NCBI RefSeq assembly: GCF_007751035.1 | Contig: NZ_CP036433.1 | Coordinates: forward strand, 1,779,001-1,843,000 | DNA length: 64,000 nt | From: Lignipirellula cremea | Lineage (GTDB): Bacteria; Planctomycetota; Planctomycetia; Pirellulales; Pirellulaceae | Reading direction: 5' to 3' | Part shown: positions 1 to 64,000 of the stretch, one piece after another | Position numbering within the stretch: the first letter of the stretch is position 1 | Layout of the letters: each line of letters begins with the position of its first letter | The notes under the pieces: generated by a model | Seen by the model: only the letters and a program-made list of their open reading frames with translations | What the model was told of the DNA's origin: nothing | Database searches by the model: none | Program-made: the position numbers and the translations under genes

Positions 1-84
1 AAGAACCCGAACTCTTTGCCTTGACGCAGCATTAGTGATGGGAAGCGGGACCTGTGGGCAGGTCAGCCTCGCAAAGCCGAGGTG

Positions 85-774
85 CTACTTCTTGTCGTAG
101 TACACGGAGACGCCGGACCGCACGACCAGATACTCGGGCGAGGCGAAGCGATCGACGGTCAGCGTTCGCTGTTCAAAGTCGGCAACCGCCGCGGCGGTAA
201 CGGCCGTATTCTGCAGCGACAATCGTTGCAATCGACGCAGGGCCAGCAGCGGCGGGAACACGGCGTCGGTCACCGCCGTGCCATCGAGCTTCAGCACCCG
301 CAGGTTCCCCAGGGCGGCCAGCGAGGCGGCGCCTTTGTCGGTGACCTGGGTATTCGACAGGCTCAGTTCGCTCAGCTGACGATTATTGGCGGCCAGTACT
401 TTCAGCGTGTCGTCGCCAATCTGCGTGTCGTACAAACGCAACGTCTGCAGGCCCGGCATGTAGGCCAGGAGCTTGCAGCCTTCGTCGGTAATCTTGCTTG
501 CTCCGGCGTCGAGCGACACCACATTCGGCAGGCCGGCGACCTTGGCCAGCGTTTTGTTGCCGTGCTGCTCGCCCAGGCAAACGTAGATCGAAAAGCTCTT
601 GCCGTGTTCGACCAGATCCAGGGCGACCCCTTCGGCCGTTAGTTGGTCGGCGATCGCCTGGGCCGGATGGACGGGCTGATCGGGGGCCTTCTCATCAGGC
701 GCCGCCGCACGGGCTTGACCCGTAAAAGCCAGGGCCGCAATCGCCAGCAAAACACAATAGCAACGGAATTTCAT
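85..774 (-). CDS. Secreted leucine-rich-repeat-like protein
   Basis: A 229-residue protein. Residues 1-23 form a classical signal peptide (hydrophobic run CYCVLLAIAALAFTG ending ARA), so it is probably exported. Residues 75-200 contain repeated LRR-type units such as LQTLRLYDTQIGDDTLKVL and LRVLKLDGTAVTD, spaced about 24 residues apart, the ribonuclease-inhibitor-like kind common in planctomycetes. The ATG at 774 was chosen because the signal peptide follows it directly; a longer in-frame reading adds 25 residues with no function. Such repeats usually bind protein, but no ligand can be named. It stands alone, about 280 bp from the next gene on the same strand. Confidence 0.8.
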   Translation of the reverse strand: MKFRCYCVLLAIAALAFTGQARAAAPDEKAPDQPVHPAQAIADQLTAEGVALDLVEHGKSFSIYVCLGEQHGNKTLAKVAGLPNVVSLDAGASKITDEGCKLLAYMPGLQTLRLYDTQIGDDTLKVLAANNRQLSELSLSNTQVTDKGAASLAALGNLRVLKLDGTAVTDAVFPPLLALRRLQRLSLQNTAVTAAAVADFEQRTLTVDRFASPEYLVVRSGVSVYYDKK

Positions 775-1054
775 AGTGCGTATGGATGGGAAAAGGGGCA
801 GGAGAATCAGTCGAATTCCAGGAGGGCAGAAGCAGTCTGCTGCCTTCATTCAGGCAGGCTGCAGGTCGTCGTTCGTTCCGCCGTCAAAATGCCAGCCGCA
901 ATGCAGCCAGACGCCGAGGAATAAAGGACAATCGTCGTGCGGAGCGTGCTCTCCCTGCGACAGGAAAAACCCGTTCTGCACCTACTACCCTATCTTAACC
1001 TGCCAGGATTCGACTGTCTCCCCCCTCGCAGGCAGGGACAGAAGGCGGGCTCGC

Positions 1055-1285
1055 TCAGGCCGAATCGGTCGACGCTCCCACATAACGGAAGCGGGGCGTC
1101 TCCTGGCCGTCGATGACGACCGTTTCGCAAAACATGGCCAGCGGGCGAACCCACAAGCTGCGGTCCCCATAGCCCTGCCGATACACGACCAGTTGCTCTT
1201 CCGTTTCGCTATGCCGGGCGACGCCCAGCACTTCGTAGTCGGCCCCTTTGTAATGACGGTACGATCCGATTGGCAATTCCGACAT
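1055..1285 (-). CDS. DUF1653 family protein
   Basis: A 76-residue cytoplasmic protein that matches DUF1653 along its whole length: GSYRHYKGADYEVLGVARHS near the start, VVYRQGYGDRSLWVRP in the middle and RFRYVG at the end. The family is small and has no known biochemical role; some members are fused to other domains. The ATG at 1285 gives the family's usual start just before the G-x-Y-x-H-Y-K-G motif. The longer reading frame adds 22 residues without family resemblance. It is divergent from the DinB gene, with 342 bp between them. Confidence 0.85.
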   Translation of the reverse strand: MSELPIGSYRHYKGADYEVLGVARHSETEEQLVVYRQGYGDRSLWVRPLAMFCETVVIDGQETPRFRYVGASTDSA

Positions 1286-1627
1286 CGACGACTCCAGCAG
1301 AAAATCAGCAGCGGGCGGCAAGCCTTGACGCCGGGTCTGGGGCGCAGGCACAGCCGGTCAGTTTAACCGGGATACCTCCACCGGGGACGGGGCGGCTGGC
1401 GAGCGGACGGACGGTTGCTGTGGTGCATGGGCCAATCGCCGCACGATTGTCGCCGGGCCAATTGTCCCGCAAAGGACGGTGGTCAATCGTTTCCTCCAGG
1501 ACGCGTTCCCTGTCGCTACCTTGCCGCGCACTCGACTGGCAGTGCTCGCCCCCCTAGAATTCTACCAGTTCTGGCGTTGGCGTTACCTGACAGGCGCCCT
1601 TCGCCCAACAGGGAGTCGAGGAAAATT
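1286..1627. other. Intergenic region, divergent promoters expected
   Basis: This 342-bp gap lies between two divergently transcribed genes (DUF1653 on minus, DinB on plus), so it must hold both promoters. I see no convincing coding sequence, strong inverted repeat or recognised operator in it. Confidence 0.4.
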
Positions 1628-2119
1628 ATGAGCCTGAAGCAGATACTGCACCGCCAACTGATCGCTGCCCGGGAAACCAGCGAGAAACTGCTGGAAGATT
1701 TCCATACGCCCGAACAGTGGACGAAACAGGTGTGTGACGGCTCGAACCATGCGCTATGGTTTGCGGGCCACATGGGCGTTTCCGACAATTTCTGGATCTC
1801 GCTGATCGCCCCCGAACGCAGCCAGGAGAACGCCGAATTCCAGCGACTGTTCGGACTGGGATCGCAGCCCAGCGCCAATCCCCAGGATTACCCGTCGCCG
1901 GAGGAAGTCCTCCAGGTGATGCGCGAACGACGCCAGGTGCTGCTGGAGATTCTGGCCGATCTGACCGAGGAGGACCTGGCCCGCCCCACGCCGGCCGGCA
2001 CCCCCGAGTTTCTGCCCGACCTGGGCGGCGTGCTGGAAACGGCCATCTGGCACGAGGGGTTACACAGCGGTCAGCTCACCGTGCATCGCCGCGCTTTGGG
2101 CCACCAGCCACTCCAGTAA
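1628..2119 (+). CDS. DinB family protein
   Basis: A 163-residue protein of the DinB/YfiT four-helix-bundle superfamily. Histidines typical of the metal site appear in NHALWFAGHMGVSDNFW (about residues 40-57) and in AIWHEGLHSGQLTVHRR near the C-terminus. Family members are putative metal-dependent transferases acting on small thiols or unknown substrates; despite the name they are unrelated to DNA polymerase IV. The ATG at 1628 was preferred because homology begins at once (MSLKQILHRQLIAARETSEKLL) and the 71 upstream in-frame residues look like non-coding sequence. UspA follows 130 bp downstream. Confidence 0.85.
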   Translation: MSLKQILHRQLIAARETSEKLLEDFHTPEQWTKQVCDGSNHALWFAGHMGVSDNFWISLIAPERSQENAEFQRLFGLGSQPSANPQDYPSPEEVLQVMRERRQVLLEILADLTEEDLARPTPAGTPEFLPDLGGVLETAIWHEGLHSGQLTVHRRALGHQPLQ

Positions 2120-2249
2120 AGTCGCCATCGATCAACGCCGCGACAGTTTGCCGCAGACAAAGTGCGTGTCCTGTCTGCGCAGGGCCGTATAATGGAGGGT
2201 AGGCAAGCAACCTAAGCCCACTCCTCTTTTGCGGTGGAAGGAGCGAATC

Positions 2250-2705
2250 ATGAAATTTCGCAAGATCCTGTTCCCGACCGACTTTTCCCACACAGGCGAC
2301 GCCGCCATGGCTGTGGCGACCGCGCTTGCCCGCGATAGCGAAGCGGAATTGCTGATCGTCCATGTCGAAGAGGCCCCGCCGACCTACGAAGGGGCTTTGT
2401 ACTACGGCATGGTGATGCCCGACACGGCCGCCCAGCAGCAAATGCTCGACTCTGTCCGGCCGACCGATACGCGCGTGGCCTGCCGGCGATTCCTGCTGGA
2501 AGGGCCGCCGGCCCAGGCGCTGGTGCAGTTTGCCGCAGAGGAAGGCGTCGACCTGATCGTGATGGGCACGCACGGCCGCACCGGTCTCAGTCGGTTACTG
2601 ATGGGGAGCGTCGCCGAAGAAGTCATACGGCACAGCAAAGTTCCCGTGCTCAGCCTTCGCCACGACGCCCAAATGCTGGTTGAAGACGAATCGCCTGCAG
2701 ATTAA
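2250..2705 (+). CDS. Universal stress protein (UspA family)
   Basis: A 151-residue single-domain Usp protein. It begins with the typical strand MKFRKILFPTDFS and holds the ATP-binding signature G-x2-G-x9-G-S at residues 106-121 (GTHGRTGLSRLLMGSV), followed by VPVLSLR. This marks it as an ATP-binding UspA of the MJ0577 type rather than a non-binding UspA. A purine-rich Shine-Dalgarno (GGAAGGAG, about 2236-2243) supports the ATG at 2250. Family role: stress or dormancy signalling in the cytoplasm; the specific trigger is unknown. It converges with the large cytochrome gene. Confidence 0.92.
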   Translation: MKFRKILFPTDFSHTGDAAMAVATALARDSEAELLIVHVEEAPPTYEGALYYGMVMPDTAAQQQMLDSVRPTDTRVACRRFLLEGPPAQALVQFAAEEGVDLIVMGTHGRTGLSRLLMGSVAEEVIRHSKVPVLSLRHDAQMLVEDESPAD

Positions 2706-2914
2706 TCCAAAGAAGAATGGAACGCTGAGGGGCCGGAGGAAAACGAGGAGAGAGTTCTTTCGTGTCCACGAATGGCTGTCGCCCCACCTTCGCCTCGCTG
2801 GCTTTCCTTCTGGGTGCGACGTCGTTTGTGGTGACGATCCGATCGACTCCCGCTCCTGTTTCTTCTCCTGGGTTGCTCCCGTTTCTCTGCGGTGAACCTT
2901 TCTTCTGAGTCGCT

Positions 2915-5900
2915 TTACTTGCCAGTAACCCAGGCGGCCTGGGCCGGCGAGTTGGCGATGTCGTTCAGTTCCAGCCGCAGCGGCGTGGTCCGCACGTTGT
3001 TGTCGATGGTGAGGGTCAGCCGATGCTGGCCCGACGGCAGATCGAGCGTCGTTTCTGAATCCAGCGGCGTCGGCTTGCCGTCGACCCATAACGCCAGTCC
3101 CGCCGTATCCTGGCAGACCAGGCTGATCGGCCCCGCTTCCGTCACTTCCAGGTCGCAACGCACCACGCTGGTCGGCGGCACATTACCCCAGGGAGTAAAC
3201 CGCGGCAGCCCTTCCAGGGGAGTATCGCCCGAAACTTTGGCGTACAGCGGTTGCCAGGACAGGGCCGGGTCGTCGGTGGCGGCCGTGTCGAAACTGGTGC
3301 GGTTGAGCCGCTTGTGTCCGACCGCCGTCCAGATCAGCTTCTCAAAGCGCCGGGCGACACGATCCTGCCCCACGGCGTAATCGCCTTTGCCGAGTTCCGA
3401 CAGGAAGCGAACCAGGTCGGTGAGCTCCGCCCGGGTGAGCAGATCGACGGCGCCTTCGGGCATCAGGGAGCGGCCTTCGCGGCGGGCTTCGATGGCGTCG
3501 AGCGGGGTGGCGATCTCCCGGTCGTTGGCGTCCCGCAGGACCAGCTCTTTGTCGGTCTGTCGCAGGAACACGCCCGACAGCACCTGGCCTTCGTCGGTCA
3601 TGATGGTCAGGGAGTGGAAGTTCTCTTTGATCTTTTTGTTGGGATAGATGAGCGATTCCAGCAGGTAATCGACCGGGGCGCTGCCGCCGATGCTGGCAAG
3701 GTCGGGACCAACGCGGCCGCCGGCTCCGCCAATCGCATGACAGGCCTGGCAGTTGAGGGCGGCGCGGCGATAGATGTCCTCGCCGTGGATCGGGTTGCCC
3801 GCCTGGCGAACGTCGGCGACGATCTGTTCAAACTCGTCCGGTTCCATGGCGTTCCAGCCCCGCTCGGTCAGCGAGCCGGCGTTGCGCAGCGCTTCGATCG
3901 CTGCCGGCGCCTGCTGGGCGGCTCGTTGGGCTTCGCGAATGGCCAGCCGCGCCAGGTCGGGCGGCAGCTGCTGGTCGGTCAAAGCCTTGACCAGCGCGGC
4001 GGCGCCCTGCTTGCGCGACAACAGGGCCGCGATCAAAGTCGACGGGTCCAGGTCGGCCGGAGCCGCCTGCAGTATCTCCACCGCCAGGCTGGCGGCTTGC
4101 GACAGATCGAGCGCAGCCAGCGCCGCAGCCGCTTGTTGCCTGGCGACAAACTGCGGATGCGTCCGGGCGATTTTCGCCAGCACCTCGACGCTGTCCGGTC
4201 CGCCCAGCTGGGCGACGGCCGTGATCGCGGCCGCCCTGGCCGGTGAATCTTCGGCCTCTTCGGCCAGCTTTTCAATCGAGGACCGTAACGGTTCAACTTC
4301 CCAGGCGCCAATGGCGGACACGGTCGCCAGCTGCAGGGCCGGGTCGTTCAGCAGCAGCAGGTCGCCCAGCTTGCTGATGTCCGAGGCTGGTCGCGTTTTC
4401 AGACGGGTGGTGTTTTCGACCAGCGCCTGCAGCAGGGCCGCCTGCTGGGCCGGCGAGGTTTTGGCCCGGGCGACGATCAGCTCCAGCACGCGGCCTAACT
4501 CGGCAGGGCCGCCGAGCGAGGCGATGACTTCCAGCAGTTCATGATGCTTCTCGGGCGGAGCAGTTTCCTCTTCGATCTGTTTGAGCAAAAGCGGAGCCAG
4601 CTCCGATGCTTCGGCCGACTGGGCGGCGAACATCAACTGGCTCACGCTATTAAACTTCAGCTCGCCCGCGATCACCGCCGGCAACCAGTACGGCTGCAGG
4701 TCCCGCATCGCTTGCCACAAGGCGAAATCCAGGAACCGGTCGACCGGCTGGTCGAGCGCCGCCAGGGCATAGACGGCGGCCTGCGCCGACTCCATACGGG
4801 CCAGCGCCCGAACCGCTTCCAGGCGCACTTGCGGATGCGGGTCGAGGGCGCCAGCGGCCATCATCGGCAGCGGCTGTTCAAACGCATCGCGCCAGCGATA
4901 GAGCACGCGCATGGCGGCCGCCCGGACATGATGGTCGGGCGAGCCCAGCAGTTCCCGCAGTAACCCGGGCGAAGGGTGACGCACGCACTGCAGCGTCCAC
5001 AACGCTTCCAGGCGATGGTGTTCATAACGCGGGTCGTCGGATTCCAGCTCCGACAGCCACTTCTCCAGCGGCTCCACCACCGCGCCGGCGCCGCGGGCCC
5101 GCAGCACCATTTTGGCGTTCTGCCGCACCCAGGGCTCGGTCGATTTAAGCTGGTCGAGCAGTTCTTCCATGCCGGCCGTAATCAGGTGCGGCGGCGACAG
5201 CAGCGGCCGGTCTTTTGCCGTGACCCGCCAGATGCGGCCATGCGTATGGTCGCGGCGTTCGTCGCGAAAGTCGACCTCGCCATGCTGGATGATCGGGTTG
5301 TACCAGTCGGCAATGTAGATCGCGCCGTCGGGGCCCATTTTGACATCGATCGGGCGGAAGGCGGTGTGGCTGGACTTGATCAGTTCCGTCTCTTGCCGGG
5401 AGACATACCCGGAGCCGTTTTCAGAAACGACGAACCGGCAAACGCGGTGGGCGCGGAAGTCGTTCGTCAGCATGTTCCCTTGCCAGTCGTCCGGCAGATG
5501 GGCGCCGCCGGCGATCTCCAGGCCGCAATGTTTGGGGCTGCCGGGATTCAAACCCTCCAGCCGCCGCGGGGCGCCCGGCGAAGCCACGAACACGCTGCCA
5601 GGGAAGGCGTAATTGATCCCTTCGCCATAGGCGCCGTCGGTCACAAACGACTGACCCCAGTCGTCGAACTGGTGCCCCCAGGGATTTACAAAGCCGCGGC
5701 AGAGCACATCCAGGTCGAACGTTTCTGGGCGAAATCGCCAGATGCCGCCGCCGTTGAGTCGCTGCACGCCTTGGGGCGTTTCGACATGGCTGTGGATGTA
5801 AATCGACTGGTTCATGTAGAGGGCGCCGTCGGGTCCCCACTGCAGCGTGTGCAGCAGGTGATGGGTGTCTTCGGTGCCAAAACCAGAGAGCACCACGCGG

Positions 5901-6358
5901 CGCCGATCGGCTTTGCCGTCGTGGTCGGTGTCGCGCAGGTGGATGAGCTCGGTGCTGTTGGCGACGTAGGCGCCGCCGTCGCCTGGCGCCACGCCGGTCG
6001 GGATCAGCAGTCCCTCGGCAAAGACGGTCGTCTGGTCGGCGGAGCCGTCGCCGTTCCGGTCTTCGACGATCAGGATTTTGTCGTTCGCCTGCTGGCCTGG
6101 CTTGACCTGGGGATAAACTTCGCTGCTGGCAATCCAGAGCCGGCCCTGGGCGTCGAAGTTCATCTGGATCGGTTTGGCGATCAGCGGATCCGAGGCGTAC
6201 AGGTTCACCTCGAAACCATCGGCCACCACAAAGCTGGCCCGTTCCAGTTCTGGATCCGGGTCAGGGATATCGCGCAGGTCGCGCTGGGCCAGCGCGGAAC
6301 CGGGCAACGCCCAGACCGCAAGGAGACAAACAGCGGCGAAGCAGATAGAGAATTTCAT
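2915..6358 (-). CDS. PVC-type membrane dehydrogenase/HEAT/cytochrome c protein
   Basis: A 1147-residue exported protein with a signal peptide at 1-24 (ends SALAQ). Domain order: a beta-propeller of the planctomycete membrane-bound dehydrogenase type at about 30-400 (FVVADGFEVNLYASDP, then PIQMNFDAQGRLWIASSEVYP); an alpha-solenoid of HEAT-like repeats at about 400-830; a cytochrome c domain with a single CxxCH heme site at 870-874 (CQACHAIGG); and a C-terminal beta-rich domain. The family is greatly expanded in Planctomycetota and Verrucomicrobia and is thought to oxidise sugars or related substrates in the periplasm, passing electrons through the heme; the substrate is unknown. It lies 20 bp after the SGNH hydrolase, so the two are probably co-transcribed. 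Confidence 0.92.
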   Translation of the reverse strand: MKFSICFAAVCLLAVWALPGSALAQRDLRDIPDPDPELERASFVVADGFEVNLYASDPLIAKPIQMNFDAQGRLWIASSEVYPQVKPGQQANDKILIVEDRNGDGSADQTTVFAEGLLIPTGVAPGDGGAYVANSTELIHLRDTDHDGKADRRRVVLSGFGTEDTHHLLHTLQWGPDGALYMNQSIYIHSHVETPQGVQRLNGGGIWRFRPETFDLDVLCRGFVNPWGHQFDDWGQSFVTDGAYGEGINYAFPGSVFVASPGAPRRLEGLNPGSPKHCGLEIAGGAHLPDDWQGNMLTNDFRAHRVCRFVVSENGSGYVSRQETELIKSSHTAFRPIDVKMGPDGAIYIADWYNPIIQHGEVDFRDERRDHTHGRIWRVTAKDRPLLSPPHLITAGMEELLDQLKSTEPWVRQNAKMVLRARGAGAVVEPLEKWLSELESDDPRYEHHRLEALWTLQCVRHPSPGLLRELLGSPDHHVRAAAMRVLYRWRDAFEQPLPMMAAGALDPHPQVRLEAVRALARMESAQAAVYALAALDQPVDRFLDFALWQAMRDLQPYWLPAVIAGELKFNSVSQLMFAAQSAEASELAPLLLKQIEEETAPPEKHHELLEVIASLGGPAELGRVLELIVARAKTSPAQQAALLQALVENTTRLKTRPASDISKLGDLLLLNDPALQLATVSAIGAWEVEPLRSSIEKLAEEAEDSPARAAAITAVAQLGGPDSVEVLAKIARTHPQFVARQQAAAALAALDLSQAASLAVEILQAAPADLDPSTLIAALLSRKQGAAALVKALTDQQLPPDLARLAIREAQRAAQQAPAAIEALRNAGSLTERGWNAMEPDEFEQIVADVRQAGNPIHGEDIYRRAALNCQACHAIGGAGGRVGPDLASIGGSAPVDYLLESLIYPNKKIKENFHSLTIMTDEGQVLSGVFLRQTDKELVLRDANDREIATPLDAIEARREGRSLMPEGAVDLLTRAELTDLVRFLSELGKGDYAVGQDRVARRFEKLIWTAVGHKRLNRTSFDTAATDDPALSWQPLYAKVSGDTPLEGLPRFTPWGNVPPTSVVRCDLEVTEAGPISLVCQDTAGLALWVDGKPTPLDSETTLDLPSGQHRLTLTIDNNVRTTPLRLELNDIANSPAQAAWVTGK

Positions 6359-6378
6359 AATATCGACGCCAGGGGCGC

Positions 6379-7932
6379 TTAGGGCGAGTCTTCGAGGCGA
6401 ATCAATTCAAAGCGATGCGGCACAGGACGCTGCAGGCGGAAGATGCTGTTTTCTTTCTCTTCCACCAGCGGGTCAAATTGCGGAACTTCCGCCGCGTTGT
6501 TCCCTTGTTCGTGCTGGCGGAACAGAAACAGGTACGTTTCGTTCTGGGGCCGATGCCGATGAAAGAACAGGGTGTTCTTTTCATGGATCGCTTTCCGCAG
6601 CAGCCGCAGCTGTTCGTAACTGTAGGTCCGGCGGAAGTCGACGCCGCGGCCCCAGTGTTCATGGGTGGCGGCGATCAGCGGCTTGCCGTCGACCTGCAGA
6701 CCGTAACGTCCCGGAGCCAGGCCGTCGACCCGTAACCGGGCCTGCGGCGCCAGCAGGTCGGCGCCCACTGGCGAGTTGGCTGGCGCCGGCAGCGTCGGCA
6801 ATTGCGCATCGACTGCAGTGAAAGAAAGCGACGTCGGGCCGGCGACAACGTCGCTGGCGACGACTCCGCCGGATCGGGGTGGATCGCTTTCTTCGACATC
6901 AAACGCCATCCACCAGGCCGCTGGCGTAACGCCCAGCGCTTTGGCCAGGATAGGGGCCGTCCGCCAGTAACCATAGGGCGAGAAGTGCACGCCGTTGTCG
7001 GTCAGCTGTTCCAGCGGGGCCGAAGAATTCTGTTTGGCCGGCTCGCCCAGAGGCTGCAGGAAGTCAATGTAGGTCAGATCCCGCGCTTTGGCGGCAGCCT
7101 GCAGGACGCCCGCATACAGGGGGAGCGCCTCGTTGTAGGCGGCCGGATCGGGCAACGGCGGACCCAGGTTTTCGTACCGATACGGCGAGAGCAACACGAT
7201 CCGCGCCGAGTGTTTTTGCAGTTCGTCCAGCAGGCGATCCATGTCGAGCATAAAGGCCGCCACTCCGGCCGCGCCCGCATGGGCAGCGTTCCCACCGTAA
7301 GCGATAATGATCACCGTCGGCTCGCACAACTCAACGTCGTGCAGCAGGCGTTTAAAGCCGTCGTCGGGTTTGCCGAACAACGCCCGGGAGTGGCCGCGGG
7401 CCGTATCGCCGCTCCAGCCCAGGTTGCGAAACAGCACCGGTTGCTCTCGCGGAGCGGTGCTCAGCAGGGTCTCCAGAAAGTCGTGCGTTTGCATCCGCTC
7501 TACAAAGGTCGAACCCAGCCAGACGACCCGGTCGCCGTCATGCAGTTGGAAACCCGATTCGTTCGCTGCAGCGCCGGCCGGATCTTCGTCCGCATCGAGG
7601 ACGGCGTCCTCACGGGCGTCTTCTGCTTCGTCCGCCGGATCGGCGCCGCGCGTTTCTGTTTCCTGGGTTTCCGTCGCCTGGGTTTCCGTCGCCTGGGTTT
7701 CCGTCGCCTGGGTTTCCGTCGCCTGGGTTTCCGTCGCCGGTGGCGCCGCGGCGTCGACTTCTGCGACAGCGCTGGCGGACTCGGCGGGCAAGTCGGGATC
7801 TGCCTGGACAGGCAAGGCGATCGCTGACAGAAGCAGCAACGCGACCAGCAGCAGAGACCCAGGGGATAGCCAGGGCGGAACGCTTCCGGCCCATAGTGGA
7901 TGGCGGCTGCACCTGTTCCTGGAGGTGTTCAT
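6379..7932 (-). CDS. Exported SGNH/GDSL-type hydrolase
   Basis: About 517 residues. A strongly hydrophobic export segment (LLLVALLLLSAIALP) lies near the N-terminus, followed by a low-complexity Ala/Thr/Glu/Gln linker with five tandem ATETQ units. The catalytic domain shows SGNH blocks: block I as WLGSTFVER, a G-x-N-like block III as AYGGNAAHAG and block V as DNGVHFSPYGYW (D-x2-H), fitting an esterase of carbohydrate or acyl substrates. A C-terminal beta-rich region follows. The start is uncertain: ATG at 7932 or at 7947; neither has a strong ribosome binding site. First gene of the pair with the cytochrome protein. Confidence 0.8.
   Translation of the reverse strand: MNTSRNRCSRHPLWAGSVPPWLSPGSLLLVALLLLSAIALPVQADPDLPAESASAVAEVDAAAPPATETQATETQATETQATETQATETQETETRGADPADEAEDAREDAVLDADEDPAGAAANESGFQLHDGDRVVWLGSTFVERMQTHDFLETLLSTAPREQPVLFRNLGWSGDTARGHSRALFGKPDDGFKRLLHDVELCEPTVIIIAYGGNAAHAGAAGVAAFMLDMDRLLDELQKHSARIVLLSPYRYENLGPPLPDPAAYNEALPLYAGVLQAAAKARDLTYIDFLQPLGEPAKQNSSAPLEQLTDNGVHFSPYGYWRTAPILAKALGVTPAAWWMAFDVEESDPPRSGGVVASDVVAGPTSLSFTAVDAQLPTLPAPANSPVGADLLAPQARLRVDGLAPGRYGLQVDGKPLIAATHEHWGRGVDFRRTYSYEQLRLLRKAIHEKNTLFFHRHRPQNETYLFLFRQHEQGNNAAEVPQFDPLVEEKENSIFRLQRPVPHRFELIRLEDSP
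7662..7736. repeat. Five tandem 15-bp repeats coding for ATETQ
   Basis: Five perfect copies of cctgggtttccgtcg follow one another inside the SGNH hydrolase gene. Read on the minus strand they encode ATETQ five times, forming the linker between the signal segment and the catalytic domain. The unit is a multiple of three, so changes in copy number would alter linker length without a frameshift. Confidence 0.95.
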
Positions 7933-7990
7933 AGAGAGCCCAAACATGTGGCAACGCATCCTGCGAGTTGTGGTGGGAGACCACCCGAAC

Positions 7991-8025
7991 GTTTGCGATC
8001 GTAAATTAGCCTGGCGATCGCAAAC
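7991..8025. promoter_or_regulatory. 11-bp perfect inverted repeat, possible operator
   Basis: The arms are GTTTGCGATCG (7991-8001) and CGATCGCAAAC (8015-8025), separated by 13 bp. It lies about 45-60 bp upstream of the SGNH hydrolase start on the minus strand, where an operator or leader hairpin would sit. No matching regulator can be named. The core includes the GCGATCGC-type palindrome. Confidence 0.45.
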
Positions 8026-8308
8026 CGGGCCGTCGTGTTCAGCAATGGAAGCGACGAAGGGCCTCATGCGGTTAATATTGGCGAGAGACGGCTTCGCAAT
8101 TTACTCGATCCATTCTACATGCAGAGAGACCGCACCGCGAACTTCCTCGTGCACATTATCTTCCCCGCAGAGAATCACGGACCAAAGGCAAGCATCGCGG
8201 GTCCACTCCGCGATCAATCGGGAGGGGGAAGTTTGTATTTCCTGCAGTATCGGGTCTGACGCGCGGCGGGTCAACTTGGAAAATCCTCCCCGCTTGCCGA
8301 CAGCAATT

Positions 8309-8339
8309 CTTGCATCTGGCGTTTCCTGCCAGATGCAAG
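8309..8339. repeat. 12-bp perfect inverted repeat (strong hairpin)
   Basis: The arms are CTTGCATCTGGC (8309-8320) and GCCAGATGCAAG (8328-8339) with a 7-nt loop. There is no run of T after either arm, so it is not a typical intrinsic terminator. It lies in the middle of the long divergent intergenic region and could be a structured RNA, a protein-binding site or a REP-like remnant. Confidence 0.5.
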
Positions 8340-8681
8340 CCTGGTGTTCGACGCGTCAGGATGATTGCCGGCCGTCCGATCACACGGCCGAGGGCAAAGT
8401 CTTTCACCACGCACCAAAGTTTCCACGGGACCCGTTCCGGAAGATTTTTCCTTAAGAAAAATTGTCGCACCCATGAGCGAAATCGCGGCGTGGTTGCCTC
8501 CGCACCCAAGCAATCCAGGCTTTTTTCACGAAGCTTCGTTCCCTGCCTCGGCGACTGGTACGACGATTGCACTTGTCTGACATAGGACACTTACCCACCT
8601 TGCTGCGACTCAAGCCGTGCAAGTTTTTCATAAAACGATCACACTCCCTTCAATTCAATCCAGGACGGAAGGAACACTCCG

Positions 8682-9140
8682 ATGCTTCCCGCCACCACCG
8701 AACGCGTTGCTGTGAATACGCCCGACTGTATCAACGAGAAAATTCGCCGTCGGACCGATGAGCACATCGCCTATTACGCCCAGGCCAGTCGCGCGGCGAT
8801 TGATGCCCGGCTGTTGGAACTCGACGAGGAATGGGATATCGAACGCACCCTGGAGACGAACGCCGCCGCCGTGTCGCTGGTGGGGCTCACGCTGGGCGCA
8901 ACGGTCAGCCGTAAATGGTTTCTCTTCCCGGGCGTGGTCGCTGCCTTTTTGATGCAGCACGCGGTGCAGGGCTGGTGCCCGCCCGTTCCGCTTTTTCGCC
9001 GGCTGGGCATTCGCACCGCGGCCGAGATCGCTGAAGAGCGGTACGCCCTGAAAGCACTTCGCGGCGATTTCCGCCAGGTGTCCCAGGAAAGCGCCGATGG
9101 GCCCTGCGCCCTGGAAGCGATTGAAGCGGTCCGCATGTAA
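8682..9140 (+). CDS. DUF2892/YgaP-like inner membrane protein
   Basis: A 152-residue protein. After a charged N-terminal helix (residues 1-60) come two membrane segments, AAAVSLVGLTLGATVS and FLFPGVVAAFLMQHAVQ. The C-proximal GWCPPVPLFRRLGIRTAAEI is the signature seen in YgaP-like DUF2892 membrane proteins, several of which are fused to or encoded near rhodanese or DsrE sulfur-handling proteins. A good Shine-Dalgarno (GGAAGGA) precedes the ATG at 8682. A DsrE-family gene follows, so a role linked to sulfane sulfur is a reasonable inference, not a demonstrated one. Confidence 0.72.
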   Translation: MLPATTERVAVNTPDCINEKIRRRTDEHIAYYAQASRAAIDARLLELDEEWDIERTLETNAAAVSLVGLTLGATVSRKWFLFPGVVAAFLMQHAVQGWCPPVPLFRRLGIRTAAEIAEERYALKALRGDFRQVSQESADGPCALEAIEAVRM

Positions 9141-9279
9141 TCCGCCTGCGGCAGCGCCCGGATGGTGACGAACGGCCGGCGCAGTTAGAAAAGAGAAGTT
9201 GTCCGGCTTGCTGGGAAAACGCATTCCCAGCCTTCGAGACCGGCGACGTCCCTTTTTTCCTTCCTGCCTGGAAAGTTCC

Positions 9280-9864
9280 ATGATGAAAGCTGCCTTGTGG
9301 ATGCTGCCCCTCCTCTTAACCTCCTGCTTTGCTCTTAGCCAGTCAGCGGATGCTGCGGAACCTGGCGCGGAACTCCCTTACCAGTATCCGCTGATTAAAG
9401 ATTATGGCGGCGTGCTGCACATTCCCGACGCGGCCCAAACGCCCCGGCCAGGCTCGAAAGTGGTGATCGACATCACCTCGGGCGATCGGACGGGCGACGT
9501 GTTGAAAGGGCTCGGCCGTGCGGCCCTGGTGCTGAATCTGTTCGCCCAGGCAGGCGTGGAGGACTCCTGTAAAGTGGCGATAGTGCTGCATGGTGCGGCC
9601 ACCAGTGCGGCTCTTTCCCATCAGGCGTACGCAGCCCACACGCCGGTCGCGAACGACGTTTCGCGGATTGCGACCAACCCTGACCTGGAGTTGATCCGCC
9701 GGCTACGCCAGGCCGGCGCGGAAGTTTACGTGTGCGGCCAGGCGATGGCCAAACGGGGCTACGCCGTGAAAGACGCGGCGCCGGAAGTGACGGTCGCCGT
9801 TTCCGCCGCTATCGTGAACATCAACCTGCAGAACGCCGGTTACGCCATTCTGACGTTCCACTAA
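9280..9864 (+). CDS. Exported DsrE-family protein
   Basis: A 194-residue protein. The N-terminus (MMKAALWMLPLLLTSCFALS) is a signal sequence; LTSC resembles a lipobox, so a lipoprotein is possible. Residues 60-194 fit the DsrE/DsrF-like fold: KVVIDITSGD, KVAIVLHGAATSAAL and AEVYVCGQAMAKRGY. The Cys in VCGQ is at the place where this superfamily often carries its sulfur-relay cysteine. The ATG at 9280 starts the signal peptide directly. It follows the DUF2892-like gene by 139 bp on the same strand, so the pair may act together on periplasmic sulfur or redox chemistry. Confidence 0.78.
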   Translation: MMKAALWMLPLLLTSCFALSQSADAAEPGAELPYQYPLIKDYGGVLHIPDAAQTPRPGSKVVIDITSGDRTGDVLKGLGRAALVLNLFAQAGVEDSCKVAIVLHGAATSAALSHQAYAAHTPVANDVSRIATNPDLELIRRLRQAGAEVYVCGQAMAKRGYAVKDAAPEVTVAVSAAIVNINLQNAGYAILTFH

Positions 9865-9928
9865 CGACCATGTGTTCGATCGCTCCCACGCTCGCCCGTT
9901 GGGTTCGGCGGCGCCGACCTGCGCCCGT

Positions 9929-10924
9929 TCAGGCGAACAGCCAGCGGGCCAGCAGGAAGTACATGGTGAGCGTCATCATGTCGGTCGCGGCCAGAGCGAT
10001 CGGCCCCGAGGCGACTTGTGGTTCCCGCTGCAGGTAGCGCAGCACGTTCGGAATCAAGGCGCCAATCACGGCCGCGAACGTCACTCCGCCGGAGATACCG
10101 CCGAACAGGCAGAGAGCCACCTTCCACTGTCCTAGCCACACCATGGCGGTTGCGGCGATACAGGCGGCGCTGGCGATGCCCAGGAACAGACCGGTTCCGC
10201 CTTCGACCTGCAGCTTGCGAAAGATCGCCTCGAGGGTCGGCTGTCGCCCATGCAGTCGCTGCAGGGACAGGCTGACCGATTGGATGCTGACGCTTTCCGC
10301 CAGCGCCAACACGACCGGGATAAACAGGGCGAGCGCGACGACTTTCTCCAGTTCGGCCTGGAAGAAACCGGAAAGAACCGCCGCCATGATCCCGCCGGCA
10401 ATGTTGGCGATCAGCCAGGGAAAGCGGTTCTGGAACCCCGCAAAAGACGACTCCTGCTGCGACGCCTGGAGTTTCACGCCAATCAACTGAAACAGGTCGT
10501 CGCTCGCTTCCCGGCGATCCAGGTCGGCCAGTTCGTCGGTATACAGCTCCACATCGACCACGCCCAGCAGGCGGTTCTCGGCGTCGACGACGGGAAACGC
10601 CAGCAGCCGATACAGAATGAAAAACTCGCAGGCGTCAAAGACGGTCGCGGTCGACGGAATGCATGTCGCCGGGTGGATCATCATCTCCCCGACCTTGCGA
10701 TCCAGGGCGCTCATCAGCAGGCGCCGGGTCGGCACTACGCCCAGCAGGCGGTCTTCTTCGTCGACCACGTAAAAATAAACCACGCGGCCCGCTGGCGGAT
10801 TCTCACGAATGGCCGCCAGCGCTTCGGCCGCGGTCAGGTGGACCGGCAGCCGGGCGCACTCGGTCCGCATGTGCTGGGTGACCGGGTCATCCAAATCCAT
10901 TCCAAGCGAAGTCTCAGTCGCCAT
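9929..10924 (-). CDS. MgtE-like magnesium transporter lacking the N domain
   Basis: A 331-residue protein with two CBS domains at about 15-145 (GRVVYFYVVDEEDRLLGVVP and RLLAFPVVDAENRLLGVVDV) and a membrane domain of about five helices at about 180-330 (WLIANIAGGIMAAVLSGFF, LALFIPVVLALAESVSIQS and others). The order CBS-CBS-TM5 is that of MgtE, whose usual length is about 450 residues; the N-terminal superhelical magnesium-sensing domain is absent here. CBS domains normally sense cytoplasmic Mg2+ or nucleotides and gate the channel. The ATG at 10924 is chosen over 10954. Substrate is inferred from the family. Confidence 0.82.
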   Translation of the reverse strand: MATETSLGMDLDDPVTQHMRTECARLPVHLTAAEALAAIRENPPAGRVVYFYVVDEEDRLLGVVPTRRLLMSALDRKVGEMMIHPATCIPSTATVFDACEFFILYRLLAFPVVDAENRLLGVVDVELYTDELADLDRREASDDLFQLIGVKLQASQQESSFAGFQNRFPWLIANIAGGIMAAVLSGFFQAELEKVVALALFIPVVLALAESVSIQSVSLSLQRLHGRQPTLEAIFRKLQVEGGTGLFLGIASAACIAATAMVWLGQWKVALCLFGGISGGVTFAAVIGALIPNVLRYLQREPQVASGPIALAATDMMTLTMYFLLARWLFA

Positions 10925-11069
10925 AGTCGATCCATCGGAAGGGCAAGTTGTCAAAGCGAGTACATCGAGGGGGGAGCAAATCCGTCAGCAGGGCGCGAGG
11001 AGGGCCTCTTTCGGCTTAACCGGGAGACGTTTCTTTTGCGGGACGAAAAACGACGTTCCTGCATCGGCC

Positions 11070-12044
11070 TCAGGCAAAGGGCCAGAGCTTGTTGGCGACG
11101 CCGCCCAGAATCCAGCGGCGATCGTCGTTGTTGAAGAACGGGATCTCATCCCGGTAGAGCGCCAGGGCCCGGGCGTAGCCGCAAAACTCCTCCACGGCGG
11201 GCCAGTCGGACCCCCACATCAAACGCTCCGGGCCAAACGCGTCATAGAGTTTTTTTACCTGGTCGAACGTATCCTTGTAAGGGTAGGCTTGCCGCGAAAG
11301 GCGCCACAGGTGGCTGATTTTGACATGCACCCGCGGGTAGCGGGCCAGTCGCAGCAGTTTGGCCAGTTCCTGCGGCTGGTCGATCGGGCACCAGGCCATA
11401 TGGTCGATGCACACATTGAGCTGGGGGTGGCGTTCGATGACCTTTTCCACTTCGGGAATCCGCTCGACCGGGCAGAGCACGCACAGCGGAACCTGCAGCT
11501 CGATCGCTTTCGCGCAGATCAGGTCCATCTGTCGGCGGTCGTTGATCCAGTCTCCTTCGGGACCCGGATAGGGACTCAGCCGCACGCCGTGGTAGCCGTA
11601 ATCTTTGACCCAGCGGGACAGGTCGGCCGGCGCCGTGGCTGACTGCGGATCGATCCGGCAGACGCCCTGGAATTTGGCCGGATGCTCCTTCACCACGGCG
11701 GCCGCATAGCGGCAGTCCCACAGGTAATACACCACATGCACGATCACCGTATGGGCGACGTGGTTCTGTTCCATCAGCTGCAGCAGCGGACCAGGCAGAG
11801 CGTCTTCCGCCGGCGGATTCTCCAGGCTGTCTGGCCAGGGATATTTCGGGTCGTTCTTCCAGACGTGAACGTGCGGGTCGATGATCTTCAAGGGCGGTGT
11901 CTCCCGGGGCGGTTCAGCCAGGGCCGGACGCACGGCCCACGCGGCGGCGCCGGCGGCCGCTCCGCCCAGCAAAGTGCGACGATTCAGCAGCGCATTCGAC
12001 GTCAGGAAATTGTGCGGCAAGGAATTTTGCGGCAGGGCATCCAT
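11070..12044 (-). CDS. Tat-exported amidohydrolase family 2 protein
   Basis: A 324-residue protein beginning with a twin-arginine signal (NRRTLL at 21-26, then an Ala/Gly-rich hydrophobic stretch ending ALAEP). The mature part is a metal-dependent TIM-barrel hydrolase of the amidohydrolase 2 type (2-pyrone-4,6-dicarboxylate hydrolase-like or lactonase-like): KIIDPHVHVW at about 53-62 gives the first metal ligands, and RLMWGSDWPAVE near the C-terminus holds the conserved acidic residue. The reaction is probably hydrolysis of a lactone or decarboxylation of a small acid; substrate unknown. It is the last gene of the PlsC-CdsA-deacetylase run, 54 bp after the deacetylase. Confidence 0.85.
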   Translation of the reverse strand: MDALPQNSLPHNFLTSNALLNRRTLLGGAAAGAAAWAVRPALAEPPRETPPLKIIDPHVHVWKNDPKYPWPDSLENPPAEDALPGPLLQLMEQNHVAHTVIVHVVYYLWDCRYAAAVVKEHPAKFQGVCRIDPQSATAPADLSRWVKDYGYHGVRLSPYPGPEGDWINDRRQMDLICAKAIELQVPLCVLCPVERIPEVEKVIERHPQLNVCIDHMAWCPIDQPQELAKLLRLARYPRVHVKISHLWRLSRQAYPYKDTFDQVKKLYDAFGPERLMWGSDWPAVEEFCGYARALALYRDEIPFFNNDDRRWILGGVANKLWPFA

Positions 12045-12098
12045 CGGCGGCCTCTCAACAAAAGGGACGAACAACAGCAGACTAGCCCCTGGGAATGC

Positions 12099-13031
12099 CT
12101 ACCCGGCGAGCAGTCCCTGCAGGTGCAAAGCGACGCAGTCGGCGAGCCGATCCGGGTTGTAGCCGCCTTCGAGCAGGCTCACCAGCTTCCCCCCGGCGTG
12201 TTCGCTGGCGACGCCGCGAACAATGCGGGTGAGCTCACCAAAGTCTTCCGTCTCCAGTCCCAGCGAGCCGACCGGGTCTTGCCGGTGCGCATCAAAACCG
12301 GCGCTCAGCAGCACCAACTGGGGGCGGATCTTCCCGGCAAAGTCGACCAGTTCGGATTCAAACCGGGCGAGGAAGTCTTTGCGCGATACGCCCATGGCGA
12401 ATGGCAGGTTGCGTGTTCCGCCCAGGCCGGGGCCGGCGCCCGTTTCGTCCTTGTCGCCGGTGCCTGGATAAAAGGGAAAGCGATGCGAAGAGAAGAAGCC
12501 GACCTGGCCGTCGCGGTAGAAGGCGTCCTGCGTGCCGTTGCCGTGATGCACGTCCCAGTCGATGATCAGCACTCGATCGAGGTCGAGTCTCTTCCGGGCG
12601 AACTGCGCGGCGATGGCGACGTTATTGAACAGGCAGAACCCCATGGCGGCCTGTTCGACCGCATGATGGCCGGGCGGACGGACGAGGCAGAGAGCGGTTT
12701 TCTCTTCGCCGGCGACGACCCGTTTGACCGCGTCGCAGGCAGAGCCGGCGGCCAGCAGGGCGATGTCGTAAGAGCGGGGCGACACGATCGTATCGGCTTC
12801 GATCCGACCGCCTCCCGCGGCCGCGTATTCAGCCACCTGGTCGATGTAGTCGCGTTCATGATTGAGGGCCGCCGTGGCCGGATCGCACGGCGTGCAGGCG
12901 ATGCTGCGGCAACGCTCCGGCAGGCCCGACTTGTCCAGCAGGGCATCGATCGCTTCCAGCCGCCGGCGGTTCTCCGGGTGGTTGCCTGTGTCGTGCAGGC
13001 GAAATTTTTCGTCGCGATAGAGCAGCGTCAT
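12099..13031 (-). CDS. Histone deacetylase-like amidohydrolase (class II/AcuC type)
   Basis: A 310-residue protein with the full arginase/deacetylase fold. RPPGHHA (118-124) gives the two catalytic histidines; DWDVHHGNGT supplies metal ligands Asp160 and His162; SAGFDAH supplies Asp247; LEGGYN near the C-terminus carries the catalytic tyrosine. All residues needed for Zn-dependent deacetylation are present, so it should be active. Bacterial homologues act on acetylpolyamines, acetyl-lysine or acetoin-related targets. It sits 33 bp after CdsA, which may simply be shared transcription. Confidence 0.92.
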   Translation of the reverse strand: MTLLYRDEKFRLHDTGNHPENRRRLEAIDALLDKSGLPERCRSIACTPCDPATAALNHERDYIDQVAEYAAAGGGRIEADTIVSPRSYDIALLAAGSACDAVKRVVAGEEKTALCLVRPPGHHAVEQAAMGFCLFNNVAIAAQFARKRLDLDRVLIIDWDVHHGNGTQDAFYRDGQVGFFSSHRFPFYPGTGDKDETGAGPGLGGTRNLPFAMGVSRKDFLARFESELVDFAGKIRPQLVLLSAGFDAHRQDPVGSLGLETEDFGELTRIVRGVASEHAGGKLVSLLEGGYNPDRLADCVALHLQGLLAG

Positions 13032-13064
13032 GGCGGGGTCCCTCAGGCGGCGCGGAAAGGGCGG

Positions 13065-14120
13065 CTAATTCACCTCGAGAAAGTACTTCGTCAAATGAAA
13101 GAAAACGGGCGCCGCGAAACAGACCGAGTCGATGCGGTCAAGCAGCCCGGCATGTCCCTGCACGAGCGTGCCGTAATCGCGCACGCCCCGGTCGCGTTTG
13201 ATGGCCGACATCACCATGCCGCCGGCGAAACCCAGGATCGCCACAATCAGCGACATGCAGGCGGCGCCCCAGAAGGTGAACGGCGTCACCCACCACAGCA
13301 GAGCTCCGGCCAGCGCGGTGCTGGCGGCCCCTCCGAACAGCCCTTCCCAGGTGCGGCTGGCGTTAATCTCGGGAGCGATCACCCGCTTGCCCAGCAACTG
13401 GCCCCAGGCGTACTGGAACACATCGCCCAACTGCACCACCAGAATGAAAAAGAAGAGCAGGCCGGTCGGGCTGCCGTCCCAAAGCGGGCACTCGGCGAGA
13501 TCGGCGTTGGGCGGGGCGCCCACGCGGGTCCGCAGCTGCAGGTCCAGCAGGGCCGGCGCATAGCTAAGCGAATACACGCAGATCAGCAGCCCCAGCTGGA
13601 TCTTGGCGCTACGTTCCAGAAAACGCTTGGGGTCGCCCGACAGGGCGATCCGCGCCGGGATAAACAGGCTGGCGTAAACGGGAATGGCAATGCTGTAGGC
13701 TTCGTAATAGTCGCGTCCCAGCCCGACCAGAATGTATTGCGTGGGGGTGAGCAGGAAGAACGTCCAGAACAGCGTGCGATGATCGCCCCGCCGGGTGGGC
13801 GTCATGGTGATGTATTCCCGCAGCGACCAGAACGAGATCATGCCGAAGAGCGTAACGGTGGCGATGTAGCCGGCCCGCACCTCAAAATAGCCCAGCACCG
13901 ACGCGGCCCCCAGCACGGCCCACATGACCCACCAGGCGTTGATCCGCTCGCGAAAGGTCCGCACGACCAGCGGGTTGACGATCGTTTCCGGCTGCCGCTG
14001 CAGGAACCAGCCCGCCAGGGCGGCCAGCAGGAGCGTGGTCATCACGCCCGCCAGCAGCACCAGGCTGGCGGAGCTTTGCCAGGCTGAAATCTGCGATAGC
14101 AGTAGCGACGATTCCATCAT
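13065..14120 (-). CDS. cdsA: Phosphatidate cytidylyltransferase
   Basis: A 351-residue polytopic membrane enzyme that makes CDP-diacylglycerol from phosphatidate and CTP. At least seven hydrophobic segments are visible. The C-terminal PROSITE-type signature is clear: S-A-I-K-R-D-R followed by RDYGTLVQGHAGLLDRIDS, which includes the conserved G-H-x-G-x2-D-R-x-D. A family-typical Lys is Arg here (VRD). The start is ATG at 14120 or at the next codon (MM). It lies 51 bp after the acyltransferase gene, a natural pair: PlsC makes phosphatidate and CdsA uses it. Confidence 0.9.
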   Translation of the reverse strand: MMESSLLLSQISAWQSSASLVLLAGVMTTLLLAALAGWFLQRQPETIVNPLVVRTFRERINAWWVMWAVLGAASVLGYFEVRAGYIATVTLFGMISFWSLREYITMTPTRRGDHRTLFWTFFLLTPTQYILVGLGRDYYEAYSIAIPVYASLFIPARIALSGDPKRFLERSAKIQLGLLICVYSLSYAPALLDLQLRTRVGAPPNADLAECPLWDGSPTGLLFFFILVVQLGDVFQYAWGQLLGKRVIAPEINASRTWEGLFGGAASTALAGALLWWVTPFTFWGAACMSLIVAILGFAGGMVMSAIKRDRGVRDYGTLVQGHAGLLDRIDSVCFAAPVFFHLTKYFLEVN

Positions 14121-14171
14121 AAGGGTCGGCCTTTTAGCGGCGGGAACAAAAGGGAGCCAGGTCCAGGTCGG

Positions 14172-14777
14172 TTAGATTTCACGCAGCTGCAGAACGGCCG
14201 TGCGGGCGCGCTTGAGAAACTCGTTCTTCGACTCGCCCGATTCCAGCCAGATCGGAGCGCCGACGGTAATGCAGCTGAGCAACGGCACCGGCAGGAACTC
14301 GCCCCGCGGCAGCACGCGATTCAGGTTGTCGATATAAACGGGCACCAGTTCCAGGTCCGGTCGCTTTTTGCTGAGGTAGTACAGGCCGCTTTTGAACTCG
14401 CCCACTTCGTCGCCTGCGCTGCGGCCGCCTTCGGGAAAAACGATCAGGGAGAACTTTTCGCCCATTTCGCCAATCATCAGATCGACCGGGCTTTTGTGGA
14501 CTTTGATTTTGTTCCGATCGATCAACAGGGCGTTGAACGAGCGGGCGATATGTTTGCGGACGAAGCCTTTGTCCCAGTAGTCTTTGGCGGCGACCGGGCG
14601 GGTGACATCGCGGACGCGGCCCGGCAAAGAGGACCACAGCACGAGTGCGTCGAGGTGGCTGGTATGGTTGGCGAAGTAGACCCGCTGGCAGACATCGGGC
14701 TGGCAGTCGACCCAGCGCATGGTGGCGCCGCTTAACAGTTTGGCCGTAATGGCCAGAATCGTCGCCGTAAGATTCAT
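14172..14777 (-). CDS. plsC: 1-acyl-glycerol-3-phosphate acyltransferase (PlsC family)
   Basis: A 201-residue acyltransferase. Motif I is NHTSHLD (37-43, giving H-x4-D with His38 and Asp43) and motif III is FPEGGRS (114-120), both essential in the PlsC family. Residues 4-19 form a hydrophobic N-terminal segment that can attach it to the inner membrane. The expected reaction is acylation of lysophosphatidate at sn-2. The ATG at 14777 gives the usual family length. The next gene in the same direction, CdsA, uses its product. Substrate specificity cannot be read from the sequence. Confidence 0.88.
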   Translation of the reverse strand: MNLTATILAITAKLLSGATMRWVDCQPDVCQRVYFANHTSHLDALVLWSSLPGRVRDVTRPVAAKDYWDKGFVRKHIARSFNALLIDRNKIKVHKSPVDLMIGEMGEKFSLIVFPEGGRSAGDEVGEFKSGLYYLSKKRPDLELVPVYIDNLNRVLPRGEFLPVPLLSCITVGAPIWLESGESKNEFLKRARTAVLQLREI

Positions 14778-15089
14778 GCCAGCCGCGCGCCGCAACGAAT
14801 GGTGTCGCAAGGCGTCGCTTTCCGCCGCCCTGGCGCCAGCAATTGCCCGCCGACAAGGCGAACCGCGGCGACCTGCGGCGAAGCGACGCTAACTGCAGGC
14901 ATCCTAGCAAGCTTCCGCGTCGCGGTCACGGGGGGAGAGTCGAACGGCCGGTCGCCAGGCTGCCATGCCCGACGCCTGTACAGCAGGGATGAAGGCAGCG
15001 GAAACGGTTCGTTCAAACCAGGCGGAATGCTCCAGGAACCGGCTGCAAGTCTGAGGGTTGACGAGTTAAAGCGGACGTGCCTGCCCGAA
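14778..15089. other. Intergenic region, no feature recognised
   Basis: This 312-bp gap lies upstream of the PlsC gene and downstream of the PPC-domain gene, both on the minus strand. It should contain the promoter of the PlsC-CdsA-deacetylase-amidohydrolase run and the terminator of the PPC gene, but I see no clear hairpin with a T run and no coding sequence. Confidence 0.4.
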
Positions 15090-17273
15090 TTACGGTTTGG
15101 CGGCAGGTTCCGGATCCGGGATCGGCTTGACGGTAATAAAGACCGGCTCGCTGGCGTAGGTCGCTTTCATCACAAAATTGAGCGACACGTTCGCCATGAC
15201 GGCTGCCATTTGCCGTTCGGCCGGTTCGGCGTTGTCGGCTGCTTTCAGCACAATGCTGCCGGTGGCGGCTCCGGCGGTAAGCAGCGTTTTGCTGGGGCCC
15301 GCTTCGACCGTGACTCCTTTGGGCAGAGAATCGCCGAATACTTTGTTCAGGTGGCGAGAGAGCATATCGAGCGAGACGTTCTTGTCGAACCCTTCGGCCC
15401 TTTCGATGGCGACTTCGATCGTTTGCGATTCGCCCGGGCTGAGCACCACTTCGGTCGTGCTAAGGTGTATGCCGCGGATATCGTTCGGCTCGCCGACGGA
15501 GACCGTGTGCGTTTCCACCGGCCAGTGGCCGCGACCGCCGCCGGGCTGGTACGTTTCCTGGTACACATGGGCGACCGCCGTCAGCTCGCGTACTTCCATC
15601 GCGGCGGCTGTCTGGTCATCGCCGTCTTTATCCTTGCTCTTATCGTCGGTGCTGGCGGCTTCAACTTCGATCTGGCCGACGCCGCGAATGATGAGATTGG
15701 CTGCGTCGGCGGAGGCTTTGGGCCCGGCCTGCAGCACAATGCAGCCGTCGACGCCTGAGGGCAGGATGCGGCCGCAGGCGGCCGTGACTTCGGGCGGCAA
15801 GCCATCGACCTGCAGCTGTACTTCGCCCTGGAAACCGTTCTTGCGATCGATCCGAACAAAAAGGATGCCGGGCATGCCGGGGGAGATGTGGGTTTTATCC
15901 GTATCGGCGTACAGGTCAAAGTACGGTTCGCTGCGGGTCGCCTGCAGGAAGTAGACAAAGGGCTCGCCGCCGCGGAGATGCAGGTCGCGGACTTCGACCA
16001 CAAAGCGGCCGTCGGCCGGGGCGGTCCAGTTCTCGATCTGCGAGTCCGACGAGGTTCGCAGGAACAGCTTCATGTCGTCGTTCAGGGTCGCCTGTTTCCC
16101 TTCGGCCGTCAGGATGCGCAGGTGGGCGTCGATCCCCGACTGCATGCGCCGGGCGATGACCTCAAAGCTGAACGATTCCCCTTTTTTGGCGTCGAAAGCA
16201 AAGCAGTCGATATCGGATTCCGTTTCCAGCCGGCCGTTGACGCCTGCGGGAATCGTGATGGCTTCGGCGGTTTCGGCCAGGTTGTTGTCGCCGTTCGATT
16301 CCTGGAACAGCGGAAGATGGGTGACCAGCAGCGGCGCGGGATTGCTCTCCTGGTCTCCCAGGGCGAGGGGAGCCCAGAGCGGACCGGACGGGAGGTCGGC
16401 GGCCGGTTCAATCACAGCCGTTTCCGACGGCAGGTTGTCGCCTGTCAGCTGCAGCGTGGTTTTGGCTCCAGCGGCCACGCCCAGCGGGAAGGCATGGCGG
16501 ACGAACGGTTTGTCGCTGACTTCGATGGCGTATTCCCAGTACTTGTTCCCCTGGTAACGCACATCGCGAATTTCCAGGTAATAATCGCCGTCCTGCTGGA
16601 ACGCGTGGCTGAGGTAGGGGTCGCCGTCGAAGGCGTTATCCGAGGCAGCCAGCGTGACGCCGGCGCCGTTTCGCAGTGTCAGGATCGGGTCGGAGTGCGT
16701 CTGCAGGTCGTGGATTTTGTTCTGCAGCCGCATCGACAGCACATGGAAGGTCAGGGCGTCGCCGGCCTGGGCGTGGAACTTGAAAAAGTCGACGTCTTCG
16801 GCTGCTTCGATCACGCCGCACAGGGTGGCCGGAACGACGACGGCCTGGGCTTCTTCGAGCGTGTTGTTCTTCTTCGCTTCGGCGATGACGGGCTCGCGGG
16901 TGACGACCAGTTGTCCCAGCGTGCTGGCGCCGCGGGGGGTGATAATGCGAAAGTCGCGCACGCCCGGCAAGGCGTCGTCCGCGATCACAAACCGCACCTG
17001 GATCTTTTCCAGATTGGGAGTTTTGTCCGGGTCGGCTTTCTCATCGACCGGCGGCGGGACGATCTGGCCGACAACGCCGTCGCCCGACACCAGGACCTGG
17101 TGAGCGTCGTGCATGCTGTAGCGGGAATTCAGCGTGAGCTTTGACGCCTGGCCGGTCTGGGCCGCCGTGGGGCTCAGGCTCATCAGCATGGAATAGGTCG
17201 ACTGGGCTTGCGCCGCGGGGGCTAACAGCAGCGCAAGCGATCCGACGGCGAGCAGGCGGGAAAGGCGGGGCAT
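15090..17273 (-). CDS. Secreted PPC-domain protein
   Basis: A 727-residue protein with a signal peptide (LLAVGSLALLLAPAAQAQ). It contains two pre-peptidase C-terminal-like (PPC) beta-sandwich modules, at about 135-255 (CGVIEAAEDVDFFKFHAQAG ... YYLEIRDVRY) and about 335-455 (GRLETESDIDCFAFDAKKGE ... FVVEVRDLHL), separated and followed by Ig-like regions. No peptidase domain is present. In planctomycetes such proteins are regularly encoded beside DUF1549/DUF1553 proteins, as here: the ATG is 4 bp after the stop of that gene, so translation is probably coupled. The likely role is a surface or periplasmic partner of the DUF1549 protein. Confidence 0.88.
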   Translation of the reverse strand: MPRLSRLLAVGSLALLLAPAAQAQSTYSMLMSLSPTAAQTGQASKLTLNSRYSMHDAHQVLVSGDGVVGQIVPPPVDEKADPDKTPNLEKIQVRFVIADDALPGVRDFRIITPRGASTLGQLVVTREPVIAEAKKNNTLEEAQAVVVPATLCGVIEAAEDVDFFKFHAQAGDALTFHVLSMRLQNKIHDLQTHSDPILTLRNGAGVTLAASDNAFDGDPYLSHAFQQDGDYYLEIRDVRYQGNKYWEYAIEVSDKPFVRHAFPLGVAAGAKTTLQLTGDNLPSETAVIEPAADLPSGPLWAPLALGDQESNPAPLLVTHLPLFQESNGDNNLAETAEAITIPAGVNGRLETESDIDCFAFDAKKGESFSFEVIARRMQSGIDAHLRILTAEGKQATLNDDMKLFLRTSSDSQIENWTAPADGRFVVEVRDLHLRGGEPFVYFLQATRSEPYFDLYADTDKTHISPGMPGILFVRIDRKNGFQGEVQLQVDGLPPEVTAACGRILPSGVDGCIVLQAGPKASADAANLIIRGVGQIEVEAASTDDKSKDKDGDDQTAAAMEVRELTAVAHVYQETYQPGGGRGHWPVETHTVSVGEPNDIRGIHLSTTEVVLSPGESQTIEVAIERAEGFDKNVSLDMLSRHLNKVFGDSLPKGVTVEAGPSKTLLTAGAATGSIVLKAADNAEPAERQMAAVMANVSLNFVMKATYASEPVFITVKPIPDPEPAAKP

Positions 17274-17277
17274 GGGC

Positions 17278-19743
17278 TTATCGCACGAAAAGGAACTGTT
17301 TGGAATTGATCAACGCCCAGAGCAAGTCCTCATAGGCAGTCTGCGGTTTGTCGGAATCCGCCAGGAGCTCGTCGCTAAAGGCGAGTTCCTCGGGCGAAGG
17401 ACGGCGGCTGAGGGTCGCCAGATATAGCTCCGTGACAATCTCCGCGTGCGGCGTTTTCGCTTTCACCAGCTGGGCGATCCGCCCCTGGGAGCCGGCGATC
17501 TTGTCGGCGACCGTATCGCCATTCAAGGTATGCAGCGCCTGGGCCAGGCTTTCTTCGGGCGAGCGTTCGCATTCGCACACGCTGACCCGCTTGGGTTTGG
17601 AGAAGGTCTGCAGGAAGTAGTTGGGGTACTCCGCGTCGGGCAGTTCAATCGCCTTCACCCCCAGCGGCAGGTTCTTGAACTTGGTCGGCGCCCCGGTCGC
17701 CCTGTCGATGGCGTCGAGCAGCGGTTCGGCCGGAATGCGTTTGACCAGAAAGTGGCTGTAAAATCGCGTATCGGCCAGGTTGCCCGGCGTCGGTTGCGAA
17801 CTGAGCTGATACAGGCGGGAGTTCATGATCGTTCGCATGAGCTGCTTCAGATCAAAGCCGCTGTCGACGAAGCTCTTGCCCAGGGCGTTCATCAGGGCGA
17901 CGTTCGACGGCGGGTTGGTGCTGCGCATGTCGTCGATCGGTTCGACCAGCCCGCTGCCCAGCAGGTAGCCCATATAGCGGTTGGCGATCGACTTGGCGAA
18001 AAAGTCGTTATCGGTCGAGGTCAGCCATTCGGCCAGCGGCACGCGGCGATCCAGCGGTTCCTCTTCCATGGGCGTTCCGCCAAGCGGCGTCGGCGGCAGC
18101 AGAGCTTTCGTGACCGGGTGACGAACATCACCGGAGGGACGGACCATAATAATCTGCTCGTTCCCGAACAGGCCGAACTCTTCGCTCCGCTTGGAGCCGA
18201 CGCGCGAGAAGAACGCCGACAGCCCGTAATAATCGGCCTGGCTGTATTTCTCAAACGGATGGTGGTGGCACTTGGCGCACTCCAGTCGCACGCCCAGGAA
18301 CAGCTGGGCGGTGGCTTCGGTCAGGTCTTCTTTGGTGGAGTGGATGCGAAAGAAGTTGGCCGGACCGCTGGAGTAGATCGAGCCTTTGGCGGTGACCAGT
18401 TCCTGGACGAACTCATCGAAGGGGCGGTTGGTGCGGAACGATTCCCGGATCCAGTTGTGGAGCGACCACATGCCTTGTTCGCCCAGCGACTGGCTGTTGT
18501 TGCGGATCAGGTCGGACCATTTAAGGGTCCAATACGCGGCGTACTGGTCGTTGTAAAGATCCTGCTGGGGATCGCCCGTCAGGCCGAGCAGCCGATCGAT
18601 CAGCTGGGCCCGTTTGTTCGGTTCCGTCGAGTCGATAAAGGCGGCCGCCTCCGCAGCAGTCGGCAGCGTGCCGATGGCGTCGAAGAAGGCCCGGCGGACA
18701 AAGGCCGCGTCGTCGCACAGGGGGGACGGTTCGATGCCCAGTTCGCGGAATTTGATCTCCGCCAGTTCGTCGATAAAGTTGGTCGACTGCCAGCCAGCCA
18801 GCTGGACGTTTTCGCCGTAAGGGATCACAAAGGTGCAGATCTCGGCCTGGCTTTCGTACCGCACCATGACAGCCGTTTGCCCGCTGGCGACGGCGGCGGC
18901 CCGTCCCTGGTCGTCGATCGCAATGACGCCTTCATCCAGCGAATCGAACTTGGCCAAAGGGGTCACATCGCGCGTGGTTCCGTCGCTGTAGTGGGCCGTG
19001 ACCTGGAGCTGCTGCACCATGTCGACTTTGCCCCAGCGGGCCGAAGGGGTGACGGTGATCGAAACGGCTTCCGCCGAATCGGCCGCGGGAGCCGTGGTGC
19101 CCTCGGCGATCCACTGCCGCAGCGTAGCAAACTCGACCGACTTCCGCTCCAGCCGCAGGCCGCCGCCATGGGCGACTTGCATCGACGGCTTGCGCAGCAG
19201 CAGGCTCAGTTCGGGGTTCGCCAGGTTGACGCGTCGTTGGCGGCCATTGCGGGCCAGGGCGTCGAAGTCGGCTTCAGGATCAAAGCCGAATACCGACAGC
19301 TTGAAACCGCCTTTGCCATGCTGGGCCGCGTGGCAGGCGGCCGTAGCACAGCCGGCTTTGTTCAAAATGGGGCGTACGTCGCGCGTGTAGTCGACCGGCG
19401 TCTGCCCCACGCCATGCACGCGTACAGGCGTTTCCTGCGTGTGGCCGTTCACGGTAATGCGGATGGTCGTTTCGCCGTTGCCAACCGCCTGGAGGCGTCC
19501 GCCGGGAGCGACCTGCACGATCGCTGGGTTGGCCGACTCGTAGCGGGCCGTCGCGGTCAGATCGCGGCTGCGTTCGGTGATTTTCCCTTGTTCATCCGTT
19601 TCAGCCGCCAGCAGCTGGGCGCGGTCAAAACGGCCGCACAGTTCTACCTGGGCAGGGGTGACCAGAAACGGTTCGCCCGCCAGCAGGGGAGCGGCGGCAA
19701 GCAGCAGCCAGGCAAAGCAGCAAAAGAAACGCGTCAACCGCAT
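17278..19743 (-). CDS. BIG2/DUF1549/DUF1553 secreted protein with heme-like motifs
   Basis: An 821-residue exported protein (signal peptide 1-22). Order of parts: a BIG2 Ig-like domain at about 25-110; a planctomycete cytochrome-like segment at about 115-215 with C-x4-C-H at 132-138; a second BIG2-like domain at about 220-310; DUF1549 at about 325-530, including CAKCH at 489-493 followed by HHPFE; and DUF1553 at about 570-815 (RRVPLAEWLTSTDNDFFAKS). The family is confined mostly to Planctomycetota and relatives and has no proven function; periplasmic redox chemistry on complex organics is often proposed. A DUF1501 gene, the usual neighbour, is absent; a PPC-domain gene follows instead. Confidence 0.9.
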   Translation of the reverse strand: MRLTRFFCCFAWLLLAAAPLLAGEPFLVTPAQVELCGRFDRAQLLAAETDEQGKITERSRDLTATARYESANPAIVQVAPGGRLQAVGNGETTIRITVNGHTQETPVRVHGVGQTPVDYTRDVRPILNKAGCATAACHAAQHGKGGFKLSVFGFDPEADFDALARNGRQRRVNLANPELSLLLRKPSMQVAHGGGLRLERKSVEFATLRQWIAEGTTAPAADSAEAVSITVTPSARWGKVDMVQQLQVTAHYSDGTTRDVTPLAKFDSLDEGVIAIDDQGRAAAVASGQTAVMVRYESQAEICTFVIPYGENVQLAGWQSTNFIDELAEIKFRELGIEPSPLCDDAAFVRRAFFDAIGTLPTAAEAAAFIDSTEPNKRAQLIDRLLGLTGDPQQDLYNDQYAAYWTLKWSDLIRNNSQSLGEQGMWSLHNWIRESFRTNRPFDEFVQELVTAKGSIYSSGPANFFRIHSTKEDLTEATAQLFLGVRLECAKCHHHPFEKYSQADYYGLSAFFSRVGSKRSEEFGLFGNEQIIMVRPSGDVRHPVTKALLPPTPLGGTPMEEEPLDRRVPLAEWLTSTDNDFFAKSIANRYMGYLLGSGLVEPIDDMRSTNPPSNVALMNALGKSFVDSGFDLKQLMRTIMNSRLYQLSSQPTPGNLADTRFYSHFLVKRIPAEPLLDAIDRATGAPTKFKNLPLGVKAIELPDAEYPNYFLQTFSKPKRVSVCECERSPEESLAQALHTLNGDTVADKIAGSQGRIAQLVKAKTPHAEIVTELYLATLSRRPSPEELAFSDELLADSDKPQTAYEDLLWALINSKQFLFVR

Positions 19744-20268
19744 CGTAGACTCCCGGATCGAGCGAGGGGGGTCGCCATGGCAGGAAAGGAGGTGAAGTCA
19801 TGCATCGGCAGGGTTTGTTATTATTACGCGTGTCGGCCTTCAGCACTAGTCAAATTACGCAAGAATCGAGCATGTCTCCCGGGCGAGCCGGAGAGATGCT
19901 ATTCCGCCGTCGTCGCATGCGAAAAGTCGCTCGTCTTCTGCGTTTTGCTCCCTGCCGAAAAAATTAACCACAGGGTGCACAGAGGTTCACAGAGAGGAAG
20001 AGGAGAACACCAAAGAAGCGAATTGCCTCGGAACGAGGGCAAAGCAACTTCGGTTTTTGCATCACAGAGAGATGGTTGACGCTTCTGCATGAAAACAACG
20101 AGGTTATTTTCCCTTGTTCCCTTGAGGACTTGTTCCCTTGAGGAATAGCCAGGGCGTTTCGAATGAGTTTTGTAACAAAACCACACGAGCCTCTCGGTTA
20201 TAGGCGACTTTCTCTCAAAACGACGAAGCCCGCATCTCGCGGCAATTCGTCTGGTCCTCTCGCCTGGC
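19744..20268. other. Intergenic region with short repeats
   Basis: This 525-bp gap lies upstream of the DUF1549 gene. It contains a tandem duplication (20113-20144), a 15-bp palindrome GTTTTGTAACAAAAC (20167-20181), and a degenerate run of CACAGAG-like words around 19968-20005 (ACCACAGGGTGCACAGAGG and similar). No coding sequence is convincing. The DUF1549 promoter should lie at the left end. Confidence 0.45.
20113..20144. repeat. Tandem duplication of a 16-bp unit
   Basis: Two perfect adjacent copies of CTTGTTCCCTTGAGGA lie in the non-coding region upstream of the DUF1549 gene. Two copies are too few to predict any function. Confidence 0.85.
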
Positions 20269-21024
20269 TTACTCAGGCTGCGCGGTCGACACGGCGTCGC
20301 CTTCGTGGGACGTGAGTTCCAGGAAGAGCTGTTCCAGGCTGTTGTCGTCGCGGGCGAGTTGGGAACGCAGTTCCTGCACGGTCCCCAGGAATCGCACTTT
20401 TCCCAGCTGGAACACGCCGATCCGGTCAGCGATCTCTTCCGCGACAGAGAGCGTGTGGGTGGACATGAACACGGTGGCGCCTTGTTCCGCTTCCCGGCGG
20501 AGCAGATCCTTCACCAGCCGCATGCTGCGGGGATCCAGGCCGACCATCGGCTCGTCGACAATCAGCACTTTGGGCCGGTGAATCAGGGCCGCCGCAAAAA
20601 CCAGCCGCTGTTTCATGCCGTGGGAGTAGCTCTCCGCCAGGTGGTCGACAAAGGCGTGCAACTCAAAGTTCTCGATCTGGTCGGCAATCGCCTGGGCCGT
20701 TTTGTCCTGCTCCAGGCCGTACATTTCCGCAATAAAAGCCAGGAACTCGCGACCGGTCAGTTTGTCGTACAGGAAGGGCTGGTCGGGAACATACCCGGTC
20801 AGCCGGTTCGCCTGGCACGGATCGACGCCCGCATCGACGCCGCCGATCCGCACGGCGCCGGAGTTGGGTCGCAGCAGTCCGGTCAGCATTTTGATGGTGG
20901 TTGTTTTCCCGGCTCCGTTGGGACCGAGAAAAGCGAACAGCTCGCCTTCGCCGATTTTGAGCGACAGGTTATCGACCGCCACCTTGGCGCCGTACCTGCG
21001 GGTGACATTTTCAAGCTCAATCAT
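20269..21024 (-). CDS. ABC transporter ATP-binding protein
   Basis: A 251-residue ABC ATPase of the CcmA/drug-export (ABC-2) type. Walker A is GPNGAGKTT at about 34-42, the signature motif is SYSHGMKQRL, Walker B is VLIVDEPMVGLDP, and the switch histidine is in MSTHTL. It should form a dimer and power a membrane permease, but no permease is encoded on either side. The preceding gene on the same strand (66 bp away) encodes a membrane-anchored protein of unknown function, which may be its partner. The ATG at 21024 begins the canonical MIELENVTRRYG start. Confidence 0.9.
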   Translation of the reverse strand: MIELENVTRRYGAKVAVDNLSLKIGEGELFAFLGPNGAGKTTTIKMLTGLLRPNSGAVRIGGVDAGVDPCQANRLTGYVPDQPFLYDKLTGREFLAFIAEMYGLEQDKTAQAIADQIENFELHAFVDHLAESYSHGMKQRLVFAAALIHRPKVLIVDEPMVGLDPRSMRLVKDLLRREAEQGATVFMSTHTLSVAEEIADRIGVFQLGKVRFLGTVQELRSQLARDDNSLEQLFLELTSHEGDAVSTAQPE

Positions 21025-21089
21025 GCTCCTGTTTCCTCAGGGCTGGGCTGCGGCGGCGGTTCGTCGATGGCGGGCTTTATTGAGCCTGG

Positions 21090-22121
21090 CTACTTGGTGT
21101 CGGACCCCTTGGCGTCGGACTTCTTGGCGTCGGTTTCTGGGGGATCGGCGTTGCTGGCAGGCGGAGTGGGTTGCTCGGTACGGAACTGCCGGAAGATTTC
21201 ATCGAAGTGCTCGTCGTCGACCAGTTTCGCCTGCTCGGGATCGACATCTTCGCCCGGCACGCGCGTGAAGCGGAGCCGCAGGCTGGAGAACATCACTTCC
21301 TGCTGGATGACCTGCCCGTCGCCGGTGACCCAGACCACGGCGATTGGTTCGCTATTGGCGCTGATTCCGGCGCCGGCCTCGCTGCGATATTCGACCCGGA
21401 ACGTTTCGATCGTGGGTCCTCCCCAGACCAGGATCTCGTGCCGTGCGACGCGGGCCTCCAGGATCTCGGTCGGTCGTGTAGGGGAGAACGGCCGGTATAC
21501 GGGGATCGTCCACCGCTGGTCGATTTCCAGGTTGTGCATTTCCGATCGGGGAGACATGCCGTCTCCCAGCTGGCCGCCTGGCGGCAGGGGAACGGACTGT
21601 TGCGGAAACGCATGCCGCGGCAAGCCGGGTTCCTGCGACATGCTGACGCTGGCGTCCAGCAGCAGGACGTTCGCTTCGTTGACGACTCCCTGGATTTCAA
21701 TGCAATGGCTGATCTGGTCGACGTCGATCACCGTGTCCAGCAAGCGCAGGCCGCCTTCGTGGTCGACCTGCATGCGACTAGCGATCAGGAAGTCAATTTT
21801 GGAATCGTGTCCCAGGGTAAAAAAGGTGGCCAGTGGGCCGAACAGTTCTTTCAGCTCCACCCCATCCAGCCGTACGAGGCTGCGCAGCTCGCCGCCTTCC
21901 GGCGTACGGATGGCGTGCCGCAGGGCATAGCCCATCGGGTGATCGTTCCAGTGCAGTTTCCACACCACCGGCGGGGACTGCTCTTCGTCCTGGGGCAGTT
22001 CATCGACATAGGTCGGCGGGTTGCCTCGCTGCAAAGGCGGTATAATCTTAAAGACGGTGAGCCAGCCCATCGCCAACAGCCAGAACACGACGATCATCGC
22101 GTTTTGGAATCGGCCGCCCAT
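21090..22121 (-). CDS. Unknown membrane-anchored protein beside ABC ATPase
   Basis: A 343-residue protein that I do not recognise. It has one N-terminal membrane segment (MIVVFWLLAMGWLTVF, about 9-24), so most of it is outside or inside as a single anchored domain. The central part (about 50-290) is beta-rich with alternating hydrophobic residues and resembles a planctomycete-specific family. The C-terminal 35 residues are low complexity (Pro, Asp, Lys, with repeated KKSDAKGSDTK-like units). It is transcribed just ahead of the ABC ATPase; a substrate-binding or regulatory role for that ATPase is possible but unproven. Confidence 0.7.
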   Translation of the reverse strand: MGGRFQNAMIVVFWLLAMGWLTVFKIIPPLQRGNPPTYVDELPQDEEQSPPVVWKLHWNDHPMGYALRHAIRTPEGGELRSLVRLDGVELKELFGPLATFFTLGHDSKIDFLIASRMQVDHEGGLRLLDTVIDVDQISHCIEIQGVVNEANVLLLDASVSMSQEPGLPRHAFPQQSVPLPPGGQLGDGMSPRSEMHNLEIDQRWTIPVYRPFSPTRPTEILEARVARHEILVWGGPTIETFRVEYRSEAGAGISANSEPIAVVWVTGDGQVIQQEVMFSSLRLRFTRVPGEDVDPEQAKLVDDEHFDEIFRQFRTEQPTPPASNADPPETDAKKSDAKGSDTK

Positions 22122-22365
22122 AGATTTTCACCCCTGGATTCAATTGCGGAGGAACTTCATCCTTGTATTGTACCAGGAACCCTGCGGAACAAGCACTCCG
22201 GCGGCGAAAGTCTTCCGGCTGCGGCCATTCCAGGAACGCTGCGGGCGACTGGCCAATAGGGGCTGCTTCCGGTAGAGTCCTGGATAGGAAAGGGGACGTT
22301 TCCCCTGTCGTCTGACGTCCTGTCGCCAGGCGGACAAACGTGACCTGATCAGGTAGAGGTTTGGA

Positions 22366-22557
22366 ATGTCTACGCTGCGTTGTCCTACTTGCAAGAACCG
22401 GTTCGATACGGAAAAGACAACCGCCATGCCGTTTTGCTGTGAGCGTTGTCGGCTGATTGATCTGGGAGTCTGGCTGGAAGAAGGTTATGGCTTGCCGCAC
22501 GAAGGCGGCGACGATGACGACCTGCTGACCGATCCCACCCAGGCCGGTTACGAGTAA
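22366..22557 (+). CDS. yacG: DNA gyrase inhibitor YacG
   Basis: A 63-residue zinc protein with the YacG pattern: CPTC at residues 6-9 and FCCERCRLIDLGVWLEE at 23-39, giving Cys6, Cys9, Cys24 and Cys28 as ligands and the diagnostic R-C-R-x-I-D-L-G-x-W. The acidic tail (DDDD) is also usual. YacG binds GyrB and blocks DNA binding by gyrase in E. coli. The gene is divergent from the unknown membrane protein. A short hairpin (AGGGGA/TCCCCT, 22291-22306) lies in its leader region; its meaning is unclear. Confidence 0.93.
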   Translation: MSTLRCPTCKNRFDTEKTTAMPFCCERCRLIDLGVWLEEGYGLPHEGGDDDDLLTDPTQAGYE

Positions 22558-22683
22558 TCCGGTCGAGTCCTCTGGCCGTGGACGAAATCTCTCCGTCCCC
22601 GGCCGCTCAGGTCGAACGGGCCTGCGAGCCACTCTTCTTAAACCCCCTGCTGACATGCTGCCGGGAAACCCCAAGGACAGGTC

Positions 22684-24780
22684 ATGCCGAACCGACTAGC
22701 CCAAGAGTCGAGCCCCTATTTGCTGCAGCATGCCAACAACCCGGTCGACTGGTACCCCTGGGGCCCCGAGGCGATCGCCAAAGCCAAGAGCGAAGAGAAA
22801 CCGATCTTTCTCTCGGTCGGCTATTCCGCCTGTCACTGGTGCCATGTGATGGAGCATGAAAGTTTTGAGAACGAGCAGATCGCGGCCCGCCTGAACGCCG
22901 ACTTTGTTGCGATCAAGGTCGACCGCGAGGAACGCCCCGACCTGGATCAAATCTACATGCAGGCAGTGCAGCTGATCACCCGCTCTTCGGGCGGCTGGCC
23001 GCTGTCGGCCTTTCTGACTCCCGACCTGCAGCCGTTCTTTGGCGGCACCTACTGGCCGCCGACCAGCCGTTACGGGCGACCCGGTTTCAACGAAGTGCTC
23101 GACGCCGTGATGAACCTGTGGCAGAACCGGCGGGCCGACGCGGTGGAGCAAGCGGGCCAGATCACCGAGTACCTGTCGCGGGAATCGGCCACGCCTCCGC
23201 CCGACGACCTGGGCATCGACCTGCTGCGTCTGGCGGTGGGGCAGCTGGAGAAGTCGTTCGACTTTACCAACGGCGGTTTCGGCGCGTCGCCCAAGTTCCC
23301 GCACCCGATGGATGTGCAGCTGTTGTTCCGCTTGCATCGCCGCATCCAGCGACCGGGCCTGCGCGACATGGCGGTGCTGACGCTCAACAAAATGGCGGCC
23401 GGCGGCATCTACGATCACCTGGCCGGAGGCTTTGCCCGCTACTCGGTCGACGAACGCTGGCTGGTCCCGCACTTTGAGAAAATGCTGTACGACAACGCCC
23501 TGCTGGCGGAAGCGTATCTCGATGGTTTCCTGGTGACCGGAAACGCGGACTACGCCCGCATCGCCCGGGAAACGATTGATTACGTCCTGAACGAAATGAC
23601 GGACGAGAACGGCGGCTTTCACAGCACCGAAGACGCCGACAGCGAAGGGGAAGAAGGGAAGTTCTACGTCTGGACGCCCGACGAAATCCACCAGTTGCTG
23701 GGCCCCGAGGCCGGAGCCCGCTTCTGCCGGGTTTACGATGTAACCGACCGCGGCAACTTTGAAGGGAAGAATATCCTCAACCTGCCGCAAACGATCGAGG
23801 AAGTCGCCGCCGCCGAAAGCTGGGAGCTGGACCCGCTGCTGGACGAACTGGCCGACTCCCGCGCCACGCTGCTGGCCGCCCGAGCAAAACGCGTGCGGCC
23901 TGGCAAGGATGATAAAGTCCTGGTCAGCTGGAACGCCCTGATGATCTCCACGCTGGCCAAGGCGTCCGACGTGCTGGGCAATGCGCAGTACGCCCAGGCG
24001 GCCGTGACGGCGGCCGAGTTCCTGCTGGAAAAAATGACTGGCCCCGACAGACGCCTGCTGCATGCATACCGCCTGGGCGAAGCCCGGCTCGATGCGTATC
24101 TCGATGACTACGCGTACCTGATGAACGCGCTCGTATCGTTGTACGAAGCGACCTTTGACGAACGCTGGATCGAGGAAGCAGTCACGCTGGCGGAGATCGT
24201 GCTGAAGCATTTCTCCGACGCCCGCGGCGGCGGCTTCTTTTTCACGGCCGACGATCACGAGCAACTGATTGCCCGTCAGAAAGACGACCAGGACAGCAGC
24301 ACGCCCAGCGGCAACTCGATGGCGGCGCTGGCTTTCTTGAGGCTGGGCAAGCTGTGCGGCGACCTGCGATATACGAGCGCCGCCCGGCAAACGCTGGAAG
24401 CGCTGGCCCCGCTGCTGCGTCGGGCGCCCACAGCTGCGGGCCAGGCGATGATTGCCCTGGATATGTGGATCGGCCCGACCTGCGAGATCGCCATCATTGG
24501 CGACCCGCATGATCACCCGACCGGCTACGTGCTTGACGCCTTGCGACGACGCTACCTGCCCAATCGCGTGCTGGCCTGCCGCCGGCATCCGGAAGATCCA
24601 GAAGACGACGTCTTTGAAAGCCCGCTCGATCCCTTGTTCGCCGGCAAGACGGCCGCCCCCAACGAAGGCCCCGCGGTCTACATCTGCGAGAACTTCGCCT
24701 GCCAGGCGCCCGTCTACGGGGAAGAAGCCGTCCTCGCCGCCTGGGACCGTCTCGCCAAAGCGAAGGATGCGCCCAAGTAA
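22684..24780 (+). CDS. Thioredoxin-domain protein (DUF255/YyaL, SSP411-like)
   Basis: A 698-residue protein beginning with the family hallmark [21 protein letters not shown]. Residues 1-165 are a thioredoxin-like domain with the C-x2-C site [10 protein letters not shown] (Cys50, Cys53); residues about 200-690 form an alpha/alpha barrel like N-acylglucosamine 2-epimerases or cellobiose epimerases ([39 protein letters not shown]). The family is near universal (YyaL in Bacillus, SPATA20 in animals) but its reaction is not established. The ATG at 22684 matches the conserved N-terminus. Convergent with the SpoU methyltransferase, 29 bp away. Confidence 0.93.
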
Positions 24781-24809
24781 ACGTCATCCTGGGAAATTGG
24801 CGTCGAACT

Positions 24810-25610
24810 TTAGCGGCCAGGGCCGTGTAAAAAGTGGTGCAGGAAGATGCCGGCGGCCACGGCGATGTTGAGCGAATCGGCCCGGCCGTGCATCGAAATC
24901 GCGGCCAGCCGGTGGCAAGCCGCCAGCCAGTGATCGTCCAGCCCCGTATGTTCGTGGCCGAAAAGAATCGCCAGGTCGCCTTGCCGCTGGAGCGATTCCA
25001 GCGGTTCGGACTGCTCCTGGAGGGCGGCGCCAATAATCTCAAACCCTTGCGAATGCAGCCAGGCAAGATCGGCGGCCAGGTCGAGCGACTCCACGACCGG
25101 CAGCTTCCACGGCGCTCCCATCGAGCAGCGCAGCACGCGGCGGCGAAAAGGATCGGCCGCCTGGGCGCCCAGCAGCACAGCGTCGGCCCCCAGCGCTAAA
25201 CTGGTGCGCAGCACGGAGCCGACATTCTCGGCGTCGAACACGTTCGGCAGTACGGCCAACGTACGCGGGCCAGGCAACTGCACGACCTGCTGGACCGTCG
25301 GACTCGGTTGCCGCTTGCCGCAGGCCAGGGCGCCGGCGTGTGACTGGAAGCCAATGATCTGGGTGAGGAGCGAGCGCTCGGCCGTGAACACCTTCACGCC
25401 GGACTCTTCCGCCAGGGCGACCAGATCGGGGTGCCGGTCCTGTTCCAGCAACAGCGAGACGGCCTGAAAACGGCTGGCCAGCAGACGCTTCACCAGCAAT
25501 CGTCCCTCGGCGATAAACAGTCCCGACTGCCGCGCCGACTTGCGATCGGGCAGGTCGCGATACGGGGCCGCTCGCGGATCATCGAGAGTCGTCAGGAACT
25601 CCGCCATCAT
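24810..25610 (-). CDS. TrmH/SpoU family RNA methyltransferase
   Basis: A 266-residue SPOUT methyltransferase. An N-terminal substrate-binding part (RKSARQSGLFIAEGRLLVKRLL) precedes the knotted catalytic domain with its three motifs: NVFDAENVGSVLRTSLALGA (motif 1), LFGHEHTGL (motif 2) and SMHGRADSLNIAVAAGIFLH (motif 3; usually S-x-N-V-S-x-A). Expected to 2'-O-methylate a tRNA or rRNA nucleotide with SAM; the exact site cannot be told. The MM start at 25610 has a GGCGGAG ribosome binding site; longer in-frame reading runs into a dispersed repeat and is rejected. Confidence 0.9.
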   Translation of the reverse strand: MMAEFLTTLDDPRAAPYRDLPDRKSARQSGLFIAEGRLLVKRLLASRFQAVSLLLEQDRHPDLVALAEESGVKVFTAERSLLTQIIGFQSHAGALACGKRQPSPTVQQVVQLPGPRTLAVLPNVFDAENVGSVLRTSLALGADAVLLGAQAADPFRRRVLRCSMGAPWKLPVVESLDLAADLAWLHSQGFEIIGAALQEQSEPLESLQRQGDLAILFGHEHTGLDDHWLAACHRLAAISMHGRADSLNIAVAAGIFLHHFLHGPGR

Positions 25611-25626
25611 CTCCGCCCCGCTACGA

Positions 25627-25710
25627 GGAAGGACAGTCGCCGGACAGTCGCCTTTCACTCGGTGAAAGGACGCGTACTTTCGCGGAGCGAAAGTCGACTT
25701 TCTGCGCCTG
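25627..25710. repeat. Dispersed hairpin element, copy A
   Basis: This copy has two short hairpins in series. Hairpin 1 is CCTTTCAC-TCG-GTGAAAGG (25651-25669) and hairpin 2 is ACTTTCGC-GGA-GCGAAAGT (25676-25694), joined by GACGCGT and followed by the palindrome AAAGTCGACTTT (25690-25701). The same layout appears at 35.5, 43.7 and 46.4 kb with compensatory changes in the stems. It lies between the SpoU gene and the small lipoprotein gene. Confidence 0.85.
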
Positions 25711-25762
25711 CTTTCGTGCAAAACGAGGGAACAGGTTCGTGCAGTCGTCTTCCTCGCGTTCC

Positions 25763-25993
25763 TTAGCGATAGCCCAGGTTCCGTTCGATATCGCGAGCCC
25801 GACCGTCGATGCCCGTTCCGGCTTCGCCCGGTGCTCCGGGACGCAGACGGGTGCCCCACTTGGACGGCGGCCCTTCCAGCGGATCGGCCGACTCCACGGG
25901 TTCGGATTGCGGAGACCAGGAGCTCCAGGGCATTTGCACGCAACCGGTTGCCGCTATTGCCAGCATCATCACCAGACAAATTGTACGCGTCAT
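25763..25993 (-). CDS. Small lipoprotein of unknown function
   Basis: A 76-residue protein with a lipoprotein signal: MTRTICLVMMLAIAATGC, lipobox AATGC with Cys18. The mature part (58 residues) is Pro/Gly/Glu-rich with no recognised domain (PLEGPPSKWGTRLRPG). It should be anchored to a membrane. It is divergent from the HrpA-like helicase and is separated from the SpoU gene by a dispersed hairpin element. I cannot assign a function. Confidence 0.7.
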   Translation of the reverse strand: MTRTICLVMMLAIAATGCVQMPWSSWSPQSEPVESADPLEGPPSKWGTRLRPGAPGEAGTGIDGRARDIERNLGYR

Positions 25994-26327
25994 CGAATAC
26001 CGCCCCCTGAGAGCGAAAATTGTGTTTGGCCATTTCGTTACGGCAGGGCGGAACTGTTGCAGAAAGCGCCCGCCCTGTCCAGAGGAACCGCTTGCCGGCC
26101 AGGCCGACCGGTGGACGTTTTTTCAAGACTGCGGGAGCGGTTCCGTTTTTCTCCTGGTGCGTCCCGTTTTCACGCAGTTTCTCGCAATACGGGTTCCTGG
26201 GAGGCGAACCTTCCCGGCTGGCCGCTGGTCTGCAGTCAGATAACGCCTAAACTAAAGGAATTCCCCGCAGCGAACGACCTGGACTACCAGACGCTGCCGC
26301 CCCCCAGATCCATGGGACGCAGCCGCG
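25994..26327. other. Divergent intergenic region
   Basis: This 334-bp gap lies between the small lipoprotein gene (minus) and the helicase gene (plus) and must carry both promoters. I see no strong inverted repeat and no coding sequence in it. Confidence 0.4.
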
Positions 26328-29300
26328 ATGATGTCGCAACTTTCGGAACTGGAATCGCAACTCGCACAAACCTTGCTAGCAGATCGCTATCGGTTGCGCC
26401 GCAAGCTGCGCGGGATTGCGCAGGCGATCGAACAGGGGAAGCCGTTTGATCGCAGCCTCACCCGGGCGGCAGAAGAGATTCACCGCTCGATCGAAATTCG
26501 CGAGAAACGGCGGCAGCAAGCGCCGACCGTCACGCTGGAAGAAAGCCTCCCTGTTTCCGCCCGGGCCGCCGAGATTTCCGCCGCCATCGCCGAGAACCAG
26601 GTCGTCGTGGTCTGCGGCGAGACCGGCTCCGGCAAGTCGACGCAGCTCCCCAAGATCTGCCTGCAGCTGGGCCGTGGAATCGAAGGGATGATCGGCCATA
26701 CGCAGCCCCGGCGGATCGCGGCCCGGTCCATCGCCGCCCGCCTGGCGGAAGAGCTGCAGTCCCCGCTGGGGAAAGATGTCGGCTTCAAGGTGCGGTTCAC
26801 CGACACCACGCGGCCGGAAACGTACGTCAAGCTGATGACCGACGGCGTGCTGCTGGCGGAGACGCAGAGCGACCGATTCCTGAACCTGTACGATACGATC
26901 ATCCTCGACGAAGCCCATGAGCGGTCGCTCAACATTGATTTCCTGCTGGGCTATTTCAAAGGGCTGCTGCCCAAGCGCCGCGACCTGCGGTTAATTATCA
27001 CCTCCGCCACCATCGACGCGGAACGCTTTGCCGAGCATTTCGCCGACGAGCGCGGACCGGCCCCCGTGATCGAAGTTTCCGGCCGCGCCTATCCGGTCGA
27101 GCTGCGGTATCGTCCCCTGCTGAACGAAGACGACCCCGATCTGCAGCAGGCCGTCTGCGAAGCGGTGCGTGAAGCGGCCGCCATTGATACGGGCGACATC
27201 CTTATCTTCCTGCCGACCGAACGGGAGATTCGCGAGACGACCGCGGCGCTCCGCAAGATTCATATCCCCGGCGACAACGGTCGGCGGACCGAGATCCTGC
27301 CGCTGTACGCCCGGCTGTCGAACCAGGAACAGAACAAGGTGTTCCGGCCGCACTCCTATCGCCGCATTGTGCTGGCGACCAACGTGGCCGAGTCGTCTCT
27401 GACCGTCCCCGGCATCCGCTTTGTGATCGATACAGGCGTCGCTCGCATCAGCCGTTATTCGCCGCGCAGCAAAGTCCAGAGGCTGCCGATCGAGGCCGTC
27501 TCCAAGGCGTCGGCCGATCAGCGCAAAGGCCGCTGCGGCCGCGTCGGGCCGGGCATCTGCTTTCGCCTGTATACCGAAGAAGACTACCTGGGCCGCGATC
27601 CGTACACCACGCCGGAAATTCGCCGCACCAATCTGGCGTCCGTCATTCTGCAGACCACGGCGCTCAAGCTGGGGGCGATCGAGCAGTTCCCCTTTCTCGA
27701 TCCGCCCAAGCCCGAGCATATCCGCGACGGCTATAAAACGCTGTACGAAATCGGCGCCATCGACGAAGACCGGGAGCTGACCGACCTGGGCCGCCAGCTC
27801 AGCCGCCTGCCGGTCGATCCTCGCATTGGCCGCATGATCCTGGCCGCCCACGACGAGCATTGCCTGGGCGAAATGCTGATCATTGCCTCGGCCCTGGAAC
27901 TGCAGGACCCGCGGGAACGGCCGGTCGAAAAACGGGAGGCGGCCGACGAAATGCATGCCCGGCATGTCGACGAGAAATCCGACTTTATGTCGATCCTCAA
28001 GCTGTGGGACTTTTATCACCAGCTCCGCTCCGACCTGTCGCGCAATCAACTGCGCAAAGCGTGCCAGAAAAACTTCCTGTCGGCCAACCGGTTGCGGGAA
28101 TGGACCGACGTCCATCGCCAGTTGCGGGAACTGGCCGACCAGACCGGCCTGCTGATGTCGCCGAGGAAGAACGATTACCTGGCGATTCACCGCGCCCTGT
28201 TGACCGGGCTGCTCTCCGGGGTGGCGTTCAAGAGCGACGCCCATGAGTACACCGGCGCGGGCGGGGTGAAGTTCCACCTGTGGCCAGGCTCGGGACCGTT
28301 CAAGAAAAAGCCGCAATGGATCGTGGCCGCCGAGGTGGTCGAAACGACCCGCCGGTACGGCCGCACGATCGCCGCCATTGAACCGGAATGGATCGAGCCG
28401 CTGGCCCAGCACCTGGTGAAGTGTTCTTACAGCGAGCCGCACTGGAGCAAGAAAAACTCCGCCGTGATGTGCTACGAAAAGGTCTCGCTGATGGGGCTGC
28501 CGATCGTACCGAAACGTCGGGTGCGTTACGGCCCGATCGACCCCGAGTACGCCCGGGAATTGTTCCTGCAGCACGGTCTGGTCGAAGGCGACATGCCGCT
28601 GCGCGCTCCCTTCCTGGAGCACAACGCCGAACTGCTGGAGCAGGTCAAATCGTTGGGCGCCAAAACTCGCAGTCGCGAGTTCATCGTCGATGACCGGGCC
28701 ATCTACCGCTTCTACGACGGCGTCCTGCCGGAAGAAGTTTACGACGGCCAGAAACTACATAAATGGCGGAAGCTGGCTGAAGCCGAGAACCCTCGCGTCC
28801 TGTTCATGACCGAAAGCGACCTGCTGGAGGAAGAGCCGGTCGAAATGGCGGACGAAGCCTTCCCCGACAAGCTCGACGTCGGACCGATGGCCTTACCGCT
28901 GGAGTACCTGTACCAGCCCGGCGACGAAGCCGACGGCGTGACGCTCACAACCCCGCTGGCCGGCCTCAACCAGCTGGACGCCGACCGTCTGGGCTGGCTG
29001 GTGCCGGGCCTGCTCAAAGAGAAGGTCATCGCGCTGATCCGCTCCCTTCCCAAGCAGATTCGCCGCAATCTGGTGCCGGCGCCGGAAGTCGCCCAGCAGG
29101 CGATCTCCCGGTTGACCTATGGCGAAGGGCCTTTCCTGCCCGCCGTCGCCAAGGTGCTTTCGCAGCTGGCGGAAGAGCCGATCCCGCTCGACAAATTCCG
29201 TCTGGAAAAACTGCCCGACCACCTGCAGATGAATGTGCGGATCGTCGACGAAGGGGGCGCCGCCCTGGCGGCTGGCCGCGACTTGCATCAGCTGCGTTCC

Positions 29301-30227
29301 GCCCTCAGCCAGGAAGCGACCGAGTCGGTCGCCGAGCTCGACGACAGCGCCTGGCGACGGGACGACATCACCACCTGGGACTTTGACGACCTGCCGGCTC
29401 AGGTCGAGATCCCCCGCGGCGCAATCCGCGTGCCGGCCTATCCGGCCCTGGTCGACCAGGGTAACAACGTGGCTCTGCGGCTGTTCGATTCCCGGGCCGC
29501 CGCCGAACGGGCCACCCGGGGCGGCATCCGCCGGCTCTACATTCGCTCCGAGAAAAAGGCGCTCCGAGCGCACGTCGCATGGCTGCCGTCGCTGCCGCAG
29601 ATGAAGCTGTTCGCCGGTCCGCTGGGCGGAGCCGCCCAACTGGAGCAGCAGCTGGCCGAGCTGATCGCCGATCGCGCCTTCCTGGGCGATCGTCCGCTGC
29701 CCCGCACGCGGGAGCAGTTCCAGCAGCAGCTCAAATCCGGCCGCGACCAGGTGCAGCTGGCCGTGCAGGACATCCTGCGGGTGACAAGCGACTTGTTCGC
29801 ACAGTACCACCAGGCTCGCCTGGCGGTGGAAGAAGCGTCGTCGAAAAACGGCTTCGCCATTCACGATGCTCGCCGTCAGCTCAAAGCGCTGACCGCCGGC
29901 GAATTCCTGACCGATACTCCCTGGCGCTGGCTGCAGCATCTGCCGCGGTATCTGCAGGCGATCGTCGTCCGTTTTGACAAACTGAAACAGGGCGGCGGCC
30001 CGCGCGACCGGGCCAGCTACGACGAACTGGCCCCCTGGCTGGAGATGTACGAGCAACGACGGGAACGCCTGGACGAAGCCAACCTGGACGACCCTGAGCT
30101 GACCGAATTCCGCTGGATGCTGGAAGAGTTCCGCGTGTCGCAGTTCGCCCAGCAGCTAGGGACCTCGGTCACGATCAGCGCGAAGCGCCTGGAGAAGCAG
30201 TGGGCCAAAACGACGTCCCCGCCCTAG
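26328..30227 (+). CDS. hrpA: ATP-dependent RNA helicase HrpA
   Basis: A 1299-residue DEAH/RHA helicase, about the length of E. coli HrpA. Walker A is GETGSGKST (97-105), the DEAH box is ILDEAHERS (192-200), motif III is SAT (226-228), and motif VI is around DQRKGRCGRVGPG. The helicase core is followed by winged-helix and HA2 domains and by the long C-terminal DUF3418 region that distinguishes HrpA from other DEAH helicases. In E. coli it remodels mRNA and rescues stalled ribosomes. Start is ATG at 26328 (MMSQL); the second Met is equally possible. Confidence 0.93.
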   Translation: MMSQLSELESQLAQTLLADRYRLRRKLRGIAQAIEQGKPFDRSLTRAAEEIHRSIEIREKRRQQAPTVTLEESLPVSARAAEISAAIAENQVVVVCGETGSGKSTQLPKICLQLGRGIEGMIGHTQPRRIAARSIAARLAEELQSPLGKDVGFKVRFTDTTRPETYVKLMTDGVLLAETQSDRFLNLYDTIILDEAHERSLNIDFLLGYFKGLLPKRRDLRLIITSATIDAERFAEHFADERGPAPVIEVSGRAYPVELRYRPLLNEDDPDLQQAVCEAVREAAAIDTGDILIFLPTEREIRETTAALRKIHIPGDNGRRTEILPLYARLSNQEQNKVFRPHSYRRIVLATNVAESSLTVPGIRFVIDTGVARISRYSPRSKVQRLPIEAVSKASADQRKGRCGRVGPGICFRLYTEEDYLGRDPYTTPEIRRTNLASVILQTTALKLGAIEQFPFLDPPKPEHIRDGYKTLYEIGAIDEDRELTDLGRQLSRLPVDPRIGRMILAAHDEHCLGEMLIIASALELQDPRERPVEKREAADEMHARHVDEKSDFMSILKLWDFYHQLRSDLSRNQLRKACQKNFLSANRLREWTDVHRQLRELADQTGLLMSPRKNDYLAIHRALLTGLLSGVAFKSDAHEYTGAGGVKFHLWPGSGPFKKKPQWIVAAEVVETTRRYGRTIAAIEPEWIEPLAQHLVKCSYSEPHWSKKNSAVMCYEKVSLMGLPIVPKRRVRYGPIDPEYARELFLQHGLVEGDMPLRAPFLEHNAELLEQVKSLGAKTRSREFIVDDRAIYRFYDGVLPEEVYDGQKLHKWRKLAEAENPRVLFMTESDLLEEEPVEMADEAFPDKLDVGPMALPLEYLYQPGDEADGVTLTTPLAGLNQLDADRLGWLVPGLLKEKVIALIRSLPKQIRRNLVPAPEVAQQAISRLTYGEGPFLPAVAKVLSQLAEEPIPLDKFRLEKLPDHLQMNVRIVDEGGAALAAGRDLHQLRSALSQEATESVAELDDSAWRRDDITTWDFDDLPAQVEIPRGAIRVPAYPALVDQGNNVALRLFDSRAAAERATRGGIRRLYIRSEKKALRAHVAWLPSLPQMKLFAGPLGGAAQLEQQLAELIADRAFLGDRPLPRTREQFQQQLKSGRDQVQLAVQDILRVTSDLFAQYHQARLAVEEASSKNGFAIHDARRQLKALTAGEFLTDTPWRWLQHLPRYLQAIVVRFDKLKQGGGPRDRASYDELAPWLEMYEQRRERLDEANLDDPELTEFRWMLEEFRVSQFAQQLGTSVTISAKRLEKQWAKTTSPP

Positions 30228-30231
30228 CAAG

Positions 30232-30387
30232 TCTTAATCTTAATCTTAATCTTACTCCCTCTCCGAGCGACGTCCGCCAACTCGCTCGCACTCCGGCTCT
30301 CACTTGCTCTCTGTCGCTCTCCGGCTCTCGCTCCACCGCAAACCGGGTTCCTTGATTGGACCGCGCCCGTGGGGATCAAGATTAAGA
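30232..30387. repeat. TCTTAA hexamer repeat with distant inverted copy
   Basis: Three and a half copies of TCTTAA run from 30232 to 30254. The first ten bases (TCTTAATCTT) have a perfect inverted copy, AAGATTAAGA, at 30378-30387. The 136 bp between contain a C/T-rich stretch with CTCCGGCTCTC twice (30291-30301 and 30319-30329). The whole lies between the helicase stop and the QueG start and looks like a small inserted element bounded by inverted repeats or a long hairpin. Confidence 0.55.
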
Positions 30388-30414
30388 GTTTGGAAGAATG
30401 AGGTTCGCCCCGCC

Positions 30415-31539
30415 ATGAATGATCCGGCTACGATCACCGCCTTGCTGCGAGCCGAGGCGGCCCGCCTGGGGTTTGATCTGGCCGGCGTGTGCCGGGCGGA
30501 GGCGCCGCCGCTGGAGCGATTCCGCCAATGGTGCGAGGCCGGTTATGCAGGGCAGATGCACTACCTGCCCGATCGCTGGGAAGCGTACCAGAGCCCGCAG
30601 TCCGTACTGGACGGCGCGCAAAGCATGCTGGTGCTGACGATGAATTATTCTTCCGCGCCGGCGCCCGACCTGCTGCCGGGACAGGGACGCGTCTCGCGTT
30701 ATGCGTACGGCGAATGCGACTACCACGATCTGATCCATACGGCGCTCAAGCAGCTGAAACGCTACTATCTTTCCTTGGCTCCCGCCGGCCAGGTGCGGGG
30801 CGTGGTTGATACGGCGCCGTTGCTGGAGCGGGATCTGGCGCAGCTGGCGGGGCTTGGCTGGCGCGGCAAGAATACGTTGCTGCTGAACAAGCGACGGGGC
30901 AGCCAGTTCTTTCTGGCCGTGCTGCTGTGCGACGAGGAACTGGCGTATGACGAACCGCATCAGGCGGCCCACTGCGGTGAGTGCCGGGCCTGCCTGGACG
31001 CCTGTCCGACGAACGCCTTTCCGGCGCCGTATCTGCTCGACGCCACCCGCTGCATCAGCTATCTCACGATCGAACTCAAAGGACCGATCCCAGAGCCATT
31101 GCGGGCGGGGATCGGCGACTGGATGTTTGGCTGCGACGTGTGCCAGGACGTTTGCCCCTGGAACCGCCACGCCGTCGCCCCGGCTTTGGCGGAGCTGTTG
31201 CCGCGGGACGACTTGAATCCAGTCAACCTGACCGAGTTGTTCACGTTAGACGACGAAGCCTTTCGTCAGCGCTTTCGTCGCACGCCGCTGTGGCGAACCA
31301 AACGAGAAGGGCTGCTGCGGAACGCGGCGATCGTGCTGGGCAACCGTCCCGGCGCGCACGCATTGGCTCCTTTAACGCGGGGGCTGCATGATGCGTCCGC
31401 CGTAGTCCGCGGAGCCAGCGCCTGGGCGCTGGGGCAGCAGTCGTCGCCCGCCGCTCGGCAACTCCTGCAGGACCAGGCCGCGATGGAAACCGACGACGCA
31501 GTCCTTGCCGAGATCCGCCAGGCTCTGGCTGCGGAATAG
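30415..31539 (+). CDS. queG: Epoxyqueuosine reductase QueG
   Basis: A 374-residue cobalamin-dependent iron-sulfur enzyme that reduces epoxyqueuosine to queuosine in tRNA. The two [4Fe-4S] binding groups are clear: CGECRACLDACPTNAF, and later CDVCQDVCPWNR. The N-terminal cobalamin-binding half includes LGWRGKNTLLLNKRRGSQFFL. The C-terminal 60 residues (GLHDASAVVRGASAWALGQ) are HEAT-like, as is common in this family. The ATG at 30415 was chosen because homology starts at once; upstream sequence is the TCTTAA repeat region. No other queuosine genes are nearby. Confidence 0.94.
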   Translation: MNDPATITALLRAEAARLGFDLAGVCRAEAPPLERFRQWCEAGYAGQMHYLPDRWEAYQSPQSVLDGAQSMLVLTMNYSSAPAPDLLPGQGRVSRYAYGECDYHDLIHTALKQLKRYYLSLAPAGQVRGVVDTAPLLERDLAQLAGLGWRGKNTLLLNKRRGSQFFLAVLLCDEELAYDEPHQAAHCGECRACLDACPTNAFPAPYLLDATRCISYLTIELKGPIPEPLRAGIGDWMFGCDVCQDVCPWNRHAVAPALAELLPRDDLNPVNLTELFTLDDEAFRQRFRRTPLWRTKREGLLRNAAIVLGNRPGAHALAPLTRGLHDASAVVRGASAWALGQQSSPAARQLLQDQAAMETDDAVLAEIRQALAAE

Positions 31540-31565
31540 CGGAAACGAAGATCGGCCGCCGCGGG

Positions 31566-32543
31566 TTATCGCTGCTGGGTCATCTGGGCGCGGCGCGTCT
31601 CGATGAGGGCCTGCAGGGTGATCGCTTCCTGGTTGTTGGGATCGCGGGAGAGGGCCTGAAAGATCGCCAGCCGGGCGTTGGCCGGATCGCCGGCCAGGAA
31701 CTGCGACTCGCTGAGATGGTAGTACAGCTCCGCCGACGAATCGCCCCGTTCCACCGCCGCCAGCAGGGAGACCGAAGCCGCGTCGTATCGCTGGAGCGCT
31801 TTGTAGGCCAGGCCCTGGGCGTACATCGCCTTGGCGGGAGCTTTGCCGGGCGGATACTGGTCGACCAGTCCCTGCAGCGTCGCCAGACGGCGTTCGGGTC
31901 GATCCTGTTCCTGGTAAATCTCAGCCGCCGCCAGTTGCACTTCCGGGTAGTGCGGCTGGTAAGCAAGCGCCCTGTGGTAATCGGCCAGCGCCAGGTCGAG
32001 CTTGCCCAGCTGGCGGTTAATGCCGCCGCGGAGCGCCCAGGCTTGCGGCAGTCGGCGGTTGACCTCCAGGGCGGAAACGGCTGCCGTGCGAGCGGCGACC
32101 AGGTTGTTACGGGCCAGCCGCATTTCGCCCAGTTCCACCAGCAACTCCGCCGAGCGACCCGACAGTCGCACCGCTTCTTCCATCTGCGCGAGCGCTTCTG
32201 CTTCCTGACCGCGGCGCCACAGGCTCTGGGCGTATTGCGCCCTGGCCCGTTCGTCGACGGGGCTCAGCTTGACGGACTCGGCGAAGAGCGTTTCGGCTTT
32301 TTCCCAATCGTCGCGCTGCAAGGCTTCTAGTCCCTCCAGCGATTTCTGCCGGGCGGAGACCACATTTTCCGTCGCCGACTGGTTGCGGAATGTGGCGCAT
32401 CCGCTGATCGCCAGCAGGCCGCAAAAGATCCACGCCGCCCCGCATGTTCTGAGGGACGGGTCGGCCGCTGCGAGGGCGCGCACGACTCGCCGCGTCGCCA
32501 GAGCGACCCAGACAGACAGGCGAGTTTGCGGTTTTTTTTCCAC
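31566..32543 (-). CDS. TPR-repeat lipoprotein
   Basis: About 325 residues. A lipobox (GLLAISGC) follows a hydrophobic stretch, so the mature protein starts at that Cys and is membrane-anchored. The rest is a chain of tetratricopeptide units, for example ALADYHRALAYQPHYPEVQL and AEALAQMEEAVRLSGR, giving at least six repeats. There is no ATG at a sensible place; GTG at 32543 or at 32483 are the candidates (the latter gives the more usual signal length). Possible role: scaffold for an envelope complex. It is divergent from the gene at 32818. Confidence 0.8.
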   Translation of the reverse strand: MEKKPQTRLSVWVALATRRVVRALAAADPSLRTCGAAWIFCGLLAISGCATFRNQSATENVVSARQKSLEGLEALQRDDWEKAETLFAESVKLSPVDERARAQYAQSLWRRGQEAEALAQMEEAVRLSGRSAELLVELGEMRLARNNLVAARTAAVSALEVNRRLPQAWALRGGINRQLGKLDLALADYHRALAYQPHYPEVQLAAAEIYQEQDRPERRLATLQGLVDQYPPGKAPAKAMYAQGLAYKALQRYDAASVSLLAAVERGDSSAELYYHLSESQFLAGDPANARLAIFQALSRDPNNQEAITLQALIETRRAQMTQQR

Positions 32544-32817
32544 GTTTTTCTTGGCGGAAAGGCTGTCAAACCGGAGGTGTTCGGTTTCGATTTGGCCTGA
32601 CGCGGGAGGGCGGGTTAAACAGAAACTCGCCGCCTCGCGGGACCCACCGAAACACTCGGCGCACGCATCGTCGGAAAGGGGCGAAGGTGAAAAGTCCCAG
32701 TTGACTACTAGCAAAGGTCCCCAGCTGGGGCAATAGCTGATAAAATCCAGCGGATTGCCTTTACTGGCGCCGCTGGCGCCGGCCTACCTTTCAAAATTAC
32801 CGGAGCGCAGAGCGAGC

Positions 32818-33264
32818 GTGACAAGCGTTTACAACAAAGTGGGGATGCGGTTTGCGTATCCGGAAAACTGGAATGTCACCGACGAGGAGTTAGAGGAATG
32901 GCCCCGCAGCGTCGCGCTGCAAAGCCCCAAAAGTACGCTCTGGACGGTGCATCTGTATCCGGCCGGAGCCGAAATGGAAATGCTCGCCAGCGAAGTCGTC
33001 GAGGCGATCCGCTCCGAGTACGAAGAGGTGGAAGTGGAGCCCCTGCGCGTGGAAATGGGCGACGTGGAGGCGATCGGCCATCAGATGAACTTCTACTGCC
33101 TGGACCTGCTGATCCACGCTGAATCTCGCTGCTTTCGCCAGGGCGCCGCTACCTGCCTGGTGCTGGCCCAGGCCGAGTCCCGCGATTTTGAAGAGCACCG
33201 CCGGGTCATGCAGGCGATGACCCTCAGTCTGACCCTCCCCTTCGATGAGTCGCTGCTGGAATAA
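32818..33264 (+). CDS. Unknown small protein, possibly PsbP/DcrB-like
   Basis: About 148 residues, cytoplasmic by appearance. MRFAYPENWNVTDEEL and the closing HRRVMQAMTLSLTLPFD recall the alpha-beta fold of PsbP/DcrB-like (DUF1795) proteins, which share a hydrophobic-aromatic-YP-x-W start, but the match is weak. The start is uncertain: GTG at 32818 with GGAG upstream, or ATG at 32845. The next gene, a sugar kinase, is 159 bp downstream on the same strand. I cannot assign a function. Confidence 0.6.
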   Translation: MTSVYNKVGMRFAYPENWNVTDEELEEWPRSVALQSPKSTLWTVHLYPAGAEMEMLASEVVEAIRSEYEEVEVEPLRVEMGDVEAIGHQMNFYCLDLLIHAESRCFRQGAATCLVLAQAESRDFEEHRRVMQAMTLSLTLPFDESLLE

Positions 33265-33423
33265 CCCCGTCACCATCCGCCAATCGCGTTTGCCGGCCCC
33301 AGCGACCAGGGGGCCCGGGTTGTGCAGGCGGCCCTGCTGGGGGACCATAACCAGGGTTCGCCGCCTGCCAATGATCGGGTATTGCTAGTCCCGGCCAGCG
33401 CTCGCGGACTCAGGAGTTTCGCC

Positions 33424-34347
33424 ATGAATGCCACGCCCGATGATGCTGACGTCCCCCGCCCGGTTGTGGTGGGGCTGGGAGAAATTCTCTGGGACGTCTT
33501 CCCCAGCGGTCCTCGTTTTGGCGGGGCCCCCGCCAATTTTGCCTGCAGTGCGGCCGGTCTGGGGAAGAACCAGCTCAAGGTATACGTTGCCAGCGGCGTC
33601 GGCCGGGATCCGCTGGGAGAAGCCGCCCTGAACGCCCTGCAGGAGAAGTCCGTCGCCGTCACCTGCGTGCAGCAAGGAGAACGCCCGACCGGCCAGGTCC
33701 AGGTGGAACTGGATGAGAAGGGGCATGCGACCTATGAATTCGCGGCCGACGCCGCCTGGGATCATCTCCGCTGGACGGCCGACTGGGCGAGTCTGGCCGG
33801 GCTGACCGATATCGTCTGCTTTGGCACGCTGGGCCAGCGCGACAGTGTCTCCCGGCAAACCATTCGTCGCTTCGTGGCGGCCACGCCGAGCCGGGCCTTG
33901 CGCATCTTCGACATCAATTTGCGCCCTCCGTTCTTTTCCGACGAGGTGATTCTGGAGTCGCTGGAACTGGCGAATGTACTCAAGCTGAACGACGACGAGC
34001 TTCCCCAACTGGCTCGCCTGTGCGGGCTGTCCGGCTCGCCGGTCGAACTGCTGCGGGCGATCGCCGAACGTTACCAACTGCGGGCCGCCGCGCTGACCCA
34101 GGGGGGCGATGGGGCCCTGCTGATCCGTGGCGACGAGATCAGCCAGCAACCGGTCGAGACGACCACCGTGGTCGATACGGTCGGAGCGGGCGACGCGTTT
34201 ACTGCGGCCCTGGCGCTGGGTCTGTTCCAGCAGCGCGACCTGGCCGAGGTGAATGCCCTGGGCTGCAAAGTGGCCGCTTTCGTTTGCTCCCAGGCCGGCG
34301 CCACCCCGGTTTTTCCGGCCGCTCTGGCAGCGTTTCATCGCGCCTGA
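33424..34347 (+). CDS. PfkB-family carbohydrate kinase (fructokinase-like)
   Basis: A 307-residue ribokinase-fold sugar kinase. The N-terminal motif GEILWDVFPSGPRFGGAPANFA carries the substrate-binding glycines; the C-terminal PfkB signature DTVGAGDAFTAAL holds the anion hole (GAGD) and the catalytic Asp. The GGAPANFA and ILWD forms are most like fructokinases. It would phosphorylate a sugar with ATP in the cytoplasm. The ATG at 33424 was chosen since the long upstream extension lacks family similarity. Exact sugar cannot be determined. Confidence 0.9.
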   Translation: MNATPDDADVPRPVVVGLGEILWDVFPSGPRFGGAPANFACSAAGLGKNQLKVYVASGVGRDPLGEAALNALQEKSVAVTCVQQGERPTGQVQVELDEKGHATYEFAADAAWDHLRWTADWASLAGLTDIVCFGTLGQRDSVSRQTIRRFVAATPSRALRIFDINLRPPFFSDEVILESLELANVLKLNDDELPQLARLCGLSGSPVELLRAIAERYQLRAAALTQGGDGALLIRGDEISQQPVETTTVVDTVGAGDAFTAALALGLFQQRDLAEVNALGCKVAAFVCSQAGATPVFPAALAAFHRA

Positions 34348-34513
34348 ACCGTCCGTTTTCCGGCGAGGCAGCGAAGCTGGCAGCGGGATGGGATTCTCTC
34401 TTTCCCTGCGCGACGGTTCCTGCAACAATGCCCGCCCGTTTTCCTACTGGGGGTTTGGCGCTTTGGCGTCCCCAGGGTGCAGGGGAACGACTGCTTGTGG
34501 AAAGGACGCCGCG

Positions 34514-35467
34514 ATGATCAAACGGACGATCGACTACTTTGCTTACCTGGTGGTCCGGGGTGTGATCTGCGTGATCCAGGCGTTGCCGCTGGATACGTGC
34601 GCGTACGGCTCCCAGATGCTGGCTGTGCTGGCGCACGATATTCTTCGCATTCGCCGCAAGGTCACCAAGGAGAACCTGCGTCTGGCCTTTCCGGACTGGA
34701 CCGAAGAGCAGCGACGCGGTTGCGTGCGAGAGATGTGGGCGCACCTGTTTTTGATGATTTGCGAAATCGCCCATGCGCCGCGGAAGCTGCACGAGTCGAA
34801 CTTTCGCAAGCATGTGCAATTTCATCGAAAATCCGACATGATTCGCTACATGCTGGACGTCCGTCCCAGCCTTTTAGTGCTGGGACACTTTGGCAATTTC
34901 GAGGCGGCTGGCTTTATCGCGGGTCTGCTGGGAATTCCCACGTTTACCATCGCCCGCGACCTGGACAATCCGTATCTTCATAAGTTCATCAACGACTTTC
35001 GCAGCATGAAGGGCCAGTTCATGCTGCCCAAAGAAGGCAGCACCGGCCGGATCCAGGAAGTCATCGACGATGGCGGTAATCTCGCGTTGCTGGGCGATCA
35101 AAGCGCCGGCCCCAAGGGCTGCTGGGTCGATTTCTTCGGCAAGCCCGCTTCCTGCTACAAGTCGCTAGCCGTGCTGACGCTGGTTGGCGGGGCGCCGCTG
35201 GTCGTGATGTACTGCCGCCGTTTACGCAAGCCGCTGCACTTTGAAATCGGCGTGCAAGGAATTGTGGACCCGGCCGATCTGCCGGCGGATATCACCGGCG
35301 TGCGCGAGCTGACGCAGTGGTATAACCACATGCTCGAGGATATGATCCGCGAGGCGCCGGGCCAGTACTGGTGGCTGCATCGCCGCTGGAAAGGCGAACC
35401 GCCCAAGCGACAGCGTCGCGAAAAACGGATCGATCTGCCCGCCGCCTCCGGCAAAAAAGCGGCCTGA
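34514..35467 (+). CDS. LpxL/HtrB-type lysophospholipid acyltransferase
   Basis: A 317-residue protein of the lipid A late acyltransferase family. The catalytic H-x4-E motif is HFGNFEAAG, preceded by an N-terminal membrane-associated helix; the later LLGDQSAGPKGCWVDFFGK and APGQYWWLHRRWK are also characteristic. It would transfer an acyl chain from acyl-ACP to a glycolipid precursor on the inner leaflet, which fits the presence of lipid A genes in many planctomycetes. A GGAAAGGA ribosome binding site supports the ATG at 34514. A good intrinsic terminator lies about 195 bp downstream (35662-35691). Confidence 0.88.
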   Translation: MIKRTIDYFAYLVVRGVICVIQALPLDTCAYGSQMLAVLAHDILRIRRKVTKENLRLAFPDWTEEQRRGCVREMWAHLFLMICEIAHAPRKLHESNFRKHVQFHRKSDMIRYMLDVRPSLLVLGHFGNFEAAGFIAGLLGIPTFTIARDLDNPYLHKFINDFRSMKGQFMLPKEGSTGRIQEVIDDGGNLALLGDQSAGPKGCWVDFFGKPASCYKSLAVLTLVGGAPLVVMYCRRLRKPLHFEIGVQGIVDPADLPADITGVRELTQWYNHMLEDMIREAPGQYWWLHRRWKGEPPKRQRREKRIDLPAASGKKAA

Positions 35468-35490
35468 TCGGGGAACGAGACACTTGATCA

Positions 35491-35598
35491 CTGACGGAAG
35501 TCGACGGTCAGTCGCCTTTTGCTCCGCAAAAGAACGCGATCTTTCACGGAATGAAAGTCGACTTTCCGGCGTCCGTCGTTCCTTGAAACGACGAATCC
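35491..35598. repeat. Dispersed hairpin element, copy B
   Basis: Hairpin 1 is CTTTTGC-TCC-GCAAAAG (35516-35532) and hairpin 2 is CTTTCA-CGGAA-TGAAAG (35541-35557). A third stem, GTCGTT/AACGAC, follows around 35575-35592. Compared with copy A, stem positions differ in pairs (C-G replaced by T-A and the reverse), so pairing is kept. It lies just after the acyltransferase gene. Confidence 0.8.
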
Positions 35599-35661
35599 AT
35601 ATCCGGCAGCTATTCTTATCGCGGTCCGCGTGAACCGATCGCAGCCAACCCGGAATGCAGA

Positions 35662-35691
35662 ACAGCCCGTGGTGACGGGCTGTAGTTTTTT
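35662..35691 (+). terminator. Intrinsic terminator after the acyltransferase
   Basis: A 9-bp perfect stem ACAGCCCGT/ACGGGCTGT with loop GGTG is followed after two bases by six T. This is a textbook Rho-independent terminator for plus-strand transcription from the acyltransferase gene. Confidence 0.85.
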
Positions 35692-35719
35692 GACGACCAG
35701 CTAAGGTTGCCGGAAGTCC

Positions 35720-35748
35720 AAAAAAAAAACGATTCGGATGGCCGAACC
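35720..35748 (-). terminator. Intrinsic terminator for the cold shock gene
   Basis: Read on the minus strand, a short stem TTCGG/CCGAA with a 4-nt loop is followed by a run of ten T (the A run at 35720-35729 on the plus strand). It would end transcripts from the cold shock gene about 155 nt after its stop. The stem is short, so strength is uncertain. Confidence 0.6.
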
Positions 35749-35899
35749 GCGATGCCCTGCACAAAAGCGACGCTCCTCAAGGGGAATGGGCATTAGCAGT
35801 CAAGCTGCCATGCCGCGCCGCAGATGTGGTTGACCGGGATGCAAGCGGGCCTTGCACCCTGGTGAAGCTGCCGAGGCAGCAACAAACGACTGCGACAAA

Positions 35900-36097
35900 C
35901 TAGGCAGGTTTGACGTTCTCAGCGCAAGGGCCCTTGGGGCCGCGGCCTTCGGTGAACGCTACGCGCTGGCCTTCGTGCAGTTCGTCGAAGCGGACGCCCT
36001 GCAGGCTGGAGGAGTGAAAGAACAGATCTTTGTCACCGCCCGTGCTGATAAATCCAAAGCCCTTGTCCGTCAGTTTCTTGATTGTGCCTTCGGCCAT
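35900..36097 (-). CDS. Cold shock domain protein
   Basis: A 65-residue single OB-fold protein of the CspA family. RNA-binding motif RNP1 is KGFGFI (residues 12-17) and RNP2 is LFFHSS (about 24-29), with aromatic residues in the usual positions. It binds single-stranded RNA and DNA and acts as an RNA chaperone. The ATG at 36097 gives the family's standard N-terminus (MAEGTIKKLTDKGFGFI). It is a single-gene unit with its own minus-strand terminator and a 325-bp upstream region. Confidence 0.95.
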   Translation of the reverse strand: MAEGTIKKLTDKGFGFISTGGDKDLFFHSSSLQGVRFDELHEGQRVAFTEGRGPKGPCAENVKPA

Positions 36098-36422
36098 GTG
36101 TTCATTCTCTAAATGGTTGTCTGTAAAGGAGGCAGAGGGCAAACATTTGCCGACCGCGATCCCTTCGTTATTCGAAGTGTAGCGGGTGGCATGGCAGAAA
36201 GTAAGCGGGTGGGGCCGCTTTTCTTCAGGTTTCTTTTTTGGCAGCATCTGGCCCGAATTGGGGAGTGGCCGGAAAAGAGGAAGGAATCGGGGAGTTTACC
36301 GGCAGGCAGCACGTTTTTCGGGACTTTCGCGGGTGGGAATGCTACCCTGACGATCGCCGGATGCTTTCTTCTCTTGCTTCTGTGTAGTCCCTTTCACGCA
36401 GGCTAACCTCCAGGACAACCTC
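36098..36422. other. Divergent intergenic region, cold shock leader
   Basis: This 325-bp gap holds the promoters of the cold shock gene (minus) and of the PQQ-propeller gene (plus). Cold shock genes often have long structured leaders; I cannot see a clear structure here without folding. Confidence 0.4.
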
Positions 36423-39400
36423 ATGAAGGCCAGATCGCTTGCTCTTTTGCTGTCCGCGGCGTTCGTTTTTTCCTCCTTCGCTCAGGGCGCCGACTGGCCT
36501 GCCTGGCGCGGCGGCGCTGACCGCTCGGCCAGCAGCGGCGAGCAGCTCCCGGCGGAACTGCACCTGCAGTGGTCGCGCCAGTTGCCGCAATTGACGCCGG
36601 CCTGGCCGGAAGATGTACGCCTGCAGTTCGACGCCAACTACGAGCCGATCGCGGCCGGCAATCGGCTGTTCGTTTCCTCCCCCCGCGAAGACTCGGTCAC
36701 CGCGTACGACACGGCGACCGGCGACCAGGTCTGGAAGTTCTTCGCCGAAGGACCCGTCCGCTTCGCCCCCGTCGCCTATGACGGACGCATCTATTTCGGC
36801 GCCGACGACGGCTGTCTGTATTGCCTGCAGGCGGCTACCGGCAAGCTGGCCTGGAAGTTCCAGGCGGCCCCTGCCGCCCGGCGAGTGCTGGGGAACGAAC
36901 GCCTGGTTTCCGTCTGGCCCGTGCGGGGCGGGCCCGTCCTGATCGATGGCACGATCTACTTCACCGCCGGCGTCTGGCCGTTTGAAGGGACGCTGCTGTA
37001 CTCGCTGGATATTTCCGATCCAGCCCGGCGGGACGAACTTCCCCGTCACGCGGTGACCTCGCTCGGAGAGTTCGCTCCGCAAGGATACCTGGCGGCCAGC
37101 GGCGAGCGTCTGTTCCTGCCGGGCGGCCGCTCCAATGCCCGCTCAATTAATCGCACCACCGGCAAGACCGCCAGCCTGAGTTACAGCGCCAAAGGGACGA
37201 CCGACTATCATCTGTCGGTTTCGGATCAGTGGTTCTTTCACGGCGGCAAGGTGGTCGATCTGGTCAGCGGCAAAACGTCGCCGGTCCCGGCGACCCGCCC
37301 CGTGGCTTCCGGCGGCCGCATCTATTTCGCCGCCAAAGGGAAGGCCCATGCCTATGACCTGAAGAACTTGCGCAAGGTAGAAACGAAAGATCGCCGCGGC
37401 ATGACGGTCGAGATCGAAGTGCCCCGTCTGCTCTGGAGCCTGGAAGACCAGCCCGTCGACCTGGTGCATGCCCAGTCGGGCCAGCGTTTGTACGCCCATC
37501 ATGAATCGCAGGTGCTCGCGATCGACGTCCCCGCCGACGGCGGACAGCCGCGCGTCTCCTGGCAGGCCAGTGTCGACGGCGCTCCCGCTTCGATGCTGAC
37601 CGCCAACGGACAGCTGTACGTCACCACCCTGGCTGGCAAGATCTACTGCTTCGGAGCTAAACAGGGCTCCCCGCAAACCCATCCGCTGGAAGACCGCCCG
37701 CTGGCCGAGGCCAGCCCCGAGAGCCGCCGCCAGGTCTCGCAAATTCTCGAGTCGGCCGACAGCCCGGAAGGCTACGCCGTGGTGCTAGGGCTGAAATCGG
37801 GCGAGCTGCTGCACGAATTGCTGCGGCAGTCCGACCTGCAGGTGATCGCCGTCGACTCCGACGCCGAACAAGTCGACCGCCTGCGTCGCCAGTACGCCAG
37901 CCTGGGGCTGTACGGAGCTCGCCTGGCGATCCACCAGGGCGACCCGGCGGCGTTTGCGTTGCCGCCGTATCTGGCCAGCCTGGTGACTTCGGAAGAATCT
38001 AGCGAACTGGGCGTCGGTCCGCGATCCGGTGCGGCCCCGCATGCCTGGTCGGTCCTGCGTCCTTACGGCGGTTCGCTGTGCCTGCAGCTCGACGCGGCTT
38101 CTCACCAGGCGTTCGATGTGGCGACTGCCGCCTTGCCTGGCGCCGTGATCTCCCGCACGGGTGAACTGACCGTACTGAAACGGGCCGGAGCCTTGCCGGG
38201 TTCAGCCGACTGGACGCACGAATACGGCGACGCCGCCAACACGCTCCGCTCGCACGACAAGCTGGTCAAAGCTCCGCTGGGCGTGCTCTGGTTCGGCGGT
38301 CCTTCCTCTGACGGCAGCCTGTTCTATGATCGCCACGACTGGGGACCCAGCATGGCCGTGATCGAGGGCCGCATGTTCCTGCAGGGCCCCAATAAAATGA
38401 CCGCGGTCGATGTGTATACGGGCCGTCTGCTGTGGCAGAACGTCCTGCCCGGCGGAGTCAGCCCGGGCCGCCGCGCCAACTGGGCTCCGGCCGGCTTCCA
38501 TTTCATCGCTTTGAAAGACGCCATCTATCTGGCCTTTCCCGACAAGTGCCTGCGGCTGGATCCGAAAACGGGCGAGCAGCTGGGCGAGGTGAACCTGCCC
38601 GACATTGAAGGGAAATGGGGCCGCATCCGGGTCTGGAAAGACCTGCTGATCGTGCAGGCCTTTTACGAAGTGGAAGGACACGGCAGCCAGCCGACGCAGC
38701 TGTTTGCCTTTAACCGGCACTCGGGCGAGGTCGTCTGGACGAAAAAGTCCGACCAGGCGTTTCCGATTGTCGCCATCGGCGGCGACCGCTTGTTCTGTGT
38801 CGAAGGGCAGCTGGAAGGTCTCTACAAAGGGGCCGACCGCAGCCGCCGCAACGGCAGTCCCGACTCCAACCACTTTCTGTACGTCAAGTCGCTCGATGTG
38901 GATACGGGCAAGGAGTTCTGGAGCCGCACCGTCGGTCGGGCTCCTTCCTGGCTGGCCTACTCTGAAGAAGCCGATGTGCTGCTGGCTTCCAACAAGTCGG
39001 GCATCGATGCCTGGGACGGCTCCAAGGGAGAGGAAATCTGGAGCAAGGAAGCCAACGGCGTCGGCTTCCGCGGCCATCCCGAAAACTACTACGGCCGCGT
39101 GATCCTGTGGAAAGACCAGGTGATCGACCAGCGCGGACCCGGCAAGGCGTACAACATTACGACCGGCGCCGATGTGATGCGCACCCATCCGCTGACGGGG
39201 GAAGAAACGCCCTGGGAGTTCACCAAAGTGGGCCACCATTGCAACTACGCCATCGCCAGCGAACACCTGCTGACTTTCCGTGCGGCCGACGCCGGCTTTT
39301 GCGATCTGGCCACCGGCGGCACGGGCCGGCTGACCGGTTTCCGCTCCGGTTGCCGCAACAGCCTGATTCCGGCCAACGGCGTGCTGAACGCGCCGAACAT

Positions 39401-40019
39401 GGCGCACGGCTGTTCCTGCAGTTTCTCGATCTTCACCTCGCTGGCCCTGGTGCACACGCCCGAGTCGGATCTGTGGACGTATGGCGCCTTTGAGGCTTCC
39501 ACCGCCGCCATCCAGCGCGTGGGGATCAACTTTGGCGCGGGCGGCGACCGCACCGACAAGGCCGGCACGACCTGGCTGGACTATCCCAACGTCGGCGGCC
39601 CGTCGGCGACAGCGACGGTGACCGTCAAAGGGGACGGGCAGCGGCTGTTCCGTCTGCACTCGCAACAGATCGCAGGGGACAGCGCCCACGGCTGGGTCGC
39701 CGCATCAGGCGTGGAAGGAGTGGAGACGGTCGATATCTCGCTGGGCGAGCAGATCGGCGACAAGTCAGGGACGTTTACCGTGCGGCTGGTGTTTGCCGAA
39801 CCGCTTCCGGACGCGGCCGCCGGCGATCGCACGTTCGACGTGGCCCTCAACGGCAAACCCGTGCTGACCGACTTCGACATCAGCACCGCCGCCTGCGGCG
39901 GTCGCCAGGTCGTCGTTCGCGAGTTCGAGCATATCCAGGCTGGCGAGCGTTTGAATATCGGCTTCACCGCCAAAAACGGCCTGCCGCTGATCTGCGGCGT
40001 GGAGATCGTGCGGGAGTAG
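36423..40019 (+). CDS. Exported PQQ-propeller protein with methyltransferase-like insert and malectin domain
   Basis: A 1198-residue protein with a signal peptide (LALLLSAAFVFSSFAQGADW). PQQ-type beta-propeller repeats occupy about 25-430 (YDTATGDQVWKFFAEG, LYCLQAATGKLAWKFQ) and about 610-1000 (DVYTGRLLWQNVLPGG). Between them, residues 440-590 look like a degenerate class I methyltransferase: VVLGLKSGELLHELL, then VIAVDSD (474-480) and LRPYGGSLCLQL. A malectin-like carbohydrate-binding domain ends the protein (about 1060-1198). Propellers of this kind bind PQQ in dehydrogenases or act as scaffolds; no activity is proven. Its place in the envelope and the malectin domain suggest a polysaccharide role. 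Confidence 0.85.
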   Translation: MKARSLALLLSAAFVFSSFAQGADWPAWRGGADRSASSGEQLPAELHLQWSRQLPQLTPAWPEDVRLQFDANYEPIAAGNRLFVSSPREDSVTAYDTATGDQVWKFFAEGPVRFAPVAYDGRIYFGADDGCLYCLQAATGKLAWKFQAAPAARRVLGNERLVSVWPVRGGPVLIDGTIYFTAGVWPFEGTLLYSLDISDPARRDELPRHAVTSLGEFAPQGYLAASGERLFLPGGRSNARSINRTTGKTASLSYSAKGTTDYHLSVSDQWFFHGGKVVDLVSGKTSPVPATRPVASGGRIYFAAKGKAHAYDLKNLRKVETKDRRGMTVEIEVPRLLWSLEDQPVDLVHAQSGQRLYAHHESQVLAIDVPADGGQPRVSWQASVDGAPASMLTANGQLYVTTLAGKIYCFGAKQGSPQTHPLEDRPLAEASPESRRQVSQILESADSPEGYAVVLGLKSGELLHELLRQSDLQVIAVDSDAEQVDRLRRQYASLGLYGARLAIHQGDPAAFALPPYLASLVTSEESSELGVGPRSGAAPHAWSVLRPYGGSLCLQLDAASHQAFDVATAALPGAVISRTGELTVLKRAGALPGSADWTHEYGDAANTLRSHDKLVKAPLGVLWFGGPSSDGSLFYDRHDWGPSMAVIEGRMFLQGPNKMTAVDVYTGRLLWQNVLPGGVSPGRRANWAPAGFHFIALKDAIYLAFPDKCLRLDPKTGEQLGEVNLPDIEGKWGRIRVWKDLLIVQAFYEVEGHGSQPTQLFAFNRHSGEVVWTKKSDQAFPIVAIGGDRLFCVEGQLEGLYKGADRSRRNGSPDSNHFLYVKSLDVDTGKEFWSRTVGRAPSWLAYSEEADVLLASNKSGIDAWDGSKGEEIWSKEANGVGFRGHPENYYGRVILWKDQVIDQRGPGKAYNITTGADVMRTHPLTGEETPWEFTKVGHHCNYAIASEHLLTFRAADAGFCDLATGGTGRLTGFRSGCRNSLIPANGVLNAPNMAHGCSCSFSIFTSLALVHTPESDLWTYGAFEASTAAIQRVGINFGAGGDRTDKAGTTWLDYPNVGGPSATATVTVKGDGQRLFRLHSQQIAGDSAHGWVAASGVEGVETVDISLGEQIGDKSGTFTVRLVFAEPLPDAAAGDRTFDVALNGKPVLTDFDISTAACGGRQVVVREFEHIQAGERLNIGFTAKNGLPLICGVEIVRE

Positions 40020-40040
40020 AGGGCTCCGGCGGGAAAGCAC

Positions 40041-40070
40041 AACGGCGAAACGCTCAGGCGTATCGCCGTT
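40041..40070. terminator. Hairpin between convergent genes
   Basis: An 8-bp stem AACGGCGA/TCGCCGTT encloses a 1x1 mismatch, a 4-bp inner stem ACGC/GCGT and the loop TCAG. It lies in the 62-bp gap between the PQQ-protein gene and a minus-strand gene, a natural site for a two-way terminator, although neither side has a long T run. Confidence 0.55.
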
Positions 40071-40081
40071 ATGTTCGAAAC

Positions 40082-40543
40082 TTACCGGGGCGCCTTTTCA
40101 TCTTCGACGACCGGGTTGGGATAGGTCAGAATCATCAGCAACGCCTGGGCCATTTCGTCGGGCGTGCGGACGGTTGTAGAGAAGTTGATCCCCTGAAGTG
40201 GAAACGAGACGAGCAGGGCGTCGTTCTTGCCGTGGGCCAGGTGGACGGGCTGCCCATGGACGGTCGTCTCGCGATACCAGCGCAGCTGATCTTTCGGCAT
40301 CCGCTGCGGGCGATCCGAGAACTGGCCGCCAAAGGCCGGGCCGCCCGGACGAGGAATACTGCCGATCTCATAGAAGATCTCCAGTCCGTCCTTTTTGCTG
40401 ATCTTGCCAACGACGCTATCGATCCCCTGCAGCGGTTCGTGCACGTACCCTTCCAGCACCTGCAGGCCGCCCGGCCCGGCCGCGTTCACGCTGGCGGAGG
40501 CAAGGATCAGGGTTCCCAGGGTCAGACACAGCAGCATTCTCAT
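40082..40543 (-). CDS. Exported protein of unknown function
   Basis: A 153-residue protein with a signal peptide (MRMLLCLTLGTLILASASVNAA). The mature part of about 130 residues is beta-rich (LEIFYEIGSIPRPGGPAFGG, LRWYRETTVHGQPVHLAHG) and matches no family I recognise. The ATG at 40543 begins the signal peptide; the longer reading adds seven residues. It is alone between a convergent PQQ-protein gene and a divergent HEAT-repeat gene. Confidence 0.7.
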   Translation of the reverse strand: MRMLLCLTLGTLILASASVNAAGPGGLQVLEGYVHEPLQGIDSVVGKISKKDGLEIFYEIGSIPRPGGPAFGGQFSDRPQRMPKDQLRWYRETTVHGQPVHLAHGKNDALLVSFPLQGINFSTTVRTPDEMAQALLMILTYPNPVVEDEKAPR

Positions 40544-40803
40544 CGCAGACTCCACGTAGCGCATTCAACGGCAAAGTAACCAGACCAGGCGTTCGACGCT
40601 CCTCGTCCGGCTGTAGTTCCCCACGCCGGCAAGGAATGTCGGCCGCTTCGCTTTTTTCCGCTGGATGTGAACCTGCCGAAGCGAAAGCGTCTCTCTGGAG
40701 GAACGCTGGCCGCGTCAACCAGGAGATGGCGCGGCATTTGTGGAATGCGCGGCGATTGCCCGGAATCGGAAGCGATTGACTCTCCTTTCGAAAAGGCCCT
40801 GCC

Positions 40804-41595
40804 ATGACACACCCGCCTGATCAGCGAACGCTTGACCAGCTAATCAATGTAGCGCTTTGTGAAGCCGACGAAGATGCGGTTTGGCAAGCTGTCTATACGC
40901 TGCAGCGGCGGGGCGACCGTGAGGTGCTGGAGCGGGCGGACGAATTGTCGGTCAGCAACTGCTTCCGGGAACGTGAGCTGGCCGCGTGGATTCTGGGCGA
41001 CCTGGGCGCGCCGGAAAGGATCTTCCGCCGACGTTGCCTGCAGATTTTGACCGCGATGCTGCAGCCGGACGAAGAACCGTCGGTGCTCGCCTCCGTGCTG
41101 ACGGCCGTGTCGCACTATGAGCACCGGCTGGTCTCTCAGGTTGTGTCCTGCGCCGGGCACGCGGACGCCGGCGTCAGACTGGGCGTCGTGAACGCGTTGA
41201 GTGGTCAAGAAGACCCCCAGGCGATCGCCGGTCTGATCTCCCTCAGCAGCGACCCCGAAGTAGAAGTGCGGGACTGGGCCACGTTCGGTCTGGGAACGCT
41301 GACCGACGTGGATACGCCTGTTTTGCGCGCGGCGCTGGCGGCCCGGCTGGACGATCCTGACCTGGAGACACGTCTTGAAGCAATCCTTGGCCTCGCCCGT
41401 CGGCGGGATGAACGAGTCTGCGAGATCGTGGCCCAGGAACTGACCGCGCCTGATGTCTGCGACGACATCCTCGAGGCGGCCGAAAACCTGGCTGACCAGC
41501 GGTTGCATCCGCTGTTGCTCGCCCTGCAGGAACCTGGAAGAGAAAACATCGCTCCACTGGAGAGAGCAATCGCTGCCTGTGCGCCCTGCTTTTAG
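40804..41595 (+). CDS. HEAT-repeat protein
   Basis: A 263-residue cytoplasmic alpha-solenoid. Repeats of about 30 residues are visible, for example AVWQAVYTLQRRGDREVLERA, ERELAAWILGDLGAPERIFR, VEVRDWATFGLGTLTDVDTP and LETRLEAILGLARRRDERVC. The LGxLG and D-x-V-R-x-x-A patterns are those of PBS-lyase-type HEAT repeats. Such proteins bind other proteins; partner unknown. A planctomycete genome usually encodes many. Start is ATG at 40804 (MTHPPDQRTLDQL). Confidence 0.85.
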   Translation: MTHPPDQRTLDQLINVALCEADEDAVWQAVYTLQRRGDREVLERADELSVSNCFRERELAAWILGDLGAPERIFRRRCLQILTAMLQPDEEPSVLASVLTAVSHYEHRLVSQVVSCAGHADAGVRLGVVNALSGQEDPQAIAGLISLSSDPEVEVRDWATFGLGTLTDVDTPVLRAALAARLDDPDLETRLEAILGLARRRDERVCEIVAQELTAPDVCDDILEAAENLADQRLHPLLLALQEPGRENIAPLERAIAACAPCF

Positions 41596-41756
41596 GCCGC
41601 CCTGCCGCGGAAAGTCGCAAGCCCTGGCGAACGCTTGTCCCTCCAACGGGCGCTATCTATACTGGCCCCAAAACGGGCACGGCGTGCGGGCCGAACCTGG
41701 AGCCACTGCTCCGCAGGTTCGGCATGGCTCCCTTTCTGAAACCTGGGCAAGCAGCG

Positions 41757-42161
41757 ATGTTGAAAAAATCGGCGATCGGAACCTTTGTGGTGTTTTTGTT
41801 GAGCGTGGCCTGGCTGTTCTGGGCCTGGTCGATTGGCAGCCGTTCTTACTCCTGGGCGGCAGTCCCGGCGGAGGTGACGAAGAACGACGCCTTGAAAAGC
41901 ATCAGCGGCAAGGCGATCGGCTGGCGGACGACGATCCAGTACGCCTATGAAGGCCAAGGCTACCAGGCGGTGCTCACCGATTACCTGCTGGGCGAGATCG
42001 AAGTCTACGTCGATCCGAAAGATCCCACGCACGTGACGGCCCATCGCGGCCCCACCTTCGACATGCTGGCCCGTCCGTTGCTGCTGACCATCGGCTCCGG
42101 CCTGTTCGCCATCGTCCTGGGTTTGATCGCCGTCAGTCCCAAGGAAGAAGATTACGATTAG
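41757..42161 (+). CDS. DUF3592-like membrane protein
   Basis: A 134-residue protein with a membrane helix at each end (IGTFVVFLLSVAWLFWAWSI and LLLTIGSGLFAIVLGLIAV) and an extracytoplasmic or cytoplasmic beta domain between, including AVPAEVTKNDALKS and GEIEVYVDPKDPTHVTAHRG. The Y-V-D-P-x-D-P-x pattern is typical of DUF3592. Function unknown. The ATG at 41757 places the helix close to the start; a start at 41724 would add 11 residues. Confidence 0.75.
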   Translation: MLKKSAIGTFVVFLLSVAWLFWAWSIGSRSYSWAAVPAEVTKNDALKSISGKAIGWRTTIQYAYEGQGYQAVLTDYLLGEIEVYVDPKDPTHVTAHRGPTFDMLARPLLLTIGSGLFAIVLGLIAVSPKEEDYD

Positions 42162-42314
42162 AAGTCTGTCGCCATTCCTCTTCCTCTTCTTCCGGAATGC
42201 TTGACTCGGGCCGCTTGTCGCCTTCCAATGCGGTCGAGCCCTGGAGCAGGTACGAGCATGCGGCGTACCTGCTGGGGCTTTGTGTCCAATTAACGGTAGC
42301 GGGAGAATGGCGGT

Positions 42315-43583
42315 ATGGCTGCGGAACCATTGATGTTGCAGGAGCATCGGCGTTTGTCCCGGCGGTTCTTCGGCCAGCTGGCCGCTGGCGGGGCGCTGGG
42401 AATGTTGCTTCCCTGGCAGGCCAGGGCGGCCGAACTGCCGCCTGAGTGTGCGGCCGCGTGTGAGTCGTTTCTCAAACAGCTGGAGTATCTGACCCCGCAG
42501 GAGGAGTTTGGCAATGTGTCCCGCGGCACGCCTCGCCCTTATGACCTGCCGGAGGAGAAGAAGCAGGAAGTGGGTCTGACGCCCGAGTCCTGGCGGCTGG
42601 AGGTCGTTTCTGATCCTGACGACCCGGCCGACATCGAGCAGCCGTTAACCGTCGAGGCCGGCACGGCGATCGACTGGGACGAGCTGATGAAAATGGCGAA
42701 GCAGCACGCCGTGAGCTTTCCCAAAATCATGACCTGCAACAACGGCGGACGTCCGCTGGGAATGGGGATCTGGGAAGGAGTGCCGCTGCGCGAGATCGTC
42801 TGGCGGACCCGGCCGCAGCAGAACCTGCGCCGCGTGTTCTATAACGGCTTCCATAACGACGACCCTAAACAGCTGTTCCGCAGTTCCCTGCCGATCGGCC
42901 GCGTGCTGGAGGATCCGTTCGACCTGCCGCCCGTCATCCTGTGTTACAAGCTCAACGGGCAGTTGCTCAACGGGGAACGCGGCGGGCCGGTGCGGATGGT
43001 CGTGCCCGAGGCGTACGGTTTCAAGTCGGTCAAATGGCTGCAGCGGATCGTGCTGTCGAATCTGTTCCACGCCAATGATACCTACGCCAGCGGCAATAAC
43101 GATGTCGACAGCGGCATGAAAACGTTCGCCCATAGCCTGCTGAAGCCGGAGAAGATCAAGGCCGGCCAGCCGATCCCCATCACGGGCTACGCCCAGGTCG
43201 GCATTTCTGGACTGAAGAAAGTGCAGACGCTGCTGCTGCCCAAGTCGACCGAGTGGCCCCAGGACGATCCCTATTACACGCAGGCCGACTGGACCGACGC
43301 CCATCTGCTGGACCCGCCCAAAACCTGGGGCGGCGGTCTGCCCGACGATCGCCTGCCCGACAAGGTGCATGGCTTTGATCCGGCGACCGGTCGTCCGCAA
43401 AACTGGCCCATGCGGATGACGATGGCCCACTGGGCGACCGTGCTGCCCGGCCTGCCGGCCGGCGAGTACACGCTGCACAGCCGCAGCATCGACGCCAACG
43501 GTTATGCCCAGCCGATGCCGCGTCCCTTCCGCAAGTCGGGCCGCAACGTGATCGAAGAGACCCCGGTGCAGATCGTGGAGTAA
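42315..43583 (+). CDS. Tat-exported molybdopterin-dependent oxidoreductase
   Basis: A 422-residue protein with a twin-arginine signal (LSRRFFGQLAAGG at 14-26). The mature part fits the sulfite oxidase/SorA/YedY molybdopterin fold: the metal-ligating Cys is Cys141 in PKIMTCNNGGRP, followed by GIWEGVPLREI, RGGPVRMVVPEAYGFKSVKW and the C-terminal immunoglobulin-like dimer domain (AQVGISGLKKV ... HSRSIDANGYAQ). It would catalyse a two-electron oxidation or reduction of an oxyanion or sulfoxide in the periplasm. No cytochrome or maturation gene is adjacent. The fold is clear; the substrate is not. Confidence 0.88.
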   Translation: MAAEPLMLQEHRRLSRRFFGQLAAGGALGMLLPWQARAAELPPECAAACESFLKQLEYLTPQEEFGNVSRGTPRPYDLPEEKKQEVGLTPESWRLEVVSDPDDPADIEQPLTVEAGTAIDWDELMKMAKQHAVSFPKIMTCNNGGRPLGMGIWEGVPLREIVWRTRPQQNLRRVFYNGFHNDDPKQLFRSSLPIGRVLEDPFDLPPVILCYKLNGQLLNGERGGPVRMVVPEAYGFKSVKWLQRIVLSNLFHANDTYASGNNDVDSGMKTFAHSLLKPEKIKAGQPIPITGYAQVGISGLKKVQTLLLPKSTEWPQDDPYYTQADWTDAHLLDPPKTWGGGLPDDRLPDKVHGFDPATGRPQNWPMRMTMAHWATVLPGLPAGEYTLHSRSIDANGYAQPMPRPFRKSGRNVIEETPVQIVE

Positions 43584-43639
43584 ACCGTCGCCTGGCAAAT
43601 CTCGCCCGGGCTTTGCATTTGCCGCGGAGTGGATCACAA

Positions 43640-43790
43640 TCGACTGTCAGTCGTCTTTCACGCGGAGCGTGAAACTTTTGACTGACGGAAGTCGATGGTC
43701 AGTCGTCTTTTGCTCCGCAAAAGAACGCGTACTTTCGCGGAGCGAAAGACGACTTTCCGGGCGGTCTTTTTCGCTCAAAGATGAAAACAG
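43640..43790. repeat. Dispersed hairpin element, copy C (three or more stems)
   Basis: This is an extended copy. An extra hairpin TTTCACGC-GGA-GCGTGAAA (43656-43674) precedes hairpin 1, CTTTTGC-TCC-GCAAAAG (43707-43723), and hairpin 2, CTTTCGC-GGA-GCGAAAG (43732-43748). A further weak stem TCTTT/AAAGA follows. The repeated words CAGTCGTCTTT at 43648-43658 and 43700-43710 suggest partial duplication of the element. It lies immediately upstream of the MoxR gene. Confidence 0.85.
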
Positions 43791-43839
43791 AATCCCGAGG
43801 GAATTCTCCTCGTATTCCTTTCCTGCCAGGCGTGTTGCT

Positions 43840-44811
43840 GTGAATGATTCTTCCGCCGCTTCGCTGGCCGCTGTGGCGGAGCTGGCCAAACGCATCATCG
43901 CCAATGTGGAAAAGGCGATCGTCGGCAAACGCCGGCAGGTCGCGCTGTCGCTGACCGCGTGGTTTGCGGGCGGACACTTGCTGCTGGAGGATGTGCCCGG
44001 CGTCGCCAAAACGATGCTCGCCAGGGCGCTTGCCCGTAGCGTCGGTTGCGATTTCAAGCGGATCCAGTGCACGCCCGATCTGCTCCCTTCCGATGTGACG
44101 GGCACCTCAATCTTCAACCAGAAAACGACCGAGTTTGAGTTCCGCCCGGGCCCTGTGTTCACGCAGATCCTGCTGGCGGACGAGATCAACCGGGCCACCC
44201 CGCGGACGCAGGCCGCCATGCTGGAAGCGATGGCCGAAGCGAAGGTCACCGTCGACGGCAGCACGCACGATCTGGCGGCGCCGTTCCTGGTGATCGCCAC
44301 GCAGAACCCGGTCGATCACGAGGGCGTCTTCCCCTTGCCAGAAGCCCAGCTGGATCGCTTCATGATGAAGTTCAGCCTGGGCTATCCGTCGCTGGAGGAA
44401 GAGCTGCGGATGCTGCAGCTGCTGGAGACGGGCCATCCGGTCGATTCGCTCCAGCCGGTCGCCCGGGCGTCGCAGCTAGTGGAAGCGCAGCAAGCGATTC
44501 GCCTGGTGAAGGTCGCTTCCCCGGTGCGCGAGTACTTGCTGCAGATTGTGCGGCAAACGCGCGAACATGACGACCTGTTGCTGGGCGCCAGCCCGCGAGC
44601 ATCCATCGCCCTGTTCCGCTGCTCCCAGGCGATGGCGGCGATCCGCGGCCGTGGTTACGTTCTGCCCGACGACGTGAAGCAGATCGTCGGCCCCGTGATG
44701 AACCACCGCGTGCTGCTGCGACCCGAAAGCCGCCTGCGCAAAGTCACGCCGGAATACGTCATCGAAGAAGTCGTCGCCAACACGGCCGTCCCCACGCAGG
44801 GCGCCGGATAG
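43840..44811 (+). CDS. MoxR-type AAA+ ATPase
   Basis: A 323-residue ATPase. Walker A is PGVAKT (53-58) after LLLEDV, Walker B is LLADEI (111-116), and the sensor region is FLVIATQNPVDHEG, all standard for MoxR. MoxR proteins act as chaperones in metal insertion or assembly of von Willebrand A-domain partners. A DUF58 gene follows 72 bp later, the most usual partner. The GTG at 43840 is chosen because the in-frame sequence before it is translated repeat copy C, which is not part of the family. Confidence 0.92.
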   Translation: MNDSSAASLAAVAELAKRIIANVEKAIVGKRRQVALSLTAWFAGGHLLLEDVPGVAKTMLARALARSVGCDFKRIQCTPDLLPSDVTGTSIFNQKTTEFEFRPGPVFTQILLADEINRATPRTQAAMLEAMAEAKVTVDGSTHDLAAPFLVIATQNPVDHEGVFPLPEAQLDRFMMKFSLGYPSLEEELRMLQLLETGHPVDSLQPVARASQLVEAQQAIRLVKVASPVREYLLQIVRQTREHDDLLLGASPRASIALFRCSQAMAAIRGRGYVLPDDVKQIVGPVMNHRVLLRPESRLRKVTPEYVIEEVVANTAVPTQGAG

Positions 44812-44883
44812 AAGGAACGCTGTCGAATCTTGTTGCTCTTCGTCTGTCCTCCTGCAGGTCCGTCCAACTGCTGAAAGCTGCTC

Positions 44884-46290
44884 GTGCCTGTCGCCGATGC
44901 TCCGCCGCCGTTGCCTGCTGTCGCGCCGGACGATTCGACCGGCGACGCATCCGCCTCCACGCGCGCGGTCAACTCGCCCGGCCTGTTCGCCGGGATTGCA
45001 GCGGTGGCCGCCGTGCTGCTGGTGGGGATGCTGCTGGGCTCCACGCTGCTGCTGTATGCGGCCGTGATGGGGGCCGGCGTGGTGTTGCTGAACCGCTTCC
45101 TCACCGCGGCATGGTCGGCGGGCGTGACGGGGCGACGCCTGGAGTTGCCGCAAGAGCTGGAAGTGGGCGAGCGGGCGACCGTCGCTATCGAGGTGCATAA
45201 CCACAGCCGGCTGCCGATCCCCTGGCTGCTGGTCGAGGATCTGCTGCCGCGTAGCGCTTTGCTGCCGCCGGTTTCCCTGCGTCTGGAAGGGTCGCGACTG
45301 CGGCTGTTATTGCTCTGGCCGGGCGAGCGGAAGGTCGTCAACTATCAACTGATCTGCGACCGCCGCGGCTACTATCAGATCGGGCCGACCGTGTTGGAGA
45401 CGGGCGATCTGATGGGCCTGCAGCGACGCTATCGAGTGGGCGCCGAGCCGCATTTCCTGCTGGTCGCGCCGAAGATTGTGCCGCTGGAAGGATACGACGT
45501 CGCCTCCCGCCGGCCGATTGGCGAGATCCGCATGAGCTGGCAACTGTTCGACGATCCGACCCGCCTGCAGGGCGTGCGGCCCTGGCGCCCTGGCGATCCG
45601 CTGCGGCAGGTGCACTGGGCGGCCACTGCGCGGACGGGCGAACTGCACAGCAAGATCTATGAGCCGTCGAGCATGGCCGGCGCCACGCTGGTGCTGGACA
45701 TGCACCGCGACACCAACCCCGATGCGCAGGAGCCCGTGCGGACCGATCTGGCCGTGACGCTGGCGGCCTCGCTGGCGCATGCGCTCTACCAGATGAACCA
45801 GCCGTTTGGCCTGGCCAGTAACGGTCGCGACGCGGCCGACCGCATTCGTACTTCCGGCTGGATGACCGATTACCGCACCCGCCAGGCGGCCCAGTCCCAG
45901 CTGGCGATGCGCGAAGAAGACGATCGTCTGCGGCCGCAGATTCATCCCGCTTCGCGCGGACCGCAGCACTTCCAGGAACTGCGCCGAGCGCTCGCCCGGC
46001 TGGAACGGACCGATGGTCTGACGCTGGCCCAGTTGCTGGTCGAGTGCGAGCCGCGTCTGTCCCGCAGCACCACGCTGATCGTCGTCCTGCAGCAATGCGA
46101 CGAAGCGACCGCTGGCGTGCTCTGTCGCCTGGTCGGACGCGGGTGGGCCGTGACGGCCGTCATCAATACGTTCGAGCATTTCGACTACGCCCAGACCGCC
46201 GGGCCGCTCATCGGCGGCGGCGTCCGCACGCTGCATCTGCGCGACTTCGACTCCCTGCCCGAAATCTGCCGCCAGGGCGTGTTGCGATAG
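44884..46290 (+). CDS. DUF58 domain protein
   Basis: A 468-residue protein with a GTG start. Two membrane helices are near the N-terminus (LFAGIAAVAAVLLVGMLLG and LLLYAAVMGAGVVLLN), followed by a beta-rich segment and the DUF58 core: RPWRPGDPLRQVHWAATART (about 232-251) and LHSKIYEP. The core resembles a von Willebrand A domain lacking part of the MIDAS. It is nearly always paired with MoxR and often with transglutaminase or VWA genes, which are absent here. Likely a membrane-bound MoxR client; exact job unknown. Confidence 0.9.
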   Translation: MPVADAPPPLPAVAPDDSTGDASASTRAVNSPGLFAGIAAVAAVLLVGMLLGSTLLLYAAVMGAGVVLLNRFLTAAWSAGVTGRRLELPQELEVGERATVAIEVHNHSRLPIPWLLVEDLLPRSALLPPVSLRLEGSRLRLLLLWPGERKVVNYQLICDRRGYYQIGPTVLETGDLMGLQRRYRVGAEPHFLLVAPKIVPLEGYDVASRRPIGEIRMSWQLFDDPTRLQGVRPWRPGDPLRQVHWAATARTGELHSKIYEPSSMAGATLVLDMHRDTNPDAQEPVRTDLAVTLAASLAHALYQMNQPFGLASNGRDAADRIRTSGWMTDYRTRQAAQSQLAMREEDDRLRPQIHPASRGPQHFQELRRALARLERTDGLTLAQLLVECEPRLSRSTTLIVVLQQCDEATAGVLCRLVGRGWAVTAVINTFEHFDYAQTAGPLIGGGVRTLHLRDFDSLPEICRQGVLR

Positions 46291-46693
46291 TTCGCGCTGG
46301 GAGCACGCCGAGAAGGACTGCCCGATATTGATTCGTCGTATTCAGGAAGGACGGACGTCGGACAGTCGCCTTTCACTGCGTGAAAGGACGCGTACTTTTG
46401 CGGAGCAAAAGTCGACTTTCTGCGCCGGCTGGTTCGCAAAACGACCGAACAAGAATCGACAGTAATTACCTTCGCGCTCTCCGTGAAAGATCGCGTTCTT
46501 TTGCGGAGCAAAAGAAGTCGGACCCGCGACTACCCTCGGATAACCGTTTCACAATTTCTACTCGCCAGACGTGACTTTCCAGGCGACCGCGGCGAGACTT
46601 GCGACGGGGCCGTCGGGATGGTGTATAAACACCCGTTCCGAAGTGAACTGTGTGACTGCCAACGAACCTCTTTCCAGGGCGAATGATCCCGCC
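46291..46693. other. Intergenic region with hairpin element
   Basis: This 403-bp gap lies between DUF58 and the acyl-CoA ligase, both on plus. It contains dispersed element copy D (46345-46520), which is partly duplicated. The rest (46521-46693) should carry the promoter of the ligase/dehydrogenase operon; I see no clear operator. Confidence 0.5.
46345..46520. repeat. Dispersed hairpin element, copy D (partly duplicated)
   Basis: Hairpin 1 is CCTTTCAC-TGC-GTGAAAGG (46369-46387) and hairpin 2 is ACTTTTGC-GGA-GCAAAAGT (46394-46412). About 90 bp later a second, partial copy has CCGTGAAAGATCGCG and hairpin CTTTTGC-GGA-GCAAAAG (46498-46514). Hairpin 2 here has T-A where copies A and C have C-G at the same stem position. 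Confidence 0.85.
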
Positions 46694-48595
46694 ATGACGA
46701 ACGAACCGGCCGATCCGACTGCCGACAACACCGCAAGCGATACCTGGCGTCCCACGCCCGAGATGATCGCGGCGAGCAGCCTTGCCTGGCTGATGCAACG
46801 GGCAGGCGTGGCGGACTACGCCGCCTTGCATCGCTGGTCGGTCGAACAGCCGGCCGCGTTCTGGCAGGCGACGGTCGAGCTGCTGGGCATTCCCTTTCGC
46901 CAGCCGTACACGGAACTGCTCAACCTGGACCAGGGCGTCGAGCAGCCGCGGTGGTTCGCCGGCGCCCAGATGAACATCGTCGACAGCTGCTTCACGGCTC
47001 CCGCCGATTCGCCTGCGATTGTGCAGCAGGTCGAAGGCGGATCGCTACAGACGGTCAGCGTCGGCGAGCTGCAGTCGCTGACAGGTCGTGTCACTCGGGG
47101 GCTGTTGCGGCGGGGTTGCCAGCCGGGCGATGCGTACGCCATTTTGATGCCGATGACGATCGAATGCGTCGCCATTTACCTGGGGCTGATCCAGGCCGGC
47201 TGCGTGGTGGTGAGTATCGCCGACAGCTTCCAGCCGCAAGAGATTCGCACGCGGCTGCGGATCAGCAGCGCCGTCGGGATCTTTACGCAGACGCACCTGG
47301 CCCGCGGCTCCCGCCGGTTTCCGCTGTATGAAAATGCAATCGCCGCCGAGGGACCGCCGGCCATCGTCCTGCCGGCGGCGACGCCAGGTTCTATGCCGCC
47401 GCTGACCCCTGGCGACTTGCTACGGGAGCAGGATACCAGCTGGGACGACTTCCTGGGCGACGAGACCACAGCGGATGCCGGCGACGTGGCGGCGGTTGCG
47501 GCGGACCCGTCGACGATGATCAACATCCTGTTCTCCTCCGGCACGACGGGCGACCCGAAGGCCATTCCCTGGTCCCATACCACGCCGATCAAGTGCGGCG
47601 CCGACGGCCGCTTTCATCAGAACATCCAGCCGGGCGATGTGGTCGTGTGGCCGACGAATATCGGCTGGATGATGGGACCGTGGTTGATCTTCGCCAGCCT
47701 GATGAATCGGGCGACGATGGGGTTGTTCGTTGGTTCGCCGCTGGGCCCCGAGTTCTGCCGCTTTGTGCAGGACGCCCGTACGACCATGCTGGGCGTGGTG
47801 CCGAGCCTGGTAAAAACCTGGCGGACGGGCGACTGCGTGCAGGGGCTGGACTGGTCGACGATCAAAAATTTCAGTTCGACCGGCGAATGCTCGCGGGTCG
47901 ACGACATGGTCTGGCTGATGCAGCAGGCCGGCGGGAAACCGGTCGTCGAATACTGCGGCGGCACCGAGATCGGCGGCGGTTATGTGGCCTGCGCTCTGGT
48001 AGAACCGTGCCGGGCCGGCGTGTTCAATTCGCCCACGCTGGGGATCGATCTGGTCCTGCTCAATGAACAAGGAGAGCCGGCGGACGAGGGCGAGGTGTTC
48101 CTGGTTCCGCCGTCGATCGGTTTCTCCACGTCGCTGCTCAACCGCGATCACCATGCGACCTATTACGCCGATACGCCGACCGGGCCGCAGGGGCAAACGC
48201 TCCGGCGCCATGGCGATCAAATGATCCGGCTGGCCGATGGCTGGCAGGCCCAGGGACGCGCCGACGACACCATGAACCTGGGCGGCATCAAGGTCGGTTC
48301 GGCCGAGATCGAGCGGGTCCTGCAGACCACGCCGGGCGTCCAGGAGGCGGCGGCGGTGGCGGTCGCTCCCGGCGGCGGACCGAGCCAGCTGGTAATCTAT
48401 GCGGTCGCGTCGTCGGTCCCGCCAGGCGGGGCGGCGGAACTGATGCAGCAGATGCAGCAGCGCATCAAAACAGAGCTGAACCCGTTGTTCAAAATTCACG
48501 ATCTGGTGCTGGTCGACGTCATGCCCCGCACCGCTTCCAATAAACTGATGCGCCGCGTTTTGCGAGACCAGTATGTCAACACCTCCCGCCCTTAA
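46694..48595 (+). CDS. AMP-dependent acyl-CoA ligase (acetate/acetoacetate type)
   Basis: A 633-residue ANL-superfamily enzyme. The P-loop motif is ILFSSGTTGDPKAIPW, followed by WPTNIGWMMGPW, EYCGGTEIGGGY, and the hinge HGDQMIRLADGWQAQGRADD; the C-terminal acceptor Lys is in PRTASNKLMRR. It resembles acetoacetyl-CoA synthetases and the plant AAE17/18 group. The next gene, 3-hydroxybutyrate dehydrogenase, makes acetoacetate, so activation of acetoacetate to its CoA ester is the likely role. Start is ATG at 46694; an in-frame GTG lies upstream. Confidence 0.87.
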   Translation: MTNEPADPTADNTASDTWRPTPEMIAASSLAWLMQRAGVADYAALHRWSVEQPAAFWQATVELLGIPFRQPYTELLNLDQGVEQPRWFAGAQMNIVDSCFTAPADSPAIVQQVEGGSLQTVSVGELQSLTGRVTRGLLRRGCQPGDAYAILMPMTIECVAIYLGLIQAGCVVVSIADSFQPQEIRTRLRISSAVGIFTQTHLARGSRRFPLYENAIAAEGPPAIVLPAATPGSMPPLTPGDLLREQDTSWDDFLGDETTADAGDVAAVAADPSTMINILFSSGTTGDPKAIPWSHTTPIKCGADGRFHQNIQPGDVVVWPTNIGWMMGPWLIFASLMNRATMGLFVGSPLGPEFCRFVQDARTTMLGVVPSLVKTWRTGDCVQGLDWSTIKNFSSTGECSRVDDMVWLMQQAGGKPVVEYCGGTEIGGGYVACALVEPCRAGVFNSPTLGIDLVLLNEQGEPADEGEVFLVPPSIGFSTSLLNRDHHATYYADTPTGPQGQTLRRHGDQMIRLADGWQAQGRADDTMNLGGIKVGSAEIERVLQTTPGVQEAAAVAVAPGGGPSQLVIYAVASSVPPGGAAELMQQMQQRIKTELNPLFKIHDLVLVDVMPRTASNKLMRRVLRDQYVNTSRP

Positions 48596-49343
48596 CATTT
48601 TGATCAGTGGAGCCGGCAGCGGACTGGGACGCGGTCTGGCGCAGGAGCTGGCCCGCCAGGGGCATACGATTCTGGCGACCGATTACCGCCTGGAAGCGGC
48701 CGCGGAAACGGTCGACCTGGTCGCGGCGGAGAACGGAGCCGCGCAAGCGTTCGCGCTGGACGTGACGGACGAAAGTTCGGTGCGGGCGTTCTTTGCCAGC
48801 GCTCCGCCGGTCGACGTACTGCTGAACAATGCTGGCCTGCAGCATGTGGAAAAGGTGGCGGACTTTCCGCCCGATCGCTGGGACCGGCTGCTGCAGGTGC
48901 TGTTGACCGGGAGCTTCCTGCTGACCCAGGCCGCGTTGCCTGGCATGCGGGAGCGGGGCTTCGGCCGGATTGTGAATATCGGCTCGATCCATTCACTGGT
49001 CGCTTCGCCTGGCAAGAGCGCCTACGTGGCGGCCAAGCATGGACTGCTGGGGCTGGCGAAGGTGGTGGCGCTGGAAACGGGCGATGTGGATATTACCTGC
49101 AACACGATCTGCCCTGCGTACATTCGTACGCCTTTGGTCGACGCCCAGATTGCCGACCAGGCGCGGGTCCGGGGGATGTCGCCTGAGGAAGTGATCGACA
49201 ACATCATGCTGGCGCCGATGCCGAAGAAGGCGTTTATCACGATTGCCGAAGTGGCGGCGACGGTCGCCTTTTTGATCAGTCCTTTGGCCCGTAACATTAC
49301 GGCCCAGGCGATCGCCATCGACGGCGGCTGGACCTCGCAGTAG
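48573..49343 (+). CDS. 3-hydroxybutyrate dehydrogenase (SDR family)
   Basis: A 256-residue short-chain dehydrogenase. The cofactor motif is GAGSGLGRGLA (14-24), NNAGLQHVE gives the structural Asn and the substrate-side residues, and the catalytic set is Ser in IGSIHSL with Y-x3-K in SAYVAAKHG. ICPAYIRTPLVDAQI and NIMLAPMPKKAFITI are characteristic of D-3-hydroxybutyrate dehydrogenase. It oxidises 3-hydroxybutyrate to acetoacetate with NAD+. The gene overlaps the preceding ligase gene by 23 bp, so translation is coupled and the pair forms a hydroxybutyrate use pathway. Confidence 0.9.
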   Translation: MSTPPALNILISGAGSGLGRGLAQELARQGHTILATDYRLEAAAETVDLVAAENGAAQAFALDVTDESSVRAFFASAPPVDVLLNNAGLQHVEKVADFPPDRWDRLLQVLLTGSFLLTQAALPGMRERGFGRIVNIGSIHSLVASPGKSAYVAAKHGLLGLAKVVALETGDVDITCNTICPAYIRTPLVDAQIADQARVRGMSPEEVIDNIMLAPMPKKAFITIAEVAATVAFLISPLARNITAQAIAIDGGWTSQ

Positions 49344-49479
49344 ATCCCCTCGCAGTCGCCGCGACTGTCGCCGGACGGGAGCGGTGAGAAACTTCGTCCG
49401 GGTAATACTTTTCACCGCCTCCCCGGTCGGGTAGGTTGACCGTTTTCTCGTCCAGGCAACTCAGCGATCGCCGTCACTT

Positions 49480-51669
49480 ATGAGCGAAGCATCCGATATT
49501 GCGTCTCCCGAAGAAGCCCCCAGTTCCATTGAGGCTCCGCCCAATACGCTCTTTGGCATTCTGGCCCGGCTGGGTCCGGGTTTGATTGTCGCCGGCTCGA
49601 TTGTGGGTTCGGGGGAACTGATCGCCACCACGGCCACCGGCGCCCAGGCAGGGTTCACCCTGCTGTGGCTGATCGTGATTGGCTGCGTGATCAAAGTCTT
49701 CTGCCAGGTGGAGATGGGCCGTTACGCCATCACCGAAGGGAAGACGACGATGGAAGGCCTGTCGGAAGTGCCCGGCCCGCGCATCCGCGGCCGCGGCAAC
49801 TGGCTGGTCTGGTACTGGTTCGCCATGTTTCTGGCCAGCATCGCGCAGCTGGGCGGCATTGTCGGCGGCGTTGGCCAGGCGCTGGCGATCAGCGCGCCGC
49901 TCACCACGCATGGCCGGATGTATAACGCTTACGCGGCGGCGGAAACCAAGCTGATCGTCCGCGTCAGCGAAGTGCTGGCCGGGGAGAAACGGCTGGCCGC
50001 CGATCCCAGCGACGACACGGCGGCCCAGAGCGAACTGCGGCAAGAGATCCTGGGTCTGGCGGGCGAAAGCGCGATGCGTTTGGCCGCCATCAAGCAGGTC
50101 GAGCTGGAGGAATCGAAAAACGACAAGCAGAAGGCCGTCCTGGAAGAGCAGATCGGCCGGCTGAAGCAGCATCAGGCGGTGGTCGAATCGCTGGCCGAGC
50201 AGCGGGCCGAATATAAAAAGCTGGCCGCCAACTCTTCGCCCGCGACGGCCGACGCCCTGGCCCGACTGGAAAATCTCCTGGCGATGGAAGCCGTCCTGCC
50301 CAACCTGCACGGCATTGATGATCGCCTGGACAAACTGCCGGCTGCCAGCAGCGAGAAGCCGCCGACCGGCCGCCAGACGGAAATTCGCCAGGAGATCGTT
50401 GCGCTCAGCCAGCAGTCGGTCGACCGCCTGCGGGATCTCAAACTGAAGGAACGCGACTGGCTGCCGGATGAAGCCGCCCGGGGCGCCATGGATTCCGAGA
50501 TCGCCACGCTCGGCAAGTTAGCGGATCAGCTGAAGAAAACGGCGACGATAGATCCTGACAACAACGAGGCCTGGCGCCAGGCCGTCAATGCCTTGACCGC
50601 CGCGCCGAAGCCTGGCGCGCCGGCGAGGACCTCTGCGGAAACGCTCAGCCTGTACGACGTGTCGGAGATCGGCAATTACCTGGCGGCCAAACGGATGGTG
50701 CGGCCCAACAACCCGATCGACGATGAAATCTGGGCCACGATCGTCACCGCCTTGACCGCGCTGGTGCTGGTGTTTGGACGGTACGGGCTGATCCAGTCGT
50801 TCTCCACCGCGATGGTGGCCAGCTTCACCCTGGTGACGATCGTGAACCTGTTTATGCTGCAGTCGATTCCGACCTGGGCGATCAGCTTTGACGATATTCT
50901 GACGGGCATCAGTTTTCGCACCGGCAGCAGTCCGGTCGCCATCGCCACGGCCCTGGCGACCTTTGGCATTATCGGCGTCGGAGCCAGCGAGCTGGTGACG
51001 TATCCGTACTGGTGCCTGGAAAAAGGGTATGCCCGCTTTACGGGCCCGCGCGACGCTACGGACGCCTGGGCCGTCCGGGCCAAGGGCTGGCTGCGGGTGA
51101 TGCAGTGGGACGCGTGGTGTTCGATGGTCGTGTACACGTTCGCCACGATCGCCTTCTACATGCTGGGCGCCTCGATCCTGAACCCGGCCGGGTTGCACCC
51201 GGAAGGGAACGAAATGATCCGCAACCTGTCAGTCATGTACGAGCCGGCTTTCGGCCGCACGGCGCAGGTGATCTTTCTGTTTGGCGCCTTTGCGGTGCTG
51301 TACTCGACCTTTTTTGTGGCGAACGCCAGCCACGCACGCGTCTTTGCGGACAGCCTGCGGGTGCTGGGACTGGCCTCGTCGACGCCTGAGTCGCAAGTGC
51401 TGCGGGTGCGCATTTTAAGCGGCCTGTTTCCGTTCCTCTGCCTGATCATTTATGTGCTGGTCGGCGAACCGACGCGGCTGGTTTTGCTAAGCGGCCTGAT
51501 GCAGGCGTTCATGTTGCCGATGCTGGCGGTGGCCGCGCTGTACTTCCGCTATGTGAAATCCGATCCGCGAATTCGGCCCGGCCCGATCTGGGACATCTTC
51601 CTGTGGGTGTCGGCGGCAGGCATGTCGATCGCCGGCTTCTGGGCCGCCTGGGCCAAGTTCGGCTTTTAA
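49480..51669 (+). CDS. Nramp-like transporter with a large hydrophilic insertion
   Basis: A 729-residue membrane protein. Residues 25-140 match the start of Nramp-like metal transporters (LGPGLIVAGSIVGSGELIAT at 31-50 corresponds to TM1; the metal-binding DPGN of classical Nramp is replaced by GSGE). Residues 410-729 continue the transporter (WATIVTALTALVLVFGRYGL; GVGASELVTYPYWCLEKGY for TM6). Between TM3 and TM4, about 265 residues (141-408) form a hydrophilic, Glu/Lys/Gln-rich probable coiled coil. The insert should lie on the periplasmic side if the usual Nramp topology holds. Substrate unknown. The radical SAM operon begins 37 bp downstream. Confidence 0.8.
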   Translation: MSEASDIASPEEAPSSIEAPPNTLFGILARLGPGLIVAGSIVGSGELIATTATGAQAGFTLLWLIVIGCVIKVFCQVEMGRYAITEGKTTMEGLSEVPGPRIRGRGNWLVWYWFAMFLASIAQLGGIVGGVGQALAISAPLTTHGRMYNAYAAAETKLIVRVSEVLAGEKRLAADPSDDTAAQSELRQEILGLAGESAMRLAAIKQVELEESKNDKQKAVLEEQIGRLKQHQAVVESLAEQRAEYKKLAANSSPATADALARLENLLAMEAVLPNLHGIDDRLDKLPAASSEKPPTGRQTEIRQEIVALSQQSVDRLRDLKLKERDWLPDEAARGAMDSEIATLGKLADQLKKTATIDPDNNEAWRQAVNALTAAPKPGAPARTSAETLSLYDVSEIGNYLAAKRMVRPNNPIDDEIWATIVTALTALVLVFGRYGLIQSFSTAMVASFTLVTIVNLFMLQSIPTWAISFDDILTGISFRTGSSPVAIATALATFGIIGVGASELVTYPYWCLEKGYARFTGPRDATDAWAVRAKGWLRVMQWDAWCSMVVYTFATIAFYMLGASILNPAGLHPEGNEMIRNLSVMYEPAFGRTAQVIFLFGAFAVLYSTFFVANASHARVFADSLRVLGLASSTPESQVLRVRILSGLFPFLCLIIYVLVGEPTRLVLLSGLMQAFMLPMLAVAALYFRYVKSDPRIRPGPIWDIFLWVSAAGMSIAGFWAAWAKFGF

Positions 51670-51706
51670 GGGAACGGCCAGGAAGTTACGAAAGAGACGC
51701 TGCCGA

Positions 51707-52513
51707 ATGCTCGACGCTCAATCGCTGCTGGCGACCCATGATCTGCTGCTGGTGACGCTTGATACGCTGCGCTGGGACGTGGCCGAGGAGGCCTGGCGCC
51801 GGGGGGAAACGCCTGTCCTGGCGCAGTACCTGCCGCAGGGCTGGGAACGGCGCCACTCGCCGGGCAGCTTTACTTATGCGGCCCACCACGCGATCTTTGC
51901 CGGCTTCCTGCCGACGCCGGCGTCGCCCGGGAAGCACCCGCGATTGTTCGCCTGTCGCTTTCCCGGCAGCGAAACGTCGACTGCGCAAACATGCGTTTTC
52001 GAGGCGCCCGATCTGCCGTCGGGCTTGCGCGAGCGGGGCTTTCACACGATCTGCATCGGCGGCGTCGGTTTCTTCAACAAGCTCGGTCCGCTGGGAAGCG
52101 TGCTGCCGGGGTTGTTCGAGGAAAGCCACTGGAGTCCGGCCCTGGGGGTGACGGATCCGGAATCGACCCGATATCAGGTAGACCTGGCGATCGAAAGGAT
52201 CGAGGCCTGCGAGCCGGGACGTCGGTTGTTCCTGTTTCTCAATGTGTCGGCTTTGCATCAGCCGAACTGCCATTATCTGCCTGGCGCCACGGTGGATACA
52301 CGCGACTCGCAGCGGGCGGCGCTCGCGTATGTGGATCAGCATCTGCCGCGTTTGATCGAAGCGATGCGACGCCGGGCTCCGCTGCTAGGCCTGCTGATGA
52401 GCGACCATGGCGTGGCGTACGGGGAAGACGGCTACCACGGCCATCGGCTTGCCCATCAGGTCGTCTGGGATGTACCTTACGGGGAGTTCGTTCTCCCCGC
52501 TGCTTCCTGTTGA
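51707..52513 (+). CDS. STM4013/SEN3800-type alkaline phosphatase-superfamily hydrolase
   Basis: A 268-residue protein of the STM4013 group in the sulfatase/alkaline phosphatase superfamily. The first metal-binding stretch is LLVTLDTLRWDV; a possible nucleophile is Thr in GSFTYAAHH, in the place of the sulfatase Cys/Ser; the second metal site is LMSDHGVAYGEDGYHGHRL. It should hydrolyse a phosphate or sulfate ester, or transfer a phospho group; the substrate is unknown. It is the first of three genes (STM4013-4012-4011) read in the same direction with gaps of 12 bp and an overlap of 10 bp. Confidence 0.85.
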   Translation: MLDAQSLLATHDLLLVTLDTLRWDVAEEAWRRGETPVLAQYLPQGWERRHSPGSFTYAAHHAIFAGFLPTPASPGKHPRLFACRFPGSETSTAQTCVFEAPDLPSGLRERGFHTICIGGVGFFNKLGPLGSVLPGLFEESHWSPALGVTDPESTRYQVDLAIERIEACEPGRRLFLFLNVSALHQPNCHYLPGATVDTRDSQRAALAYVDQHLPRLIEAMRRRAPLLGLLMSDHGVAYGEDGYHGHRLAHQVVWDVPYGEFVLPAASC

Positions 52514-52525
52514 GAGCCGACGACC

Positions 52526-53920
52526 ATGCTTGCGACGCCGCCGCTTTCACTCGACACGCTGCTGGCCGGCAGTCCGTTCCGCTCGTACTGCTATTCTTAC
52601 CCGCACAAAACGGCGTATCGCAAGTTCGCCCCGTTGCCGCTGTCGCAGGTCTGGTCGGAAGAAGATCTTTCCGCACTGTTTCTGTATCTGCACATTCCGT
52701 TCTGTGAATATCGCTGCGGCTTTTGCAATCTGTTCACGCTGTCGCAACCGGAGCAAGGCCTGACGACCCGCTACCTCGACGCGCTGGAACGCCAGGTCGA
52801 AACGACGGTCGCCGCCCTGCCCCAGGCGCGGTTCGCCCAGACGGCGATCGGCGGCGGCACGCCCACCTTTTTGACCACGCCGGAACTGGAGCGGTTGTTC
52901 GGCCTGCTCTGCGGTCCACTGGGAGTTCGCCAGGGGGAAACGCCTTTGGGGATCGAGGCTTCGCCGGCGACGATCAACGACGAGAAGCTGGCCCTGCTGC
53001 AGGAGCAAGGCGTCGAACGGTTCAGCATGGGCATTCAAAGTTTCAGCACGGCCGATGTGCATGCGATGGGCCGACCGCAACGGGCCGAAGAAGCGTTCGC
53101 CGCGCTGGAGCTGGTCGGCCGTTACAACTTTCCGGTCGTAAACCTCGACCTGATCTATGGCGGGGCCGGCCAGACGCACGACGCCTGGCGGGAGTCGGTG
53201 CGGCTGGCGATCGACTACCGTCCGCAAGAACTGTTCCTGTATCCGCTGTATGTGCGGCCGCTGACCGGCCTGGGGAAACGCGGCGTTCCGACCGACAAGG
53301 AGTGGGACGCCTGGCGGATCACGGCCTATCGCCAGGCCCGGGAGCAGCTGCTGCAGGCGGGCTACGAACAGGTCTCCCTGCGGATGTTCCGCCTGCCGGC
53401 GCCGCCTGGTGAAGTGCATCGGGTCAGCCAGACGCACGACAAGACTTATGACGAGACGAACGACTCGCCGACCGTGTACCGGTGCCAGGAGGACGGCATG
53501 CTGGGGCTGGGCAGCGGCAGCCGCTCGTACACGCGGGGGCTGCATTACTCGCGCGAGTACGCCGTGGGCTCGCGAGCGATCCGCAACATCCTGGGCGACT
53601 TCCTGCAGAGCACGGCCGACGACTTCGCCCAGGTCGATTATGGGTTTCCCCTGAACGACGACGAGCAGCGGCGGCGGTATTTGATTCTTTCCCTCCTGCA
53701 GGCCGCAGGGCTGGCGACCGGCGACTACCAGCAGCGTTTTGGCGTTCCGGTCGAAGCGGACTTTCCCGAACTGCATGCGCTGGCCGATCACGGGCTGGCG
53801 GTCTGCACGGCGGACCACTGGCGGCTGACAGCTGCGGGGCTGGAATGGTCCGACGCGATCGGCCCCTGGTTTTATTCGGCGGCGGTGGCCCGGCAGATGG
53901 AGGATTACCCGTGGCGTTAG
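52526..53920 (+). CDS. STM4012-type radical SAM protein
   Basis: A 464-residue radical SAM enzyme with the cluster motif C-x3-C-x2-C at Cys60, Cys64 and Cys67 (FCEYRCGFCNLF). The barrel contains GGGTPTFLTTPELERLF and ERFSMGIQSFS, which make it look like coproporphyrinogen dehydrogenase HemN, and a HemN-like C-terminal region is present. It belongs with STM4012 because of its conserved setting between STM4013 and STM4011. A heme-synthesis role is unlikely on this evidence. The 464-residue length is normal for the group. Reaction unknown. Confidence 0.86.
   Translation: MLATPPLSLDTLLAGSPFRSYCYSYPHKTAYRKFAPLPLSQVWSEEDLSALFLYLHIPFCEYRCGFCNLFTLSQPEQGLTTRYLDALERQVETTVAALPQARFAQTAIGGGTPTFLTTPELERLFGLLCGPLGVRQGETPLGIEASPATINDEKLALLQEQGVERFSMGIQSFSTADVHAMGRPQRAEEAFAALELVGRYNFPVVNLDLIYGGAGQTHDAWRESVRLAIDYRPQELFLYPLYVRPLTGLGKRGVPTDKEWDAWRITAYRQAREQLLQAGYEQVSLRMFRLPAPPGEVHRVSQTHDKTYDETNDSPTVYRCQEDGMLGLGSGSRSYTRGLHYSREYAVGSRAIRNILGDFLQSTADDFAQVDYGFPLNDDEQRRRYLILSLLQAAGLATGDYQQRFGVPVEADFPELHALADHGLAVCTADHWRLTAAGLEWSDAIGPWFYSAAVARQMEDYPWR
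53899..53903 (+). promoter_or_regulatory. Ribosome binding site deciding the GTG start
   Basis: GGAGG lies seven bases before the GTG at 53911, inside the last codons of the STM4012 gene. It supports that GTG as start of STM4011 and shows that the two proteins are translated in a coupled way. Confidence 0.8.
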
Positions 53921-54831
53921 ATTTAACGATTCTGTACCGCGGTCCGCTGTCGAGCTGTAACTACGATTGCGGCTATTGCCCGTTCGCCAAGCATCACGAA
54001 ACGGCGGCCGAGCTGAAGGTCGATCGGCTGGCGCTGGAGCGTTTTGTCGACTGGCTGACGGCGCGGGCGGATGGAACGTTTGGCGTGCTGTTCACGCCCT
54101 GGGGCGAGGCGCTGACGCGTCCCTGGTATCGGTCGGCCATGATGCATCTGAGCCGCCTGCCGCAGATCCGCAAAGTGGCGGTGCAGACCAACCTGTCCTG
54201 TCCACTGGATTGGCTGGCTGGAGCGGATCTTGACTGCCTGGGACTGTGGTGCACCTACCATCCCAGCCAGACGCCGCGGGCCGACTTTTTGGCGCAGTGC
54301 GAGCGTCTGCGGGAGCTGGGCGTAGCGTTCAGCGTTGGCACGGTCGGGATGCGCGAGGACTTCGACGCCATCGCCGCCATGCGGGCTGTTCTGCCGGACG
54401 ACGTTTACTTGTGGGTCAACGCCTTCAAGCAGGAGGCCGACTATTACACGCCGGCGGAGGTGCAGCGGCTGCTGCAGATTGATCCGCTGTTTGCGGTGAA
54501 CAATGTGCGGCATCCGTCCCTGGGCAAGGCCTGCCGCACGGGCGAAAGCGTGATCTCGGTCGACGGCGAGGGAACCGTCCGCCGCTGCCATTTCGTATCC
54601 GAGCCGCTGGGGAATTTGTACGATCCGGATTTTGAACAGCTGCTGCAGCCGCGACCTTGCCCGAACGCGCGGTGCGGCTGTCATATCGGCTACGTCCACC
54701 GCGAGGACTTCCCGCTGTACGAGCTGTTCGGCGCCGGCCTGCTCGAACGCATTCCCTCGCCCGCCTGGCAGGCGTCGGAAACGCTGCTCCGCTGGGTCGG
54801 TTCGTTCGCCGAATCTACAACAGCACGGTGA
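53911..54831 (+). CDS. STM4011-type radical SAM protein
   Basis: A 306-residue radical SAM enzyme that starts at GTG (VALDLTILYRGPLSSCNYDC). The cluster motif is Cys16, Cys20, Cys23 (CNYDCGYCPF). A C-terminal cysteine-rich stretch (KACRTG at about 208-213, VRRCHF, then CPNARCGC) resembles a SPASM or twitch auxiliary cluster domain, as seen in enzymes that modify peptides. The gene overlaps the STM4012 stop by 10 bp and ends 17 bp inside the convergent LRR gene. The usual fourth member (STM4014, ATP-grasp) does not follow. Substrate unknown; peptide modification is a guess. Confidence 0.86.
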   Translation: MALDLTILYRGPLSSCNYDCGYCPFAKHHETAAELKVDRLALERFVDWLTARADGTFGVLFTPWGEALTRPWYRSAMMHLSRLPQIRKVAVQTNLSCPLDWLAGADLDCLGLWCTYHPSQTPRADFLAQCERLRELGVAFSVGTVGMREDFDAIAAMRAVLPDDVYLWVNAFKQEADYYTPAEVQRLLQIDPLFAVNNVRHPSLGKACRTGESVISVDGEGTVRRCHFVSEPLGNLYDPDFEQLLQPRPCPNARCGCHIGYVHREDFPLYELFGAGLLERIPSPAWQASETLLRWVGSFAESTTAR

Positions 54832-55873
54832 TTCCGTCTTCGGCCAGTTCCTGCTGCAGACGGATTACCTGGTCTTGGGCGGGGCGATCGGTGCGGCCGT
54901 ATCCGTAACGGGACTGATTGGTTTTGCCATTGTTGCGCAGGTCGATCTGCTCCAGCCGTGTCCCACGGGCGTCCTGCAGGAAGCTGGCAAACGCATCCCA
55001 GTTTTCAATCTGGTTGCCGCGGAAGGCGAGCGTTCGCAGCTCGCCGAACCAGTCCGCTTTCACGAGCGACCTCAGGGCCTCTGCTCGAATCTTGTTCGAC
55101 GACAGATCGAGCGACTCCAGTCCCCGGAGCGAGCGGCAACGGTTCAGGTGTTCGACGCCGGCGGCCTCAAGCTGGTTCAGCGGCAAGGCCAGATGCCGCA
55201 GGCTGCAGCTGGCCAGCAAAGGGGAAGCTGCCAGCATCCGGGCTCCCTCGGGGCCGATGCGATTGACGCCCAGATCCAGCCGGGTCAGTCGCGGAGCCTC
55301 GATCTCTCCCAGTTCCGTGGCGCCTTCGTCGCCGAGCGCATTGAACGCCAGGTGCAGCGTCCGCAGCTGCTTCCACCAGGGGGCTCCGATCAGGGGGATG
55401 ATCTCTGCGGCCGTCAGCTTGTTTTTGCTGAGGTCCAGTTCGTGCAGCTGGGCGGGAAACTGGCGCCCGGCCAGGTCGTCGATCTCCGTGGACAAGTCGC
55501 GGATTTCGACCTGTGTCAGGGCCGGGTTCACGCGACAGATTTCTTCCATGCCGTCCAGGAACGCGGCGGCGGGAAAGGTCGCTCGTTCAATCAGGCCGCG
55601 GCGGAACGAGCGGGTGGAAACGCCCACGGCGCCCAGTCGCCGCATCGGTTCCAGCAGCAGGTCGCCGTAACGTTCCAGCAGCAGCTGCTCTTCCTTGACG
55701 AGGCCGATCCGCTCGGATTCGCCGGGCAGCAAACGGGCCAGATCGACCTGCACGCGAATCAAATCGGCTTGCGGACTGCCGGCGTCGTCAAGCCAGTCGG
55801 CGTACACCAGGCGAGCGTCGTCGTCGTGGGGATTCTCGCGAATGGCGAGCACAAACGGATGGTCCTGATCCAT
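54815..55873 (-). CDS. TIGR02996-type leucine-rich-repeat protein
   Basis: A 352-residue cytoplasmic protein. Residues 1-45 match the planctomycete TIGR02996 domain (FVLAIRENPHDDDARLVYADWLDDAGSP). Residues about 90-330 are LRR units, such as QLHELDLSKNKLTAAEIIPL, LRTLHLAFNALGDEGATEL and SLRGLESLDLSSNKIRAEAL. TIGR02996 proteins are numerous in planctomycetes and of unknown function. Its 3' end overlaps the 3' end of STM4011 by 17 bp, tail to tail. Start is ATG at 55873. Confidence 0.88.
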   Translation of the reverse strand: MDQDHPFVLAIRENPHDDDARLVYADWLDDAGSPQADLIRVQVDLARLLPGESERIGLVKEEQLLLERYGDLLLEPMRRLGAVGVSTRSFRRGLIERATFPAAAFLDGMEEICRVNPALTQVEIRDLSTEIDDLAGRQFPAQLHELDLSKNKLTAAEIIPLIGAPWWKQLRTLHLAFNALGDEGATELGEIEAPRLTRLDLGVNRIGPEGARMLAASPLLASCSLRHLALPLNQLEAAGVEHLNRCRSLRGLESLDLSSNKIRAEALRSLVKADWFGELRTLAFRGNQIENWDAFASFLQDARGTRLEQIDLRNNGKTNQSRYGYGRTDRPAQDQVIRLQQELAEDGITVLL

Positions 55874-56016
55874 AGCCGGATCCTCCCTGCGATGAGTTTT
55901 CGCCCATTAGAACAAGCGACCGCCGGTCTGGCTATCACCGACCGGGGGGCGCCTGGGAAGCGGGCTCCTCCAGGGAGCGTGAGGCCATCTGGGAGCTTTC
56001 GACAAGCGTTGCGTCT

Positions 56017-57060
56017 TTACAGGGTGGCCAGCTGGGCGTTGTCGATCCGCTCGCCATAGTACTCTTTGTACTTGGTTTTTCGTTCCAGGTCGCGGATGAT
56101 GACTTCGGTAAAGTCGACGCCGGTCAGCGAGGCCGCGCTGCCCAGTCCGCCGGGCGTAAAGACGTTGATCTCCATCAGCTTGTCTTCAACGATATCCAGC
56201 CCCACCAGGTACATGCCGTCGCGGACCAGTTTGGGCCGCACCATTTCCACCAGCCCGAGCATCTGATCGGTGATTTCCACCGCGACGCTTTCCCCGCCCG
56301 AGTGCATGTTGCTGCGCATGTCGCCGCTGTTGTTGACGCGGCGGAACGCAGCGTACTTGCCGTCGCGCATGAGGGGCCGACCATTGAGGACGAACAATCG
56401 CACGTCGCCGTCTTTGGCGGCCGGCAGATACTCCTGGGCGATGCAGTAGCCGTCGCGGATCACGGCGTCGATCATCTGGTTGATATTGGCCGTGTCTTCA
56501 TCGCGAATGAGAAACACGCTCTGGCCGCCCGATCCCTGCAGCGGTTTGATCACCGCGCCGCCTGGATGCTCGGCGACGAAGTGCTTGATCTCGTCCTTGT
56601 TCCGGCTGATGCACGTTCTGGGACGGACCTGTTCCGGGAAGTGCTGGAAGTACGTTTTGTTGAGCGCATTCGCCAGGTTCTTCGGGTCGTTGAGTACGAT
56701 CACGCCGCGGGTGACGGCCAGCTGACCGAACAGCATGCCTGAGGTTTGCGCCCAGGGCCGCTCGATATCTTCTGACGGATCGTTCCGCAGCATCAGCACA
56801 TCGAGGTCGTCGAGTTTGATGCGTTCCTTCCGGGCGCCGTCCCCCTGCAGTTCTTCCAGGTAGGTTTTCAGCGAGTCGTAATGGTCGCCGTTGACGGAGT
56901 GGGCCTGGGCGTGAATGGAGCCATCGATGGCGTAAATGAAATCGCCAACGCCGAGGGTCCAGGCTTCATGCCCCATGTTGGTGGCCGTCATACTGAGGCG
57001 AGTGGTCGTGAAAGCGGCCTGTTCCGAGACGACTTCATTGACGACGAATCCAATTTTCAT
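56017..57060 (-). CDS. ATP-grasp ligase (glutathione synthetase-like)
   Basis: A 347-residue ATP-grasp enzyme. The N-terminal part is a pre-ATP-grasp domain (MKIGFVVNEVVSEQAAF, with the nucleotide-side MLRNDPSEDIERPW); GGAVIKPLQGSGGQSVFLI gives the grasp Lys and glycine loop; AQEYLPAAKDGDVRLFVLNG and VGLDIVEDKLMEINVFTP give the Mg-binding acidic residues and Asn. It is like GshB, but no gamma-glutamylcysteine synthetase is nearby, so ligation of a different amino acid or peptide is plausible. It is third in the operon after the N-formylglutamate amidohydrolase and DUF1704 genes (91-bp gap). Start is ATG at 57060 with GAAAGG upstream. Confidence 0.88.
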   Translation of the reverse strand: MKIGFVVNEVVSEQAAFTTTRLSMTATNMGHEAWTLGVGDFIYAIDGSIHAQAHSVNGDHYDSLKTYLEELQGDGARKERIKLDDLDVLMLRNDPSEDIERPWAQTSGMLFGQLAVTRGVIVLNDPKNLANALNKTYFQHFPEQVRPRTCISRNKDEIKHFVAEHPGGAVIKPLQGSGGQSVFLIRDEDTANINQMIDAVIRDGYCIAQEYLPAAKDGDVRLFVLNGRPLMRDGKYAAFRRVNNSGDMRSNMHSGGESVAVEITDQMLGLVEMVRPKLVRDGMYLVGLDIVEDKLMEINVFTPGGLGSAASLTGVDFTEVIIRDLERKTKYKEYYGERIDNAQLATL

Positions 57061-57151
57061 AGCGGTGCCTTTCAAAGAGACGCTGGGCGGCCGGCGCCTT
57101 TGGATCGTAGCTGACAGGAGGCGACGGCTGACGGCGTCCGTCAGGCGATGG

Positions 57152-59149
57152 CTATCCCAGAGCCTGGTGCAGCAGCTCGGCCGCGGTCGTGCCGTGGCAT
57201 TCTTCGAGCAGGGTCCGCACCCGGGCATCGGTCAGGCAGCGCGGCAATACGGCCGGCGGCTCCAGAATGGCACGACGTCGCAATTCCTGGACCGCAGACA
57301 GATGCGACAGGGCGATTTTTCCCACAAACAGCGGCTCGATCTCCCGCCCCTCGGATAAATGGCCGATCAGCTCCCGCAAACCCCTTAAATAAATGATGTC
57401 CTTGGTCGAGCCGCCGCCCCGGTGGGCCCGCAAGGCGGTCGTAAAAGAGGCCCGCGGAGTCAGGTGGTATTCTTCATGCAGCAGGGCGAATGTCGCCAGA
57501 AATCCGTCCCCCTGGAGCATCGATTGCGCGGCCATCACTCGCGCTGACAGCATGCGAACCCGACCTGGCGTCAGGCCGCCCGTCAGGTACTCGACGAACA
57601 CGGCCAGCCCCTCCTGGAGCGCCTCATATCCGGCCAGCCCGGCGTACATCTGCTGGATCCGCTGGGACCGGCCGTTGACGTACGTCAGAATGTGCACCCC
57701 GATTTCATGGTGCAGCAAAGCCTGCAGTCGTTGCGGCGATAACCGGACGGACCTGGAGATCAGCAGCCGATTGCGGGACACCATGATCCCCGAGGCGATC
57801 TGGTCGTTGACTTCCACCCTGGCCTTGAAGCCCGGGCACAGGCTGCGGTAGTGGGCGATCTCCTGCCGGGCGGCTTCTGCCGTTTCTTCGACGCCGACAC
57901 ACTCGGCCGCAGCGGCGGTCAGGTGTTCCGGCGGGGCGTCGTCGGGCGGCAGGCGATTGCCGCGCTGGCTCCACTCCAGCAGTTGTTCGGCCAGCGACAA
58001 TAACTCGGGCGACGGCCGGCCGTACAGCTGCAGGTTGCTGTATAAAAAGTTGGGCGTTTCAATGTCCCCTAAAGCCGTGATCTGTCGATCGAGCTCGTTC
58101 TGCTTCTCCCAGAAGAGCTGGGCCAGGGTGGCGTCCTCCAGGCGTTCAATCTCAATGGCGAACAGCCGCCTTTTCAGCAGGACCGGATCGTAAGGTAACG
58201 GACGATAGTAAAACCGCGGCGCGTCGCGAAAACCGCTGTCACGGAACGCCTGCCAGGCCTCGTCCGCGTTGACGGGCGTCGCCTGCAGCAGGAAGTCGAA
58301 CGATTCCGATACCTGCCGCAACTGGCGATCGGCCGTTTCGGCCGCCCTGACCAGCGAAGACGGCCCGAAGGAGAGTTTCGTCCGTTTCTGCTCATCGACT
58401 TCGGCGCCGGCAAAGGCGTTGGCCGCCCGCTGAATGGCGCGTCCCAGCCGATGCCGAAAGCTCCGCATGACCCGCGGGTAGAGCTGGTCGGTTGCGTCGC
58501 GGAAGACGGGCTCGACCGCCAGTCCCACGCTGAAACAGCCGGGGTGCGCGGCGCTGCAGTCTTCCATCAGCGGCGGTAAACCGGGCGGAGTCGGTTGCGG
58601 CTCCAGAATGCGGGCCGTACTGGCCGTGGCGTAACCGACCGGAATCGCCGACAGCCGACGGGAGAACTCCTCGACCATCGTCGGCAGGGCGCTGGCGTCG
58701 GCCGAGACAATCTGAAACGTCGGCCGCGGGTTGTCGACCGGAATCAACGGGTCGGCCGGGGGATCCGTCAGCGGCGTCGTCCAGATTTCCAGCGCCAGGA
58801 ACACGCCGAAATGCTCTTGCATCTCTTCGCTGATTTTACGCACCAGGTAAGCGATGCCTGCCTGGTGCTCGGGCTCTCCCGAGGCGAACAGGTAGGCCGC
58901 CTGGGTGGTTACCAGGTCGGCGGTTCCGGCGTCTTCCCGGTCGGTCGGCTGGCGATAGATGCACAAGAACGGCAGTTGGCAATCCATGCGCAACCGTCCG
59001 CCGCCGGGCAGGCTGCGTCGGACCCGTTTGTTGACGGCCAGACGCTCACAGACCTGGCGAGCCAGTTTCACAAACGGGGAAACGTCGGCTTCCGTTTCCG
59101 TCGCATCGGCGGCGGGCGGGGAATTCAATTCTTCGGCGGGATCAGGCAT
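57152..59149 (-). CDS. DUF1704 (QEGLA-motif) metallopeptidase-like protein
   Basis: A 665-residue protein of the flavohemoglobin expression-modulating QEGLA family (DUF1704). The zinc motif H-E-x3-H is HEIGVH at 481-486, and the family motif QEGLA is at 512-516, where its Glu is placed to be a further active-site residue. DUF1704 also occurs in the animal tubulin tyrosine carboxypeptidase MATCAP, so removal of a C-terminal residue from a protein or peptide is a reasonable expectation. The N-terminal 300 residues form a helical region of unknown role. Its ATG overlaps the N-formylglutamate amidohydrolase stop (8-bp overlap), so translation is coupled. Confidence 0.88.
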   Translation of the reverse strand: MPDPAEELNSPPAADATETEADVSPFVKLARQVCERLAVNKRVRRSLPGGGRLRMDCQLPFLCIYRQPTDREDAGTADLVTTQAAYLFASGEPEHQAGIAYLVRKISEEMQEHFGVFLALEIWTTPLTDPPADPLIPVDNPRPTFQIVSADASALPTMVEEFSRRLSAIPVGYATASTARILEPQPTPPGLPPLMEDCSAAHPGCFSVGLAVEPVFRDATDQLYPRVMRSFRHRLGRAIQRAANAFAGAEVDEQKRTKLSFGPSSLVRAAETADRQLRQVSESFDFLLQATPVNADEAWQAFRDSGFRDAPRFYYRPLPYDPVLLKRRLFAIEIERLEDATLAQLFWEKQNELDRQITALGDIETPNFLYSNLQLYGRPSPELLSLAEQLLEWSQRGNRLPPDDAPPEHLTAAAAECVGVEETAEAARQEIAHYRSLCPGFKARVEVNDQIASGIMVSRNRLLISRSVRLSPQRLQALLHHEIGVHILTYVNGRSQRIQQMYAGLAGYEALQEGLAVFVEYLTGGLTPGRVRMLSARVMAAQSMLQGDGFLATFALLHEEYHLTPRASFTTALRAHRGGGSTKDIIYLRGLRELIGHLSEGREIEPLFVGKIALSHLSAVQELRRRAILEPPAVLPRCLTDARVRTLLEECHGTTAAELLHQALG

Positions 59150-59975
59150 GAAGATGTATTTCTTCCAGTAGCCCCTGGCTGGCGCAGCGGAGCGCTTCTC
59201 CGATGGCCTTGACCTGGGCGGGGAGTGGTTCTCCGGTCCATTCGTCCATGTAGATTTTTTTCACCTCGACCGACAGGCAGCAAACGGTGTCCGGGAAGTT
59301 ACGATGGATCCAGCGGCCCATTTCTCCTCCCTGAAACTTGACATTCTCGCCGACATTCAGCGGCCCTTGCGGGAAGGGGAACTGCCGCATTTCCAGCAGG
59401 AAGCGGTCTACCAGATTGTCCCATAACTCGCGGTCCATGCTGCCGGTTCCCAGGTTAATATCGGGATTTTCCCGCGGGTCGGCGGGCTGATCGGCTCCCA
59501 GGCGGCAGTGGTTATACGAATGGAGATCCAGGACGACCGCTTGGCCGTTCTGGTCGACGATCTCGGTCAGCAGGTCGCCCAGGTCGCGGTAGAAAGCGTC
59601 GTACAGGGCGAGCGATTCCTCGATCATTTCGGGCGCAGGAGGCTCCCGCCAGACTTCCAGGTTCCAGGCGTCGGCCGGCGTTTGATAGACGGCCTTCTCG
59701 CGTGGGCGATTGAGGTCGGTTTCAAAGCGCGAGCGATGGACGATCACCTGGTTCGAGGCGGCGGCCGTCCATTCGCCGGTGCACGGATCTTCTTCGCGCA
59801 GTCGCTGCGCTTCGTCGAGCGCAATCCGCTCCAGTAGCTGCGGACGGATCAGACCGCCGTCGTGAATGGCCGTGGCCACCAGCGGGCCAAAGCCACGATC
59901 GATCGTCCATGTCGGCAGCGTTTCGTGGCGTAACTCTTGCGGCTGGCTCAGTGATTTACGGGTGCGAGATGGCAT
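59142..59975 (-). CDS. N-formylglutamate amidohydrolase family protein
   Basis: A 277-residue protein of the HutG-type N-formylglutamate deformylase family (zinc-dependent). The metal motif is VVLDLHSYNHCR; later residues RQFPFPQGPLNVGENVKFQG and CLSVEVKKIYMDEWTGEP are also conserved. In histidine breakdown the family yields glutamate and formate, but no other hut gene is here, so the role is probably to remove an N-acyl or similar group inside this operon. A good ribosome binding site (AGGA) precedes ATG 59975. It is the first gene of the three-gene operon. Confidence 0.87.
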   Translation of the reverse strand: MPSRTRKSLSQPQELRHETLPTWTIDRGFGPLVATAIHDGGLIRPQLLERIALDEAQRLREEDPCTGEWTAAASNQVIVHRSRFETDLNRPREKAVYQTPADAWNLEVWREPPAPEMIEESLALYDAFYRDLGDLLTEIVDQNGQAVVLDLHSYNHCRLGADQPADPRENPDINLGTGSMDRELWDNLVDRFLLEMRQFPFPQGPLNVGENVKFQGGEMGRWIHRNFPDTVCCLSVEVKKIYMDEWTGEPLPAQVKAIGEALRCASQGLLEEIHLHA

Positions 59976-60173
59976 GGTAGTTTCCTGCGGGTGATGGATC
60001 CCGTCGCCAGCGCAGAGCGGTAGCTTCTTCAGCTCTGGGGGCATTGGGAGACGGGGAGAGTGAGACGGGTAATTGCAACCGGCGCGCCAGGACGCGGCGG
60101 CAGGAAGGGACGATCGCGCACGGCGGCTTGTGCTGCGTCCGCTTGTCAAAGACGATCCGGTTGCCGAAACTAA

Positions 60174-61166
60174 ATGCCGGAAAACAACTTATGCACAGCC
60201 GCTGAGAACCCGAATCAGCCGAGGAGCAGCGTGGGGCGATTCGATTTTTTCTCGCAGACGTGGGAGCAAGCCGAGGCGGAGCAACGCGCCTTTGTGTCCT
60301 CTCCGGCAGCCCAGCGACCCGACGCCAGAGTGATCACGGTGCTGTTGTCCGCCGCGCTGGTGTTAAGCTTCCAGTATTACGCCCTGGGGTGGATCCAGTG
60401 GGTCTGGCTGCTGGACCAGATTGCCTGGTTCTGGCCCGGCGGAGGGGAGGAATTGCGCGGGTTTCTGCTCAGCGGTGAGAATGCCAGCCTGACGCAGATG
60501 AGCTACTGGGCGCTGGGAGCCGCCGTGCTGTATGCGGCCGTTCCGCTACTGCTGATTAAAGTCGTCCTGCGCGAAAACGTGAGCGACTACGGCTTGCGAC
60601 TGCAGGGCGCCTTGTCCGGCTGGTGGATCTATCTGCTGATGTACCTGGCGATCCTGCCGGCCGTGTTGTGGGCGTCGCGAAGCCCAGCCTTTCAGGAACA
60701 GTACCCTTTTTATCGGCCGCCGCTGGGGCAGCCGTTATGGCCCCGCTTTTGGATCTGGCAGGCTTGCTACGCGTTGCAGTTTGTCGCGCTGGAGTTCTTT
60801 TTTCGGGGGTACATGCTGCACGGTCTGCGGCGCCGGTTTGGCGGGTACGCGATCCTGGTGATGATGGTTCCGTACTGCATGATCCACTTCGGGAAGCCGC
60901 TGCGCGAGACGCTTGGCGCGATTGGCGCCGGCCTGATTCTGGGCTTTATGAGCCTGAAAACGCGGTCGATCTGGCTGGGCGCTGCGCTGCACATCGCCGT
61001 CGCACTCACGATGGACTTCGCCTCGCTGGCCCAGCAGTCGCAGCCCGTCGCGACGGGGAAAGTCTCTGTGCAAAGGATGGTCGACCTGACTGCCGAAGAT
61101 CGACGCGAGCAAGAAACACCCGACAGCAAGCGGAGGGTCTCACCCCCGACGCCGAGGGACGATTAA
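60174..61166 (+). CDS. CPBP-family intramembrane glutamic protease
   Basis: A 330-residue membrane protein with about seven helices. The CPBP (Abi/Rce1) motifs are present in changed form: LEFFFRGYM (usually E-E-x3-R, with the first Glu replaced by Leu), MIHFGKP, and ALHIAVALTMD near the end. Rce1-like members cut proteins in the membrane; bacterial members take part in immunity to bacteriocins or processing. The last 45 residues are hydrophilic. Two starts are possible: ATG at 60174, or GTG at 60231 preceded by GAGGAG. It is divergent from the N-formylglutamate operon. Confidence 0.82.
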   Translation: MPENNLCTAAENPNQPRSSVGRFDFFSQTWEQAEAEQRAFVSSPAAQRPDARVITVLLSAALVLSFQYYALGWIQWVWLLDQIAWFWPGGGEELRGFLLSGENASLTQMSYWALGAAVLYAAVPLLLIKVVLRENVSDYGLRLQGALSGWWIYLLMYLAILPAVLWASRSPAFQEQYPFYRPPLGQPLWPRFWIWQACYALQFVALEFFFRGYMLHGLRRRFGGYAILVMMVPYCMIHFGKPLRETLGAIGAGLILGFMSLKTRSIWLGAALHIAVALTMDFASLAQQSQPVATGKVSVQRMVDLTAEDRREQETPDSKRRVSPPTPRDD

Positions 61167-61179
61167 CGTCGTCTCTCGG
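61152..61179. terminator. Hairpin overlapping the CPBP stop codon
   Basis: An 11-bp stem, CCGAGGGACGA/TCGTCTCTCGG with one G-T pair, and the loop TTAACG span the end of the CPBP gene; the TAA stop is in the loop. It lies in the 53-bp gap between convergent genes and could end transcription on either strand, but has no T run. Confidence 0.55.
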
Positions 61180-61219
61180 TGAAGCTTGCGAGGAACCTGT
61201 GGGTGATGTACCGCGGACG

Positions 61220-62392
61220 TCAGCCCATCACTTCTTCCAGGCGGACCTGGCGGTTCTTCTCCTGCAGGGACAATGCCCCGGCGTGGACGGCGGCCGTGAC
61301 TTCGAGAATTTCCTGGTGCGGCTTGGGCTCTTTGCCGGTGTGGAGCATCTTGCGGAAGGCGTCGGCCATGCGGACGATCTCGTACTTGTGGCCAAAGGCA
61401 AAGTCGCCTTCGATCGACGGCGTGAACGTGAACAGCTTCTTCTTGAAGTAAACGTCCGTCCGGTTGTACTCAAACCGCTCATACGGCTGGCCATACCACA
61501 CATGGCACGGGTAACGGTCGGGGAACGTGACCAGCGCATGGCACGTGTCGTTGTATTCGTACAGGCTGATCCCCTCGATTCCGGGGCCCATCAGCGTCAT
61601 CACGGTCCACAGTGGGTGCTGGCCATAGATCATCCAGCGGTCCAGGCTGTAGCGGCTCATCAACCGGGCCGATACATGTTCGATCGGGCCAAACTCACCT
61701 GCGTCGCGCATCCGCAGGGCCGCTTCCATGCCCCATTCGTGATTAAAAATGCTGCCCGACATAAGCGGCGCCTGGTGCTTTTTCGCCAGGTCCAGGATCT
61801 TTCGCGTGCCTTCCACCGTGCCGCCGATCGGCTTGTCGCAGAAGGTGGGCAGCCCACGGGCCAGACCGGGCGCCACCAGATCATAGTGGTCGTCCCCTTT
61901 GCCGGAAGCGTCCCCCATCCACACGGCGTCGACTTCGTCGCACATTTCTTCCAGGCTGGTTGCGACCTTCACGCCCGGGAACACGTCGGCAAAGGCCTGT
62001 CCCACGGTCGGGTCGGCGTCGTAGTAATGCGTGATGCGCGTGTCGGGAAACGGCAACAGGTCGAAGGCGAAGTCCGGATTTCGATAGTAGTTTTTCCAGG
62101 TGTCCACCACCTGCGGATAATGCTTCTTCAACGCGTCAAAGTCGCACTCGGGATGCAGGTACTGGGCAAAGTGCCAGGTGTGCCCGTTGCGGGTCTGCGG
62201 TTTGCCTTCGATGGCGGCCGACACCACGCCAATGCGGAACACCTTGTCGGTGCTGGCCGCATACAAGGGCTGAGCCGCCGCGGCGACTGCGGCCGCGCTG
62301 CCGGTCCACCTCAGCAAATCGCGTCGTGAAAAGTTCATCGCAGCGGCGGGCGCCGCCTCCGCGCCAGGCGGGGTCATGGAAGGTTTTGACAT
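61220..62392 (-). CDS. Tat-exported Gfo/Idh/MocA oxidoreductase
   Basis: A 390-residue protein with a twin-arginine signal ([11 protein letters not shown] at 21-31, then an Ala-rich core). The mature part is a Gfo/Idh/MocA dehydrogenase: [13 protein letters not shown] starts the Rossmann domain (with changed glycines relative to GxGxxG) and [14 protein letters not shown] corresponds to the E-K-P motif with its catalytic Lys. Such exported members are abundant in planctomycetes and are thought to act on sugars, though how the cofactor is kept in the periplasm is unclear. Start is ATG at 62392. Convergent with the CPBP gene. Confidence 0.88.
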
Positions 62393-62633
62393 GCTGTCGA
62401 CCTGAGGAGGGTAACGGAAGAAGTCATCGCAGCGCTTGCAGCGGATTCATCTCGTTTCGACTATACGAACCCCCAGGGCCGGCGTCCACTCTTGCGCTGA
62501 GCGGGCCGTCGGAACGGGACGAGCCTTCGCCGCTCGCAGCCTTGGGTGTGGTAGAATCCGTCCGCCGGTCGAACCTGCTTTGCGGCGGGCGTGTCTCTGG
62601 TGCAACGCTTACTCCAGAAAGGGAAGGTGCATC

Positions 62634-62708
62634 ATGCGAAACGAACCTCTGCAGAACGACCCAGCCCACGACCCGATCGACGAAGGTTCCTTTCAGGCCG
62701 ATGCGTAA
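62634..62708 (+). CDS. 24-residue upstream peptide coupled to SEC-C gene
   Basis: A small open frame of 24 codons ([14 protein letters not shown]...) with a strong Shine-Dalgarno (GGAAGG, 62622-62627) six bases before its ATG. Its stop TAA overlaps the start of the next gene (GATGCGTAA: ATG of the SEC-C gene lies within). It may be a leader peptide that couples translation, or a real tiny protein with an acidic, proline-bearing sequence. No homology can be judged by eye. Confidence 0.55.
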
Positions 62709-62868
62709 ACGGCGTCGCGGCTATCCGTCCGAGACGCACGTCAAACGCGGCGTCCGTATTGTCCATGGCGACAAACTGCTGGAAGAAAAGCTCGGTCGCG
62801 AAGACATGTGTCCTTGCGACAGCGGGCTGCGATTCAAGCGGTGCTGTCTCAAGTCAGGCCGTTTTTGA
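62701..62868 (+). CDS. SEC-C motif zinc protein
   Basis: A 55-residue protein, very basic at its N-terminus ([10 protein letters not shown]), with a C-terminal SEC-C motif: [13 protein letters not shown] at 37-49, giving zinc ligands Cys37, Cys39, Cys48 and Cys49. SEC-C motifs are known from the C-terminus of SecA and from many small proteins. It may bind nucleic acid or protein. Translation appears coupled to the 24-residue upstream peptide (8-bp overlap). It lies 67 bp ahead of the nucleotidyltransferase gene. Confidence 0.8.
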
Positions 62869-62935
62869 CGGGGTGAACCGTCAGCAATATTTCCGGGAGT
62901 TCAGCTGATCGTCCCTTCCATCCCCGGCGGTAACC

Positions 62936-63877
62936 ATGCGACAGCGCGTCCATTCCAGTGAGAATCTGATCTATCCCCCCGGCGCCCAAGTTGTCGCCAG
63001 GCAGCCTGTTCTGGGGAGCCAGGGACGCACGGCGCATCCGGCCGGGGCGGTGGGGGTGGTCGTCAAGTCGCCGGTCGATCGCCAGCACGCTTACCGTGTG
63101 CGGTTCACCGACGGCCTGGAGGCGTCCCTGCCTCACCAGGGACTGACGCTGCTGGCCGAATACCAGCAGGGCAGCATTAACGACGCCAGCCAGACGCTGT
63201 CCCAGCACGGCCTGTTTGATCGGGTGATCTTTCGCTGCGTTATCGGTTCGCGCGCCTATGGGCTGGAGCACGAGGAGTCGGACACCGACCGGCGGGGCAT
63301 CTATCTGCCGCCGGCCGATCTGCACTGGTCGCTCTATGGCGTGCCGGAACAGCTGGAGAACGAAACCACCCAGGAAGCGTACTGGGAACTGCAGAAGTTC
63401 CTGGTGCTGGCCCTCAAGGCCAACCCGAATGTGCTCGAATGCCTGTATTCGCCGATCGTGGAACTGGCGACGCCGCTGGCCCAGGAACTGCTCGACATGC
63501 GTTCTCTATTCCTGTCGCGAATCGTGTTCCAGACGTACAATGGTTATGTGATGTCGCAGTTCAAAAAAATCCAGGCCGATTTCCGCAATCAGGGGCAGGT
63601 AAAATGGAAGCATGTGATGCACCTGATCCGCCTGCTGCTGTCCGGCATTGGCGTGCTGCGTGACGGGTTCGTCCCCGTGCATGTGGGCGAACACCGCGAT
63701 GACCTGCTTGCCATCAGGTCCGGGGCCATGCCCTGGGAGGAAGTCGAATCGCGGCGCCTGGCCCTGCATCGCGAGCTGGAACAGGCGTTTGCGGACACCA
63801 CGCTGCCCGAACGCCCCGACTATGAGAAAGCCAACGCCCTGCTGATCAGGGCTCGCCGGGCCGCCGTCGACTGCTAA
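62936..63877 (+). CDS. Predicted nucleotidyltransferase (COG3541-like)
   Basis: A 313-residue protein of the DNA polymerase beta-like nucleotidyltransferase superfamily. The catalytic motif is VIGSRAYGLEHEESDTDRRG (about 102-121), with G-S and the two metal-binding Asp residues in D-T-D. The first 75 residues are a small beta domain (GAVGVVVKSPVDRQHAYRVRF) that is not usual for the superfamily core. The rest, with SRIVFQTYNGYVMSQFKKIQ, is typical of YcgL/COG3541 proteins. It would transfer a nucleotide to an RNA, protein or small molecule; target unknown. A second gene of the same kind begins 45 bp downstream. Confidence 0.85.
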   Translation: MRQRVHSSENLIYPPGAQVVARQPVLGSQGRTAHPAGAVGVVVKSPVDRQHAYRVRFTDGLEASLPHQGLTLLAEYQQGSINDASQTLSQHGLFDRVIFRCVIGSRAYGLEHEESDTDRRGIYLPPADLHWSLYGVPEQLENETTQEAYWELQKFLVLALKANPNVLECLYSPIVELATPLAQELLDMRSLFLSRIVFQTYNGYVMSQFKKIQADFRNQGQVKWKHVMHLIRLLLSGIGVLRDGFVPVHVGEHRDDLLAIRSGAMPWEEVESRRLALHRELEQAFADTTLPERPDYEKANALLIRARRAAVDC

Positions 63878-63922
63878 CGCTTGTCGCCAGGTGCGGCCGT
63901 AACTGAAAGAGGATGGTTCTCC

Positions 63923-64000
63923 ATGATGCATGATCCCCGCCTGCGCCAGCAGGTCGCCGCTCATCCGTATCCGCTGCTGTTCACCACGATCAGCGGGGCG
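63923..64000 (+). CDS. Start of a second nucleotidyltransferase-like gene (truncated by window)
   Basis: The first 26 codons only (MMHDPRLRQQVAAHPYPLLF, then TTISGA). The stretch PLLFTTISGA is the usual lead-in to the catalytic motif of COG3541-type nucleotidyltransferases, so this is probably a partner of the gene before it. The ATG at 63923 follows an AAGAGGA ribosome binding site (63907-63913). The rest lies outside the window. Confidence 0.6.
   Translation, partial: MMHDPRLRQQVAAHPYPLLFTTISGA

Follow-up and report, generated by a model that had tools for sequence, protein, structure and literature searches.

A three-gene module of Lignipirellula cremea, found on the minus strand of the 64,000-nucleotide stretch of DNA that was analysed (here termed the window), encodes an N-formylglutamate-amidohydrolase-like protein (NFGA), a long DUF1704/MATCAP protein, and a GshB-like ATP-grasp ligase. 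It is tentatively proposed that this ligase/hydrolase module builds and trims an amino-acid tail or oligopeptide, probably composed of glutamate, under hypo-osmotic stress.

Organization of the module and the MATCAP metallopeptidase domain

The open reading frame coordinates place the NFGA gene (277 amino acids [aa]) at positions 59142 to 59975, the MATCAP gene (665 aa) at 57152 to 59149, and the ligase gene (347 aa) at 56017 to 57060. As the earlier note had observed, the first two genes overlap by 8 bp (59142 to 59149, minus strand), an arrangement which likely results in translational coupling, while 91 bp separate the MATCAP stop codon from the ligase ATG at 57060.

The MATCAP protein matches PF08014 (4e-90; 302.9 bits against a cut-off of 27) and falls marginally below the cut-off of TIGR02421, the "QEGLA" hypothetical equivalog (335.5 against 338.65). 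Its metallopeptidase domain (aa 301 to 643; 57221 to 58249, minus strand), which is delimited by the Pfam stretch and by a fold match to human MATCAP (PDB 7z5g), harbors the motifs HEIGVH (aa 481 to 486; 57692 to 57709, minus strand) and QEGLA (aa 512 to 516; 57602 to 57616, minus strand) at the residues reported previously. Alignment to human MATCAP assigns two zinc-ligand histidines and the catalytic glutamate to the former motif, while alignment with the EEG motif of TMCP1 identifies E513 of the latter as the predicted third zinc ligand. H481, E482, H486, Q512, E513, G514, and A516 are invariant in 64 aligned sequences, including that of the window. Because phmmer searches of the PDB with the MATCAP protein returned only two weak cytochrome P450 matches, which were rejected, a profile was required to reach 7z5g; the family profile did so with an E value of 1.5e-9, aligning both the HExxxH motif and the downstream glutamate metal ligand. 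The AF2 model, for which 63 of 90 MATCAP sequences and that of the window served as the input alignment, attained a pLDDT of 90.0 and a pTM of 0.82, and its MATCAP domain superimposes on 7z5g with a VIA Z score of 25.0 over 294 residues (rmsd, 3.0), which counts as a fold match. A single-sequence prediction (pLDDT, 34.6) was discarded. The relatedness of DUF1704 to MATCAP, which had been put forward from the sequence, is thus borne out by profile and fold, and the finding that the MATCAP half of the long DUF1704 protein is modelled as human MATCAP is new here.

An inactive-looking NFGA fold and fusions with catalytic residues

The N-terminal extension of the MATCAP protein (aa 48 to 249; 58403 to 59008, minus strand) is, according to the model, a second NFGA fold which has lost its catalytic residues, a reading which is likewise new here. 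This pseudo-NFGA domain matches 2q7s best (VIA Z score of 13.7 over 178 residues), followed by 2odf (11.2). In an hhalign comparison of the NFGA and MATCAP alignments, covering 166 columns, the DLH of the family reads EIW (W123), and counterparts of IHDG and EEDP were absent by eye; the MAFFT alignment misaligns the start of the domain, and the loss of the first histidine was therefore judged by eye. As the hhalign match has an E value of 0.0013 but a probability of only 19%, the assignment rests on the fold match and on bridging fusions found elsewhere.

Ten loci carry a fusion of NFGA and MATCAP, with the ligase adjoining in nine, and the catalytic set is retained in 8 of the 10 fusions, L157 carrying EESP in place of EEDP; the Vibrio fusion (L171) displays changed NFGA residues and has no ligase in its locus. 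The ligases beside six fusions also pass the NF009110 cut-off, and fusion-form ligases score 170 to 198 bits on the trio-ligase profile, compared to mostly >400 for ligases of the trio form. Neither the inactive-looking domain nor the fusions with catalytic residues had been remarked upon in the earlier note.

Both N-acetylmuramoyl-L-alanine amidases and poly-gamma-glutamate hydrolases appear among the fold matches to the pseudo-NFGA domain, at Z scores of approximately 10. These matches would fit a role in remodelling the cell envelope or peptidoglycan stem peptides under turgor stress, as would the cell-shape defects of rlo mutants, for which wall defects were proposed (PMC12239564, available part). 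Such Z values represent the level of a common fold, however, and no obvious signal peptide was apparent by eye in the three window proteins, so that an envelope role is considered improbable.

The stand-alone NFGA belongs to PF05013 (3.2e-21; 76.9 bits against a cut-off of 28.9), and the residues conserved in that family are intact by sequence: IHDGG, EEDP, SRFETDLNR, DLHSYN, and EVKK are all present and are retained in relatives. While known N-formylglutamate amidohydrolases are likewise members of PF05013, the window NFGA differs in that no histidine-catabolism genes occur among its neighbors in the window and no NCBIfam model was reached. A phmmer search of the PDB at 0.01 returned no match, and the NFGA profile retrieved only 2odf (E value of 0.2) and the unrelated 7puz (0.62).

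The ATP-grasp ligase and the glutathione question

The ligase is assigned to the PRK12458 subfamily (NF009110; 459.1 bits against a cut-off of 408) and matches E. coli GshB with 131 bits (1gsa, 6.5e-37). GSGG, D289, and E297 are invariant, and N299 nearly so, among 12 sequences (11 relatives and that of the window), in agreement with the grasp and Mg-binding motifs noted previously; in this family, such residues bind ATP and Mg. The C-terminal tail is conserved, its final residue being Leu in 106 of 109 relatives from 88 loci. A special kinship to tubulin tyrosine ligase (TTL), the ATP-grasp enzyme cited in the earlier note, was not upheld: the protein is GshB/RimK-like, and the TTL family is absent from its five Pfam matches at an E value of ≤0.01. 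It also scores below the cut-off of the RimK family model TIGR00768 (77.8 against 143.4).

The Pfam matches to GSH-S_ATP and GSH-S_N, the score against E. coli GshB, and the presence of two PF04107 genes in the genome of the window would be expected if the ligase made glutathione or an analogous thiol which the hydrolases then turn over. Against this, the ligase scores below both GshB equivalog cut-offs (TIGR01380, 187.8 against 299.05; NF003573, 201.8 against 272) and has TPGGLGS where GshB has SPTCIRE. PF04262 (gamma-glutamylcysteine ligase) was found in none of 149 genomes of the phylum and in 1 of 20 carriers, while PF04107 was found in 4 of 13 carriers, one by a short, weak match. Both families, which were those searched (PF08886 lying outside the search), are absent from 8 of 13 carriers, many of which are draft genomes. 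The thiol explanation is, therefore, regarded as very improbable, and the previously voiced suspicion that the label "glutathione synthase" misleads appears justified.

Recurrence of the module

Eighty named loci from 13 phyla (as labelled in the database) were fetched using the long DUF1704 protein as the query, among which NFGA is present in 71 and the ligase in 78. The complete same-strand order NFGA-MATCAP-ligase is observed in 51 of the 61 loci with room on both sides, the ligase lying downstream in 67 of 69 and NFGA upstream in 60 of 69. The three proteins co-diverge, their distances correlating with r values of 0.73 to 0.85 over 58 loci compared to a permutation maximum of 0.25. Among 149 genomes of the phylum, the ligase exceeds its cut-off in nine, all of which are among the 29 encoding DUF1704. 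The recurrence of the trio in other bacteria is thereby substantiated, and synteny, co-divergence, and fusion together argue that ligase and carboxypeptidase-type hydrolase act as a unit, as had been supposed. The survey for a conserved fourth gene encoding a target, on the other hand, yielded no widely conserved candidate, the largest non-module cluster reaching just 12 of 80 loci. Neither a description of the trio nor an assigned role for bacterial MATCAP relatives was found in the open-access literature searched.

Genomic context and published expression data

Genes for MscS mechanosensitive channels yielded 13 strong matches (17 in total) in 35 locus-flanking stretches against 0.42 expected, an approximately 30-fold excess which spans six lineages once Poribacteria are collapsed, and MgtE yielded two strong matches (four with weak ones) against 0.13; the genome-wide background was counted for these two families. 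Pfam tallies covered 253 of 319 near and 121 of 153 far flanking ORFs, and 95 of 130 in a Pseudomonadota set (15 of its 16 places newly fetched, the remaining one being L110); the ORFs left out were very long, in some cases short, or omitted by choice. Among the families listed (the top 25 of each tally), AA_permease, CorA, MgtE, CNNM, and BrkB recur in near neighbors, as do the non-osmotic sigma-54 activators (4 of 98), with LysR regulators accounting for 10 of 95 in the Pseudomonadota set. The neighbors of the module in the window itself are not osmotic genes. Overall, gene context suggests a link to osmotic or ion stress.

Of the 15 Pseudomonadota loci sampled, four have the rloABC genes immediately after the module; none of the 80 named loci, many of which are truncated, has them alongside. 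RloB (PF14402) was rejected as a general partner, being present in 2 of 20 carrier genomes and missing from that of the window. An EcfG/RpoE2-type promoter was also considered: GGAAC-N16-CGTT precedes the NFGA domain by 391 bp in Sinorhizobium meliloti and by 377 bp in S. medicae. It was dropped because five other loci lack the strict motif in their upstream regions, while a laxer version occurs at chance level across whole loci; module genes are not named in the available part of an RpoE2 regulon study.

In RNA-seq data from the available part of PMC10308900, Photobacterium damselae RS17020 and RS17025, which constitute the fusion form, are upregulated 38-fold and 27-fold, respectively, at 1% NaCl, within a large low-salt regulon in which RimK rises 52-fold. 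The ligase adjoins the fusion in two other Photobacterium replicons. This low-salt signal, in context and in published RNA-seq, had escaped the earlier note.

Proposed function

It is envisaged that the ATP-grasp ligase, in the manner of GshB and RimK, would activate a C-terminal carboxylate with ATP and add an amino acid, and that the MATCAP zinc carboxypeptidase, judging by its family and fold, would remove C-terminal residues. NFGA, of the FGase branch with an M14-like fold, may then cleave an amide beside an acidic residue, perhaps a branch or the last residue left by MATCAP, while the pseudo-NFGA domain would probably serve to bind the substrate or to pair with NFGA. Genome context and the RNA-seq data from a relative would place these activities in the response to low-salt (hypo-osmotic) and ionic stress. 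Glutamate is the most likely building block by analogy, whether on a protein tail or in a free oligopeptide, because human MATCAP relatives trim poly-glutamate (TMCPs; PMC10499314, available part) in addition to tyrosine, and because RloA, a neighbor in certain Pseudomonadota, and RimK, likewise raised at low salt, are poly-glutamate enzymes, RloA and RimB cleaving this polymer and RimK synthesizing poly-alpha-glutamate (PMC12239564, available part).

That documented RimK activity also lends itself to a possible, albeit doubtful, alternative, in which the product of the ligase is not a protein tag but a free di- or oligopeptide, serving as an osmolyte or glutamate store which the two hydrolases recycle. 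The ligase is nearest to GshB, more than one ligase occurs in 16 of 80 loci, as would fit stepwise assembly, and the osmotic context and the lack of a conserved protein target point the same way. GshB acts on a free dipeptide, and the NAGGN dipeptide pathway or RimK poly-glutamate would provide a model for such a store. The MATCAP relatives described in the literature consulted act on protein tails, however, and induction at low salt is opposite to the need for an accumulating osmolyte, though it suits a polymer that renders free glutamate osmotically silent.

The proposed building and trimming of a tail or oligopeptide resembles the eukaryotic tubulin tail enzymes (TTL/TTLL, CCP, and MATCAP/TMCP), with which the module shares three chemistries, namely, an ATP-grasp ligase, an M14-like exopeptidase or amidohydrolase, and a MATCAP zinc carboxypeptidase, the last matching at a Z score of 25. 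It differs in being bacterial, without tubulin, and in possessing a GshB/RimK-like rather than TTL-like ligase, an NFGA of the FGase rather than CCP branch, and a pseudo-NFGA domain fused to MATCAP. That the module represents a counterpart of the tubulin tail code across 13 phyla, with an ATP-grasp writer and MATCAP/M14-like erasers polymerizing glutamate or tagging with it for turgor, is thought unlikely; chaining of free glutamate would leave fewer osmotically active particles at low salt, to be released on demand, and the near-fixed C-terminal tail of the ligase could itself be one of the modified tails.

RimK/RimB, an S6 glutamate ligase and retropepsin-like peptidase acting on C-terminal glutamates (PMC12239564, available part), likewise pair a bacterial ATP-grasp ligase with an opposing peptidase, and RimK shares low-salt induction with the module relatives in P. 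damselae, but the module ligase is of another subfamily and the peptidases are unrelated. The rlo operon (RloA, a retropepsin; RloB, an inactive transglutaminase-7TM protein; RloC, an ATP-grasp protein) shares an ATP-grasp protein, a peptidase, and hypo-osmotic stress, whereas RloA is secreted, RloB is membrane bound and absent from 18 of 20 carriers, and MATCAP and NFGA are lacking.

In the literature consulted, MATCAP is described as a tubulin enzyme of eukaryotes. Its bacterial relatives now gain a setting, with ligase and amidohydrolase partners and low-salt stress, the long-form N-terminal extension has a reading, and S. meliloti offers a tractable host. Should this reading be confirmed, the reversible addition of amino-acid tags, or the cycling of oligopeptides, would represent a widespread bacterial osmotic response, from which, more speculatively, some of the eukaryotic tubulin code may have been derived.

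Conservation of the NFGA-MATCAP-ligase module

Within the window (G000:C1:1779001-1843000, from a 9.57-Mb genome assembled as one contig), the three minus-strand genes claimed in the earlier note are indeed present, encoding the N-formylglutamate amidohydrolase-like protein (NFGA; 59142-59975), a DUF1704/MATCAP protein of 665 residues (57152-59149), and an ATP-grasp ligase of 347 residues (56017-57060), each of which scores far above the cutoff of its respective profile (PF05013, PF08014, and NF009110), with the NFGA and MATCAP genes sharing 8 bp. The only other DUF1704 gene of this genome (L001; G000:C1:3369509-3370624) is of the short form. Near the trio, genes of the STM4013, STM4012, and STM4011 families (51707-54831, plus strand; 54815-55873, minus strand), encoding one hydrolase and two radical-SAM proteins, represent a separate conserved cluster, among which sits a gene for an LRR protein with a weak STM4015 match.

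Among 149 Planctomycetota genomes, DUF1704 was detected in 29, 20 of which lack an above-cutoff ligase; all nine genomes with such a ligase fall within the 29. Eight of these nine possess a long-form MATCAP protein (the copy in genome G132 being cut by the contig start), and the ninth, G036, encodes an NFGA-MATCAP fusion. A long-form alignment search returned at least 570 relatives among at least 595 candidate stretches, and the best 80 loci, which were retained, span 13 groups according to their record titles: Planctomycetota, Pseudomonadota, Campylobacterota, Bacteroidota, Chloroflexota, Calditrichota, Ignavibacteria, Poribacteria, Gemmatimonadota, Acidobacteriota, Myxococcota, Nitrospirota, and Verrucomicrobiota. 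The trio is a unit in both synteny and co-divergence. Its previously noted recurrence was borne out by the same-strand order NFGA, MATCAP, ligase in 51 of the 61 loci with room on both sides (among the 10 exceptions, nine lack NFGA directly upstream and two lack the ligase directly downstream), and the distances among 58 single-module loci correlate between the three proteins (r of 0.73 to 0.85; permutation maximum, 0.25). More than one MATCAP gene occurs in 10 of the 80 loci and more than one ligase gene in 16. Planctomycete double modules ordered NFGA-MATCAP-ligase-ligase-MATCAP-ligase were observed in loci L066, L109, L123, and L126, and in L069 a gene matching the MgtE-cluster profile with 798 bits (5767-7158) lies inside the module, between MATCAP and ligase.

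The MATCAP domain and its NFGA-like N terminus

The link between DUF1704 and MATCAP drawn in the earlier note is corroborated by an AlphaFold2 model of the window protein, computed from 64 sequences (the protein and 63 relatives; pLDDT 90.0, pTM 0.82), residues 287 to 662 of which superpose on human MATCAP 7z5g over 294 aligned residues with Z 25.0 and an rmsd of 3.0 (Foldseek E 7.8e-9). Because the HEIGVH and QEGLA motifs align with HEIGTH and EEGLA of KIAA0895L in an 11-sequence profile and the pLDDT at the putative site is 98, a zinc site is predicted. In TMCP1, mutation of the two glutamates is reported to strongly lower activity (PMC10499314).

Residues 48 to 249 of the same model adopt an NFGA-like fold: N-formylglutamate amidohydrolases match best (2q7s, Z 13.7; 2odf, Z 11.2), ahead of M14 carboxypeptidases, which reach at most 11.0, and poly-gamma-glutamate hydrolases, which score about 10. 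In ten MATCAP loci (L038, L157, L158, L161, L162, L169, L170, Vibrio L171, and the Photobacterium replicons L172 and L173), the sequence of the corresponding N-terminal domain can be recognized as NFGA, with scores of 56 to 176 bits. H-x-G, EEDP, SR-x-EYDLN, D-x-HS, and E-x-KK are kept in eight of the ten fusions (EESP in place of EEDP in L157), and some of these residues are lost from L169 and L171. A ligase gene adjoins the fusion in nine loci, and L171 yielded none. The N-terminal domain has none of these residues in the window protein and in the other aligned trio loci, where NFGA is encoded by a gene of its own; NFGA and MATCAP are therefore coupled in two architectures. In Sinorhizobium meliloti ABS7, MATCAP is split over two overlapping frames (L147:11992-13867), likely a strain or assembly frameshift, and occupies a single frame in S. 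medicae (L152).

Identity of the ligase

The closest PDB match of the window ligase is E. coli GshB (6.5e-37). However, the ligase falls below both GshB equivalog cutoffs as well as the RimK cutoff, and TPGGLGS occupies the position of SPTCIRE in GshB. Classical GshA (PF04262) was detected in none of the 149 phylum genomes and in 1 of 20 genomes carrying the module; of 13 carriers, four have PF04107, the window's genome among them (one of the four matches is short and weak), and 8 harbor neither family. Of 109 complete trio-type ligases from 88 loci, 106 terminate in Leu, most commonly as ATL or CTL, with the C-terminal end of the window ligase encoded at 56017-56043; this tail is missing from six fusion-paired ligases. 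A near-fixed last residue is unusual, and conservation this exact at the C terminus suggests that it is read by something, perhaps MATCAP.

Genomic neighborhood

The survey for a conserved fourth gene that was proposed earlier yielded none that is widely shared. Recurrent near the module are genes linked to ions and turgor, namely MscS, AA_permease/SLC12, CorA, MgtE, CNNM, and BrkB. Against a background of 168 MscS genes in 208.6 Mb (35 carrier genomes), 519 kb of non-module sequence contained 17 matches versus 0.42 expected, counts derived from our own profile and a Pfam search of unequal sensitivity; 13 of the 17 exceed 200 bits, in nine loci representing six lineages once four Poribacteria were collapsed (Poisson P 5e-6). 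MscS occurs in the far set (8 of 121 ORFs) as well as the near sets (at least 7 of 253), and this neighborhood enrichment is thus regional, not operonic; the far-set listing of 25 families does not include CorA, MgtE, or BrkB. MgtE gave two strong matches (four with weak ones) versus 0.13 expected. The trio is also found on plasmids of Aminobacter, Roseateles, and Shinella, where a BrkB gene lies beside it (L149) or an Mrp-type antiporter gene lies nearby (L148 and L154).

Other neighbors fit the ion theme poorly, namely LysR regulators (the commonest family in the Pseudomonadota neighbor set, 10 of 95), recurrent sigma-54 activators, the copper and sugar transport genes near the S. meliloti module, and the radical-SAM, LRR, CPBP, and MocA genes flanking the window trio. 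In S. meliloti, a 70-residue ORF without a Pfam match (L147:10877-11089), preceded by a GGAAC-N16-CGTT motif, lies just upstream of NFGA; pSymB of the laboratory strain S. meliloti 2011 matches the trio region. In L169, a RimK gene (8744-9652) adjoins the ligase and NFGA-MATCAP pair, with an MscS-like gene on the opposite side.

A Pseudomonadota sample provided 15 loci from 13 of 398 genomes (three from one genome), in four of which co-directional rloA, rloB, and rloC lie directly downstream of the module; these four may be related to each other, so a chance value for the arrangement is no more than indicative. None of the 80 retained loci contains rloABC, and RloB is encoded by 2 of 20 carrier genomes, the window's genome lacking it.

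Expression and proposed function

Two neighboring tags of Photobacterium damselae, A0J47_RS17020 ("GshB") and RS17025 ("QEGLA"), are reported to be upregulated 38.4- and 27.5-fold, respectively, at 1% versus 3% NaCl, as is RimK, 52-fold (PMC10308900). As the ligase and fusion genes lie side by side in two other Photobacterium replicons (L172 and L173; longest frames overlapping by 23 bp), this pair is very probably the module described here; the low-salt induction is published for a relative. In Vibrio vulnificus, VV2_1203 (COG3930) appears next to VV2_1204 ("glutathione synthetase") in a clade-specific gene list (PMC3091676).

RimK/RimB is documented as a bacterial ligase-peptidase cycle acting on C-terminal glutamates, and RloA is reported to cleave poly-glutamate in vitro and to be required under hypo-osmotic stress (PMC12239564); TMCP1 and TMCP2 reportedly trim both poly-glutamate and tails (PMC10499314). 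The present analysis shows synteny, co-divergence, folds, conserved motifs, fusion, and neighborhood enrichment; we infer the reactions of the module, glutamate as the residue, and the nature of the acceptor, be it a protein or a free peptide. Taken together, the best reading is that the module would perform a stress-induced cycle in which acidic residues are added and then removed.
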